Shown here piece after piece: positions 1 through 38,828 of a stretch of 38,828 bases of DNA; position 1 is the first letter of the stretch; each line of letters starts with the position of its first letter. Below the pieces are notes generated by a model. It was not told the origin of the DNA. It did not search any database and was given only the letters and a program-made list of their open reading frames with translations. The stretch is from a virus. The position numbers and the translations under genes were made by a program. The stretch is taken from IMG/VR virus record IMGVR_UViG_3300034102_002172, positions 1-38,828 of that record. One strand, written 5' to 3'.

Positions 1-9
1 GGGGCAAGC
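1..9. repeat. Terminal 9-bp direct repeat, left copy (possible cohesive end)
   Basis: GGGGCAAGC occurs at 1-9 and again at 38820-38828. The right copy lies 41 bp upstream of the small terminase start codon, the usual neighbourhood of a cos site. It adjoins a short inverted repeat (CCCTCC 38804-38809, GGAGGG 38817-38822). It could be a 9-nt cohesive overhang counted at both ends or the residue of a circular assembly. A chance match at both extreme ends is unlikely. Confidence 0.6.
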
Positions 10-961
10 CGCCCGGCTCGCCTGTCCGCTTCAAGGGGGTGGGGGTGTTGGCACGCGCAGCATCGGCCTGCCGCATGCGGTAAGCGATGGTCTGCTTGGT
101 GGTCCCGAGTGCGACCGCGATGCGCTGGAGCGTCCAGCCCTCGTCCCGGCGCGCGATGAGCCACTCATCGTCCAGCTTGGCCGACTTCGGACGGCCTGAC
201 GACTTCGGCACCTTGCCTGCCGCGTTGGCCTCCCGCAGCGTCTGCGCTCGCTTGGCGTTAGTCCGCGCACGGCACAGGGCCTCAACCTCGTCCAAGGGCT
301 TCACGGCCGCGATGGCAGCCACGACCTCTGGACGCTTCAGGACCTCGCCGACCCAGTGCTCGGAGTGCGTGACGTGCATCGATATCTCAGCCGTGTTCAT
401 GCCTTGGAGCCTAAGGTCAACCACCTGCTGAACCGTCCGACTAAGCGGCATCGGCTCGGCTGACAGGCTACGCCGTACGATGGCCATCAGCTGCTCTTGC
501 ACTATGGTCCGACCGGGCCGCGCAGTGTACTCCTCAGCCTCGACGAACCGATCCCGACCCTTCCGCGCACGCTTCCGGATGAGGTCGTCCGCGCACGCGG
601 GCGGGTCGTAGTACACGCCCAGCGCCTGCGCTTCTAGCACCACCTCGTCTAGGCCCTCAAGCGCGCCAGGGACGCGATTGGCGACGTCGGTATAGGTCTC
701 GGCCAACTGCCACAGGGCTTGAAGCGCTGCCTCATGCCGAGGCTTAGCACTGGCCCAATCGGCCAGCTTGTGCCCGACTAGGCCTTCAGTCATTGAGCAC
801 GGCACGCCGAGCTCGGCCAGCTGACGAAAGATGCGCCGAACTGGCGCGCCCTTGGACTGGATGAGACGCAGCATCTCACGCCCGACCCCGCGGTTGCGGA
901 GCCACGTGGTCGACCGCTCCTGCTCGCGCTCCCGGCGCAGTATCTTGACTCCGCCTTGCAT
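1..961 (-). CDS. Helix-turn-helix protein, N-terminal 320 codons (gene continues across the window end)
   Basis: The frame opens at ATG 961-959, overlapping the SSB stop as TGATG, and stays open to base 1. If the ends are joined it continues at 38828 or 38819 and stops at TGA 38778-38776, giving about 334 aa. Two DNA-binding-like segments are visible. One is a central stretch around LSRTVQQVVDLRLQGMNTAE. The other is a C-terminal helix-turn-helix with WTLQRIAVALGTTKQTIAYR. The protein is rich in Arg and Lys. Its place between SSB and the small terminase would suit a late-gene regulator or a packaging accessory, but that is inference. I do not recognise a family. That the gene is real is well supported by about 960 open bases, the coupled start and the coupled stop. 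Confidence 0.8.
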   Translation of the reverse strand, partial: MQGGVKILRREREQERSTTWLRNRGVGREMLRLIQSKGAPVRRIFRQLAELGVPCSMTEGLVGHKLADWASAKPRHEAALQALWQLAETYTDVANRVPGALEGLDEVVLEAQALGVYYDPPACADDLIRKRARKGRDRFVEAEEYTARPGRTIVQEQLMAIVRRSLSAEPMPLSRTVQQVVDLRLQGMNTAEISMHVTHSEHWVGEVLKRPEVVAAIAAVKPLDEVEALCRARTNAKRAQTLREANAAGKVPKSSGRPKSAKLDDEWLIARRDEGWTLQRIAVALGTTKQTIAYRMRQADAARANTPTPLKRTGEPGGLP

Positions 962-1335
962 CAGAAGGGCATCTCCCCGCCGCCGCCGCCCGCTGGCATC
1001 TCGCCGCGCTCGGAAGGCATCTTGGCAAGGAACCGGACGTCAGAGGCCACGACCTCAGTGCGCTGGCGCTCGGTGCCATCCTGACCCTGCCACTTGCGTG
1101 TCTTCATTCGCCCGTCGACTAGCACCGGGTCGCCCTTCCGGCAGCGCTCGGCCATAAGCTCCGCAGTGCGGCCGAAGGCCACGATGTAGTGCCACTCCGT
1201 GACGTCAACCCACGCGTCGCCCTGCTTCTCGCGCTCATTGGTGGCCAGTGACACCGAGACCACCGCTCCGCCCGCCTGCGTCCGCTTCAGCTCAGGGTCG
1301 CGGCCTAGCCGCCCCATCAGTATCGCCTTGTTCAT
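961..1335 (-). CDS. ssb: Single-stranded DNA-binding protein
   Basis: The product is a 124-aa OB-fold protein that coats single-stranded DNA during replication and recombination. It starts with the classic SSB N-terminus MNKAILMGRLGRDPELK and continues with the core segments VSVSLATNE, DWVDVTEWH-type and VDGRMKTRKWQ. The tail is glycine-rich and ends GEMPF, a variant of the acidic DDDIPF tip that recruits partner proteins. The start overlaps the preceding stop (ATGA) and the stop overlaps the next start (TGATG), so it is translationally coupled on both sides. It sits in the replication arm with PrimPol-helicase and VRR-NUC, and probably also serves the RecT/exonuclease pathway encoded on the other strand. 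Confidence 0.95.
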   Translation of the reverse strand: MNKAILMGRLGRDPELKRTQAGGAVVSVSLATNEREKQGDAWVDVTEWHYIVAFGRTAELMAERCRKGDPVLVDGRMKTRKWQGQDGTERQRTEVVASDVRFLAKMPSERGEMPAGGGGGEMPF

Positions 1336-1529
1336 GCCTCTGTCTCCCCTTCAATCTCTTCCAACCATTTTGGCCCGTAGGCCTTCACGAGGTCCCGGAC
1401 CACGTCCGCCAGCGTGATGTCGACGCCTTGCCCCTGTAGTGCCCTCTGTAGCGCTTCGACGGTGGCTAGGTGCTCTCCCCATAGCCCCAAGGTCATCGCG
1501 CGAGGGCTAGGCCCCTTCCACGGCGTCAT
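1332..1529 (-). CDS. Small protein of unknown function between VRR-NUC and SSB
   Basis: The product is 65 aa. The start at 1529 is chosen because GGAGG lies just upstream and its ATG overlaps the VRR-NUC stop (ATGA); a longer frame to 1613 would lie inside the nuclease gene. The stop overlaps the SSB start as ATGA. The sequence is amphipathic, with helix-forming stretches around HLATVEALQRALQ and LADVVRDLVKAYG and an acidic end. No family is recognised. The tight coupling suggests a small replication accessory, which is inference only. Confidence 0.7.
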   Translation of the reverse strand: MTPWKGPSPRAMTLGLWGEHLATVEALQRALQGQGVDITLADVVRDLVKAYGPKWLEEIEGETEA

Positions 1530-1873
1530 AGCGCCTCCAACTTTGCGATGGCCTCGTCTGCTCCGTAGGCGACGAACGCGTACCAGCCGCGATCGCGAAG
1601 GGCTTCGATCCACCGCGCCTGCTCAATCGATACCTTACCTCGGGCTGTCTTTAGCTCGATGGCCACGCCACGGTAGCCCGCGACCGCCTCGAAGACCAGC
1701 AAATCCGGAACGCCTGGAGCAACTCCCGACCGCGCGAGCTGGACCCACTGCATCCGGCCTGCTCCGACCCCGTTAGCCGTCGCCGAGAACAGCCAGCCCC
1801 GTCCGCGTAGGTAAGCGACCACCTTCGCCTGCTCGGTCGCCTCTGATGTGGGCATGTGGGGCATGTGGGTCAT
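1526..1873 (-). CDS. VRR-NUC domain nuclease
   Basis: The product is a 115-aa stand-alone VRR-NUC protein of the PD-(D/E)XK superfamily, which in phages acts on branched or replication-intermediate DNA. Visible motifs are an early EATEQ (residues 11-15), GVPDLLVF with the metal-binding Asp at 57, AIELK with Glu73 and Lys75, and a following Gln near 85. The length is typical for phage stand-alone members. The N-terminal MTHMPHMP is encoded inside the CATGTGGG iteron array, so any of three in-frame ATGs (1873, 1864, 1855) could be the start; 1873 has a weak AAGG upstream. The gene lies directly downstream of the candidate origin. Confidence 0.85.
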   Translation of the reverse strand: MTHMPHMPTSEATEQAKVVAYLRGRGWLFSATANGVGAGRMQWVQLARSGVAPGVPDLLVFEAVAGYRGVAIELKTARGKVSIEQARWIEALRDRGWYAFVAYGADEAIAKLEAL

Positions 1874-2080
1874 GTGGGCCTTGTGGGTCGTGTGGGTGCA
1901 TGTGGGCGTGTGGTGGAGTAGCCAAGCCGCCTATATATATACATATACATACATTAGATATTTAGAGAGAGAGAGACCCACATGACCCACATAGGGTGCT
2001 CAACCCCGCCTTGCAGGCGCCCCAAGTCATGTGGGTCTCCGCCGATTCGTGACCCACACGAGACCCACATGGCCCACATG
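1845..2080. other. Candidate replication origin: CATGTGGG iterons flanking an AT-rich tract
   Basis: The left cluster has perfect CATGTGGG at 1853, 1862, 1871 and 1899. Near copies lie at 1845, 1880 and 1889, mostly at 9-bp spacing. An AT-only-like tract (tatatatatacatatacat and following) covers about 1931-1963. On the right are inverted copies CCCACATG at 1977, 2064 and 2073, near copies at 1986 and 2053, and a direct copy at 2028. Tandem iterons beside an AT-rich melting region and next to the primase/helicase gene are the usual build of an iteron origin. A regulatory operator is the main alternative. Confidence 0.65.
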
Positions 2081-2083
2081 GCC

Positions 2084-4483
2084 TCAGTCTCTCCGCCGGA
2101 CGTAGAACGCGGCTGACCCGTTGTGGTTTGCGCACTTGTACCGGCCGCGCAGCCACTTGCCGAACTGCTTGACGTCTGCCGTGGTCCAGCTCTTGTCCGG
2201 TCGCATCGCGTCGCGGATGACCCCGAAGCGCGTCGCGCGCTCGACACTGTCGGTCTCCGGTCCGGGCGGGTGATAGCACTCGAAGAACAGGTCTTCCCAC
2301 GGGCTGATGTCCCGGAACCGCTCAAGCAAGCGTTCGGCATCTTGCCTTGACGCATCGTCGAGCCAGTGCCGCTCTCCGCGCCTACCTAGCGCTATGGCCT
2401 GCGCCCAGACCTGCTGATACGCCGAAGGGTCAAGGCTTCGACACTGGCCGACAGGCATGACCCAGAAGCGACGGTTGCCGGTGTCATCGGCCAGGAACTG
2501 CGACGGGTTGACCGTAGCCGCAAAGATGGTCCGCCGAGGGTAGGTCTCGGAGCGCTTGGCGTAGGGACTTCGGTAGATGTCTTTGTCGCGCGTCAGGAAA
2601 GCCTTTAGGGCCGCGATGTCGCTCTTGCGGTAGGTAGCATCCAGTTCGCCTAGCTCTGCGATGAACGTCGACGTAGCTAGGATGACGCTGTCCTTGTCCG
2701 CCGGGTCGAGGATGACGCCTTCGGCAATCCAGTTCGGGTTCGGTCCGAGCAGCGCCTTCACCCAACGTGTCTTCCCCGTCCCTTGTGGCCCCTGAAGGAC
2801 AAGGACGCCTTCGGCCGCTACGCCGTGGTCGCCGACGAGCATCTTCCCGCCAGCGATAAGCCATCGCAACAGCTGCTCATGCAGTAATGCCCCGTGCTCA
2901 GCCATCAGGTCCGGGCTGATACCTAGGGTGTGAAGCAGCATTGAAACGCGGTCCTCGCCATCCCAGGGCGTGCCTGTCGCCCACTCCGCGACCGGGTGGT
3001 AGGCGTGCTTGACTTCGATCTTGTCTAGGTACGCCTGAAGGTGCTGCGTCCGCGTAAACCCGAACCGCTGACCTGCATCGATGATGTTCGCCAGCATGAC
3101 CGCGTTCATGGCTGACGTCGGAATGGTCTTCGTCAGCTCGCCGCCCCACTCGGTTGAGTGGTTCATCAGGTTGCGCCTCAGGGTGACGCCCATGAACTCG
3201 AGCAGCGCCTCGACGTTCTCCGAGACGTTCTCAGGCTTCCCGTCCCGGTCCGTCAGCGCCCATTTGAGCCCCTTGGCCTTAGCCTTGCGCGCCGGCTGTA
3301 CCGCCGTCGCTCCGATGACCTCGAGACCGTCGTCGTCGTCGTCCTCAGGCGGCTCGGGCCTAACCACGGACAGCTTGCCCTTGGCGCGTCCAATGTGGCT
3401 CAGGTCGCGCGGACTGCGTGCGCCGCCTTCGACCATCTCGGCGACCGTCCGCAGCTCGTCCCGCTGACGGCCTGCGGGAAACACCGCCTCAACCGTCCGC
3501 GTCAACGTCTGGATGACCTCGCCAACGTCGAGGAACCCCGGCTGGCAGTAGCCGCCCAAGTTGTAGGCCACCCTGATGAGCTGGTCGTGCCGAGTGCCTT
3601 CGACCGCGCTCAGAACGTCCTGACAGCCGCCCGCGAGCGCTCGGAGGGCATACGCCCGCGTCGCTGCCCTAGACGTCGGGATATCGGCCATGACCGACCG
3701 CGCGGCCTTCTCGACGTCCTTCCGTGCCGCGTCCTTGCGCTGCTGGTCTCGAGCTCGCCACCCATCACCGTCGAGCAGCTCGGCCGGTGTCTCGACAATG
3801 GCCCGCCCTGGCAAGCGTCCGAGCCTGACGCCCGCGAGCGGGTCCGCTATCCCCTCGAAGACAGGGTCGGCCGTGTAGTGAGGCTGGACGCACTTGCTAA
3901 AGCTGATGTCGAACCCGTGCGACTTGCAGTACTCGCGTAGGCTCAGGTCGTGCACGCGCCGGTCAAGCCAGAACCACAGGTGCATGGACACGTTGGCCCA
4001 GCCGTTCAGCCCTGCCGACGACGACAGCTTGTAGACGCAAGCGGCCTTCGCAAACGCAGGCGGCATGACCTCCGCCCTGACCTGATAGACGATAGCCCGC
4101 GCCTGCTCCTCGGTAGGCACCTCGCCCGCGAACGCGTCCTGCGCCACCTTGTCGAGGTCGAAGGCCACCCACTGCCGGCCTAGCGCGTGATGGTCCCAGT
4201 CGGGCCGCGTGCCGTCGCTTCCGACGTGCTGGCGTCGGTTGACGATGGACTGCATCCCGACGTGTCCCATCGGCTCGCCTCGGATGACGCAGGACTTCGG
4301 GTCGCCACGCAGCTGCTCGAGCATCAGCTGGATGTCGTCGAGCCCGCCGACGGTCACCTGCCGCCAAGCAAACGTCCGCGCGTCGTCGAAGCCCTTGACC
4401 TCGAGGCCGGTCGCCGTCCGCGTGATGAGCTTGGCCAGCCTGACGTTGTCGTGACACCGGAGCACTGTGATGTTGTCGGTCAT
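2084..4483 (-). CDS. Primase-polymerase/helicase replication protein (AEP PrimPol plus VirE/D5-like ATPase)
   Basis: The product is a 799-aa fusion expected to prime and unwind the phage genome. The N-terminal third looks like an archaeo-eukaryotic primase: WVAFDLDKV (105-113) supplies the D-x-D metal pair, and SSSAG (about 154-158) with SMHLWFWLD around His168 supplies the second and third motifs. The C-terminal part is a VirE/D5-type P-loop ATPase with GPQGTGKT (565-572), FIAELGELD as Walker B and ATVNPSQFLADDTGNRRFW with its sensor and arginine residues. A GGAGC element precedes the start, which overlaps the GIY-YIG stop (ATGA). The stop borders the candidate origin. No separate DNA polymerase gene is seen in the window, so host polymerase is probably recruited. 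Confidence 0.88.
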   Translation of the reverse strand: MTDNITVLRCHDNVRLAKLITRTATGLEVKGFDDARTFAWRQVTVGGLDDIQLMLEQLRGDPKSCVIRGEPMGHVGMQSIVNRRQHVGSDGTRPDWDHHALGRQWVAFDLDKVAQDAFAGEVPTEEQARAIVYQVRAEVMPPAFAKAACVYKLSSSAGLNGWANVSMHLWFWLDRRVHDLSLREYCKSHGFDISFSKCVQPHYTADPVFEGIADPLAGVRLGRLPGRAIVETPAELLDGDGWRARDQQRKDAARKDVEKAARSVMADIPTSRAATRAYALRALAGGCQDVLSAVEGTRHDQLIRVAYNLGGYCQPGFLDVGEVIQTLTRTVEAVFPAGRQRDELRTVAEMVEGGARSPRDLSHIGRAKGKLSVVRPEPPEDDDDDGLEVIGATAVQPARKAKAKGLKWALTDRDGKPENVSENVEALLEFMGVTLRRNLMNHSTEWGGELTKTIPTSAMNAVMLANIIDAGQRFGFTRTQHLQAYLDKIEVKHAYHPVAEWATGTPWDGEDRVSMLLHTLGISPDLMAEHGALLHEQLLRWLIAGGKMLVGDHGVAAEGVLVLQGPQGTGKTRWVKALLGPNPNWIAEGVILDPADKDSVILATSTFIAELGELDATYRKSDIAALKAFLTRDKDIYRSPYAKRSETYPRRTIFAATVNPSQFLADDTGNRRFWVMPVGQCRSLDPSAYQQVWAQAIALGRRGERHWLDDASRQDAERLLERFRDISPWEDLFFECYHPPGPETDSVERATRFGVIRDAMRPDKSWTTADVKQFGKWLRGRYKCANHNGSAAFYVRRRD

Positions 4484-4875
4484 GGTTGCTCCTTAGTGTT
4501 TGGAGGCCGGCAGGCCAGACGTCGCTTGAACTCGTCAATGTCATTGAGGAACTCGCCGCCATCACCGATGTTGAGCAACCACGGCCCATCGTGCTGAATG
4601 GCAGCCTGCCGCCAATACGCAACCCACTTGCGCTCGGCATGTCCGGCCGCTTCGATTCCCGAACCCTCGTCAATGACCTCAAGGACTGGCGTCTGACCGG
4701 CTTCAAGCATTTTCCGAATCCATCGATGAACCGGAAGCCCAGAGCCTCGGCGAGCATCCTTGCGGTGTTGCTTGAAACGTTGCTTCGCGTCCTTGCTGAC
4801 TCCGACGTATCTCACTGGTCCGTAGGTGTAAGCGCTTAAAGCGTAGACTTGCCACGTGTAGCCGTCATCGCTCAT
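4480..4875 (-). CDS. GIY-YIG family endonuclease
   Basis: The product is a 131-aa single-domain nuclease. The start at 4875 is preferred over a longer frame because the upstream part lies inside the helicase gene and the ATG overlaps the helicase stop. Motifs seen are VYALS (10-14) in place of GIY, RYVGVS (22-27) in place of YIG, Arg33 and His37 in the catalytic helix, metal-binding Glu81 in HAERKW, and Asn102 in LLNIGDGG. This is the normal motif order and spacing for the family. Embedded in the replication operon it may be a repair or branch nuclease, or a domesticated homing enzyme; no intron or intein is seen. Confidence 0.8.
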   Translation of the reverse strand: MSDDGYTWQVYALSAYTYGPVRYVGVSKDAKQRFKQHRKDARRGSGLPVHRWIRKMLEAGQTPVLEVIDEGSGIEAAGHAERKWVAYWRQAAIQHDGPWLLNIGDGGEFLNDIDEFKRRLACRPPNTKEQP

Positions 4876-6410
4876 GTCACCACCTTCCGCGTGAACGTGA
4901 CCCCGGGCAACTGCTCCAGGCACGCCTTCCGCCGCGACCGCCACTGCGACTGGAGCAGCGACATGTTGTCGACGTAGTCGTAGACGACCGGCCGGGCCTT
5001 GCCCGAGCTGGCACGCATGACGCGCCCAATGCGCTGGATAACCCGGTTGCCCGCCCTGCAAGGCGCGACGAGGTGAACGGCGACGAGCTCGGGAAGGTCA
5101 AGGCCCTCGTCGGCGAGCTGGGTCGCAATCAAGACCTTCGCCTCTCCGGCCCTCACACGCGCGAACGCCGCGTCCCGGTCGCGCGTCCGACCTACGACCG
5201 CCACCGCGTCAGGGATGAGCCCTGCAAGGGCCTCAGCGTGCTCCACGCGCGACGTCAAGACCAGCTGCGGGAACGTCCCGTGCTCGGCGACCAGCCGCGC
5301 GATAAGCGCGTTCCTGTCGCCACTATCTGTCAGGTCATTGACGATAGTCGTGAAATCGCCGGACCACGAATGGAACGGCGTCACGACCTCGCAGACCGTC
5401 GGCGCCATCGTCAGCCCGACACGCTGAAGGTCCCGCGCCTGCACCTCGTACCGCTTCGGGCCGAGCCACGCATACATCGCAGGCGTCCAGCCGTCGTCCC
5501 GGTTAGGCGTAGCGGTCAGGCCGTACACGGTATCGCAGACGATGTTGCCGAGCACGGCTTGGAACGTCGACGCCGGCGCGTGGTGCGCCTCGTCGAGGAT
5601 AACCGTCCCAAAGCGCATGCCCGCGAGGTCCCACGGGTCGACCTTGGCCAGCGTCTGGACCGTCGTGATGACCATGCCCTTGACGTTAATCATGGCAGCC
5701 GTTGCGGACTTCACAAACGCGGCCGCGCCGCTCGCGCTGACAGGCGCCATGCCGAGCAACCGCCGCACCCGCTGGTCCCACTGCGTCGCTAGGTCGCGCG
5801 TGTGAACGAGCACCAGCGTAGGGCGCTCCGTCATCGCGAACCGGTGCAGGGCCACGCCCATCTGCGTCTTGCCCGCGCCGCAGGGCGCGACGATAACGCC
5901 AGACCGCCACTTGCCGGCGGCCTTCACCGCTGCCTTCTGGTGGTCCATTAGCCATTCGCAGTCGTTGACCGCGCGTTCATATGCTGGGGGATGGGGGGAA
6001 GGGATCCCGGAACCGGGCTGCTTTCCCACCCTGGTTTCCACCATCCCCCCACATGCTGGGGGATGGGGGGAAGGGATCCCGGAACCGGGCTGCTTTCCCA
6101 CCCTGGTTTCCACCATCCCCCCACATGCTGGGGGATGGGGGGAAGGGATCCCGGAACCGGGCTGCTTTCCCACCCTGGTTTCCACCATCCCCCCACAGTC
6201 GGTTCGCTGGGCTGACCACGCCGCGCCCATCGGCACGACGACGCCTTGCCCCTGACGCTGCCAAAGGTGGACCATCGGCTCGACGTGGCCCGCCCATCGG
6301 ATGATGCCCGCCCGCTTCAGCTTGTCTTGCTTATCCGCCGCCGGGTTCGGGAAGCTAAGCATCGGCTCAAGCTCCCAGAACCTCGACTGATTCACCGCTT
6401 CCCAGCTCAT
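4872..6410 (-). CDS. Superfamily II DEAD/DEAH helicase with a triplicated 24-residue insert
   Basis: The product is a 512-aa DNA helicase or translocase of the RecG/UvsW/Rad25-like SF2 type. The core carries APCGAGKT (175-182), LVLVHTRDLATQWD, ILDEAHH (DEAH 273-276), YGLTATPNR (motif III), LIATQLADEGLDLPE (motif V) and QRIGRVMR (motif VI). Residues 72-143 are three exact copies of a 24-aa unit beginning CGGMVETRVGKQ and ending PHPPA, placed between a short N-terminal domain and the helicase core. The start has GGGAGG upstream. The reading frame survives because the unit is 72 bp. Removing the insert would leave a normal-looking helicase, so the insert is probably a tolerated surface loop. Confidence 0.88.
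   Translation of the reverse strand: MSWEAVNQSRFWELEPMLSFPNPAADKQDKLKRAGIIRWAGHVEPMVHLWQRQGQGVVVPMGAAWSAQRTDCGGMVETRVGKQPGSGIPSPHPPACGGMVETRVGKQPGSGIPSPHPPACGGMVETRVGKQPGSGIPSPHPPAYERAVNDCEWLMDHQKAAVKAAGKWRSGVIVAPCGAGKTQMGVALHRFAMTERPTLVLVHTRDLATQWDQRVRRLLGMAPVSASGAAAFVKSATAAMINVKGMVITTVQTLAKVDPWDLAGMRFGTVILDEAHHAPASTFQAVLGNIVCDTVYGLTATPNRDDGWTPAMYAWLGPKRYEVQARDLQRVGLTMAPTVCEVVTPFHSWSGDFTTIVNDLTDSGDRNALIARLVAEHGTFPQLVLTSRVEHAEALAGLIPDAVAVVGRTRDRDAAFARVRAGEAKVLIATQLADEGLDLPELVAVHLVAPCRAGNRVIQRIGRVMRASSGKARPVVYDYVDNMSLLQSQWRSRRKACLEQLPGVTFTRKVVT
5981..6196. repeat. Three perfect 72-bp tandem repeats within the helicase gene
   Basis: Copies start at 5981, 6053 and 6125 and are identical base for base. 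Each unit is itself structured. GGGGGATGG near one end pairs with CCATCCCCC near the other (9 bp), and the centre holds CCCGG-AA-CCGGG, so one unit can fold into a long hairpin. The unit length is a multiple of 3, so all frames through it stay open. It resembles a palindromic repetitive element expanded in frame. An assembly or slippage artefact cannot be excluded. Confidence 0.95.
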
Positions 6411-6411
6411 G

Positions 6412-6540
6412 CGTGACCTCCCTGAGATAAAGAAGGCTCGCCCCTCCGCTGCCCAGGGAAAAGCAGACCGAAGGGACGAGCCTGACGCCGGCTAACGAGC
6501 AACAACCCGCCGGCGAGGCGCGGGTGCCGTTAGCCCGCGC
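6412..6540 (-). promoter_or_regulatory. Structured leader with two hairpins upstream of the helicase gene
   Basis: In the minus-strand transcript, the first hairpin pairs GGCTAACG with CGTTAGCC (6528-6535 with 6490-6497) and nests an inner ACCCGC/GCGGGT stem. It contains the stop codon of the winged-helix gene. The second pairs GGCTCGTCCC with GGGGCGAGCC (10 bp with one U-G pair) and nests CTGC/GCAG. The GGGAGG ribosome binding site follows shortly after. No run of U follows either stem, so an attenuator, processing site or protein-binding leader is more likely than a simple terminator. Confidence 0.5.
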
Positions 6541-6784
6541 CTTGGGCGCCGCCGTCCATGACCGGCGCCGTGCTGTCGAAGGGCACGAGGGCCATCTTGC
6601 CCTTCGCCCGATAGATGAAAGCCCGCTGTGGGTTGATGAGCTCGACAAGGCCGGCGTCAACCATCTCCTTCAGCGCTCTCGCGCAGTAGGTTGGATGGGC
6701 CTTGATGGCCGCCGCGAGGTCGCGCCTTGACATCGGGGTTTGGAGCGCATCAAGGATGCGCGCCTGGGTCTTTGAAAGTCTCAT
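6530..6784 (-). CDS. Small winged-helix DNA-binding protein, likely early regulator
   Basis: The product is 84 aa. The first about 65 residues form a compact winged helix-turn-helix: KTQARILDALQTPMSRRDLA, a recognition helix around HPTYCARALKEMVDAG, and a wing with LVELINPQRAFIYR. This is the MarR/ArsR-like layout of small phage regulators. It is the first gene of the leftward arm, directly beside the divergent promoters and their inverted repeat, so control of that region is the natural guess. GGAGG lies 9 nt before the ATG. It is too short for a CI-type repressor with an oligomerisation domain. Confidence 0.8.
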   Translation of the reverse strand: MRLSKTQARILDALQTPMSRRDLAAAIKAHPTYCARALKEMVDAGLVELINPQRAFIYRAKGKMALVPFDSTAPVMDGGAQGAG

Positions 6785-6927
6785 GTGTGTCTGCCTCCGA
6801 AGGCGATAAAGCGCTGCCGGCCTTACGATGTCAACAGAAAAAAACGACCTGTCGCCGTTTCATGCGTTGACATCGGCAACGCTCCGTGTCTTACATCGCA
6901 ACAGGCAACCCGCCGAAGGAGACACAC
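6785..6927. promoter_or_regulatory. Divergent early promoter and operator region
   Basis: CGATGTCAAC at 6826-6835 and GTTGACATCG at 6866-6875 form a perfect 10-bp inverted repeat. Each arm contains a TTGACA -35 box pointing outward. Rightward: TTGACA 6867-6872, then 18 bp, then TTACAT 6891-6896, leading to recT. Leftward: TTGACA (plus 6829-6834), then 17-18 bp to a TTTATC-like -10 near 6805-6810, leading to the winged-helix gene. A run of seven A lies at 6838-6844. The symmetrical arms could bind a dimeric regulator over both -35 boxes. Confidence 0.65.
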
Positions 6928-7713
6928 ATGACATCAAAGCTTCCAGCCGCTCAGTTCCGGGACGACGTCAGTCATCTCGCCACTGAGTTTCTTACTCAGA
7001 TAGTCCCGGCCGAACGCGTCGCAGAGGCGACCGGACGTCTCGCCTTGGCACTGCGCCAAGTCGCAGTCGCGAACCCGAAAATCTACGAGTGCGACCGGGC
7101 CTCAATCGCGCAGGCCGTGGCCATGAGCGCCTTGACCGGCCTTCAGCCCGGAGGCGTCAAGCCCGACGTCTACCTAATCCCGCGAGGTCGCCAGCTCCAA
7201 TGGCAGGTGTCCGCCCGCGGCCTTCAGAAGCTTGCCGCCCGCGCGGGGTGGGTCCGCATGGTCGCGCAGGTGGTCCACCTCGAGGACGAGTATCGCGTCG
7301 TCCTTGGCTCCGACGACCGTATCGAGCACGTGCCCTGCGGCAAGTACCCGACCAGCCTTGACGAGGTCCGGGCCGTCTACGTCGTAGGCCAGCACCGCGA
7401 CGGCTTCAAGGTGTGCGTGGACGTGCCCATGGGGGCTATCGTCGCGCGCAAGAAGAAGAGCCAGAGCGGCAACGTCTGGGCCGAATGGCCACTTGAGATG
7501 GCCCAGAAGACAGCCGTGACCTACGCCATCAGCCGAGGCCACTTTGGAGCGCTTGAGGACCAGTCTGACCTTGGCCTCGTCAACCAGCATGAGGCCAACA
7601 GCTACGAGAACCGGCAGCCCGAGCGGGCCGCGCTGACCCATCACACGGTTGATACCGCCAGCGTCCTCGACAGCCTGCCCGCCCTGCCCGTGTCGCTGGA
7701 GGTGGAGCCGTGA
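6928..7713 (+). CDS. recT: RecT-family single-strand annealing recombinase
   Basis: The product is a 261-aa annealing protein that pairs complementary single strands made by the partner exonuclease. Family features are the ALTGLQPGGVKPDVYLIP stretch, QLQWQVSARGLQKLAARAGW, and the conserved MAQKTAVTYAISR near the C-terminal core. The start at 6928 is chosen because AAGGAG lies 6-7 nt upstream; an upstream in-frame ATG at 6886 falls on the promoter -10 and has no ribosome site. It is the first gene of the rightward arm. Its exonuclease partner is encoded four genes later at 9883, making a complete RecE/RecT-type system. Confidence 0.93.
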   Translation: MTSKLPAAQFRDDVSHLATEFLTQIVPAERVAEATGRLALALRQVAVANPKIYECDRASIAQAVAMSALTGLQPGGVKPDVYLIPRGRQLQWQVSARGLQKLAARAGWVRMVAQVVHLEDEYRVVLGSDDRIEHVPCGKYPTSLDEVRAVYVVGQHRDGFKVCVDVPMGAIVARKKKSQSGNVWAEWPLEMAQKTAVTYAISRGHFGALEDQSDLGLVNQHEANSYENRQPERAALTHHTVDTASVLDSLPALPVSLEVEP

Positions 7714-8114
7714 ACGCCATCACGCTCTCGCTCTCGATGCCCGACCGGGCCGCGCTCGGTCGCATCACGCAAAACATCCGGGACGTGGCCACGGACATCG
7801 TTGACAGCACGACCGAGCCCGAGGCCATCGCCTTCGCCAAGCTGTGCCGCTTCGCCCTGCGCTGGCTTGACGCTTCCACGGCCGCAGTCGAGCGCACGTT
7901 TGAGGTCGACTTTGACAGCGACGACCGTGCCGCGCTGACGGTCTGCGAGCCCTACCTGCGCAAGCTCGCCGCGCGCGAGTGGCATCCGTCCGACTGGAAG
8001 AAAGGCGAGCTCGCCGACTGGAAGGTCATGTGGTCGCTCATGCTCGGCCTGCACGACGACATAGCCGAGGCCGAAGAGCTCGAGGCCGGCGACGACAACA
8101 GGAGGCCGATATGA
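7710..8114 (+). CDS. Unknown acidic protein in the recombination operon
   Basis: The product is 134 aa, starting at GTG 7710, which overlaps the recT stop and has GGAGG upstream. It is predicted mostly helical, acidic toward the C-terminus (EEAEELEAGDD-like end), with a Trp-rich patch around EWHPSDWKKGELADWK. No signal peptide or membrane segment is seen and no family is recognised. Cotranscription with recT suggests a recombination or nucleotide-metabolism accessory, but nothing in the sequence proves it. Confidence 0.75.
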   Translation: MNAITLSLSMPDRAALGRITQNIRDVATDIVDSTTEPEAIAFAKLCRFALRWLDASTAAVERTFEVDFDSDDRAALTVCEPYLRKLAAREWHPSDWKKGELADWKVMWSLMLGLHDDIAEAEELEAGDDNRRPI

Positions 8115-8509
8115 GCAAGCGCGATGCCGAGGCTCGAGAGCGTTGGAACGCCAGAGGCCACGAGATGCTGGACTATCTCGAGCAGCTCGAGCCGAATCAG
8201 CGCCCGATGCCGCTGACGGCTTGGGGCGATATCTGGGGATGTAACTCTAACTACATTAACTACGGTTTCAAGCACTACATCCCAGAGGTCGGACGCCTTT
8301 ACACCGACCTTCGAGAGCAGTGGTGGAGCAACTTGGCCGCCGACGTCGCTGCCTTCTACACGCCAGGGAGACGCTGCGTTGACCGCAGGGCGTTGGCTCT
8401 GAAGTACCACACGCCAGAGGACCTAATGAAAAGCATCATCGACAACTTGCTGAGGCGGCGTCGAGATGACTTCGTCAGGATAGCGGAGGCACGCCATGGC
8501 CAAGCGTAA
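8111..8509 (+). CDS. Unknown protein in the recombination operon
   Basis: The product is 132 aa. The start at 8111 has GGAGG 5-6 nt upstream and overlaps the previous stop (ATGA); the frame extends further upstream, but only inside the neighbour. The sequence starts with a charged helix (MSKRDAEARERWNARGHEML), is rich in Trp and Tyr in the middle (AWGDIWGCNSNYINYGFKHY), and ends in a basic patch around LLRRRRDDF. No family is recognised. It overlaps the next gene by 14 bp. Confidence 0.7.
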   Translation: MSKRDAEARERWNARGHEMLDYLEQLEPNQRPMPLTAWGDIWGCNSNYINYGFKHYIPEVGRLYTDLREQWWSNLAADVAAFYTPGRRCVDRRALALKYHTPEDLMKSIIDNLLRRRRDDFVRIAEARHGQA

Positions 8510-9017
8510 GCAGACCGCAGACGTCCCGCCCGATGTGCTCGAAGCCATCCGCCAAACCGACGGCGACTGGTACGCGCTGACCATGTACTCGGCGAAGCCA
8601 GAGGAAAAAGGCGAAGACAGCAGCCCGCCGACGCGCTGCCGAATCGAAGTGTATGCGCCGACCGGTCGCTGGTGGGCGCCGTACAAGCTGGACATGCGCG
8701 AGCACGAGGTCAACTGGTCAGCGCTAGTCATGAACTTGCCGCCGCAGGTCGAGGACATCGTCGGCAAGACCACGTCGGTGATGCGCGCTCATTGGCGCAT
8801 CTTGGCCATGACCTGCATTGACGCGATGTACAACGAACAGGTCGAGCTGCACGAGGACCTGATGCAGGCGTTGCGAGGTCAGGCCGGCAACATCCACGAC
8901 ATCGCAACAGTGGCTGAGACAGCTGACCCAGCAGAGCACCCGCGCGCTTACGCGTGGCACGTCGTCTGCAAGTGGCTCGGCGGCTTGAACGCAGCACACC
9001 ACGGAGGGAAGGGATGA
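8496..9017 (+). CDS. Unknown protein upstream of thyX
   Basis: The product is 173 aa, with a start supported by GGAGG at about 8485-8489. The N-terminus is basic (MAKRKQTADV), the middle holds aromatic stretches such as DGDWYALTMYS and TGRWWAPYKLD, and the C-terminal half is helical. No membrane segment, metal-binding cluster or nucleotide-binding loop is visible. Its stop overlaps the thyX start (ATGA), so the two are translationally coupled. Function unknown. Confidence 0.7.
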   Translation: MAKRKQTADVPPDVLEAIRQTDGDWYALTMYSAKPEEKGEDSSPPTRCRIEVYAPTGRWWAPYKLDMREHEVNWSALVMNLPPQVEDIVGKTTSVMRAHWRILAMTCIDAMYNEQVELHEDLMQALRGQAGNIHDIATVAETADPAEHPRAYAWHVVCKWLGGLNAAHHGGKG

Positions 9018-9886
9018 GCGCTATAACCGCAACCGTCGTCGCAGACACGACATGGGAAGACCGCCGGCTCTTGACCATCGTCTGCGATTACCCACGCTTC
9101 ATCCACCCGCAGGTCATGAGCTACGGGATGTTGCGCAAGTCGACGTCGTCGAGCCGGGCTATACCCGTCAAGCGTCAGCTCGAGCTATCCCAGGACGAGC
9201 CATTCATCCCGGCAGCCTTGACGAAGAATCAGCCGGGCATGGGTGCCGAGGCTCGGCTTTCGCCCGAGGAACAGGAGGAAGCGGCTAGCATCATCCGCAG
9301 CCTTTACGACTTGACCCGGCACCGCGTGCACCTGCTCGAGCTGCTTGGCGTCCATAAGCAGCACGCCAACCGCTACCTTGAGCCGTGGTTGATGACGCGC
9401 TGCACCATTACCGGCGCCGTCGAGGCATGGCAACACCTGCTAGCCCAGCGCGCCGGTCCGTCTGCGCACGTGGAGGTCCAGCCCGAAATGTTTGAACTGG
9501 CCTGCCGCGTTCGCGACGCCATGATTGCAAGCCAGCCCGTCGAGCGCCAGTGGCACGTGCCTTACTGCCAAGACCGCGAGCCGACGTATCAAGACGTCCT
9601 GTATGCCATCGCACGCGCCGCCCGCGACAGCTACCGCCGCGACGACGTCAGCCCTGACTTTATGGGCCGGCTCGAGAAGCTAGCCGCTGAAGGTCACCTC
9701 GGGCCGTTTGAGCACGTCGCGTGGTACGACACAGACGCGCCCGGCTTGGCCGTCGGTCCCTACGTCTTGCCGTCCGCCTGTGACGGCGACGACCTAGCCG
9801 ACGAGATGCTCTTGAACGGCTGGCGCTCGGCTCGCCACCTTGGCCTTGACGTGGTGCGCCAGCTGCTATGGGAGGACGGACGATGA
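9014..9886 (+). CDS. thyX: Flavin-dependent thymidylate synthase
   Basis: The product is a 290-aa ThyX, which makes dTMP from dUMP with FAD, NADPH and methylene-tetrahydrofolate and so supplies thymidine for phage DNA. Signatures are RKSTSSSRAIPVKR (a form of the SASSRAIP stretch), GVHKQHANRYLEPW (the phage version of the ThyX motif region), EAWQHLLAQRAGPSAHVEVQ with the conserved Arg and acidic residues, and GPFEHVAWYDT near the C-terminus. The length is normal. The ATG at 9014 overlaps the upstream stop and follows GGAGGGAAGG. It is placed directly before the exonuclease, which starts inside its stop codon. Confidence 0.92.
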   Translation: MSAITATVVADTTWEDRRLLTIVCDYPRFIHPQVMSYGMLRKSTSSSRAIPVKRQLELSQDEPFIPAALTKNQPGMGAEARLSPEEQEEAASIIRSLYDLTRHRVHLLELLGVHKQHANRYLEPWLMTRCTITGAVEAWQHLLAQRAGPSAHVEVQPEMFELACRVRDAMIASQPVERQWHVPYCQDREPTYQDVLYAIARAARDSYRRDDVSPDFMGRLEKLAAEGHLGPFEHVAWYDTDAPGLAVGPYVLPSACDGDDLADEMLLNGWRSARHLGLDVVRQLLWEDGR

Positions 9887-10782
9887 ACCCACATGACATC
9901 ACGATTGGGGCCAGCGACGTCCCTGGCATCCTTGGCCTGTCGCCTTGGCAGTCACCATCAGCGGTATGGGCTAGGCTGAAGGGTCTGACCCAGAGCCAGC
10001 CCAGCGACGCGACGCGCCGTGGTCACACGCTCGAGCTCGGTATCCTGATGGAGTACGCCGATCGGCACGGCCTAAAGGCCTACCGCTGGCAGACGTCGCA
10101 CCGCCACCTGCACCGTCAGCGTCCGCCCTACCGCGCGGGTCTGTACCGTGGTCCGGGCATCGACCAAGGTCGGATGATTCACCCGGCGTTCCCGTGGGCC
10201 GGCTGCCGTCCTGACGCCATCGTCCTGCAAGAGGACGGCACGAGGCACCTCGTCGAGGTGAAGACGACGCGCTCGTTCCGCGACTGGCAGGACGCTGACG
10301 GAAACCCCATCCTGCCGCCTCACTACGTCGTGCAAGTTCAGTGGCAGATGATGGTTACCGGTACCGACGTCACGCACCTTGAAGCCTTCTGCACCTTCGA
10401 CGACAGCCGCCGGTCATACACGGTCGAGCATGACCACGCGCTTGCTTCCCGCGTCTGGGACTTGGTCAGTGCGTGGCGCCTCCGCCACATCATCGGCGAC
10501 GAGCTGCCGACGGACATGACGTCCGACATCGCCGGCTTGGTCTGGCCGAAGCCGGCCGAGCCTGAGACGTGGCTTGAGCCGAGCGCTGAGGACCTCGTCA
10601 TTGGGTCGACGTACGCGCGCCTGTCGTCCGACATCAAGCGCCTGACGGCCGAGCGCGAGAGGTGCAAGGACAAGCTGACCGTGCGCATCAAGGACGCGAC
10701 GGGCATCACCGGCGTTGCCAGTTGGAAGGCAACCAGCCGCGGCCGGACGTTCCGTTGCCTCGTCGAGGGCTCCGAGCCCTAA
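9883..10782 (+). CDS. YqaJ-type (lambda exonuclease-like) recombination exonuclease
   Basis: The product is a 299-aa exonuclease expected to resect double-stranded ends and hand single strands to RecT. It has the YqaJ start ITIGASDVPGILGLSPWQS, then RGHTLELGILMEY with Glu51. The PD-(D/E)XK core is GCRPDAIVL (Asp111) and LVEVKTTRSF (Glu125, Lys127), followed by the Gln-rich VVQVQWQMMVTG helix. The C-terminus has a charged helix likely for oligomerisation. The start at 9883 has GGGAGG upstream and overlaps the thyX stop. It pairs with RecT at 6928, although the two are separated by four genes. Confidence 0.9.
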   Translation: MNPHDITIGASDVPGILGLSPWQSPSAVWARLKGLTQSQPSDATRRGHTLELGILMEYADRHGLKAYRWQTSHRHLHRQRPPYRAGLYRGPGIDQGRMIHPAFPWAGCRPDAIVLQEDGTRHLVEVKTTRSFRDWQDADGNPILPPHYVVQVQWQMMVTGTDVTHLEAFCTFDDSRRSYTVEHDHALASRVWDLVSAWRLRHIIGDELPTDMTSDIAGLVWPKPAEPETWLEPSAEDLVIGSTYARLSSDIKRLTAERERCKDKLTVRIKDATGITGVASWKATSRGRTFRCLVEGSEP

Positions 10783-10813
10783 CAAACCGCGCCGCTCCGA
10801 AACCGGTGCGGTA

Positions 10814-10872
10814 GCTGGCATGTTGCCAGCGTCCCCGGGGCCCGCCTGTCAGCCGTGCGGCAGCCGGGCCTC
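10814..10872 (+). terminator. Hairpin plus candidate intrinsic terminator after the exonuclease gene
   Basis: GCTGGCA (10814-10820) and TGCCAGC (10824-10830) form a perfect 7-bp stem with a 3-nt loop. A second stem pairs GGGGCCCG (10837-10844) with CGGGCCTC (10865-10872, one G-U pair) and is followed by GGGTTTTATT. Because the ribosome site of the next gene begins only a few bases later, this may act as an attenuator in the leader of the muramidase-like gene rather than as an end point. Confidence 0.5.
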
Positions 10873-10893
10873 GGGTTTTATTCAGGAGCAGAC

Positions 10894-11415
10894 ATGGATG
10901 CGACAGAACCAGCCACCTACGAAGAGCGCGCCGCCATCGTGCAAGCTCTTGACGCCTGCCCTGGCGAAGGCCCCGACGTCGACCTGTTCGGGCTGCTCGG
11001 GCTGATACGCCTAGAGCGCAAGCTCGGCGTTGACGCGTACCGTCCGCGCTTGCTTGTCGCTACGTGGTGCATCGAGGCCAGCATGCGCCACGGTCCGCTT
11101 TACGGCGACCACCGGAAGGGCAAGGCCATGGCGCTCGGACCATTCCAGCTTTGGTCCGGACATCGTCGAGCGTGCGGCTTGTCTGACAGCGACGCCCAAG
11201 ACCTTGAAGCCGCAGCACGGTGCTACGCCGCGCGCATCCTGCGGGTCCTACCTCGGGCCGCCGCGAAGTGTCCGGACGCGCCAGAGCGCACGGCAGAGGC
11301 CGCTGTCGCCAACATCGCGCGCTACCGGTGGAGCTGCTCGGCTGCGTCCAAGCACTGGCTGCTAGCCGAGCGCATGACGGGAGGTAAGAGCGAGGACGGA
11401 GCGAGGTCGAAGTGA
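10894..11415 (+). CDS. Putative lysozyme/transglycosylase-like protein
   Basis: The product is 173 aa. The segment VATWCIEASMRHGPLYGD followed by KAMALGPFQL resembles the soluble lytic transglycosylase fold: a catalytic Glu (Glu61) in a helix, then a GPFQL motif (82-86) in place of GLMQ. It would cleave the glycan strand of peptidoglycan. AGGAG lies 7 nt before the ATG at 10894. No signal peptide is seen, and it is outside the late lysis cassette, in the early rightward arm. The small membrane peptide that follows overlaps its stop and could be its partner. The assignment rests on short motifs only. Confidence 0.5.
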   Translation: MDATEPATYEERAAIVQALDACPGEGPDVDLFGLLGLIRLERKLGVDAYRPRLLVATWCIEASMRHGPLYGDHRKGKAMALGPFQLWSGHRRACGLSDSDAQDLEAAARCYAARILRVLPRAAAKCPDAPERTAEAAVANIARYRWSCSAASKHWLLAERMTGGKSEDGARSK

Positions 11416-11510
11416 GGAACCGAGGCCACGAACCCGACGACCTCGACGCCGTCGAGTGGCTGTGCATCGTCCTGGCCTGCGTCGCCGCTGTCGGTTTGAT
11501 GCTGCGTTGA
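11412..11510 (+). CDS. Very small single-span membrane protein
   Basis: The product is 32 aa from GTG 11412, which overlaps the previous stop (GTGA). After an acidic N-terminus it has one hydrophobic segment, EWLCIVLACVAAVGLML, long enough to cross a membrane. The position directly after a muramidase-like gene suggests a holin-like or anchoring role, but single-span peptides of this size are hard to classify. A GCGAGG stretch lies upstream as a possible ribosome site. Confidence 0.5.
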   Translation: MRNRGHEPDDLDAVEWLCIVLACVAAVGLMLR

Positions 11511-11576
11511 CCGAGCAACTATCAAGAAAGACTTGAAGGTTGAAGCCGCTCCAAGAAAAGCGACACAGGCATCAAC

Positions 11577-11613
11577 TTTTTCTGTTGACCGCGTAAGGGT
11601 CTGGCCTTAAGGT
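11577..11613 (+). promoter_or_regulatory. Candidate early promoter sharing a motif with the leftward promoter
   Basis: TTTTTCTGTTGAC followed after two bases by CGTAAGG (11577-11598) matches the leftward early promoter read on the minus strand (6842 down to 6821) at all but the two middle positions. A -35 box TTGACC lies at 11585-11590, with a weak TAAGGT 17 bp later. It lies in the intergenic stretch 11511-11660, which holds no other recognisable element, and precedes the cluster of small genes. Confidence 0.6.
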
Positions 11614-11660
11614 CCATCTCGTCAGGGCGACGCAACAACCCCGCCCGACAGGGAGACACC

Positions 11661-11750
11661 ATGAACGCCAACGAACTTTTCGACATGATCCGCAGCACCT
11701 ACCGAGTGCCCAGGATGCATGACGGCGCGCGAGCGTGCGGAGCGAGGTGA
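11661..11750 (+). CDS. 29-residue peptide
   Basis: A short frame starts at ATG 11661 with GGGAG 5 nt upstream and ends at 11750. The product begins MNANELFDMIRSTYRVPR and is basic at the end, with no membrane segment. The following gene starts 3 bp after its stop. The clear ribosome site and the promoter just upstream support translation; the function is unknown, and it could act as a leader peptide. Confidence 0.5.
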   Translation: MNANELFDMIRSTYRVPRMHDGARACGAR

Positions 11751-11753
11751 GGC

Positions 11754-12098
11754 ATGAGTGATATCGAGCACTGTGATGACGACGGCAAGGGCGGCTGCAC
11801 CAAGCACCCGCCCACCATGTGCTTGCATGTGTATAGCGACCCAGAGCTCGGCACGCCCACAATGTGGCACTGGCTTATGGACCAAGACTGTCCGGGGCAC
11901 CGATGCAGTTGGCCAGCTCGCGTCGACTACGGCATCCCATTCGCGGCGGTGGGTGCCCAGGTTGAAAGCATGGCGAGCGCTTACAACTGGTTGCTGCGCC
12001 CAAAGCTAAATATGCAACGCAGGCTGCGCCGCCTCCGCGCCGCCGAGAAGCTTCGAGACAAAGGCAAGGTCACACCGGGTGTGACCTTCAGGGGGTGA
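11754..12098 (+). CDS. Unknown Cys/His-containing protein
   Basis: The product is 114 aa. The N-terminal half has spaced Cys and His residues (EHCDDDGKGGCTKHPPTMC, then WHWLMDQDCPGHRC) that could bind a metal, and the C-terminal half is a basic helix (MQRRLRRLRAAEKLRDK). No family is recognised. It is the largest member of a run of small Cys-rich proteins on this strand. Its 3' end contains a perfect hairpin (12066-12088) in coding sequence. Confidence 0.7.
   Translation: MSDIEHCDDDGKGGCTKHPPTMCLHVYSDPELGTPTMWHWLMDQDCPGHRCSWPARVDYGIPFAAVGAQVESMASAYNWLLRPKLNMQRRLRRLRAAEKLRDKGKVTPGVTFRG
12066..12088. other. Perfect 10-bp hairpin in the 3' end of a small gene
   Basis: AAGGTCACAC (12066-12075) and GTGTGACCTT (12079-12088) are exact inverted copies with a 3-nt loop CGG. 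It lies just before the ribosome site and start of the next gene, so it could modulate translation of that gene or serve as a binding palindrome. Few T follow, which argues against a strong terminator. Confidence 0.6.
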
Positions 12099-12100
12099 GC

Positions 12101-12292
12101 ATGGGACCAAGCAAGGACAAGGCCGAGGCGCAGCTCGAAGAAGCAACCGAACTGCTGGCTCGCTTGGCCGACCGCTTCGCTTGCGCGGCCTGTCATTCTT
12201 CCAGCCACGTCGCAGCAAAGGGACACGCCTGCGCGTGCGGCTACAGCGACGTAATCGCGTTCCTGCGGAAGGCACACACCAATGGCGATTGA
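12101..12292 (+). CDS. Small protein with paired cysteines (zinc-ribbon-like)
   Basis: The product is 63 aa from ATG 12101 (an in-frame GTG at 12095 is possible). The ATG is preferred because the CAGGGGG stretch is properly spaced from it. An N-terminal helix (DKAEAQLEEATELLARLADR) is followed by CAAC, then HVAAKGHACACGY, giving two Cys pairs plus His. This suggests a single zinc site. Function unknown; it belongs to the Cys-rich small-protein cluster. Confidence 0.65.
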   Translation: MGPSKDKAEAQLEEATELLARLADRFACAACHSSSHVAAKGHACACGYSDVIAFLRKAHTNGD

Positions 12293-12323
12293 GTACCGCA
12301 CCTGTCTGGAGCCGAAGCCATGA
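12282..12323 (+). CDS. 13-codon frame, apparent truncated paralogue of the peptide at 12730
   Basis: ATG 12282 to TGA 12323 encodes a peptide beginning MAIEYRTCL, almost the same as MTIEYRTCL at 12730, but it stops before any second Cys. Within the shared stretch the two differ at third codon positions (CGC/CGT, TGT/TGC). The stop overlaps the next start (ATGA). It may be a decayed copy, or a short coupling peptide that delivers ribosomes to the next gene. Confidence 0.35.
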   Translation: MAIEYRTCLEPKP

Positions 12324-12511
12324 CCTTTATCTGTTGGAACTGCAAGAGCGTGTACGCCCTTTTGCGCCAAGCCTCTGGTGGCTGCACCAAGTATTGCTGC
12401 GGCGTCTGCCGGGAGCAGCACCGCGTCAAGGTGGGCTTTGCGCCTAACGAAGAGCAGCGCTTGGCCCCCCGATACCTGTTCGCCCCGTACATCTCAGACC
12501 AAAGTAGGTGA
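12320..12511 (+). CDS. Small Cys-rich protein, likely zinc-binding
   Basis: The product is 63 aa with GGAG 9 nt before the ATG. It has CWNC near the N-terminus, then CTKYCCGVC, giving two closely spaced Cys groups that match a treble-clef or zinc-ribbon layout. The C-terminal half is basic and aromatic (RLAPRYLFAPYI). Small zinc proteins of this type in phages often bind nucleic acid or inhibit host enzymes, but no particular target can be read here. Confidence 0.65.
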   Translation: MTFICWNCKSVYALLRQASGGCTKYCCGVCREQHRVKVGFAPNEEQRLAPRYLFAPYISDQSR

Positions 12512-12514
12512 GCG

Positions 12515-12733
12515 ATGAACGAGACCACCAAGCCACCGCGCCCTGACTGCATCATGTGGAAGCGGATGCACGTCCGTAACTGGGAACAATACGTGCTGCC
12601 AAACGTCCCGCTTGATGAGCAACTCTTCGTATCAGACCCACGCGACCCCGAGTGGACCTTCACCGTGCACCAGAACGATGAGGCCGCCCTGCGCTCGTGG
12701 CTCGACTGGTACCACCGCAAGGAGCAGCCATGA
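12515..12733 (+). CDS. Unknown small Trp-rich protein
   Basis: The product is 72 aa with five Trp residues spread along it (MWKRMHVRNWEQY, EWTFTVHQNDE, SWLDWYHRKEQ). It is mixed in charge, with no membrane segment or Cys pair. GGTGAG lies just upstream of the start. The stop overlaps the start of the next small gene (ATGA). No family is recognised. Confidence 0.65.
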   Translation: MNETTKPPRPDCIMWKRMHVRNWEQYVLPNVPLDEQLFVSDPRDPEWTFTVHQNDEAALRSWLDWYHRKEQP

Positions 12734-12813
12734 CCATTGAGTACCGTACCTGCCTGTACTGCGGCAAAGAGTGGCGCACCGGCACCATGGACCGTGACGC
12801 GCACGTATGTTGA
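12730..12813 (+). CDS. 27-residue zinc-finger-like peptide
   Basis: The start has an excellent AAGGAG ribosome site and overlaps the previous stop. The peptide MTIEYRTCLYCGKEWRTG continues to a HVC end, giving CLYC-x(n)-H-x-C, a complete four-ligand zinc knuckle in only 27 residues. The first nine residues are repeated in the short frame at 12282. Too short for homology claims, but the ribosome site and metal ligands support a real product. Confidence 0.5.
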   Translation: MTIEYRTCLYCGKEWRTGTMDRDAHVC

Positions 12814-12985
12814 CGTTGGCTTTGACCCTGACTTGACCACATTGGAAAACTGCCGCGCCAATCAGGAGCTCGGCATGCGCGTTGCGAAGGCGCTCGGTTG
12901 GGACGATTGCCTCACCATTCCATGGGGCACGTCGCTTGCGCGCGTTCATGGCCCGACTCGCCCGACGCTCGCTTACATCGACTAA
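12794..12985 (+). CDS. Unknown small protein
   Basis: The product is 63 aa from GTG 12794, overlapping the 3' end of the zinc peptide; a TTG at 12737 in the same frame is less likely because it would lie inside that gene. The sequence begins MTRTYVDVGFDPDLTTLEN and has a compact mixed alpha/beta look, with no Cys cluster. The ribosome site is weak, so reinitiation from the overlapping gene is probable. Unknown function. Confidence 0.5.
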   Translation: MTRTYVDVGFDPDLTTLENCRANQELGMRVAKALGWDDCLTIPWGTSLARVHGPTRPTLAYID

Positions 12986-12998
12986 TGACCGCTCGCCC

Positions 12999-13025
12999 GG
13001 GAGGGCGCCTTCCCGGCGCCCTCCC
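12999..13025. terminator. Strong GC hairpin between small genes
   Basis: GGGAGGGCGCC (12999-13009) and GGCGCCCTCCC (13015-13025) are perfect inverted copies, 11 bp with a 5-nt loop, followed by a C/T-rich stretch. This is the most stable short hairpin I see in the window and very probably slows or ends transcription of the small-gene cluster. The lack of a clean T run leaves factor-dependent termination or RNA stabilisation as options. Confidence 0.6.
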
Positions 13026-13053
13026 TTCCCCTTCGCCCGCAGGACAACTCGCC

Positions 13054-13164
13054 ATGACCACGCTTGACGTCTTCACATCTTGGATTGCTTGGCCCTTCTG
13101 GGCCGTGACCGTCGCCGGCGTTGCCTACTGGGCCTGGGAAAAGGCGACCGGCAGCGAGCCTTGA
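13054..13164 (+). CDS. 36-residue single-span membrane protein
   Basis: The frame runs from ATG 13054 to TGA 13164, with CAGGA upstream. The product is mostly one hydrophobic segment, SWIAWPFWAVTVAGVAYWAW, with Trp residues at both membrane edges and a short charged tail. It is the last gene of the rightward arm. The role is unknown; holin-like, superinfection-exclusion or membrane-anchor functions are all possible. Confidence 0.5.
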   Translation: MTTLDVFTSWIAWPFWAVTVAGVAYWAWEKATGSEP

Positions 13165-13259
13165 CACGCGGCAGGCGCCGGCCTACAAGGCCGCAGACGG
13201 GCGAGACGACGCTAGGAAAGCGGCACGGCTGCGAGTACTAACCGACCTCGCCCGTTTGC
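13165..13259. terminator. Convergent intergenic region with an inverted repeat
   Basis: The rightward and leftward arms meet here. CGGGCGAG (13198-13205) pairs with CTCGCCCG (13247-13254), which is followed by TTTGCTTATC on the plus strand, and a smaller GGCCT/AGGCC hairpin lies at about 13180-13192. The large 41-nt loop makes it a weak intrinsic terminator, but its position fits a two-sided transcription end. Confidence 0.45.
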
Positions 13260-13637
13260 TTATCGCGCGACAAGCACGCCGACCGCGAAGGCTCCTGCGA
13301 CCATGCCGAGCGCTAGCGACGTCAGCACATGCGCCCAGGGGAACCGGTCCGCGCGCGCGTCGGCGACGTCAACAGCGCCGGCCATGATGGCCACGCGTTC
13401 ATCGCACGTACGCGCGTCGATAGCCGACCGCTTGCGCTCGGCGTCAAGCTCTAGTCCGCAGGCGCGCCGAAGCTCCCGGTCCTCGAGCAGCCCGCCTAAC
13501 CGACGAGGCCCGACAAGCACGCCATCGCACGGCGCCGGCTCGCCGATGAGCAGCTCGGTCGTGTCCTCGCACAGCTCCGCGCGAGCTCGTCCAGGGACGC
13601 ACGCAAGGGCCAGCCCGATGGCAAGCGCGCGCCTCAC
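13260..13637 (-). CDS. Exported, membrane-anchored small protein, possible spanin-like component
   Basis: The product is 125 aa from GTG 13637, overlapping the upstream stop (GTGA). The N-terminus MRRALAIGLALACVPGRARA looks like a signal peptide; the middle is charged and Cys-containing (Cys residues near 23, 37 and 60); the end has a clear membrane segment, LTSLALGMVAGAFAVGVLVA. It is the last gene of the lysis cassette. Periplasmic exposure with a C-terminal anchor would suit a spanin or lysis regulator, but no family match is claimed. Confidence 0.6.
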   Translation of the reverse strand: MRRALAIGLALACVPGRARAELCEDTTELLIGEPAPCDGVLVGPRRLGGLLEDRELRRACGLELDAERKRSAIDARTCDERVAIMAGAVDVADARADRFPWAHVLTSLALGMVAGAFAVGVLVAR

Positions 13638-13960
13638 TGGTCCACCTTCTTGGCCATGGAACGCAAAGCTTTGCGACGCGCGACCCGGTCGCCTGTCTTC
13701 GCTTCTTCGACGACAACCTTGACCGCTTCGACTTCTGCAACGTGAGGCGCGACCGCTTCCGCCGTCTGCGCTGTGACCTCCGCCTTGGCCTCTTCCGCGC
13801 GTCGCACTGGCGTAGCCGTGTCAATCCATGTCTGGCCCTTCGGAAGGGCGCCACGGCCACGCAGACGGTCAAAGACGACGCGTATCAGGAGCGTCAGGAA
13901 AGCGCCAAGCGCGACGAGCGGCAGGGACACGATGCGAGGCAGGAGGGCTAGCCACTTCAC
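13634..13960 (-). CDS. Membrane protein with charged coiled tail in the lysis cassette
   Basis: The product is 108 aa from GTG 13960, chosen because it overlaps the holin-like gene stop (GTGA); a longer frame to 14008 lies inside that gene. One long hydrophobic segment, IVSLPLVALGAFLTLLIRVV, is followed by a helical tail rich in Ala, Glu, Val and Lys. The single span plus long helical tail matches the plan of an inner-membrane spanin subunit. This is inference from layout and position. Confidence 0.6.
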   Translation of the reverse strand: MKWLALLPRIVSLPLVALGAFLTLLIRVVFDRLRGRGALPKGQTWIDTATPVRRAEEAKAEVTAQTAEAVAPHVAEVEAVKVVVEEAKTGDRVARRKALRSMAKKVDQ

Positions 13961-14229
13961 TTCGCCACCCGCTTTTCGACGACGCGCTGAATCAGGCGCC
14001 AGACCCACGGTGCAGCTTCAGTCATGGCAAGACCGGCAGCGAGGCCGAGTGGGCCCGACTTGTCAAGGTCTTCAGCGACCCAGTAGCCAAGGCCACCAGC
14101 GACCGCAAGCACTGCCAAAAACCCGACGCGCGCGCCTGCGGTCGTCTGTGCCGTCAGGTGTCGGACGGCAAGCGACGTGCCCGCCAGCGCACACAACGCT
14201 CCGACGACAACCCACGTCTCGCTCGTCAC
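13957..14229 (-). CDS. Putative holin
   Basis: The product is 90 aa with up to three hydrophobic stretches: WVVVGALCALAGTSLAV, VGFLAVLAVAGGLGYWV and LGLAAGLAMTEAAPWVW. It ends with a basic tail (RVVEKRVAK), a common holin feature. It starts at GTG 14229 overlapping the previous stop. It lies in the cluster with the CHAP endolysin and other small membrane proteins. Holins permeabilise the inner membrane to release or activate the endolysin. Which of the neighbours is the true holin cannot be settled by sequence. Confidence 0.55.
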   Translation of the reverse strand: MTSETWVVVGALCALAGTSLAVRHLTAQTTAGARVGFLAVLAVAGGLGYWVAEDLDKSGPLGLAAGLAMTEAAPWVWRLIQRVVEKRVAK

Positions 14230-14474
14230 GGCGTGACTCCCATCTTGCCCGCGATGGCCCGCACGTAGCCCTTGATTTCGGCGAGGTCCTCGCCCTGCTT
14301 GGATAGCCTGACCTCAACAGCTTCGGTCCGCTTCTCGAGCTCGGCGACGCGCGGCTCTAGGCTGTTCGCGCCCGCCACTTGACCGGCAACGAAGGTCGCA
14401 AACCATGCAACGCCGACGACGGCCGCGAAGGCCATCCGTCCCCACGTGAACCACTTGCCAAGCTCAATCGCCAT
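14226..14474 (-). CDS. Small membrane protein with coiled coil (lysis cassette)
   Basis: The product is 82 aa with GGAGG before the start. One hydrophobic span, MAFAAVVGVAWFATFVAG, is followed by a heptad-rich helix around ELEKRTEAVEVRLSKQGEDL. The layout resembles XhlA-type hemolysin/holin accessories or bell-shaped phage lysis proteins. It lies directly after the endolysin gene and overlaps the putative holin start. Confidence 0.6.
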   Translation of the reverse strand: MAIELGKWFTWGRMAFAAVVGVAWFATFVAGQVAGANSLEPRVAELEKRTEAVEVRLSKQGEDLAEIKGYVRAIAGKMGVTP

Positions 14475-14484
14475 ACGTCCTCCG

Positions 14485-15174
14485 TTAGGGCTTGACGAGG
14501 TTGATGTTGAAGTCCATCGGAGACAGCCGCCCGACGCCGTAGACCAGACGCGCGTTCGCAGACTTAGAAAGGTCGAGCGTGCGGGTGACGACCGCCTCCC
14601 GCCGCTTCTCGCCCGCAGGCCCGAGGCCGGACGCGTTGCCTTCCATCGTCGTCAGCTTGGACCCGTCCCAGCTCTTGACCATCGTGATATGGTCTGCGTC
14701 GTTGGCTCCCGCCCAGTCCAGGAGGACGACGTCGCCCGGCCTGAACAAGTCGAGGTCCAAGAACCGAGCGTCGTTGTTGAGCCGCCCGAGGATGTCGGAG
14801 CGGCCAAGCCAGCGCCGCGCCATGGCGCCAGCCTGCACGGCATCGATGCGTGTCCACTTGCCGTCGAGCTGAATCTGCGTGTCGAGCCGCTTCGGGTTGA
14901 CGTTGCGTTGCCGCCCGTAGGTGAAGAACGCTTCGACGTTCAGGCAGTGAAGGAACGACCGCCCGTAGGGATGGTTCATCCCGCCGTCCTGAAGCCACAG
15001 ACCAACGGCCATCCCGCACCAGTCTGGCACCTTGGCATCCCATGCCCGCGGTGCCTGACGCGCAAAGCCCGAGGCCACGAACATGCGGTCCAAGCTCGAG
15101 CGCTCGTGCTCGCCGACGTTGTTCCGCCAGTCGCGATCAGCTGCCTCGAGGGCCTTTATCAGGTTGTCGGACAT
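14485..15174 (-). CDS. CHAP/NlpC-type endolysin
   Basis: The product is 229 aa. It has the cysteine peptidase/amidase pattern VPDWCGMAVGLWL with catalytic Cys53, LFRPGDVVLLDW before the His strand, and DHITMVKSWDG with His162, then TTMEGNAS as the third strand region. It would cut peptide bonds or the amide link in peptidoglycan. No signal peptide is visible, so release by a holin is expected, which fits the holin-like genes just downstream. The start overlaps the upstream zinc-protein gene by 38 bp. Confidence 0.75.
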   Translation of the reverse strand: MSDNLIKALEAADRDWRNNVGEHERSSLDRMFVASGFARQAPRAWDAKVPDWCGMAVGLWLQDGGMNHPYGRSFLHCLNVEAFFTYGRQRNVNPKRLDTQIQLDGKWTRIDAVQAGAMARRWLGRSDILGRLNNDARFLDLDLFRPGDVVLLDWAGANDADHITMVKSWDGSKLTTMEGNASGLGPAGEKRREAVVTRTLDLSKSANARLVYGVGRLSPMDFNINLVKP

Positions 15175-15427
15175 TGCTGACCCTTGGCAGGTGACGCGAG
15201 ACTTCGGCGACGATGCGTCTTACGAGGTCGTCGGTGTTAGCGTACCCGAGGCCGCGCGCGCTGTCGCGGGTCTCGGATAAAATAGCAAGGCGCGCAAGGA
15301 GTTGGTCCTCGCGCGCCTGCATGCAGACACTGTGACCGCAGGACACCTGCACCTTCCTGCCGTGAACGTCGAGGACGAAGACGACCCCGAGGCCAGAGCA
15401 GTTAGGGCAGGTGACCTTGCCAGCCAT
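15137..15427 (-). CDS. Small zinc-knuckle protein
   Basis: The product is 96 aa. The N-terminus has CPNCSGLG, then CGHSVC, a DnaJ-like CxxCxGxG arrangement with a second Cys/His pair, so one zinc site is likely. The rest is helical and charged. The end of the gene overlaps the endolysin start by 38 bp. There is no clear ribosome site; the stop of the preceding structural gene is 3 bp away, so reinitiation is probable. Function unknown. Confidence 0.6.
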   Translation of the reverse strand: MAGKVTCPNCSGLGVVFVLDVHGRKVQVSCGHSVCMQAREDQLLARLAILSETRDSARGLGYANTDDLVRRIVAEVSRHLPRVSNVRQPDKGPRGS

Positions 15428-15430
15428 CTA

Positions 15431-15847
15431 TCAGATGCCGACCGGCGTAGCCTTAGGCGAAGGCGACGGGGCGTTAATCTGGTAGTCCTGGCCAGCGACG
15501 TTCTGCTCGGCGTCGAACGCGAGGTGCATGAGCAGCTTACCGCCAGCGGTCTCGTAGACGACGGCGTTCTGGAAGGCGAACGTCGCGCTGGTCCAGAGAG
15601 CCGCCGTAATCGGAAACTCCGCCTTGCTGCTGTCGCTAGTGGCAGGCCCGACAGTCACGGCAACGCCGCCGGTCGAGTAGCCGGTGCCGGAAATCTGGTC
15701 GCCGCTGACGTCCGAGAACACGGTGTCCGCAGCGGCAAACGTGCCAGCGCTAGACAGCAGCGCCATCTTAAACGTGTCGCCGTTGTTGATGTTTCCGTTA
15801 AACATTTCTTTTGCAGCCGAGGGATAAAACTTCGCCGTGATAGCCAT
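15431..15847 (-). CDS. Conserved phage structural protein of unknown role
   Basis: The product is 138 aa with AAGGAG before the start. The sequence plan (MAITAKFYPSAAKEMFNG, then DTFKMALLSSAGTF, then ISGTGYSTGGVAVTV) is that of a widely seen siphovirus protein with the pattern short helix, 'KVALLSS', 'GTGYxxGG'. These are usually found near tail-fibre genes. Predicted mainly beta. Its place after the large adhesin genes fits a tail-associated or fibre-accessory protein. Confidence 0.6.
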   Translation of the reverse strand: MAITAKFYPSAAKEMFNGNINNGDTFKMALLSSAGTFAAADTVFSDVSGDQISGTGYSTGGVAVTVGPATSDSSKAEFPITAALWTSATFAFQNAVVYETAGGKLLMHLAFDAEQNVAGQDYQINAPSPSPKATPVGI

Positions 15848-15898
15848 CTGTCACTCCTTGGCCCTCAGGGCCTGTGGTCACGCCCGACCGCGGGCGGG
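15848..15898 (-). terminator. Short intergenic hairpin pair
   Basis: CGCCCG (15881-15886) pairs with CGGGCG (15891-15896) directly after the stop of the 100-aa gene. GGCCCT-C-AGGGCC (15860-15872) forms a second palindrome just before the AAGGAG ribosome site of the next gene. Neither has a T run. They may reduce transcription or set mRNA processing between structural and lysis genes. Confidence 0.4.
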
Positions 15899-16201
15899 TT
15901 AGTTCAGCTCGAGAACGGCAGGCGCCTCGGGCGGGTTGTCGTGGTCGATCGCGCCGGCGAACTCCGGCAGCGTCTTCAAAAACGCGTAGGACGCCGGGAA
16001 CACATCCGCAGACACGGTCGCGAGCTCCGTCGCGTGCTCTTCCGTCCAGACGGGATTGGCTCCCGCCATGCGATCGTCGAAGCTGGCGTAGGTCAGAACG
16101 AACACGTAGGCCGAATCCTTGTCGCAACGCGTCACGAGGATGCGCGAGTAGGCCTGCGGATAGTTCACACCGTCCAAGGTAAAGTCACGAACAAGTGCCA
16201 T
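15899..16201 (-). CDS. Unknown protein following the tail adhesin
   Basis: The product is 100 aa with AAAGGA upstream of the ATG. It begins MALVRDFTLDGVNYPQAYSR, and its middle is acidic and aromatic (TYASFDDRMAGANPVW). No signal, membrane span or known motif is seen. Its place between the adhesin gene and the 138-aa structural gene suggests a fibre chaperone or attachment protein, as inference. Confidence 0.65.
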   Translation of the reverse strand: MALVRDFTLDGVNYPQAYSRILVTRCDKDSAYVFVLTYASFDDRMAGANPVWTEEHATELATVSADVFPASYAFLKTLPEFAGAIDHDNPPEAPAVLELN

Positions 16202-16213
16202 TGTCCAATCCTT

Positions 16214-18343
16214 TCAGGCTGCTGCGCCGATGTAGAGGGACGACCCCGCGCCGAAGGTCAGGTTGCCACCGTAGCGCACTTGGCCCTTTTGGGTAGTCCC
16301 GCCGCGCGTCTTGATGGTGCCGCCGTTGCACGTCACGTTGCCCGTGCCAAGGACCTCGCCGTTGCCAGCGCCCGAGCTGGCCAGCGTATTCGTGACGAGC
16401 TCGACAGTGCCGCTTGCGCCGATGGTCACAGCGCCCGACGTCGTCGCGCTGTTCGTCGACTCGCACCGAAGCGTGCCAGCGTTGACGGCCGTGGTCCCGC
16501 TGTAGGTCCGGGTCGTGACAACCCACTTGCCCGCGTCTTCCTTCGCGAGCGACAGCGCGCCGGTGTTGTCCGCGAGAGTCGACGTGATGGTGTTCGCGCC
16601 GGTGTTGCTGCCCTTCAACGTCAGCGTCTTGGCCGACGTGCTGGACGACAGCGTTGACACCGTCAGCGCTCCCGAGCCTGACGCCTCAAAGCTAGGCGCC
16701 GAACCGTTCAGCTGCGTCGCCCTGGACAGGGTCGCGGTAGCGCCGGTGTACTTCAGGTTGCCGGTCAACTGGATGGTCGCGACGCCAGTGCCAAGCGCCC
16801 CGACGGAGCCGATGGCCAGCGTGCCGGCCGTGACTGTGATTGCGCCGTCGTAGGTGTTAGAAAAGGCCGCAAGGGCAAGCTCGCCGTCGCCCGTCTTCGT
16901 GACGCCAAAAGTGCTGGCACCGTCGGTAATCGCGCCACTGTTGGCGATGGCAAGGCGGTTGCCAGTCGTGACCTCAAACGTCGTCGTCCCGCCAAGCGTA
17001 ATGCCCGCCGTCTGAACCGTGTTGTCGCCGACGCTGGTGATTGGCGAGGTCTGGTGGATGGTAAAGGCCGTCGACGACTTGTCGAGCGTGATGCCGCCCG
17101 CGAGCTCAAGGACGCCCGTCCCGCTGATGGTAACGCCACCCGCCGACGTGGCACTGCCCAATGCCTTCGCCGACTGCGCCGACAGCGTGCCCGCGCTAAC
17201 GGTGTGAATGCCTGTGTGGCTGCTGTTGGCGCCGCTGAGGACCCAGCGCCCAGCGTCTGCCTTGGTTATACCAAGGATAGCGCCTCGTGCGACGTCTTCC
17301 TCGGTGATGTTGCCCGACAGCGTGTTGGCGCCGGTGTTAGTTCCGCCGAGCGTCAGGCTCATCCGGGCCGATGTCCCCGGCGTGCCGCGCCCGCTATTGG
17401 TTCGCGTGACCGCGCCGGTAAGGACAATTGGGCCAGAGCCCGACGACAGGAGCGAGTAAGTGCCTGCCGTCATGCTGCTCAGCGCCGCGTAATCCTCTGA
17501 ATCGACAATGATGCTAGTTGTTTTGGTTTCACCAGCTCCGGCGTAGGTGATGATGCCTGACACAGTATCGACATGTCCGACATTAGAAGACCAGATGAGG
17601 CCGCCCGGCAGCTCGGTAAGAAGCATGCGCGTGTTGTTTCCGCCCGAGCCCGCTTGAATTCTAACGCCGATAAAGCCAACAAACGTGCCAATCCCAGACG
17701 GGAAAGTAACTCCGTTAGCGCCTGAAAACGCTCCGTTTATCATCACGCGTGAAGTAGATTGTCCCGTTGGAACTACTGGAAATTCGTAGTCTGCCGTGCC
17801 TCCGAGGTAGATGAAGCGTGTGTCTGCCCCCATGGACAGTGACGAAAACGAATAGAAGCTTACGGTACGAGAAATAACCAAACCGCCAGAGCTGACATTT
17901 GCCGCCCCGGACAGCCCAGAGGACACGCCAATCAAGCCAAGCGATGCCCATTGCGAGGTACCGGTAACGTTAATGCCACTAGTACCGCTGACAGGCGCTG
18001 TAAAAATAAGTTGCTGCGTCAGGTTTACGAACGGATTGGAGCCAGCAAAGACAAGTGCACCGGTGCCAGCAGCCGCCACTGTCTGCGCTGCGCTAAGGTT
18101 GCGCGTGTAGATGCCGTTGAGCGTGACCGTAACGCCCGTAACGATGGTAGCTGTGCCAGCCGTCGTCGACACGACAGAGGCCGAGCCGAAGTAGGCAGCG
18201 TCAGCGTTCGTAAAGGTGAACGTTGCAGGCGTAGCAGTGCCAGCCGCCGACGTTGACCAACTTGCCGTGGTCGTGTCCCAGTTACCCGTCAGCGTGCCGA
18301 AGCCGGCCGTGATGCCATTGCGATCGAAGTAGCGGTCTGCCAT
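16214..18343 (-). CDS. Large tail fibre/adhesin with autotransporter-like beta-helix repeats
   Basis: The product is 709 aa and very rich in Thr, Ser, Gly, Ala and Val. Repeated segments such as ANSSHTGIHTVSAGTLSA, NTYDGAITVTAGTLAIGSVG and YSGTTAVNAGTLRCES match the passenger-associated repeat of bacterial autotransporters ('YxGxTxVxAGTL'), which builds a right-handed beta-helix. There is no signal peptide and no outer-membrane barrel, as expected for a virion protein. It is probably a host-recognition fibre or spike. GAGAGG lies upstream. Ser/Thr-Gly wording of the repeats may point to acquisition of bacterial adhesin modules. Confidence 0.72.
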   Translation of the reverse strand: MADRYFDRNGITAGFGTLTGNWDTTTASWSTSAAGTATPATFTFTNADAAYFGSASVVSTTAGTATIVTGVTVTLNGIYTRNLSAAQTVAAAGTGALVFAGSNPFVNLTQQLIFTAPVSGTSGINVTGTSQWASLGLIGVSSGLSGAANVSSGGLVISRTVSFYSFSSLSMGADTRFIYLGGTADYEFPVVPTGQSTSRVMINGAFSGANGVTFPSGIGTFVGFIGVRIQAGSGGNNTRMLLTELPGGLIWSSNVGHVDTVSGIITYAGAGETKTTSIIVDSEDYAALSSMTAGTYSLLSSGSGPIVLTGAVTRTNSGRGTPGTSARMSLTLGGTNTGANTLSGNITEEDVARGAILGITKADAGRWVLSGANSSHTGIHTVSAGTLSAQSAKALGSATSAGGVTISGTGVLELAGGITLDKSSTAFTIHQTSPITSVGDNTVQTAGITLGGTTTFEVTTGNRLAIANSGAITDGASTFGVTKTGDGELALAAFSNTYDGAITVTAGTLAIGSVGALGTGVATIQLTGNLKYTGATATLSRATQLNGSAPSFEASGSGALTVSTLSSSTSAKTLTLKGSNTGANTITSTLADNTGALSLAKEDAGKWVVTTRTYSGTTAVNAGTLRCESTNSATTSGAVTIGASGTVELVTNTLASSGAGNGEVLGTGNVTCNGGTIKTRGGTTQKGQVRYGGNLTFGAGSSLYIGAAA

Positions 18344-18353
18344 GGCCTACCTC

Positions 18354-21143
18354 TCAGATGATAGTGACTTTGACGAGGTTGCCGTCAAGGAACGGAGCGC
18401 CGCAGAACAGGCCGGCCTCGCTGACGCATGTGACGTTCGCTAGCCCGGTCACGGTGCCGCCGACCTCAAAGAGCTCGTAGACACCATCGGTCGCGTAAAG
18501 CTCGCCGTCAAGATAGAGCGTCGTCGCGCCGCTGAAGGTCAAGTCGCCGTCGACGAACTGCTTGCCGTTGGTCGGATTGCTCTTCAACTTGGCGACGACG
18601 TGCGACTTGTGCGGTTTGTCCTGGACAACCTCAACGAATGAAAGCGCAAGGTCAGACGCGTCGACTGTCAGGTATGCGTCAAGGTCCGCCTGCCCGCCAG
18701 GGAAGCTGCCATACTGAAACAGCACGTAGTTTCCGCCGATTGGGTACACGCTCTCGTCAAGGTAGACAGTCGTCGCGCCGGTGAAGTCAAGCGCCCCGTC
18801 GACGTACTGCGCGCCCTCGTAGCTGTCGCCCATGAGCGACCACGACCACGAGCCGCCAGCGAGCTGCATGTCGGGCCCGGCCCAGCTGGCCGCGACAAGC
18901 GTCGTGATAGTGAATGTGCCAGCGTCAAGGGCCATGTCCGGGCCGGTCCACGATGCCGAGTCGCGCGCGCTGAACGTGCCCGCGTCAAGCTGCATGTTCG
19001 GACCGGTCCAGCCAGCCGCTTCGTCCGCCGTAAACGTGCCGCCGTCGAGCTGCATGTCCGGGCCCTGCCACGCGACGACGCGCTGCGCCGTGAACGTGCC
19101 GCCGTCAAGCTGCATGTCGGGCCCGACGTAGTCCGCAGATTCGGTTGCCGACCACGTACCGCCAGCGAGGGCGAGGTCCGGGCCGATGTAGTCAGCCGAC
19201 TCCGACGCGCCAAAGGTCCCGCCGTCAAGCGCCACGTCCGGGCCCGACCACGTGGCCACGTAGGCCGCGCTGAACGTGCCCGCATCAAGGGCCATGTCCG
19301 GGCCTTCCCAGTAGACGCCGAGGCGCGTGGCAAAGGTGCCGCCGTCAAGCGCGATGTCTGGCCCTTCCCACGTGCCGACCTCGTTGGCCGTGAACGTGCC
19401 GGCGTCAAGCGCAAGCTCGGGGCCGCTCCAGAGCTGCACCTCGCGGGCGTCAAACGTCCCGCCGTCAAGCGCCATGTCCGGCCCGACGTAGTCCGCCAGC
19501 TCGAGCGCGCTGAACGTGCCGCCGTCAAGGGCAACGTCGGGTCCGATGTAATCCGCCGACGCTGACGCCGTGAACGTTCCGCCGTCAAGTGCGAGGTCCG
19601 GGCCCTGCCAGTAAACGCCGACGCGCGCGACGAACGTCCCGCCGTCAAGCGCCATGTCGGGGCCAACGTAGTCCGCGAGTTCGAGCGCCGTGAACGTGCC
19701 CGCGTTGAGGTCCATCGCAGCGCCCGGCCAGTCGACGTCTTCGTTGGCCGTGAAGTAGCCCGGGTCAAGGTCGAGCGCTGGGCCGATGTAGTCGACGCTC
19801 GCAAGCGCCGTGAACGTCCCGCCGTCAAGTGCGAGGTCCGGACCGGACCAGATGCCGACCTCCTGCGCCGCGAACGTGCCTGCATCGAGGGCCATGTCGG
19901 GGCCAGCGTAGTCGGCGAAGCCAGCCGCCGCGAACGTGCCAGCGTCCAGCGCCATGTCGGGGCCCTGCCACGCAGCTTGCTCTTGACCGGACCACGTGCC
20001 GCCGTCGAGCGCGAAGTCTGGCCCGACGTAGTCCGCCGACTCGAGAGCCGTCCAGGTACCGCCGTCAATCGCGATGTCAGGCCCGACCCACCGGAACTCG
20101 CCCGATGCGGTGAACGTGCCAGCGTCAAGGTTGACCTCGGGCCCAGCGTAGTCCACGACCGCCAGCGCCGTGACGCTGCCAGCGTCAAGCGCCACGTCGG
20201 GCCCGACGTAGTCCGCCGACTCAAACGCTGCCCATGCGCCCGCATCAAGGGCCATGTCCGGGCCCTGCCAATAGGCTGTCTCGGCTCCCTGCCATTCGCC
20301 CGGGTCAAGCGACATGTCCGAGCCGGCGTAGTCGGCGACGCCGATGGCCGTGAAGTCGCCCGCGTATGCCAGCAGCTCCGGGCCTTCCCACCGCGCAATC
20401 TCGGTCACGCTGTAGGTGCCGCCGTCAAGGTCGAGCGCCGGGCCAGCGTAGTCTACAGCGCCCGAGGCTGCGAACGTCCCGCCGTCAAAGGCCACGTCGG
20501 GCCCAATCCAGGAGGCACTTTCAAACGCGGTGAACGTCCCGCCGTCAAGGGCCATGTCCGGGCCCTGCCAGAGCGCTGCCTCTGAGGCGAACCACGTGCC
20601 ACCGTCAAGCGCGAGCTCGGGCCCGATGTAGCTGACAGCCGCCAGCGCCGTGAAGGCCCCGCCCTCGAGCGCCAGCGATGGCCCTTCCCACGATGCCTCT
20701 TCGTTCACTGACCACGCGCCAGGCTCGAGCTGCATCTCGGGGCCGGTGTAGCTCACAGCCCCGCTGACGGTGAACGTGCCGCCGTCTAGCGCCACGTCTG
20801 GCCCGAGGTAGTCCGCCTGCGTGATGGCCTCAAAGGTGCCGCCGTCAAGCGCCATCTCCGGGCCGGTGTAGCTGACGGTCGCGAACGCGCTGAACGTGCC
20901 AGCGTCGAGCGTCAGTTCCGCTCCGGTGTAGTCCGCCGACATGGCCGCGCTAAAGCTGCCGCCGTCGAGGTCAAGCGCCGGGCCTTCCCATGACGCTTCC
21001 TCGTTGACAGACCACGTCCCGCCAGCGAGCAGCATGGCAGGGCCAATCCAGTCCACGAAGACGGGAGGCTTTGGACGCCTGCCGCCTTGGCTGTAGTACT
21101 GCTGCCAGTGCTCTTGATAGAGCTTGCGTGGCTGCGTCGGCAT
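18354..21143 (-). CDS. Giant repeat protein of about 37 twenty-residue units, probable tail surface protein
   Basis: The product is 929 aa. After about 31 residues (MPTQPRKLYQEHWQQYYSQ start), residues 32 to about 768 are successive 20-residue units starting with Trp or Tyr and centred on GPDMALDGGTF. All but one keep the 20-residue period (one has 22). Two similar C-terminal modules follow, each with DGxLxFxGATTxYLD. The strict period, alternating small and hydrophobic residues and Asp-Gly turns suggest a beta-solenoid or stacked sheet. Placed between tail-tip genes and the adhesin, it is probably a long tail-fibre shaft or virion surface protein. I do not recognise the repeat family. Confidence 0.7.
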   Translation of the reverse strand: MPTQPRKLYQEHWQQYYSQGGRRPKPPVFVDWIGPAMLLAGGTWSVNEEASWEGPALDLDGGSFSAAMSADYTGAELTLDAGTFSAFATVSYTGPEMALDGGTFEAITQADYLGPDVALDGGTFTVSGAVSYTGPEMQLEPGAWSVNEEASWEGPSLALEGGAFTALAAVSYIGPELALDGGTWFASEAALWQGPDMALDGGTFTAFESASWIGPDVAFDGGTFAASGAVDYAGPALDLDGGTYSVTEIARWEGPELLAYAGDFTAIGVADYAGSDMSLDPGEWQGAETAYWQGPDMALDAGAWAAFESADYVGPDVALDAGSVTALAVVDYAGPEVNLDAGTFTASGEFRWVGPDIAIDGGTWTALESADYVGPDFALDGGTWSGQEQAAWQGPDMALDAGTFAAAGFADYAGPDMALDAGTFAAQEVGIWSGPDLALDGGTFTALASVDYIGPALDLDPGYFTANEDVDWPGAAMDLNAGTFTALELADYVGPDMALDGGTFVARVGVYWQGPDLALDGGTFTASASADYIGPDVALDGGTFSALELADYVGPDMALDGGTFDAREVQLWSGPELALDAGTFTANEVGTWEGPDIALDGGTFATRLGVYWEGPDMALDAGTFSAAYVATWSGPDVALDGGTFGASESADYIGPDLALAGGTWSATESADYVGPDMQLDGGTFTAQRVVAWQGPDMQLDGGTFTADEAAGWTGPNMQLDAGTFSARDSASWTGPDMALDAGTFTITTLVAASWAGPDMQLAGGSWSWSLMGDSYEGAQYVDGALDFTGATTVYLDESVYPIGGNYVLFQYGSFPGGQADLDAYLTVDASDLALSFVEVVQDKPHKSHVVAKLKSNPTNGKQFVDGDLTFSGATTLYLDGELYATDGVYELFEVGGTVTGLANVTCVSEAGLFCGAPFLDGNLVKVTII
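18840..21050. repeat. About 37 degenerate 60-bp coding repeats
   Basis: The 60-bp period encodes the 20-residue units of the 929-aa protein. Units share wording such as the codons for GPDMALDGGTF but differ enough at many positions that this is an old, diversified array rather than a recent expansion. Adjacent copies are not identical, in contrast to the perfect 72-bp repeats in the helicase gene. Confidence 0.9.
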
Positions 21144-21144
21144 G

Positions 21145-21498
21145 TCAGGCCGGCCGGGTCCGCGAGGTGTATTCCACGATGACGTCAGCAGCGGAACCGA
21201 GCGTCAGCTCCAGACGCACGCCCGAGGGCTGCGCCGGAATCCACCCGCTATCGGCACGGTATTCTGACAGCTCCGAGCACTCGCTTGCCGAGAGCGCCGC
21301 AGTGTCGCCAGCGTCCGGGCTGCCAGTCGACAGCTCATGCACGTTGCGAAAGAGAACCGTCAGGCCGGACGGGTCGCCAACCAGCAAAAGACGGAAGTCA
21401 TTCGCGAGCGGCATCAGCACCGTCGCGCTCGGGCTGGCAGTCGAGAGCGAGACCCGCTCAACCTGGAAGAAGTCCCGGAGGGCCATGGTGCGTCGCAT
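21145..21498 (-). CDS. Unknown tail-region structural protein
   Basis: The product is 117 aa from ATG 21498 (MRRTMALRDFF), since longer frames lie inside the upstream gene; ATG 21486 is a further option. Predicted mainly beta (VSLSTASPSATVLMPLAND, LLLVGDPSGLTVLF) with a final VRLELTLGSAADVIVEYTS strand pair. No known motif. It is encoded between the 175-aa gene and the giant repeat gene, with 1 bp to the latter, so a connector for the repeat fibre is possible. Confidence 0.65.
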   Translation of the reverse strand: MRRTMALRDFFQVERVSLSTASPSATVLMPLANDFRLLLVGDPSGLTVLFRNVHELSTGSPDAGDTAALSASECSELSEYRADSGWIPAQPSGVRLELTLGSAADVIVEYTSRTRPA

Positions 21499-21500
21499 CG

Positions 21501-22028
21501 TCAGACCGCCTGTTCGAGCAAGGGGTAAAAGGCGAAAGAGTAGAGCGCGCCGTATCCGGGGGTGGCCACTGTCAGACGCGCGCCCACAGTTTGCCACGTC
21601 GCCTGCTGCGTCGCTAGGACCTCAAGGAATCCCGTATCGTTGCCAATACTTGGCATCGCTGCGCCGTCCTGCCAGATAGGGTCGCCCATCAGCCGGTCCG
21701 ACGTGCGCTCGAGTATGGTCTGCTGAAGCGCGCCACATCGCAGGGTGTACTTGTAGTTGCCGGTCGCGAGGATGGCGACGCGGAACTTGGTGCAGAACGG
21801 CGGAACCCGGAGCAGCATGTCGAACGTGCTTGAGGTTGAGTAGCCGTAGCCGATGGAAAAGCTAAAGCACTGCGGAGGCGTGCCCCATCCGCACATGAGC
21901 GCGTGCTGTTGCGCCTCGATGGTCCGGACAAGCGCCGCGTCTGCGCGCTGGTAGTCGCGCAGGCTGCGTTGACGCTCAAGCGTGTCAAGGCTGATGTCGT
22001 ACTGTGGGGGCCGTGCCGCCGTCGTCAT
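21501..22028 (-). CDS. Unknown tail-region structural protein
   Basis: The product is 175 aa from ATG 22028, which overlaps the upstream stop (ATGA). An N-terminal charged helix (TLERQRSLRDYQRADAALVRTIEAQQ) is followed by a beta-rich domain with FSIGYGYSTSSTFDMLLRVP and a Gly/Tyr-rich end. This helix-plus-beta plan is common for fibre attachment proteins. No family is recognised. Confidence 0.65.
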   Translation of the reverse strand: MTTAARPPQYDISLDTLERQRSLRDYQRADAALVRTIEAQQHALMCGWGTPPQCFSFSIGYGYSTSSTFDMLLRVPPFCTKFRVAILATGNYKYTLRCGALQQTILERTSDRLMGDPIWQDGAAMPSIGNDTGFLEVLATQQATWQTVGARLTVATPGYGALYSFAFYPLLEQAV

Positions 22029-23014
22029 TCCGCTTGCCTCCAGACTTGCACGCTCTCGAAGTATGCCCACTCGCCGACACCTACAGCGTCGACGCTTGCC
22101 GTAATGTCGACGTCAACCGGGCCTAGCTCTAGCTCGAACGAGCCGTAAGCGTTCGCGCCGACCGGGTAGCTTGACGCTCCGATGGCAATCGAGCCAGTCG
22201 CCGAGACAGAGCTGCGCAGGTAGTAGGTGACGACGTAGCGCCGAGACCTGATATCCGCCCGCGGAATCCGGCCACGCCCGCACATGACGCGTTCCGTGTT
22301 CTCGGACACGCCCCACACAATCAGGTCCTGAGACAACCACGGCATTTTGCTGAAGCTGCTGTCGTCTGAGTTGGCGCGCCACAGGTGCGAGAAGATGCAA
22401 GCCGGCCGGTCCTTGGCAATGCACACCGGGCCATCAAGCAGCCGCGCCGCGAGCTCCGTCGAGATAGCCCGGTCCGTCGTGTCCCAACTGGCCTCCGCCG
22501 TGCGGAAACCGGAAGGATAGAGCACTGCGCCAGGAACTGACGTCGGCTGCCAATAGGCGACGAGCGCGCAGATTTCCACGATGTCGCCAGCCGCAGCCAA
22601 CGCGCTGACGGTCCATTCCTCGTCGGCGTTCGCAGGCGTTGCCGTCAACGTGACCTTCGTGAACGTCAAGGCGCTGATGCTCGCCGTTACCGTTGCCGCC
22701 CCGCCTTTCAGGCTGATTTGACCAGCTAGAACGGCGCCGTTGGTCCGACGCGCAAAGACCTCGACGCGCAACTGAAGGCCGCGCAACGGAGCGCCGGTCG
22801 CGAAGTCGTCGCCGTTGCGCGACCGGAACCGGAACAAGTCCTCGTCCGCGCCTGTGACCGTCGTGAAGAATGGCATGCCCGCCCACTGCGCGACCGGTGG
22901 CTCGTACGTCGCCCACACCTGGTCGTGATTCGCGCGTGCCCGCTGCCATGCTGCGCCCGTCGTCGTCGCGATAGGCGGGACAAGGTTGCTCAAGTATTGC
23001 GGCGTGTACGTCAT
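22025..23014 (-). CDS. Unknown tail-tip or fibre structural protein
   Basis: The product is 329 aa, start overlapping the upstream stop. The first half has beta-sandwich wording (LQLRVEVFARRTNGAVLAGQ, ATVTASISALTFTKVTLT) and the second half has VSATGSIAIGASSYPVGAN and FELELGPVDVDITASVD, again beta. It could be a carbohydrate-binding-like tail component. It follows the large tail-tip gene in the tail-tip/fibre block. Confidence 0.65.
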   Translation of the reverse strand: MTYTPQYLSNLVPPIATTTGAAWQRARANHDQVWATYEPPVAQWAGMPFFTTVTGADEDLFRFRSRNGDDFATGAPLRGLQLRVEVFARRTNGAVLAGQISLKGGAATVTASISALTFTKVTLTATPANADEEWTVSALAAAGDIVEICALVAYWQPTSVPGAVLYPSGFRTAEASWDTTDRAISTELAARLLDGPVCIAKDRPACIFSHLWRANSDDSSFSKMPWLSQDLIVWGVSENTERVMCGRGRIPRADIRSRRYVVTYYLRSSVSATGSIAIGASSYPVGANAYGSFELELGPVDVDITASVDAVGVGEWAYFESVQVWRQAE

Positions 23015-25542
23015 GCCTCAAAGCTCCCGCGCGAGACGTAAAGGTGCTCGTTCTGCGCCGCCGTACCAGCGCCGAAGTCCGCGTAGGTCAACCACGTGTC
23101 GCCGTCGGCAGGATAAGTCGCAGACACGACCGGCGTTGTCAGCTCGATTGTCTGGTAAGTCGCATCAACCGCTGCCACCGTCCGCGTAGCCGACAGCCCA
23201 GCGTTGCCGCGCCGGTAGATTCGGACCTCCATGCCGGCCGCAAAGCCGGTGATATCGTCCACCTCGAGCAGCACCGTCGAAAGGTAGCCGTCGACACGTG
23301 CCGCCGGGCAAAGCTGACGCGCGACCTGCTGCTGTCCAGGGACGAGGAAGGTCAGCGTGCGCTCGCCCGTGCCAAGGCTCATGGTTTCGCCGATGACGCG
23401 CGCCGGAACGGACTGCGCAACTTCGCCGTCAGCCCATGACCAGATGGCCGGGTGGTCAAGGTTCAAGCGACACGGGTCGCCGACTTGAAGCTCGAGCCCG
23501 GGACGCACGCCCATCGTCACGACAAGCTGTCCGTCTGACAGGGCTAGCACCTTGCCTCCAAGGATGAGCGCCGACGCCGTGTTGATGCCCGGCGCGATGA
23601 ACGTAACCGTCCGCGCGCCTTCGGCCTGCTGTCGCGGCACGTCGCGAATTACGCTGACGGTCCGCTTTTGGCGCAGCGTGTCCTCGATGCGCACCACGTT
23701 TGGCGACTCGAACAGGCGTTCGGCCTGCGTTGAACCGACCATGACGGAAGCCGGCGTGACCGTGAGCGCAAGGCCCGGGACGTCAAGCGTCGTCGGCACG
23801 GCTTCGATTCGCACGTAACCGTCCCCCCCCCGCCGCTGCGTCAAGCATCGTCCGAGCAATGCCAGCCACCCGCCCGCGACCTTCTCAACGCTCGCCTTGT
23901 CGTCGCTGGCGCCGTCGACGTACTGCGACGAAAGCGGCCAGCCGTCGAGGTCGAACCACGAGCCCGGAATGCCAAGACCCAGCCCGTAGCCGAGGGTGTC
24001 ATACACACCGCGCCCGCCCGTCCCGCTCGAGGTCGCGAGCGTCTCAATGACCTCTTCAAGCGTCCCGCGCTCTCCAGGCACGGCCGTTGCCAGCGTCGAC
24101 GCCAAGAACGGGTTGATGCGCGTGGTCCCTTGCAACGCCCGCTCGGTCAACTGGAACGCGACAAGCTGTCCGTTCGCCCACGATGGCGCCGCGATGACGT
24201 TGGCGAACCGCGCCAGTTCAAGGCCCTCGTCGTTCTCGAGCATGATGTAGCCCGAGCTCGGCCACGTCGTAGGCTCGCCGTCGGCTTCGAGGTCAGGCTT
24301 GACGACGACCCACGGATTCAACGCCTCATTCGGCTTGACCTCAAACTTGAAGTCGTCGCCGGTCACCTGTCGGTCGCCCGAGAACCCGCCGCCGGAGGAC
24401 AGGACATCAATGCGCTCCGTGTACGTAGTCGGCCGCTCGAACTGCGACAGAAACCACACGTTGGCACGCAGCGTCATGACCTCGCGCGCGTTGGTCGCCG
24501 GGTCCTCCGAGCACAGGCGGAACCGCATGCGCGGCGTTTCGCCCTCTGTCCAAACGCTCGCAGACGCTGCGACCAGCCGCGGCGAGAACACCGCCGAGTT
24601 TCGCACGCCACCCTCGACGCTTAGCGCCACGCTGTCGAGGTTGACGATGGTCGGAGCCGAGGTCGCAAGGCTCAGGGTCGCGTTGTCGTTGGTGTCGAGG
24701 TTCTCGACGTATACCGTGTCCGACGGCGTGACGACGATGGGATAGCGCCCGAAGGCATCCACCGGCGCTGTCGCATCCTCGAGCGGATGAAATACGACCT
24801 TGCCCTTGGCCGTGCCGCCAAGGTCCTGCGCCAACAGGCGTTCGATGGGAAGGCACCGCAAGAGCATCTGCCGCCCGTCAATCTGTGGCTGCGCGTCAAC
24901 GTAGCCCTTCCAAAACTCTCGGCAATAGCTGCCGACAGTGCAGGCCGTCCCTGCCAGCGCGCGCCCGTCCGGCCCGACGAGGTGCTCGTAGAGTGTCACG
25001 AACCGCCCGCGCCAGTACTGCGGCCGGTCCGTGCAGAACCGGTAACCGCTCGCCGTGCTCGACGGGTGCAGGTAGTTGAGGCCCGCGACCGCCCGCGTGA
25101 TGCCCGTGAAGCTGGCGCCCGTCGTCCCGCTGTAGGTGCAGAACTCGCGCCCGACATAGAACGAGCCCGACGCCGGAAAGCCCGTCGTGCTATTCACGGC
25201 GAAGGTCGTCTGTGTTCCGTCTGCGTCCGCTGTCAGTTGCGCGCGGAGGCTCGGCGTCTGAAACAGTTCAGCCCCAACGACGGCGAGCGCGTCTAGGGCA
25301 AAGACTAGGTCAAGCGACCGGCCACGCCCGAGCCCGGTAACACGGTCAAGCTCTCGGCTGATTCGGTCGCTCTCACGCACGCGAAGCGACGCTGGCGCAG
25401 AGGTGTAGCCCGACGGCACCGCGATAGGCTCATCCAGCGTGGTCAACAGCTGCGTTTCAAGGAAGGCATACGGGATGCCCTCAATGGCCACCCCGAACAT
25501 GCGCGAGTATCCCGCGTCGATGAGCTCCGACCATGTCGACAT
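23011..25542 (-). CDS. Tail tip / central baseplate hub-like protein
   Basis: The product is 843 aa, the largest tail-tip protein. It has an early fold with MFGVAIEGIPYAFLETQLLT, and a module with GTQTTFAVNSTTGFPASGSFYVGREFCTYSGTTG-like wording seen in phage tail-tip proteins. Size, order (tape measure, two tail proteins, then this) and content fit a hub or tip attachment protein, as found in siphoviruses with Stf-like tips. The coding strand holds a run of nine G at 23823-23831. The annotation of exact domains is uncertain. Confidence 0.6.
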   Translation of the reverse strand: MSTWSELIDAGYSRMFGVAIEGIPYAFLETQLLTTLDEPIAVPSGYTSAPASLRVRESDRISRELDRVTGLGRGRSLDLVFALDALAVVGAELFQTPSLRAQLTADADGTQTTFAVNSTTGFPASGSFYVGREFCTYSGTTGASFTGITRAVAGLNYLHPSSTASGYRFCTDRPQYWRGRFVTLYEHLVGPDGRALAGTACTVGSYCREFWKGYVDAQPQIDGRQMLLRCLPIERLLAQDLGGTAKGKVVFHPLEDATAPVDAFGRYPIVVTPSDTVYVENLDTNDNATLSLATSAPTIVNLDSVALSVEGGVRNSAVFSPRLVAASASVWTEGETPRMRFRLCSEDPATNAREVMTLRANVWFLSQFERPTTYTERIDVLSSGGGFSGDRQVTGDDFKFEVKPNEALNPWVVVKPDLEADGEPTTWPSSGYIMLENDEGLELARFANVIAAPSWANGQLVAFQLTERALQGTTRINPFLASTLATAVPGERGTLEEVIETLATSSGTGGRGVYDTLGYGLGLGIPGSWFDLDGWPLSSQYVDGASDDKASVEKVAGGWLALLGRCLTQRRGGDGYVRIEAVPTTLDVPGLALTVTPASVMVGSTQAERLFESPNVVRIEDTLRQKRTVSVIRDVPRQQAEGARTVTFIAPGINTASALILGGKVLALSDGQLVVTMGVRPGLELQVGDPCRLNLDHPAIWSWADGEVAQSVPARVIGETMSLGTGERTLTFLVPGQQQVARQLCPAARVDGYLSTVLLEVDDITGFAAGMEVRIYRRGNAGLSATRTVAAVDATYQTIELTTPVVSATYPADGDTWLTYADFGAGTAAQNEHLYVSRGSFEA

Positions 25543-25544
25543 CG

Positions 25545-26237
25545 TCAGTCCTCCACCGCGAGCGTAACCCGAACCTCAGCCCAGAGCTGCGCGTCCCCCA
25601 GCCACCGAGGCGATGCCGTCGACATCACGCGCCCCGTGATCGCGCCGCCCGGTTGCGAGGCCCCGAACGGCGAAGCATTGCCGCCCTCAATCGTGATGCG
25701 CCCGCGTTGACACCAGCCAAACAGCCACGCGTCCAGCGCCCACTTGTGCATGGTCAACAGCACCGTGACGACCCGTGCGCCGCCCCAGGCGAAACCCATA
25801 TCGCGTTCCAGCCGGTCCGGGACTTGCTCATCGTCCGCGTCGATGCGCTGCGCCTCGACGTGATAGCCCGCGAGCGGGATGGCCACCGGCGACAGGCGCG
25901 ACGAGGTGAACGACGACGCCGCCGGCACGCCCCCGTCTGCGCGCGCTACAAGGCCCAACAAGACGCCTAGCCGGTCCGGTCCTATCAACGCCATGGATGA
26001 CGCCGGCGTGACCGTAAAACGGCCTTCTGCGTGCGTCGTAGCGAGGCCCGCCGAAGTCATTGCCGCCGCAACCGCGTCGCCCCGGTAGATGCCCGACGCG
26101 AGCTGATACGTCGTCGCGCCCGCGCGCAACCGACGGTAGCCGGTCTCGCTTGCGTCGACGTAGCCGTAAAGCATGGCACCAGCAGGCGGCAGCTGCGCCG
26201 GCAGGGTGTGTTGCAGCGCCTGACTCAGTGACCTCAT
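25545..26237 (-). CDS. Tail-tip assembly protein, unknown family
   Basis: The product is 230 aa, start overlapping the upstream stop (ATGA). Mixed sequence with YGYVDASETGYRRLRAG, AIPLAGYHVEAQRIDAD and a C-terminal RWLGDAQLWAEVRVTL. No membrane or zinc motif. It is the second of two mid-size genes between tape measure and tail tip, the slot of distal tail or tip-assembly proteins. The role is inferred from order only. Confidence 0.6.
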   Translation of the reverse strand: MRSLSQALQHTLPAQLPPAGAMLYGYVDASETGYRRLRAGATTYQLASGIYRGDAVAAAMTSAGLATTHAEGRFTVTPASSMALIGPDRLGVLLGLVARADGGVPAASSFTSSRLSPVAIPLAGYHVEAQRIDADDEQVPDRLERDMGFAWGGARVVTVLLTMHKWALDAWLFGWCQRGRITIEGGNASPFGASQPGGAITGRVMSTASPRWLGDAQLWAEVRVTLAVED

Positions 26238-26842
26238 GGGACGGCGACTCCGTTGATGCGCGCCTCGACGATGCCCGGCAACCGCCCCTGAGGCTCAAGG
26301 CTTGAGCCCGTGACGCGTATCCGGCCAAGCCAGATGCCCTCGTTGACGACGTCCCAAACGCCAATGCGCAAAGTCTTCAAGACTTGGAACGCGTCCGCGT
26401 AGATGACAGACATGGCCAGCGACACCGACCCCGCCGTCCACCTCGGTGTCGACACCGCCGACCCATCCGCCGACGGTTTGCCCGCCGTCGTCGACCATCC
26501 GGGCGGAGCCATGCGCAACCCGTCCACAGTGACCACCGACGACAGCGCCGAACCCGTGTAGCTAGACGCGCCAGAGCACGTAGCCGGGAGTCCCGTCAGC
26601 GTGTCCGCGCCAAGCGTCAACAGCATGTTGAAGATGCTAGGCCCGCTCATGGTCAACTGCTTCGTGGCCTCGTTGAAGGCCAGACCGAACGACGCGTTGG
26701 CCTGAGACAGAGCCTGCGTAACCCGCGCCGTCAGAGACCACGCGCTTTCACGCTCATCCGCCCGCGTCACGCCCCCGAAGCCCGAGAGCGCGAAGGTCTC
26801 AAACGTGGCCCGCGTCTCGATGACCGGGAACAGAGCCGCCAT
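26234..26842 (-). CDS. Probable distal tail protein
   Basis: The product is 202 aa from ATG 26842, with GGGAGG six bases upstream (GTG 26845 is also possible). Beta-rich with FETFALSGFGGVTRADER, WSLTARVTQAL and VIYADAFQVLKTLRIGVWDV. First gene after the tape measure, the usual position of the distal tail protein that caps the tube and organises the tip. No direct family motif is recognised. Confidence 0.55.
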   Translation of the reverse strand: MAALFPVIETRATFETFALSGFGGVTRADERESAWSLTARVTQALSQANASFGLAFNEATKQLTMSGPSIFNMLLTLGADTLTGLPATCSGASSYTGSALSSVVTVDGLRMAPPGWSTTAGKPSADGSAVSTPRWTAGSVSLAMSVIYADAFQVLKTLRIGVWDVVNEGIWLGRIRVTGSSLEPQGRLPGIVEARINGVAVP

Positions 26843-28875
26843 CACCAGCCTCCCGCGCTCGCCATGCCCGTGTTCCGCGCCGTCATCTCCGCGCGACGGA
26901 ATGCCATGGCCGTGCTCTGCCCGTCGACGATGCCCGTTTGCAGGTTGTACACGTTCGTGATGGTGCCGCCTCCGCCGCCCATCGTGCTGTCACGCGTCGA
27001 GGCCGCAGCCTTCGCGGGCGCCTTGCTTCCTCCGCCGTCGCCGCCGCGTGGCGTTGCCTTAATAGCACCGCCAGCGACGAGGCCGAACATGAGCGCCGCA
27101 GTGAAGTGGCCAGCGCTTTCAGCCGGGTTGCCCAACGTCGCAAAGCCCATGGCCGTTTCAAACAGCGCGCGGATGCCGGCCTCCACTTTGACGCTGTCAA
27201 TCTTCTTGCCGACCGCGCCCGCGATGGCCCCGGCACTGCCGACGATGGCCGTGGTCAAGCCCTGCTGCCCGTCCTTGAACTTGCCCATCTGCGCGTTGAT
27301 GCCGGCCAAGCTTTCGCTCACGACCTCGAAGGCCGGCGCCTGCACCTGCCCAAGCGTCTGCAGCGCGTCGCTGAAGTTTGTGACGTAGCCGGCGAGGTTC
27401 TCCCGGTCGAGCTGCTCGCGCATTTTTGCCGCATCCTCAGCCGCCTTCAGCCGCGTCTCGCCGAGCGCAGACAACGCAGCGTTGACACCCTCGACGGCCT
27501 TCTGCTCGGCTTCCCAAGTCGACAGCACCTTATCCGCTGCCTCTTGATCGAAGTACTCAGCGATGCCCATCTGCGCGTGCTGCTTAGCCAGCGCGTCAAG
27601 CTCGACCAGTCGCTTCTCGAGCTCTGTCTTGAGAGGCGCAAAGGCCGCAGCCATGGCGCCCTGCGGAAGGCTGGCAAGCTCTGCCGCCACCTTGTCGCGA
27701 GTCTCGCGCAACGTTGCCAGATTCTCCTCGCCAACGCCCGCCAGCGCAATCCGCCGCTGGTGCTTGCGCTCCTCGTCCAGCTCTTCAATCCGGAAGTCGT
27801 TAGCCCTATCGCGTCGCTCCTGTCGGAGCGCTTCCTCTTCGGCCAACTGGCGCGCGATGTCTTCCGGACTCGGGCCTTGAGCCGCGCGACCGCCACCGGC
27901 GCCGCGAGCCTCAGGCATGTCGGGCTTGCCGAGGTTGATTAGCCGCTGATTGGTAATTTCCTTGGTCAGTTTGATTTCTTCTTGAAGCCCGACGTTTGCC
28001 TCGTCGATGGCGTCCCGATTCTTGAGTGCCAAGTCCAGCTTGGCGCGCTGCGTGACGACACTGGCGCCGACGACAAGTGCCTCGGCTCGAAGCGCTGCCG
28101 CCCGCTCCCGCGCTTCAACCTTGTTGAATTCCCTCAGAGCCTTGTTGTCCTCACGCCTTGCGTCGCGCAACAACTGCTGTTGTTTGGACTCGAGCGCGCC
28201 AAGCTCGCTTTGCGCCTTGATGGCCTCGGACACCGCGTTCTTGCGCTCGCCTTCTCGCTTGGCTTCTTCGTTGCGAAGCTCTCCAATCTTGCCCTTCAGC
28301 TGCTCAACTGCGACGCCTTCGCGCTCGAACCTTGCCGTCTCGGTATCGCCCCGAAGCTCGGCCAGCTCTGCTCGCGAAGCCGCCAGCGTTGCCGCCGACG
28401 CACCCGTTGCCGCCTGCATGCGCGCCAAAGACGACGACAGCGCGTCTGTCGATACCTTCAGCCGGTCCGTTTCGGCCTTGTTCTTCTTCATCTGCGCCTC
28501 GAGCGCAGCGGCCTTTTCGTCGCTGTCGTCGAAGGCGTCGGAAAGGAAGTTAAACGCGGTGATGACCGCAGTCACACCCGAGCCAAGGAAGCCGAAAATC
28601 TCAATGCCCTTGTTGAGCGACTCCTTGAGCTTGCCGATGCCCTCAAGCGGGCCCGAGATAGCGCCGGCCATGCGTCCGAGCGTGCCGTTGATGCTTGTGG
28701 TCGCGGCCTCTTGAGCCTTTGCCGCCTGCGTCTGAGCCTGCGTCGCACCCGTCAGCGAGCGCGTTTTGGCCTCAAGCTCGGCCATCCGCTTCTTCGCGTC
28801 CTCGAGCATGCGGATGGTCTCGTCTTCGCCGACCAGCGAGACGTTCAGCTCAGTGCGTGCCGCCGTCAGTGCCAT
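26842..28875 (-). CDS. Tail tape measure protein
   Basis: The product is 677 aa and strongly helical, with long Ala/Glu/Lys/Arg-rich stretches (RMAELEAKTRSLTGATQAQT, LRNEEAKREGERKNAVSEAI). A hydrophobic patch near residues 75-110 holds GIEIFGFLGSGVTAVITAFNF, and a Gly/Ala-rich C-terminal region follows (VGSAGAIAGAVGKKI, then a GGGGG loop). This is the standard plan of a siphovirus tape measure, which sets tail length and passes into the host membrane. The start lies 26 bp inside the GT frame; the stop overlaps the distal tail gene. Confidence 0.88.
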   Translation of the reverse strand: MALTAARTELNVSLVGEDETIRMLEDAKKRMAELEAKTRSLTGATQAQTQAAKAQEAATTSINGTLGRMAGAISGPLEGIGKLKESLNKGIEIFGFLGSGVTAVITAFNFLSDAFDDSDEKAAALEAQMKKNKAETDRLKVSTDALSSSLARMQAATGASAATLAASRAELAELRGDTETARFEREGVAVEQLKGKIGELRNEEAKREGERKNAVSEAIKAQSELGALESKQQQLLRDARREDNKALREFNKVEARERAAALRAEALVVGASVVTQRAKLDLALKNRDAIDEANVGLQEEIKLTKEITNQRLINLGKPDMPEARGAGGGRAAQGPSPEDIARQLAEEEALRQERRDRANDFRIEELDEERKHQRRIALAGVGEENLATLRETRDKVAAELASLPQGAMAAAFAPLKTELEKRLVELDALAKQHAQMGIAEYFDQEAADKVLSTWEAEQKAVEGVNAALSALGETRLKAAEDAAKMREQLDRENLAGYVTNFSDALQTLGQVQAPAFEVVSESLAGINAQMGKFKDGQQGLTTAIVGSAGAIAGAVGKKIDSVKVEAGIRALFETAMGFATLGNPAESAGHFTAALMFGLVAGGAIKATPRGGDGGGSKAPAKAAASTRDSTMGGGGGTITNVYNLQTGIVDGQSTAMAFRRAEMTARNTGMASAGGW

Positions 28876-29137
28876 GGTGTCGCTCCCAAGCTGCTAGGTC
28901 GTCGAGGTCACGCAGCACCCAAGCCGGCAAATCCTCCGCCCGGAGGGTACCACACACCCGCTTCTCCGCTTGCACCGCCCGCAAAACCCTTACACGTGAA
29001 GAACTTCGCGCGATTCCAATAGGGCACGAGGGCCAGTCCACGTCAAACAGCCTACCGCCCGAGCACATGTCGTCGCACGCACCCCGGCCGGCGCAGTGAT
29101 AGCCCCACCGCGCGAGCTCATGCATGCCCGCAGCCAC
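28850..29137 (-). CDS. T-like part of the tail assembly chaperone (reached by -1 frameshift)
   Basis: The frame is -1 relative to the 115-aa gene at 29149-29496. Reading through CCCTTTC (29170-29164) with a -1 slip leads straight into it without a stop, giving a G-T fusion of about 215 aa. The residues downstream of the slip site include LARWGYHCAGRGACDDMC and a charged end. Alone it could start at GTG 29137, but GT fusions are usual at this position. GT binds the tape measure during tail assembly, and its frame ends 26 bp inside the tape measure gene. Confidence 0.7.
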   Translation of the reverse strand: MAAGMHELARWGYHCAGRGACDDMCSGGRLFDVDWPSCPIGIARSSSRVRVLRAVQAEKRVCGTLRAEDLPAWVLRDLDDLAAWERHHGTDGGTH

Positions 29138-29148
29138 CCGAAGGACGG

Positions 29149-29496
29149 CTATTTCGTCGGGCCGAAAGGGTTGGTCGACACCCGGTAGATGAGGGCCCCG
29201 AGTGTCCGCTGGAAATGCCAGGGAATCGGCTCGGCTCCGCTGACGATGGCCTTGTCGTCCGGGTGAACGCCCAAGTCGACCAGCATCCCAAGCAACTTGC
29301 CGTCCTCGCCGAACGGAACGCCGTCGATTTCCCGTCGCGTCAGGGCTCGGATGCGCAAACGGGTCGCGTCCGGACCCACGATGGCGTCAGAAACCGCGAC
29401 CCATTCGTTTTCGCCGTGACCGTCGGACCCCGAAACGTCAGGGTCCGACGTGTTCACGACCTCAAAGTAAGCTGTATTGACCCGCTGAAGCCCCAT
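29149..29496 (-). CDS. Tail assembly chaperone, G-like
   Basis: The product is 115 aa with GGAGGAGACG upstream of the ATG. An acidic N-terminal half (DPDVSGSDGHGENEW) is followed by DATRLRIRALTRREIDGVPFG and a PIPWHFQRTLGALIYRV end. Position between tail tube and tape measure, small size, and the slippery heptamer near the 3' end are the identifying features. It is expected to coat the tape measure with GT before tube polymerisation and to be absent from the virion. Confidence 0.75.
   Translation of the reverse strand: MGLQRVNTAYFEVVNTSDPDVSGSDGHGENEWVAVSDAIVGPDATRLRIRALTRREIDGVPFGEDGKLLGMLVDLGVHPDDKAIVSGAEPIPWHFQRTLGALIYRVSTNPFGPTK
29164..29170 (-). promoter_or_regulatory. Programmed -1 frameshift site, C CCT TTC
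   Basis: In the frame of the G-like gene the codons are AAC-CCT-TTC, so the heptamer C-CCT-TTC fits X-XXY-YYZ exactly. Slipping back one base re-pairs CCC and TTT and enters the T-like frame, open to 28850. The G stop follows 5 codons later. The identity and placement of this site match tail chaperone frameshifts in many siphoviruses. Confidence 0.8.
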
Positions 29497-29533
29497 TTGC
29501 GTCTCCTCTCCTGGGGAAGGCGGTCAGCCTACA

Positions 29534-30751
29534 TCATCCGAAGGCGATACGGAAGGCCGTTCCCTTGACCGTAGACGCGCCCGCCGTGCCATCGCTAGCC
29601 GCGACCACGTTGCGCACCTCGTACACGCGCTCAAGGCCCCACACGCCGCCAAGGTCGACCGGCTTCGACGTGCTCTGGAGCTGGATAGCCGGGCCGTAGC
29701 AGGCCACGTGATAGCCAGTACCCGCGCCCGTCGAGCTCAAACCCCACATGCGGGCCAAAGCCTGTCCGGGCTCGATTGTCCCGTTCGTGATAAGGTCCGC
29801 GTAAATGTCAGAAGTCAACATCCGCTCCGTGATGACCACCTGCCGGTCAGTCGTCACGAGCTGCGACACGCCCTGCTCCGAGCTGGAGCACAGCGCCTCT
29901 GACAGAGTCTGCGTAATGTTCACCGCGAGCTCGGCGAAACAAAACGCGTCGTCCGTCCCGGGGTCAACGCTGTAGGTGTTGAGCACTGGGCCAAGCTGCG
30001 TACGCGGGAAAGAGAAGGCCGGAGCCGACAGCGCGTCGACATATTCCCAGTCGAGGAACTGGAGCGTCACCGCGACGAGGATCTGAGCCTTGGCGTTGGC
30101 GGTGATGTTGCAGGCCGTCACGCGGCCATCCCATGCGCGAAATCCGCCGTTGGCGCCAGCCGTCGCGAACTCCATCGTGAACGGAAGATTTGCCAAGCCG
30201 CCAGTCGTGAAGCCGACCGTGACCGTGCGCTTGACCGTCTGCGCGCTGTCAGGCGTCGCGTTCAGCTCGACGATGCTGACCTCGTCCGGCGTCGGAGTCG
30301 TGTTAACGTCGGTGACAAAGCTCAGACGACTGCCACCAGTGGTCGTCGGCACAATGGCGCCTTGGCCAATCCACGCAGTGTTGGCCGCCGACACCGTCAG
30401 CGTGTTGCTCGTCGACGCGCTCGTGATGGCACCGATAGCGGCCTGCACCTGCATCGTGCCGAGGGCATCGGCAATCAGCTTGTGCTCGATGGTCGCCGCC
30501 GAAGCGTCGCCGCAGTCGGTCAGGACGAACGTGAGCTGAGCGGTCGCGCCGGCCTTGCTTCCGGCCTTCTTGTCGCTGGCGCCGAACACCGGGCGCTGCG
30601 TCGGCTGGCCGAGCGCCTCATACACGCCCGAAGGCATGAACATGCCCTGCGCGTCGATGGCGTCAGTGTCGGCGAACGAGGTGACCTCGGTCCCCCATGC
30701 GCCCTGCTGCTTGACCCAAATCCGCCCGAGCTTCGTAGGTCCGTACGACAT
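29534..30751 (-). CDS. Major tail protein (tail tube)
   Basis: The product is 405 aa with GAGGAG before the ATG. It is beta-rich with many Thr, Ser, Ala and Gly (AAIGAITSASTSNTLTVSAA, VEIVELNATPDSAQTVKRTV-like strands) and starts MSYGPTKLGRIWVKQQGAWG, the 'gly-arg-trp' opening common to large siphovirus tube proteins. It is longer than typical 200-250 aa tube proteins, so an extra surface domain is likely in the middle or C-terminal half. Placed right before the chaperones, as expected. Confidence 0.78.
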   Translation of the reverse strand: MSYGPTKLGRIWVKQQGAWGTEVTSFADTDAIDAQGMFMPSGVYEALGQPTQRPVFGASDKKAGSKAGATAQLTFVLTDCGDASAATIEHKLIADALGTMQVQAAIGAITSASTSNTLTVSAANTAWIGQGAIVPTTTGGSRLSFVTDVNTTPTPDEVSIVELNATPDSAQTVKRTVTVGFTTGGLANLPFTMEFATAGANGGFRAWDGRVTACNITANAKAQILVAVTLQFLDWEYVDALSAPAFSFPRTQLGPVLNTYSVDPGTDDAFCFAELAVNITQTLSEALCSSSEQGVSQLVTTDRQVVITERMLTSDIYADLITNGTIEPGQALARMWGLSSTGAGTGYHVACYGPAIQLQSTSKPVDLGGVWGLERVYEVRNVVAASDGTAGASTVKGTAFRIAFG

Positions 30752-30760
30752 GACAACTCC

Positions 30761-31201
30761 TCAGGCCGTGATGACGGCCGCGTCTAGCTTGTAAATCACG
30801 ATGACCGAGAACGACGAAGTAACCGCGCTCGGGGATGCCTCGGTCAAGCCGACCGGCGCCACGTCGACACGCATGACACCGGCAGCGGTCTCGAACAGGC
30901 GCTCGGCCTTGGACCAGAACCGCTCGGCATCGGCTGCAATACGGTCTTCAACGCCAGCCTGCATGGCCGCGTAAAAGAACGTGACCGTGTACTCCACGCG
31001 CCACGTGTCGCAGTTGTTGACCTCGATGCGCGCGGGCTGTGCCGCCAGAGTCAGCGTGAACACGCGGTCTGGTGCCGAGTCCGGGTCGATGCTGCCTGCG
31101 TCAAGATGACGGAACCGGTCGTCCGCGTGCGCGCGAACATCCGGGATGGCGCTCTCGATGGCCGTAGCCAGGGCGCGCCTGATGGTTGCCGCGCGCGTCA
31201 T
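30761..31201 (-). CDS. Probable tail terminator (gpU-like)
   Basis: The product is 146 aa. An N-terminal helix (AATIRRALATAIESAIPDV) is followed by alternating strands (DRVFTLTLAAQPARIEV, WRVEYTVTFFYA), a helix, and a final SSFSVIVIYKLDAAVI strand. This helix-sheet pattern and the position just upstream of the tail tube are those of tail terminators, which cap the tube and join it to the head. Start overlaps the upstream stop (ATGA). Confidence 0.6.
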   Translation of the reverse strand: MTRAATIRRALATAIESAIPDVRAHADDRFRHLDAGSIDPDSAPDRVFTLTLAAQPARIEVNNCDTWRVEYTVTFFYAAMQAGVEDRIAADAERFWSKAERLFETAAGVMRVDVAPVGLTEASPSAVTSSFSVIVIYKLDAAVITA

Positions 31202-32070
31202 GACCGGTTCAGCCTGATGGTCTTGGGCCCGACGAACTCCGCGACGTCAACCTTGCCGTCATCGTTGTCGTCGTGCCACGTGCCCGCGAGCGAGAACTCA
31301 AGCTGGTCCTTCAGTTCTTGCTCCATCCGGTCGATAAACGTCGTGCCGTCAAAGCCGGGCGGGATAAGACCGTCGCGCGCAAGCTCGATACGCAGCGCAG
31401 CCATGCCAGCGTCGGCAAGCAGCGACTGGTCCCCGACAAGGTACGGCATGCGGCCCGATGACAGCACGCGCTGGATAACGCGACGCGAAGCCCGGTCCGA
31501 CACGCCTTCCCAGTACTCTGACCGCTTCGCCGCAGCCACGCCAGGGAAGGCATAGCCAGCGTGGCGAGCCGCGATGCTCGGCGACATCGGCGGCAAAAAC
31601 ACCGTGCGGCAAACGCACGCCGGCTCAAGGTAGCTGACAACCTCACCGTCGGCCATCGTCACCGACCAGCGAAGTTGGTACCACTGGCCAAGCACCGTCA
31701 GCGCGCTCGAAGGAATGGTTGCCGTCAGACGCGCAGGCGCAAGCGTGCTGCTCGTCGTGACGGCGACGGCAAGCGCATCGGAATACCCGATGACGTTGCC
31801 GACCACCGACGAAGGCCGCAGCAACGCCGCGCCCTCCGCCGGGTTGACGATCCAATAGGACCGCCCAGCGACGATCGAGCCAGCACCGGCCGCGACCGTC
31901 AAAGAGAAATCTCCGACGCTGGCAATCGTGCGCGAAGCCGGGTCGAGCGTCACCGCTGGAGACGAAAGCGAGACACCCGCCGGCGACACGAAAGCCAGCG
32001 TCGCAGACACGGGGCGCCGCGGTGGAGCGAACTCAACCGCGGCATTCTGACCTTGCTGAAGAAAGCGCAT
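31198..32070 (-). CDS. Head-tail joining protein with a calcium-binding-like loop
   Basis: The product is 290 aa with AAGGAG upstream. The N-terminal half is beta (SATLAFVSPAGVSLSSPAV, GRSYWIVNPAEGA); the C-terminal half is helical (RRVIQRVLSSGRMPYLVGDQ). Near the end, DDNDDGKVDVAEF fits a DxNxDG-type EF-hand or dockerin-like calcium loop. Location between capsid and tail terminator suggests a head-tail connector or adaptor. The two-domain plan is longer than typical 100-150 aa adaptors. Confidence 0.55.
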   Translation of the reverse strand: MRFLQQGQNAAVEFAPPRRPVSATLAFVSPAGVSLSSPAVTLDPASRTIASVGDFSLTVAAGAGSIVAGRSYWIVNPAEGAALLRPSSVVGNVIGYSDALAVAVTTSSTLAPARLTATIPSSALTVLGQWYQLRWSVTMADGEVVSYLEPACVCRTVFLPPMSPSIAARHAGYAFPGVAAAKRSEYWEGVSDRASRRVIQRVLSSGRMPYLVGDQSLLADAGMAALRIELARDGLIPPGFDGTTFIDRMEQELKDQLEFSLAGTWHDDNDDGKVDVAEFVGPKTIRLNRS

Positions 32071-32095
32071 GCCGTCTCCTTACACGCGCCAGGCT

Positions 32096-32974
32096 TCAGA
32101 CCTCGGAGCCGACGATGCCGTCAGGCAGAGCCGACACGGCCGAGCTGATAGCGAAGTCGAGCGAGTACTTGCCCGCCTTGCTGTCCTCGTCAATCTGCAC
32201 CTGAAGGTCAGGCGCCGAACGCTCCCAGAAGATAAGCGGGCTGCCAGCCTTGCTGACGAGGAACCAGTTGTCCGCGTCGGTCAGGTGGTTCCACACGATG
32301 GTGTCGATGCCGTAAGACCCGGCCATGTTCACCTGCATCTGGTCCGACGTGACGCTCGAGCCGAGAGCCTGACCGGCTGCCTCCTCGAGGTCAGGCGGGA
32401 TGATGAGGTAGAACCCACCCTCGGCGACAACGTCGCGAGGAAGGCCCTGATAATCCCGCCAGCGACGGAACATCGCGATAGCCGCCATGATGGCCGCAGA
32501 GTCGAGGCCGGTCGTCAGCTTGTTCGAGCGCGTGCCAATCTTGGTCACGTGGTTGTTGGCGCAGAGCGCCAGCCCGTCAACCGATGTGGTCGAGGTCGAG
32601 AACGCGCCTGCAAGAACCTCGGCAGCCTTCGCCGCGTAGGTCGAGGCCGTAGCCACGCCGATACGCTGCGGGAGGGTCGTGGTCGACTCAGGGACGTCCT
32701 TGGCATCGTACTTGTCAACGCGCACCTGAAGGCCGAACTTCTCGTACTGGACGAGCTGCGGCGTCAGCGCCTCAAGCTCTTGGACGGGAAGGTCGCCGCC
32801 GTTCCAGTTCGGGATGGACGACACGCCCGTAATCGGCGAGATGCGAAGGTCCGCGATGTCGTTGCGACGGTAGTCGTAGGCCTGCGCCCACTGCTCCGAC
32901 ACGCTGAACAGGCCCTCGAAGAACCGCTCGACGACGGTCTGCTTGACGTTGGTATTGTTGAAGTTGGTCGCCAT
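32096..32974 (-). CDS. Major capsid protein, Mu gpT-like
   Basis: The product is 292 aa with GGAGGG upstream of the ATG. The sequence has the Mu gpT family wording: NNHVTKIGTRSNKLTTG, LDSAAIMAAIAMFRRWRDYQ and FYLIIPPDLEEAAGQ, and LVSKAGSPLIFWERSAPDLQ near the end. The fold is expected to be HK97-like. It has no N-terminal delta domain long enough for a built-in scaffold, which supports the separate scaffold candidate at 34003. It lies directly after the decoration candidate. Confidence 0.85.
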   Translation of the reverse strand: MATNFNNTNVKQTVVERFFEGLFSVSEQWAQAYDYRRNDIADLRISPITGVSSIPNWNGGDLPVQELEALTPQLVQYEKFGLQVRVDKYDAKDVPESTTTLPQRIGVATASTYAAKAAEVLAGAFSTSTTSVDGLALCANNHVTKIGTRSNKLTTGLDSAAIMAAIAMFRRWRDYQGLPRDVVAEGGFYLIIPPDLEEAAGQALGSSVTSDQMQVNMAGSYGIDTIVWNHLTDADNWFLVSKAGSPLIFWERSAPDLQVQIDEDSKAGKYSLDFAISSAVSALPDGIVGSEV

Positions 32975-32989
32975 GTGGATGCCCTCCTA

Positions 32990-33460
32990 TCAGTCGAGCG
33001 GCTGGAGCGAGACGATGAACTCTTTGGCGACAGCGTTGTTGCCAGCGTTGGCAACCGACCACTGGCCAGTGAGCGTGATCACGACGTCGGCGTTGGTGTC
33101 CACCGTCTGGTCGACAAGGTGAACGCCGCCGAGAGTCGCGGTCGCCGAGCTCGCCGACAGCGAGCGAACGTGCAGCTTGCCGTCCTTAAACATGCCTTCG
33201 GCCTGTCCGTCGATGACCTCGTTGTTGACGACGTCGTGCGCCGGCAGCGAGGCCGCGACGATGGCGTTGACCTTGACCTTCGGAACGAAGGTATCGGTCG
33301 AGTTGGTCGACGGCGTTTGGACCGAGTAGCTGACGCCGAGCTTGTACGGCGAGCGCAGGAAGAAAGCCGGAATCGTTACGGTGCCCATCACGACCTCAGC
33401 GGTCGAGTTGGTGCAGGCCGTGAACGACGCCGGCACAAAGAGATTTGCAGGCTTGGCCAT
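32990..33460 (-). CDS. Probable capsid decoration protein
   Basis: The product is 156 aa with GGAGG upstream. Beta-rich, Thr/Val/Ala-heavy (TCTNSTAEVVMGTVTIP-like start, VHLVDQTVDTNADVVITL). Directly upstream of the capsid gene, the place of decoration or cement proteins. No sequence family is recognised, so the role is inferred from order and composition. Confidence 0.5.
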   Translation of the reverse strand: MAKPANLFVPASFTACTNSTAEVVMGTVTIPAFFLRSPYKLGVSYSVQTPSTNSTDTFVPKVKVNAIVAASLPAHDVVNNEVIDGQAEGMFKDGKLHVRSLSASSATATLGGVHLVDQTVDTNADVVITLTGQWSVANAGNNAVAKEFIVSLQPLD

Positions 33461-33550
33461 TAGTGTCCTCCGTGAAGTGAACCCGGCCAGCGCCGGTGCC
33501 CGTGCATTACGGCAAAAGTCTGTGACGCGCGCAAATGCCGCGCGAAATCG
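33461..33550 (-). promoter_or_regulatory. Intergenic stretch before the capsid genes, possible weak promoter
   Basis: One of the few gaps in the late operon. On the minus strand it has a TTGACG near 33559-33554, a short CCGGC/GCCGG hairpin, and TAATG-like bases before the GGAGG site of the decoration gene. A capsid-boosting promoter or a weak terminator for the preceding gene could sit here. Neither has a good -10 or T run, so this is a weak call. Confidence 0.3.
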
Positions 33551-34006
33551 TCAACGACTTCCGCGCCTTGGCTTATCGTATCCCTTCTGGACCGTCAGTT
33601 CCACACCCGGTCCGAGGTCCCGCTGGAGCAAGTCAGCCGTGCTTGGCTTCTTCTGCGCCATGCGACGCTTGACGGTCTGGATGGTGTGCCACGTGTCCGG
33701 GTGATACCACACGTAGACGCCGAGCTTGCCGTCGCGCTCGAAGCCGAGCGGAGGACGCATCTCGACGCCCGTCGGCACGTCCTGCGCGCCCATGGCCTTG
33801 TGCTTGTGGTACAGCCGCGCCACGTGCGGAGGCATCGAACCGTCACCGTGACGAGCGCCGCAGCGGAACCAGTGCATGGTTTCGAGGCCGGGAGGCGCGA
33901 ACCACATGCCAATCTCATCCGCGCGGCTAATGTCTTCGAGGTCGCGCATGAACCGCTCGGCCGTCGCCCGCTGCTCCGCGACCAGCTTCTCGAGGTCGTA
34001 ACTCAT
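33551..34006 (-). CDS. Unknown protein in the head module
   Basis: The product is 151 aa, start overlapping the upstream stop (ATGA) with GGAGG upstream. N-terminal charged helix (EKLVAEQRATAERFMRDLED), then a Trp/His/Pro-rich middle (MWFAPPGLETMHWFRCGARH, MPPHVARLYHKHKAMG) and a basic tail ending PRRGSR. No recognised motif. Placed between scaffold candidate and decoration protein. Confidence 0.65.
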   Translation of the reverse strand: MSYDLEKLVAEQRATAERFMRDLEDISRADEIGMWFAPPGLETMHWFRCGARHGDGSMPPHVARLYHKHKAMGAQDVPTGVEMRPPLGFERDGKLGVYVWYHPDTWHTIQTVKRRMAQKKPSTADLLQRDLGPGVELTVQKGYDKPRRGSR

Positions 34007-34545
34007 ACGGGCTCCCCTCCAAGGTTCTTGGCGATGGTCTTGCGCACGAGGTCAGTGTCAAAAACCTTCCGCGTCTCCATGCCCTTCTGGCCCTTGCCCT
34101 TAGCCGTCTTGTCGATGCGGTCCACCACGCCGGCCGTGATGTCGCCTGCAGGACGAGGCGCCGCCGCGAAGATGTCCGCGTTCTGCGACCGGAACTCTTC
34201 GAGCGCCTTGCGACCCTCGGGCGTTCGCGGGTCAACCGCCGGCGCGACCTGCGCCAGGAGCGACGGGTTAACGCGCGCGCCTGCCCTCGTCAGGTACCCT
34301 ACGACCTCTTCGCGCTGCGCAACCGCCAGCGCCTGCCGCTGCTGGTCAAGCCACGCGCTCTGCTGTGACTTGAGCTCTGCCATTTGGCGCTCGAGCTCAG
34401 CCGCGCGCATCTCTGCCTCGCTTGGCCCCTTCCTAGTCGCCGCCTTCGCGACAGGCTTGGCAGGCGCTGGCGGGTTCGCGGCCCGATGCGCCTGCTTCGC
34501 CTTCTGCTGTGCCCGCAATGCAGCGAGCTGGTCCTTGAGTCCCAT
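34003..34545 (-). CDS. Probable scaffolding protein
   Basis: The product is 180 aa, helical and rich in Ala, Gln, Lys and Glu. A basic N-terminus (MGLKDQLAALRAQQKAKQAH) with a Pro/Ala linker is followed by a coiled-coil stretch (MRAAELERQMAELKSQQSAW). A charged C-terminal part with a helix and Lys-rich end follows. Coiled coil plus basic end is the typical plan of capsid scaffolds. The position before the capsid block fits, and GGAGGGGAG lies upstream. Confidence 0.55.
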   Translation of the reverse strand: MGLKDQLAALRAQQKAKQAHRAANPPAPAKPVAKAATRKGPSEAEMRAAELERQMAELKSQQSAWLDQQRQALAVAQREEVVGYLTRAGARVNPSLLAQVAPAVDPRTPEGRKALEEFRSQNADIFAAAPRPAGDITAGVVDRIDKTAKGKGQKGMETRKVFDTDLVRKTIAKNLGGEPV

Positions 34546-34562
34546 CGTCTCCCCTCCTCTTG

Positions 34563-34790
34563 TCAGGCTTCGTCAGCCGCTTCCGCCTCAAGCTCCACTT
34601 CGAGCTCCGGCGCCTCTTCTTCCACGTCTTCGTCGCCAGTCTCGTCCATGTACTCGAGATGCTGGACCAGTCGCGCGAGCAGCTCGGCGACCTTGGCCTC
34701 GAGCTCCGACCCGGGCTCGGCCGGCATCAGGGCAATGATTTCATCCGAGAGGATGCCAAGCTTATCAACGTTTTCCTGAAACTCGTCCAC
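34563..34790 (-). CDS. Small acidic protein in the head module
   Basis: The product is 75 aa from GTG 34790, chosen because GGGAGG lies six bases upstream; a TTG at 34796 in the same frame has no room for a ribosome site. Helical N-terminus, then a very acidic C-terminus (EDVEEEAPELEVELEAEAAD). Possible scaffold partner, capsid accessory or chaperone; no family is recognised. Confidence 0.6.
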   Translation of the reverse strand: MDEFQENVDKLGILSDEIIALMPAEPGSELEAKVAELLARLVQHLEYMDETGDEDVEEEAPELEVELEAEAADEA

Positions 34791-34792
34791 AG

Positions 34793-35446
34793 TCAACCTC
34801 CCAACAACCGCGAGGACCGACGGGCTGCACTGCGCGCCCGACGTGCCACCCGACCCGCTTCGACCTGCTCGCCGATGCGCTTGGCGAACTCGTCGTCGAT
34901 GTCCGCCTTGATGGCCTCGACAAAGGCCGCGCGCTCCGGCTCGTTGTATTGCAGGACGCTGACGCGCTCGTTTCGACCGGCGAGGTAGGCGACAGAAGCT
35001 TGCGGGTTGCCCTTGCCGCGCGACCCGTAGAAGCTAATCTTGACCCGGTTGACAGCCATGGCGCGAACGCCGAGCGAGGCCCAAAGACGCCCGGTCTTGT
35101 CCCAGTCGCGACGCTTGCCGTTCGGCAGCAGCTCCAAGTATCGCCCGTAGTTCTCGTAGACGACCCAGCCTTGCCACTGGCCCTGTTGCACCTTGCGTTC
35201 ATAGCCAGCCGGCTGCGGTTGTCCAGGCGCAACCCACCAGCGATTCTTGTCGTCCTTGCTCCGCCCGGTCGTCGAGTACTCGCCAAGCGGCGTCCACTGG
35301 CCACCCGTCGGCGAGACGCCGTTGCGCACGCGCGTCTTGATGGCGTTGGCCAGCACCACGGCCGCGTCACGCAGCGGCACAATCAGCCGGGCCGACAACT
35401 CGTCGAGCCGGTTGAAGCCTTTGAGCTGGATGTCATAGCCCAACAT
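34793..35446 (-). CDS. Phage morphogenesis protein, gpG/HK97 gp10-like
   Basis: The product is 217 aa from ATG 35446, supported by GAGG 7 nt upstream; a longer frame to 35488 overlaps the portal gene by 56 bp and is less likely. Typical wording of the family: IQLKGFNRLDELSARLIVPL, then AIKTRVRNGVSPTGGQWTPLG, and KTGRLWASLGVR. These proteins take part in head completion or head-tail joining. The C-terminus is very basic (RRARSAARRSSR). Confidence 0.7.
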   Translation of the reverse strand: MLGYDIQLKGFNRLDELSARLIVPLRDAAVVLANAIKTRVRNGVSPTGGQWTPLGEYSTTGRSKDDKNRWWVAPGQPQPAGYERKVQQGQWQGWVVYENYGRYLELLPNGKRRDWDKTGRLWASLGVRAMAVNRVKISFYGSRGKGNPQASVAYLAGRNERVSVLQYNEPERAAFVEAIKADIDDEFAKRIGEQVEAGRVARRARSAARRSSRLLGG

Positions 35447-36839
35447 CTGCGACCTCAACCGATTCGCCTTGAACGGGTTGCTGCTCAACCGCCGGCGCGC
35501 TCAGCGGCTCAAGACGCGCGTCCATCTCGGCATCGGCCATCATGCGCTGAAGTGCCTCGTCGACGCTGATGCCGTCCATCTTCGCGCGCGCGCGAACCTT
35601 GCCGATGAGGCCGAGCGTCTGCTGAAGCTCCAACGCCTGCGCATCGTGAAGCGGGTCCGCAGGCATGACGGGCTCCCGGAACTCAAGCTGCACCTTCGCG
35701 GGCGGCAGGACCTCGACGCCACGCACGGCGTTGACGTAGCTTGCAACGAGGTCGTAGCAGCGTTGCTCGCCACGCTCGAGCTCGTCGAGATACTTCTGGC
35801 GCTCGGTGTCGCGGTCAATCTGCTCCATCTTCTTCGCGAGCGCCGTGATGCCCGCCGACTTTAAGAACGTCGCCGGGTTCATTCCCTGGGCGCTGATGAC
35901 CGCGCGCATGTATTGCTCATTCGTTGTCGCGTAGCCGGCGAGGTCCGGCTGCGGGCGCGCGAAGTCGAGACGCGCGGCAGGGTCGCCGAACGCCGCCAGC
36001 GTCTCCGGACCGGTGTCCATGTTCTCGGCCTCGCCTGCGCTGACGCCAGACACGAACATCTGCGAGTAGCCCTGAAGCCGCGCGATGTGCCCGAGGTCCG
36101 TCATGTCGTGGTTGATGGCCCGCTGCGCATCCAGCAAGTCGTCTGGCGCGAAACACCACCACGCACCACTGACGGTGTCGTCGCCACGCATGCACACGAC
36201 CGGGATGCGGCCAAACGGGTTGACCCCGCCGAACGGAGGCGGCATTTCCGCCGCGAACTCCTCCATCCACGTGATGGCCTGCGCGGTGAATCGCGCCGTC
36301 GCGTATCGCACGCCGCCAAGGTCCGGGTCTTGCTCGATAGGCACCAGCAAGCGCCACGCGCTGACCTCGTCTTCGCTTTGCGCCATCGGGTCCGTCAGTT
36401 CAACCGCTTGGTCGTGCGGAGGCATCGTCACGACCCGCAGGCTCGAGCCGTGCGGCAGGCACCAGACCGTCGACTGGTTCAGCGTCACGAGCTGCCCATA
36501 GGCCGACTGCATCGCCTTATCAACGCCGGCCTCGGTGTAGATAAGCTCGATAGTACGCGTCACCGCTTCCGGCAGCGGAGCGCCAGTCACCGGGTCAACG
36601 AACGACCGCGTGCGCTTCATGCTCGCCATCTCGCGCGCGTTGCGCCAGATGAACGGTACTACGCGCTGAACGTGCTTCGTCCACGTCTTGGGATAGAGGC
36701 GCTGACGCTGGCGCCGGCTGTCCTCCATGTTGCGGTGGAGGTACTCCCACAGGATGCGCATCTTGTCGCGCCACTGCTGCGACCCGGGCCCGTCGGTCAG
36801 GTATCGCCAGCCGCCATTCAGTTGCAGTGCCAGACTCAT
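35433..36839 (-). CDS. Portal protein
   Basis: The product is 468 aa with GAGG upstream of the ATG. Portal features: a helical N-terminal region (MEDSRRQRQRLYPKTWTKHV), the wing with beta strands (SSLRVVTMPPHDQAVELTD, IPVVCMRGDDT), a long helical stem with DDLLDAQRAINHDMTDLGHI, and a C-terminal crown with coiled parts. It forms the dodecameric ring for DNA passage and for terminase docking. It directly follows the large terminase with 7 bp between them, and overlaps the morphogenesis gene by 14 bp. Confidence 0.85.
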   Translation of the reverse strand: MSLALQLNGGWRYLTDGPGSQQWRDKMRILWEYLHRNMEDSRRQRQRLYPKTWTKHVQRVVPFIWRNAREMASMKRTRSFVDPVTGAPLPEAVTRTIELIYTEAGVDKAMQSAYGQLVTLNQSTVWCLPHGSSLRVVTMPPHDQAVELTDPMAQSEDEVSAWRLLVPIEQDPDLGGVRYATARFTAQAITWMEEFAAEMPPPFGGVNPFGRIPVVCMRGDDTVSGAWWCFAPDDLLDAQRAINHDMTDLGHIARLQGYSQMFVSGVSAGEAENMDTGPETLAAFGDPAARLDFARPQPDLAGYATTNEQYMRAVISAQGMNPATFLKSAGITALAKKMEQIDRDTERQKYLDELERGEQRCYDLVASYVNAVRGVEVLPPAKVQLEFREPVMPADPLHDAQALELQQTLGLIGKVRARAKMDGISVDEALQRMMADAEMDARLEPLSAPAVEQQPVQGESVEVADVGL

Positions 36840-36846
36840 GCGCGCC

Positions 36847-38355
36847 TCACAGGTGCTTGCGGCTTAGGGTGTACGCCGTCGAGTGGCGCGAGTGTACCAT
36901 GACCTGATGCATCCGCAAAGCATCAGCCCCGTGGTCAAAGACGTTGTCCTTGTGGGGGATGTTCGTGATGACCCCGAACATGTCCTGCTTGTAACGGTAG
37001 TTCTGCATGCAGGACACGATACCGCGCCGCTCCTCCGTCTTGCCGAGGTGCCTCGCGAAGAGCAGCTGCGGGGCCCGGTCGACAGGGTCAAGCATGTCGC
37101 GCACGAGCTCGATACCTTCCGCGACAGACTGCTCGAGTCGGCTGTTCATACGGTGGACCTGCGACTTCGGGAACTGCTCGAGCGCCCATTGAATCTCGCG
37201 CTTTACCGCTCGGTCACAAACAATGTGCGACGGCTCGCGCTTTAACCGCTGGCATCGCATCACGACCTCTTCGTGTAGCTTGCCCATCGGGATGTTGTCC
37301 GGGCACAGCTCATCGAAGACGATGCATCGGCCTTGAGCGTCGCGCGCAATCCACAGGACGTGAGGATACTGGTCGCCGGCGTCGTACGCTAGGTCGTACT
37401 CCATCCCGTTCGGGAACCGGTTGAACTCAACGAGATGCCGCGAGTCCTCGAACTCCGCCCAGATGATGGACTCGGGACGCAGAATCTCGGCCAGCACCTC
37501 TTGCCGCCAGCGCCGCGCGCTGTAGTGGACCTTCAGGCCGTCGAGGTAGTTGGCCGGCAAGTGCGGGTTATCAAGCGCAGTGTTGCGCCACCAGCCCCAA
37601 CGCATCAACTCCTTCCGACGCTCAACCTCGTCCTCGATGCCGTGCGCCTTGATGCGCGCTTCATGAAACTTGGCGACCACGCCGCGCAGGCCGTTCGGAG
37701 TCGTCGTCCCAAATATCTGCCGCCAGCGTGAGCCAGGACGACGGATGCGCCCGTCGACTGTGTCCCAAATCTCAAGCGACCGCGGCACCGTCTCGATCTC
37801 GTCCATCCATGCGGTCGAGAACTCGAAGCCAAGCAGGTTGGCGATCTTTGCGTACGTCCGGGCAAACACCTTGCCGCCACAGACTAGCGTCTGTTCCTTC
37901 GCAGCCTTGTGCCACTTGCCCGAAGCTAGAGGGTAGCCGGCCTGCTCAAGCTCTTCAACGTACCTATGCCAGTGCGGTAGGTTCACATTTGAGACTTGGT
38001 CGTGCGTCGGGCCGCTGAGCATGTGCCAGCCACCCGGGTTGGCGATGACGCCCATGACGAATTCGGCACCAGCCCACGCCGTCTTGCCCGCCCCAATGCC
38101 GCCAAGGTGCAGCTTCTGCGTCTTCGGCGAGGTCCACCGCCCCTTGCCCGCGTCCCACTCCGGCAGCGACAGACCGGCAGCGTGCGCCGCCATCATGTGC
38201 GGCATCGGTCGATAGCTGGTCACGGAGCAGAAGAACTTGAGCAGCGCTTCCCGGTCCTGACTAAGGACCTCGCGCAGTTCGCGCCATCCGCGCATCTTGA
38301 TGCTAGCCGCTGCCCGTCGCGCGCTCTTGCGCTCAGCTGACGATGTTGTCGTCAC
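36847..38355 (-). CDS. Terminase large subunit
   Basis: The product is 502 aa from GTG 38355, overlapping the small subunit by 23 bp. ATPase part: GGIGAGKT (85-92) as Walker A, FSTAWMDEIE (Walker B, Asp185 and Glu186), IFGTTTPNG as coupling motif. Nuclease part: LAYDAGDQYPHVLWIA with the first Asp, HIVCDRA with the second, and FDHGADALR with the third, the RNase H-like triad. It pumps DNA into the head and cuts it. Location next to the 9-bp terminal repeat fits cos-type cutting. Confidence 0.9.
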   Translation of the reverse strand: MTTTSSAERKSARRAAASIKMRGWRELREVLSQDREALLKFFCSVTSYRPMPHMMAAHAAGLSLPEWDAGKGRWTSPKTQKLHLGGIGAGKTAWAGAEFVMGVIANPGGWHMLSGPTHDQVSNVNLPHWHRYVEELEQAGYPLASGKWHKAAKEQTLVCGGKVFARTYAKIANLLGFEFSTAWMDEIETVPRSLEIWDTVDGRIRRPGSRWRQIFGTTTPNGLRGVVAKFHEARIKAHGIEDEVERRKELMRWGWWRNTALDNPHLPANYLDGLKVHYSARRWRQEVLAEILRPESIIWAEFEDSRHLVEFNRFPNGMEYDLAYDAGDQYPHVLWIARDAQGRCIVFDELCPDNIPMGKLHEEVVMRCQRLKREPSHIVCDRAVKREIQWALEQFPKSQVHRMNSRLEQSVAEGIELVRDMLDPVDRAPQLLFARHLGKTEERRGIVSCMQNYRYKQDMFGVITNIPHKDNVFDHGADALRMHQVMVHSRHSTAYTLSRKHL

Positions 38356-38779
38356 CGGTCACCCGCTCGCCGAAGGGTAGAGGTATCTGCAACCCGACCG
38401 GAACCTGCACGAGCTGGTTGTCCGCGCTTGCGTTAGCGCCAAAGCGCTCGGCCATCAGGCGCAAGTGACGCAGCTGCGCCGCCGCCAGCTTCTCCCAGGC
38501 CAGCAACTTGCCCTCGTCGGTCTCGAGCGACATGCCGGTCAACAGCGTCCGGACGCGAAGACAGTCCGCGGCCTGTAGCATCATGACCGTCTGGATGTTC
38601 AGCGCGTTGTCGTCGAACAGCGACTCGACCGCTCGCACCACGTTGGACGGGTAGTACTCGCGGAAGACGTGCCAGCCAAACGGGATCGACGACTCGCGCG
38701 CTTCCGCCGTGTCGCGTCCGACGTGCGTTTGCGTCCGATGTGACGGGCGCGGCGCCTTTTCCGATGGTTTCCCAGTCAT
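38333..38779 (-). CDS. Probable terminase small subunit
   Basis: The product is 148 aa, start overlapping the HTH gene stop (ATGA). N-terminus is basic and disordered (KPSEKAPRPSHRTQTH), the middle is helical (YPSNVVRAVESLFDDNALNI, DEGKLLAWEKLAAAQLRHLR), and the end is a short beta-like tail. No strong motif, but placement directly before the large subunit with overlap, and next to the genome end, is that of TerS, which recognises the packaging site. Confidence 0.7.
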   Translation of the reverse strand: MTGKPSEKAPRPSHRTQTHVGRDTAEARESSIPFGWHVFREYYPSNVVRAVESLFDDNALNIQTVMMLQAADCLRVRTLLTGMSLETDEGKLLAWEKLAAAQLRHLRLMAERFGANASADNQLVQVPVGLQIPLPFGERVTGDDNIVS

Positions 38780-38828
38780 TTCAACACCTTTTCAGGGGCC
38801 CCGCCCTCCAAAAACCGGAGGGGCAAGC
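38776..38828 (-). CDS. C-terminal end of the helix-turn-helix gene that begins at 961
   Basis: Read on the minus strand from the window end, this stretch continues the frame of the gene at 1-961 whether or not the 9-base terminal duplication is removed, because 9 is a multiple of 3. It encodes a tail ending GGAPEKVLK and stops at TGA 38778-38776. That stop overlaps the small terminase start as ATGA, the same coupling seen throughout this strand. This is direct evidence that the two window ends are adjacent in the replicating or packaged molecule. Confidence 0.75.
   Translation of the reverse strand, partial: LPLRFLEGGAPEKVLK
38820..38828. repeat. Terminal 9-bp direct repeat, right copy (possible cohesive end)
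   Basis: This is identical to bases 1-9. It overlaps the right arm of a 6-bp inverted repeat with an A-rich loop (38804-38822). Just upstream is the palindrome GGGGCCCC. The location next to the small terminase gene fits a terminase recognition and cleavage region, but no experimental sign of cutting can be read from sequence alone. Confidence 0.6.

Follow-up and report, generated by a model that had tools for sequence, protein, structure and literature searches.

A probable iteron origin of the P4/PICI type beside a primase-helicase gene in a full-size phage

Introduction

The P4 alpha protein binds the repeats of its ori through a winged helix (PMC4234260), and the origins of PICIs, which directly follow the 3' end of the initiator (rep) gene, are made up of two iteron sets around an AT-rich region (PMC6092414). 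For one of these elements, EcCICFT073 from E. coli, others have shown that plasmid maintenance required both the ori and the gene. The stretch of DNA analysed here (hereafter, the window) spans the full 38,828 bp of an IMG/VR virus record, for which an original prediction, made from the sequence alone, had proposed an iteron origin at 1845-2080, between the gene of a 799-aa PrimPol-helicase and a VRR-NUC gene. For most uncultured phages, to our knowledge, no replication origin is known. The idea of an iteron origin beside the initiator gene is now supported by the density and location of the repeats, the AT-rich tract, the homology of the neighbouring helicase to PriRep1, the joint exchange of helicase half and repeat motif among relatives and the geometry shared with P4 ori1. 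Since the array has every sequence-level feature of a P4/PICI-type origin, it can be placed in that known kind, and we infer that it is very probably the replication origin of this phage. New here are its occurrence in a full-size phage, the iteron sequence, and the evidence from exchange and spacing.

The iteron array and its genomic context

Both ends of the window (positions 1 and 38828) bear GGGGCAAGC; they can be joined, and the junction aligns unbroken to a relative (L007). Although classed as linear, the record therefore probably represents the complete genome in circularly permuted form. With its own large terminase, portal and (probable) tape-measure protein genes, the 38.8-kb genome that hosts the array is a full-size phage and not a satellite. 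Searching the window for Rfam families and tRNAs gave no matches. The features around the array are the following:

961-1335, minus strand: SSB gene (Pfam SSB, E 7.4e-33), belonging to the same replication module
1526-1873, minus strand: VRR-NUC nuclease gene (Pfam VRR_NUC, E 4.7e-9), whose 5' end overlaps the array
1786-2801, no strand: block near-identical to the relative L004, comprising the C-terminal part of the helicase and the array
1845-1914, plus strand: far-side opposed set, with copies at 1845, 1853, 1862, 1871, 1880, 1889 and 1899, plus a weaker one at 1907
1932-1976, no strand: AT-rich tract (22% GC), probable unwinding element
1977-1993, minus strand: iteron pair (1986-1993 and 1977-1984); the scan with the P4 template peaks at 1984-1986
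2028-2035, plus strand: single inverted iteron, an exact CATGTGGG
2053-2080, minus strand: iteron triple, in gene direction 2073-2080, 2064-2071 and 2053-2060
2084-3270, minus strand: helicase and probable winged-helix half of the initiator gene, apparently exchanged with the array (identity to the relative L005 drops at ~3270)
2084-4483, minus strand: initiator gene of 799 aa, with a primase-like N-terminal half (~1-400) and a C-terminal half of VapE-type helicase plus probable winged helix (Pfam, PHROG and structure match)

The claimed array at 1845-2080 contains 13 sites of the CATGTGGG type (at most one mismatch), that is, 53/kb versus 0.86/kb elsewhere, so the repeats, far from being equally common along the genome, are strongly concentrated in it. 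The window has 12 exact copies of CATGTGGG, eight of them within 1853-2080, against a mean of 1.03 and a maximum of 4 in shuffles. The copies originally listed at 1853, 1862, 1871 and 1899 (plus strand) and at 1977, 2064 and 2073 (minus strand) are correctly positioned, and to them must be added an exact copy at 2028 (plus) and near copies at 1845, 1880 and 1889 (plus) and at 1986 and 2053 (minus), which had been overlooked. Four CATGTGGG copies lie outside the array, two of which are created by a 72-bp coding repeat. This unit, in three perfect tandem copies at 5981-6197, belongs to the N-terminal part of a DEAD/ResIII helicase ORF, and its 24-nt core is present once in L004 and absent from L005 and L007. 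Other repeats of the window, of 60 bp (18910-19754), lie inside a 929-aa ORF (18354-21143) that probably encodes a repetitive structural protein.

Reading in gene direction, the array begins 3 bp past the stop codon of the 799-aa gene, directly 3' of it, with three tandem iterons (2080-2053), followed by one inverted (2028-2035), a pair (1993-1977), the AT-rich tract (1976-1932) and about seven opposed copies (1914-1845). Thus, two opposed iteron sets flank the AT-rich tract, with a 3-1-2 arrangement on the gene side and about seven copies on the VRR-NUC side. The tract, announced from the sequence at about 1931-1963, is indeed present and is placed here at 1932-1976, being the lowest-GC 45 bp of the window (22%, the next lowest having 36%). 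As single-stranded DNA the array folds much more strongly than its shuffles (z -5.8).

Two other expectations fared less well. The array was said to supply the start codons of the VRR-NUC gene: the longest ORF of the window does start within it, at 1873, and that of L005 in the last repeat, but the L007 gene starts (with GTG) outside, so that a start inside the array is not a general feature. A change of GC skew, on the other hand, was not found at the array, the detrended extremes being at 6454 and 23801; skew is not decisive in this case because it is weak in the window and its extremes do not mark the array.

The initiator protein and its helicase half

The 799-aa protein matches the Pfam VapE-like family PF05272 on residues 506-722 (E 2.8e-46). 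A profile built from 27 relatives matched one solved protein, 7pds (E 1.2e-46), which is described as "similar to D. nodosus vapE" and whose title names PriRep1 with dsDNA. The same structure is the best match of the model of the helicase half (pLDDT 85.8), with Z 27.6 over 383 residues, NrS-1 (Z 14.0) and the SaPI5 primase-helicase (Z 11.8) scoring lower. The C-terminal half is therefore homologous, by sequence and structure, to the SaPI-type self-loading helicase PriRep1. The end of the model (347-396 of the helicase half, within the 1-399 over which 7pds was aligned) has a helix-helix-strand-strand order that is winged-helix-like, at a moderate pLDDT of ~60-76.

The N-terminal half matches a PHROG DNA primase family on residues 1-223 (E 1.7e-16), yet no Pfam or NCBIfam model, which makes it a likely, though not proven, PrimPol. 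The motif FDLDK (108-112), H168 and D206 would suit AEP motifs, judged by eye alone. The structure model of this half (pLDDT 40), derived from only three near-identical sequences, was left unused. The iterons are probably recognised by the helicase and the putative winged helix of the C-terminal half, and not by the PrimPol half.

Exchange of helicase half and iterons among relatives

The array of the window is shared by the relative L004, whose overall identity is 94%, with one difference in 238 bp where the average divergence is 5.6%. The near-identity extends over 1786-2801, where there are four differences, versus ~6% around it, and this block has probably been exchanged recently as one piece. 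Purifying selection was considered as the cause of this identity and found less likely than recent exchange, because the block also spans ~700 bp of helicase coding sequence.

Relatives that keep the genes and lack the array would refute the proposed origin. Instead, L005 and L007 have arrays of other sequences, together with other helicase halves. L005 shares with the window 95% identity over the primase half and 96% over the VRR-NUC gene, but its identity falls from ~85-97% to ~40-67% between ~3270 and ~1845 of the window, a region where the helicase half differs and the array motif is CCATGACGC in place of CATGTGGG. In L007 the motif is AGTGGCCC, with a helicase 78% and a VRR-NUC gene 90% identical to those of the window. 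Moreover, at 2211-4809 of L007 the place of the fused primase half is taken by a Toprim protein with a gene of its own, and the 422-aa helicase likewise has a separate gene; the type of primase and the helicase are exchanged independently. Across these genomes, the comparison indicates that the repeat motif tracks the helicase half, and neither the primase half nor the nuclease, as one would expect of repeats that are read by the helicase half. One breakpoint of the exchange falls inside the primase-helicase gene, and the array sits at one as well.

Arrays in other loci

In a non-redundant set of 45 relatives (<85% mutual identity), in which the copies of any 8-mer were counted per 300 bp, the most 8-mer-rich 300 bp of the locus starts just past the helicase gene in 18 cases, where 3.9 were expected. 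The motif differs from locus to locus, for example GTTGGTCAC (L019), TATGACCAA (L015), GTTCACC (L090) or AGTGCA (L111, Acinetobacter phage Alexa), and many of the arrays, when aligned side by side, have a common spacing despite their differing sequences. Several relatives, such as FoX3, ep3, Mica and Mano, have no array beside the helicase at the sensitivity of this survey, and in some others the array is 2 kb off or upstream of the gene. The latter is the case of Vibrio phage 1.009.O (L112) and Shewanella phage SFCi1 (L113), whose 3-1-2-spaced arrays precede the initiator gene, in the gap that separates it from a divergent gene. Pseudomonas phage Persinger (L108) and Enterobacter phage Arya (L116) have GGTGGTCA and GGTGACCA arrays, respectively, with at least 11 sites, ~2.1 kb downstream of the primase gene, at a place where their records carry no origin annotation.

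Bordetella phage BPP-1 (L117) has, at 1120-1225, ~450-560 bp 3' of its primase gene, two tandem GTTTGCCTC copies followed by an AT-rich stretch and then the same in inverted form, a small iteron-like candidate origin unlike the stem-loop proposed for BIP-1; it shows no fit to the P4 template (best score 29, as in its shuffles). In another locus (L161), the gene after the array, behind the helicase, reads like a VRR-NUC protein, for which reason helicase, origin and VRR-NUC may form an old neighbourhood. When L089 was used as a query among viral contigs, no relatives were found.

A common spacing

The common spacing was first noticed in the relatives; the annotation of P4 was fetched afterwards and then used as the sole template. 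The P4 record lists type 1 ori repeats at 9310, 9320 and 9331 (minus), 9353 (plus), and 9396 and 9406 (minus), that is, at offsets of -86, -76, -65, -43 (inverted), 0 and +10, and the corresponding offsets in the window are -87, -78, -67, -42 (inverted), 0 and +9. All six positions therefore agree within 3 bp (shuffle P 0.009). Taken together, the arrays of 26 loci beat controls in which the gaps and strands had been shuffled (Fisher P 3.6e-10, with related loci treated as independent), with individual P values of 0.002-0.009 for the window, L005, L007, L019, L036, L089, L111, L112 and L113, and about half of the loci tested have an array that does not suit the 3-1-2 template.

The spacing can also be searched for without any motif. 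In such a scan the array of the window scores 39 out of 40, the best position elsewhere in the window reaching 30 and shuffled windows at most 32. P4 ori1 scores 40, EcCICFT073 has scores of 35 and 34 directly 3' of its primase gene, and the plasmid pPSEST02 reaches 34, a score attained by none of 147 shuffled loci. Within 700 bp of the gene, 10 of 61 relatives (<80% mutual identity) score at least 34, a threshold that, like the others, was chosen after the shuffles had been inspected, with related loci being partly non-independent. Sixty decoy templates found a mean of 0.9 loci at that score and a maximum of nine, versus ten for the true template. As the top decoy (nine loci) is a register variant, namely the 3-1-2 order with its two long gaps exchanged, the support from the scan is for a tandem-inverted-tandem order with these distances, and not for each exact position. 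A high template score in L011 was due to a coding repeat, which was discarded as an origin.

Alternative explanations and proposed mechanism

Could the array be something other than a row of iterons at an origin? The protein might recognise a large hairpin formed from two opposed arms, as suggested by the strong folding and by pRN1 and BIP-1, which have the same probable order of primase, helicase and winged helix and for which a stem-loop has been placed 3' of the gene (PMC4234260). Nevertheless, opposed iteron sets yield a hairpin automatically, and a hairpin needs neither 9-bp tandem repeats within an arm nor the 3-1-2 spacing, both of which are kept as motifs change, so this reading is very unlikely. 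The overlap with the VRR-NUC start in the window and L005 would rather suit an operator array, at which a repressor or the initiator regulates the transcription of VRR-NUC and SSB while the origin lies elsewhere. The motif, however, changes with the helicase half and not with the VRR-NUC gene (almost unchanged in L005), the AT-rich tract and the P4 ori geometry would be left unexplained, and in L112 and L113 the arrays are upstream of the helicase gene, away from a VRR-NUC start; an operator instead of an origin is thus highly improbable, and regulation may be a side role of the array.

Finally, its position at one breakpoint of the cassette exchange might point to a recombination or packaging site, or to a functionless, drifting tandem repeat. 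A drifting repeat would not hold its spacing while the motif changes, the terminase genes are ~3 kb off around the circle, and the single difference from L004 also speaks against these options, whose probability is practically negligible.

If the array is the origin, as preferred here, the CATGTGGG iterons of both opposed sets would be bound by the putative winged helix at the C-terminus of the 799-aa protein, two helicase rings would form flanking the AT-rich tract and then melt it, and the N-terminal primase half would lay the first primers, after which SSB and a host or phage polymerase would take over.

In a broader sense, it seems likely that VapE/P4-alpha initiators have in common an origin layout that does not depend on the motif (a tandem trio, a single inverted site ~22 bp further, a tandem pair ~43 bp beyond it, an AT-rich tract and opposed sites), extending from satellites and plasmids to full-size phages, in which the helicase half and the iterons constitute an exchangeable cassette and origins could be paired with their initiators by layout alone. 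In a limited literature search, the layout was nowhere described as a general rule. If the rule is true, the origins of phages, satellites and plasmids could be found without knowing the repeat sequence, each paired with its cognate helicase, and the natural swap of helicase half and iterons, with the primase half nearly unchanged, is a ready-made test of the domain that reads the repeats.

Comparison with known systems

The closest geometry is that of P4 ori1, with near-identical 3-1-2 offsets and AT-rich DNA after the pair, and P4 alpha, as the protein of the window probably does, combines initiator, helicase and primase. Unlike in the window, ori1 is ~4.7 kb from the alpha gene, a second repeat region (crr) is separate, the repeats are GGTGAACA and alpha has a Toprim-type primase half (PMC4234260). 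The pRN1 protein ORF904 and those of BIP-1/BPP-1 share with the window a primase-like N-terminus, an SF3-type helicase, a C-terminal winged helix (predicted in the window) and an essential region 3' of the gene; for pRN1 and the Bordetella phage BIP-1, however, a stem-loop was proposed instead of iterons (PMC4234260). The pRN1 type implies an essential hairpin without iterons, and the window has the hairpin potential but also the iterons. In SCCmec, Cch2 is a D5/VapE-like helicase as well, and its C-terminal domain binds direct repeats just downstream (PMC7581432), but these are only three 5-nt iterons (AAGTG) and the primase is separate. The origins of PICIs and SaPIs resemble the window in lying directly 3' of the initiator gene, with two iteron sets that flank an AT-rich region (PMC6092414), and the helicase half of the window is homologous to PriRep1 of 7pds, one of their Rep or Pri-Rep proteins; they differ in the iteron sequence and in belonging to satellites, whereas the array described here is carried by a 38.8-kb phage.

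Follow-up and report, generated by a model that had tools for sequence, protein, structure and literature searches.

The cohesive ends of phage lambda are 12 nt long and those of P2 are 19 nt, and annealing and sealing of such ends after injection is standard cos biology. In D3 the ends are 3′ overhangs. The same is true of HK97 (PMC5557969), in which the minimal TerS-binding site comprises bases 15–29 from the cut and is partly read via an A-tract (PMC10370121). Library end repair fills in 5′ overhangs and removes 3′ overhangs; in 5′-cos phages both contig ends carry the same terminal sequence after fill-in, and assemblers place cos ends at the contig limits (PMC5557969, the PhageTerm paper). 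For tailed phages, the reported terminal repeats measure 131 bp or more, and no reported cohesive end exceeds 19 nt (PMC5557969).

The DNA analysed here, referred to as the window, spans an entire 38,828-bp IMG/VR record (IMGVR_UViG_3300034102_002172), classed there as 'linear'. The original prediction stated that bases 1–9 equal bases 38820–38828, and comparison of the two ends bore this out: both read GGGGCAAGC, a sequence with no other copy in the window on either strand. Nine bp is the longest overlap between the window ends, and a 9-nt overlap is expected by chance with a probability of approximately 1e-5. A T7-like direct terminal repeat, which would be a duplex of at least ~130 bp, was therefore not found. 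The shared 9 nt fall within the range of short complementary ends (4–19 nt) and are compatible with a filled-in 5′ overhang, whose single-strandedness in the virion we infer.

The right-hand 9-mer lies 41–49 bp upstream of the start of terS, as had been predicted, and is followed by the genes for the large terminase and portal protein. The 148-aa product of the gene assigned to terS (38333–38779, minus strand) had no PHROG, Pfam or NCBIfam match in profile searches, and its AlphaFold model was poor (pLDDT 50); it is probably the small terminase, judging from its position before terL (36847–38355, minus strand; phrog_2, Terminase_6N) and the annotated portal gene (35433–36839, minus strand). 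At the left end of the window, an open reading frame that starts at 961 on the minus strand remains open as far as that end. Its codons 1–320 (2–961) include two HTH regions, at approximately aa 174–210 and 253–301. When the window ends are joined via one copy of the 9-mer, the gene continues into 38776–38828, which supplies the 9-mer codons, the last 13 codons and a TGA, making a gene of 334 codons (334 aa). The TGA, at 38776–38778, overlaps the terS ATG at 38779 (ATGA). However, nine bases make three whole codons, and the frame is kept whether the join holds no copy of the 9-mer, one copy or two. Frame alone is therefore weak evidence and does not establish a one-copy join. Thus the predicted run-off of the HTH gene and its junction with a stop overlapping the terS start were both found, but the argument that the ends join in frame could not by itself fix the copy number, which came instead from a related contig described below.

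The SSB gene (961–1335, minus strand) has a stop that overlaps the HTH start and belongs to the same operon through the site. As SSB, HTH, terS, terL and portal genes all lie on the minus strand, with stop/start overlaps at SSB/HTH and HTH/terS, this gene order suggests that transcription probably passes through cos. No match to a sigma-70-type promoter or to a terminator was found in 36500–38828.

Few relatives of the window were found among viral contigs. Three are considered in detail: L002 (3300044845_000428), L003 (3300044616_000782) and L006 (3300032220_000857), whose independence is presumed from their different dataset numbers. L003 is ~75% identical to the window in DNA sequence and 89% identical in TerL. 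Its last nine bases, on the terS side, are the same 9-mer (9/9 matches), and this is the sole copy in L003. L006, whose HTH protein is 98% identical to that of the window, stops on the HTH arm, one base past the 9-mer. Its terminal positions 10956–10965 read GCTTGCCCCC, and the extra C beyond the 9-mer matches L003, not the T of the window; the additional base may mean that the end is 10 nt long or that the assembly overshot. Each of these end coincidences has a chance probability of ~1e-4 to 2e-4. These were the only two relatives with contig ends at the homologous site, one exactly and one 1 nt off, so that, as judged from the assemblies, the window, L003 and L006 share a fixed end. Contigs L004 and L015 end elsewhere, like random fragments. 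A further left-end pattern match, in L035, was rejected as an unrelated contig matching by chance. As a negative control we used 80 lambda-type contigs, which are probably integrated prophages; none of the 80 ended at cos, the closest end being 118 nt away.

Some of these contigs also differ from the window in gene content close to the site. A DNA methyltransferase gene is present between terS and terL in L003 (533–1498, phrog_363) and in L004 (~349–1044), and is absent from the window and L002. In L003 1–160 the HTH frame extends ~35 codons beyond the terS start with no stop there, and the gene end beyond cos is therefore variable.

L002, whose terminase proteins are very similar to those of the window (TerL 98% and TerS 95% identical), spans the join. 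Its HTH gene is continuous there, with the frame intact and single-copy spacing: the L002 peptide GEPGGLP-SPNFRDGAP aligns with GEPGGLP-LRFLEGGAP of the joined window at equal spacing. The spacing therefore fits one copy of the 9-mer and not two, as would be expected of a circularised form with a single cos. The 9-mer itself is conserved at only 4/9 positions in L002. Over EPGGLP there are four synonymous changes (GGC to GGT twice, TTG to CTA, and CCC to CCT) and no amino-acid changes, and the peptide up to the cut is therefore under coding constraint. Either the overhang sequence is not strictly needed by this terminase, or another overhang is used in L002.

The window is likely to comprise the whole linear genome carried in the virion of a tailed phage, packaged by a cos mechanism with a 9-nt 5′ overhang. 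This reading is based on the terminal pattern, which is that described for PhageTerm (PMC5557969), and on the finding that fixed ends at one homologous site overlap by 9 nt, as filled-in 5′ ends would. The original prediction had left the choice between a circular genome and cohesive ends. Cohesive ends fit much better, given the coincident ends of L003 and L006, an overlap shorter than any assembler k-mer, and the continuity of the gene in L002. Weighing against the cos reading are the 4/9 match of the 9-mer in L002 despite its very similar terminases, the extra base in L006, the small number of relatives (two) with ends at the site, and a TerL that falls outside the branches of known cos phages.

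A circularly permuted headful (pac) phage, with a circular assembly that happened to be opened here and a 9-nt overlap left over from assembly, appears unlikely. It would account for the assembly of L002 across the site, and it would agree with the nearest relatives of the window TerL, which are LS06-2018-MD06, HJTV-4, DMCA and Jersey, not the classic cos phages; Jersey, the nearest of them that is characterised, is a headful phage. The TerL phylogeny that was suggested with the original prediction did place the protein away from lambda, P2, HK97 and D3, but with long branches and weak support, and we dropped the tree as an assignment of packaging class, TerL being too divergent. If the circle had been opened at random, however, L003 and L006 would not stop again at the homologous base, and the overlap left by a circular assembly has the length of the k-mer, not 9 nt. 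The ends recurred at one site instead of being permuted without a fixed terminus, and the absence of ends at cos in the lambda-type control indicates that assemblies of uncut DNA do not break there unaided.

The contig ends could also mark a spot that is hard to assemble, such as a hairpin or a GC-rich tract, and not physical DNA ends. Beside the join there is indeed an inverted repeat, as well as a stretch of very high GC content, and the contigs of similar phages could break at one hard spot. Such a spot would be expected to leave a gap or an overlap of k length, yet exactly 9 nt are common to the ends; moreover, L003 has the same end with a different and weaker inverted repeat, and L002 was assembled through the site without trouble. 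We regard this explanation as very unlikely. In sequence alone, filled-in overhangs would look the same as genuine duplex terminal repeats of 9 bp, or as the product of a different fixed-end mechanism lacking 5′ overhangs. Repeats so short would lie far below the range reported for tailed phages and within that of cohesive ends (PMC5557969), and the spacing at the L002 join is that of a single copy. This last possibility is extremely improbable.

The sequence beside the cut was compared between the window, L002 and L003. The 6-bp inverted repeat noted in the original prediction is present at 38804–38822, as CCCTCC and GGAGGG (minus strand) separated by the seven bases GGTTTTT, with the A/T tract at 38810–38814. 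A conserved hairpin was not found at the site, since the inverted repeats there differ in register among the relatives. The block CGGGGCCCC (38795–38803, minus strand), 16 nt past the 9-mer, is identical in all three sequences. The 16-nt spacers between it and the 9-mer share just 7–8 of their 16 bases, and each has an A/T tract of 5–6 nt at offsets 4–10. Four A/T bases at that offset occur at 0.8% of window positions, and the three sequences, being homologous, are not independent observations. The block and A/T tract together lie 5–25 nt from the cut, as compared with 15–29 bp for the TerS site of HK97 (PMC10370121), and this resemblance suggests that they form a candidate TerS-binding (cosB-like) element.

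With a cos site of this kind, packaging would proceed as follows. CGGGGCCCC, 16 nt inside the terS arm, and the A/T tract of the spacer would be bound by TerS and would position the cut. Terminase would make a staggered cut 41–49 bp upstream of terS, leaving 9-nt 5′ single-stranded ends (GGGGCAAGC and GCTTGCCCC), which end repair during library preparation would fill in to place the 9-mer at both contig ends. Once injected, the DNA would circularise by annealing and ligation of these ends, and the HTH gene would regain its last 13 codons from the other arm. Ring closure would also join the SSB-HTH-terS-terL-portal operon, so that on DNA in circular or concatemeric form it could be read across cos.

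The cut separates just the last 13 codons from the rest of the HTH gene, and both HTH motifs precede it; with so short a tail affected, the functional cost of cutting within the gene is small. In the AlphaFold model of the HTH protein only aa 171–250 were modest to good. A fold search gave no significant match, no isolates or plasmids carrying the HTH or terS protein were found by search, and no prophages were found in genome contigs. It is conceivable, though decidedly unlikely, that the HTH protein is a split TerS-like subunit acting in recognition of packaging DNA, the gene of which is itself cut, so that virion DNA encodes a version with no stop and circularisation is needed before the complete protein can be produced. 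Packaging or late functions would then be linked to ring closure.

Other features of the genome were recorded away from the ends. Within the helicase gene, a 72-bp sequence occurs three times in perfect tandem (5981–6197), each copy being 24 codons long with the frame kept; the array is open in several other frames as well. L002 lacks ~200 bp at this position, and the array therefore looks recently expanded. A 929-aa probable tail protein (18354–21143) consists of repeats of ~20 residues (GPDMALDGGTFTA and so on), and its gene has 60-bp periodic DNA repeats that match at only ~63–75%. A block encoding a RecT-like annealing protein and a RecE-like exonuclease (6886–10782, plus strand) is divergent from the main minus-strand operon; incidental inspection brought no integrase to notice.

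True ends have thus probably been obtained for an uncultured phage group with no close isolate, and where the ends of related metagenome contigs coincide, they can reveal a packaging site even when reads are not used. The window resembles lambda-type 5′ cos phages in its fixed ends, its presumed short 5′ overhang and an operon that would be read across cos after circularisation, and, as in lambda, the site adjoins the small terminase gene. It differs from lambda and P2 in its putative 9-nt overhang, in a cut inside the end of the upstream HTH gene, and in a TerL that is not recognisably close to theirs. The distance from cos to terS (41–49 bp) is similar to those of HK97 (50) and D3 (37). In these two phages, however, the upstream HNH genes stop 319 nt (HK97) and 177 nt (D3) before the end and cos is intergenic, whereas in the window the cut falls within the neighbouring gene, the HTH gene. 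In the lambda and P2 annotations no gene reaches the left end, the only end inspected there. The description of the in-gene cut as unusual in the original prediction is made plausible by the lack of a gene reaching the inspected end or ends in 4/4 annotated cos phages. It is unproven as a general statement, since a literature search of partial coverage found neither a published precedent for cos inside a gene nor a survey.

Packaging sites inside genes are already known for headful phages, such as P22, whose pac is 4–25 within gene 3. The window shares with P22 a packaging site inside a coding gene and differs from it in having fixed ends, P22 being a headful phage with permuted ends. The in-gene cut is a small, testable twist, in which one relative keeps the amino acids encoded by the last codons ahead of the cut although its overhang DNA has changed. 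Most likely, therefore, the window belongs to a new uncultured phage group that packages its DNA in an ordinary way, apart from the mild variation of a cut placed within the end of a gene.
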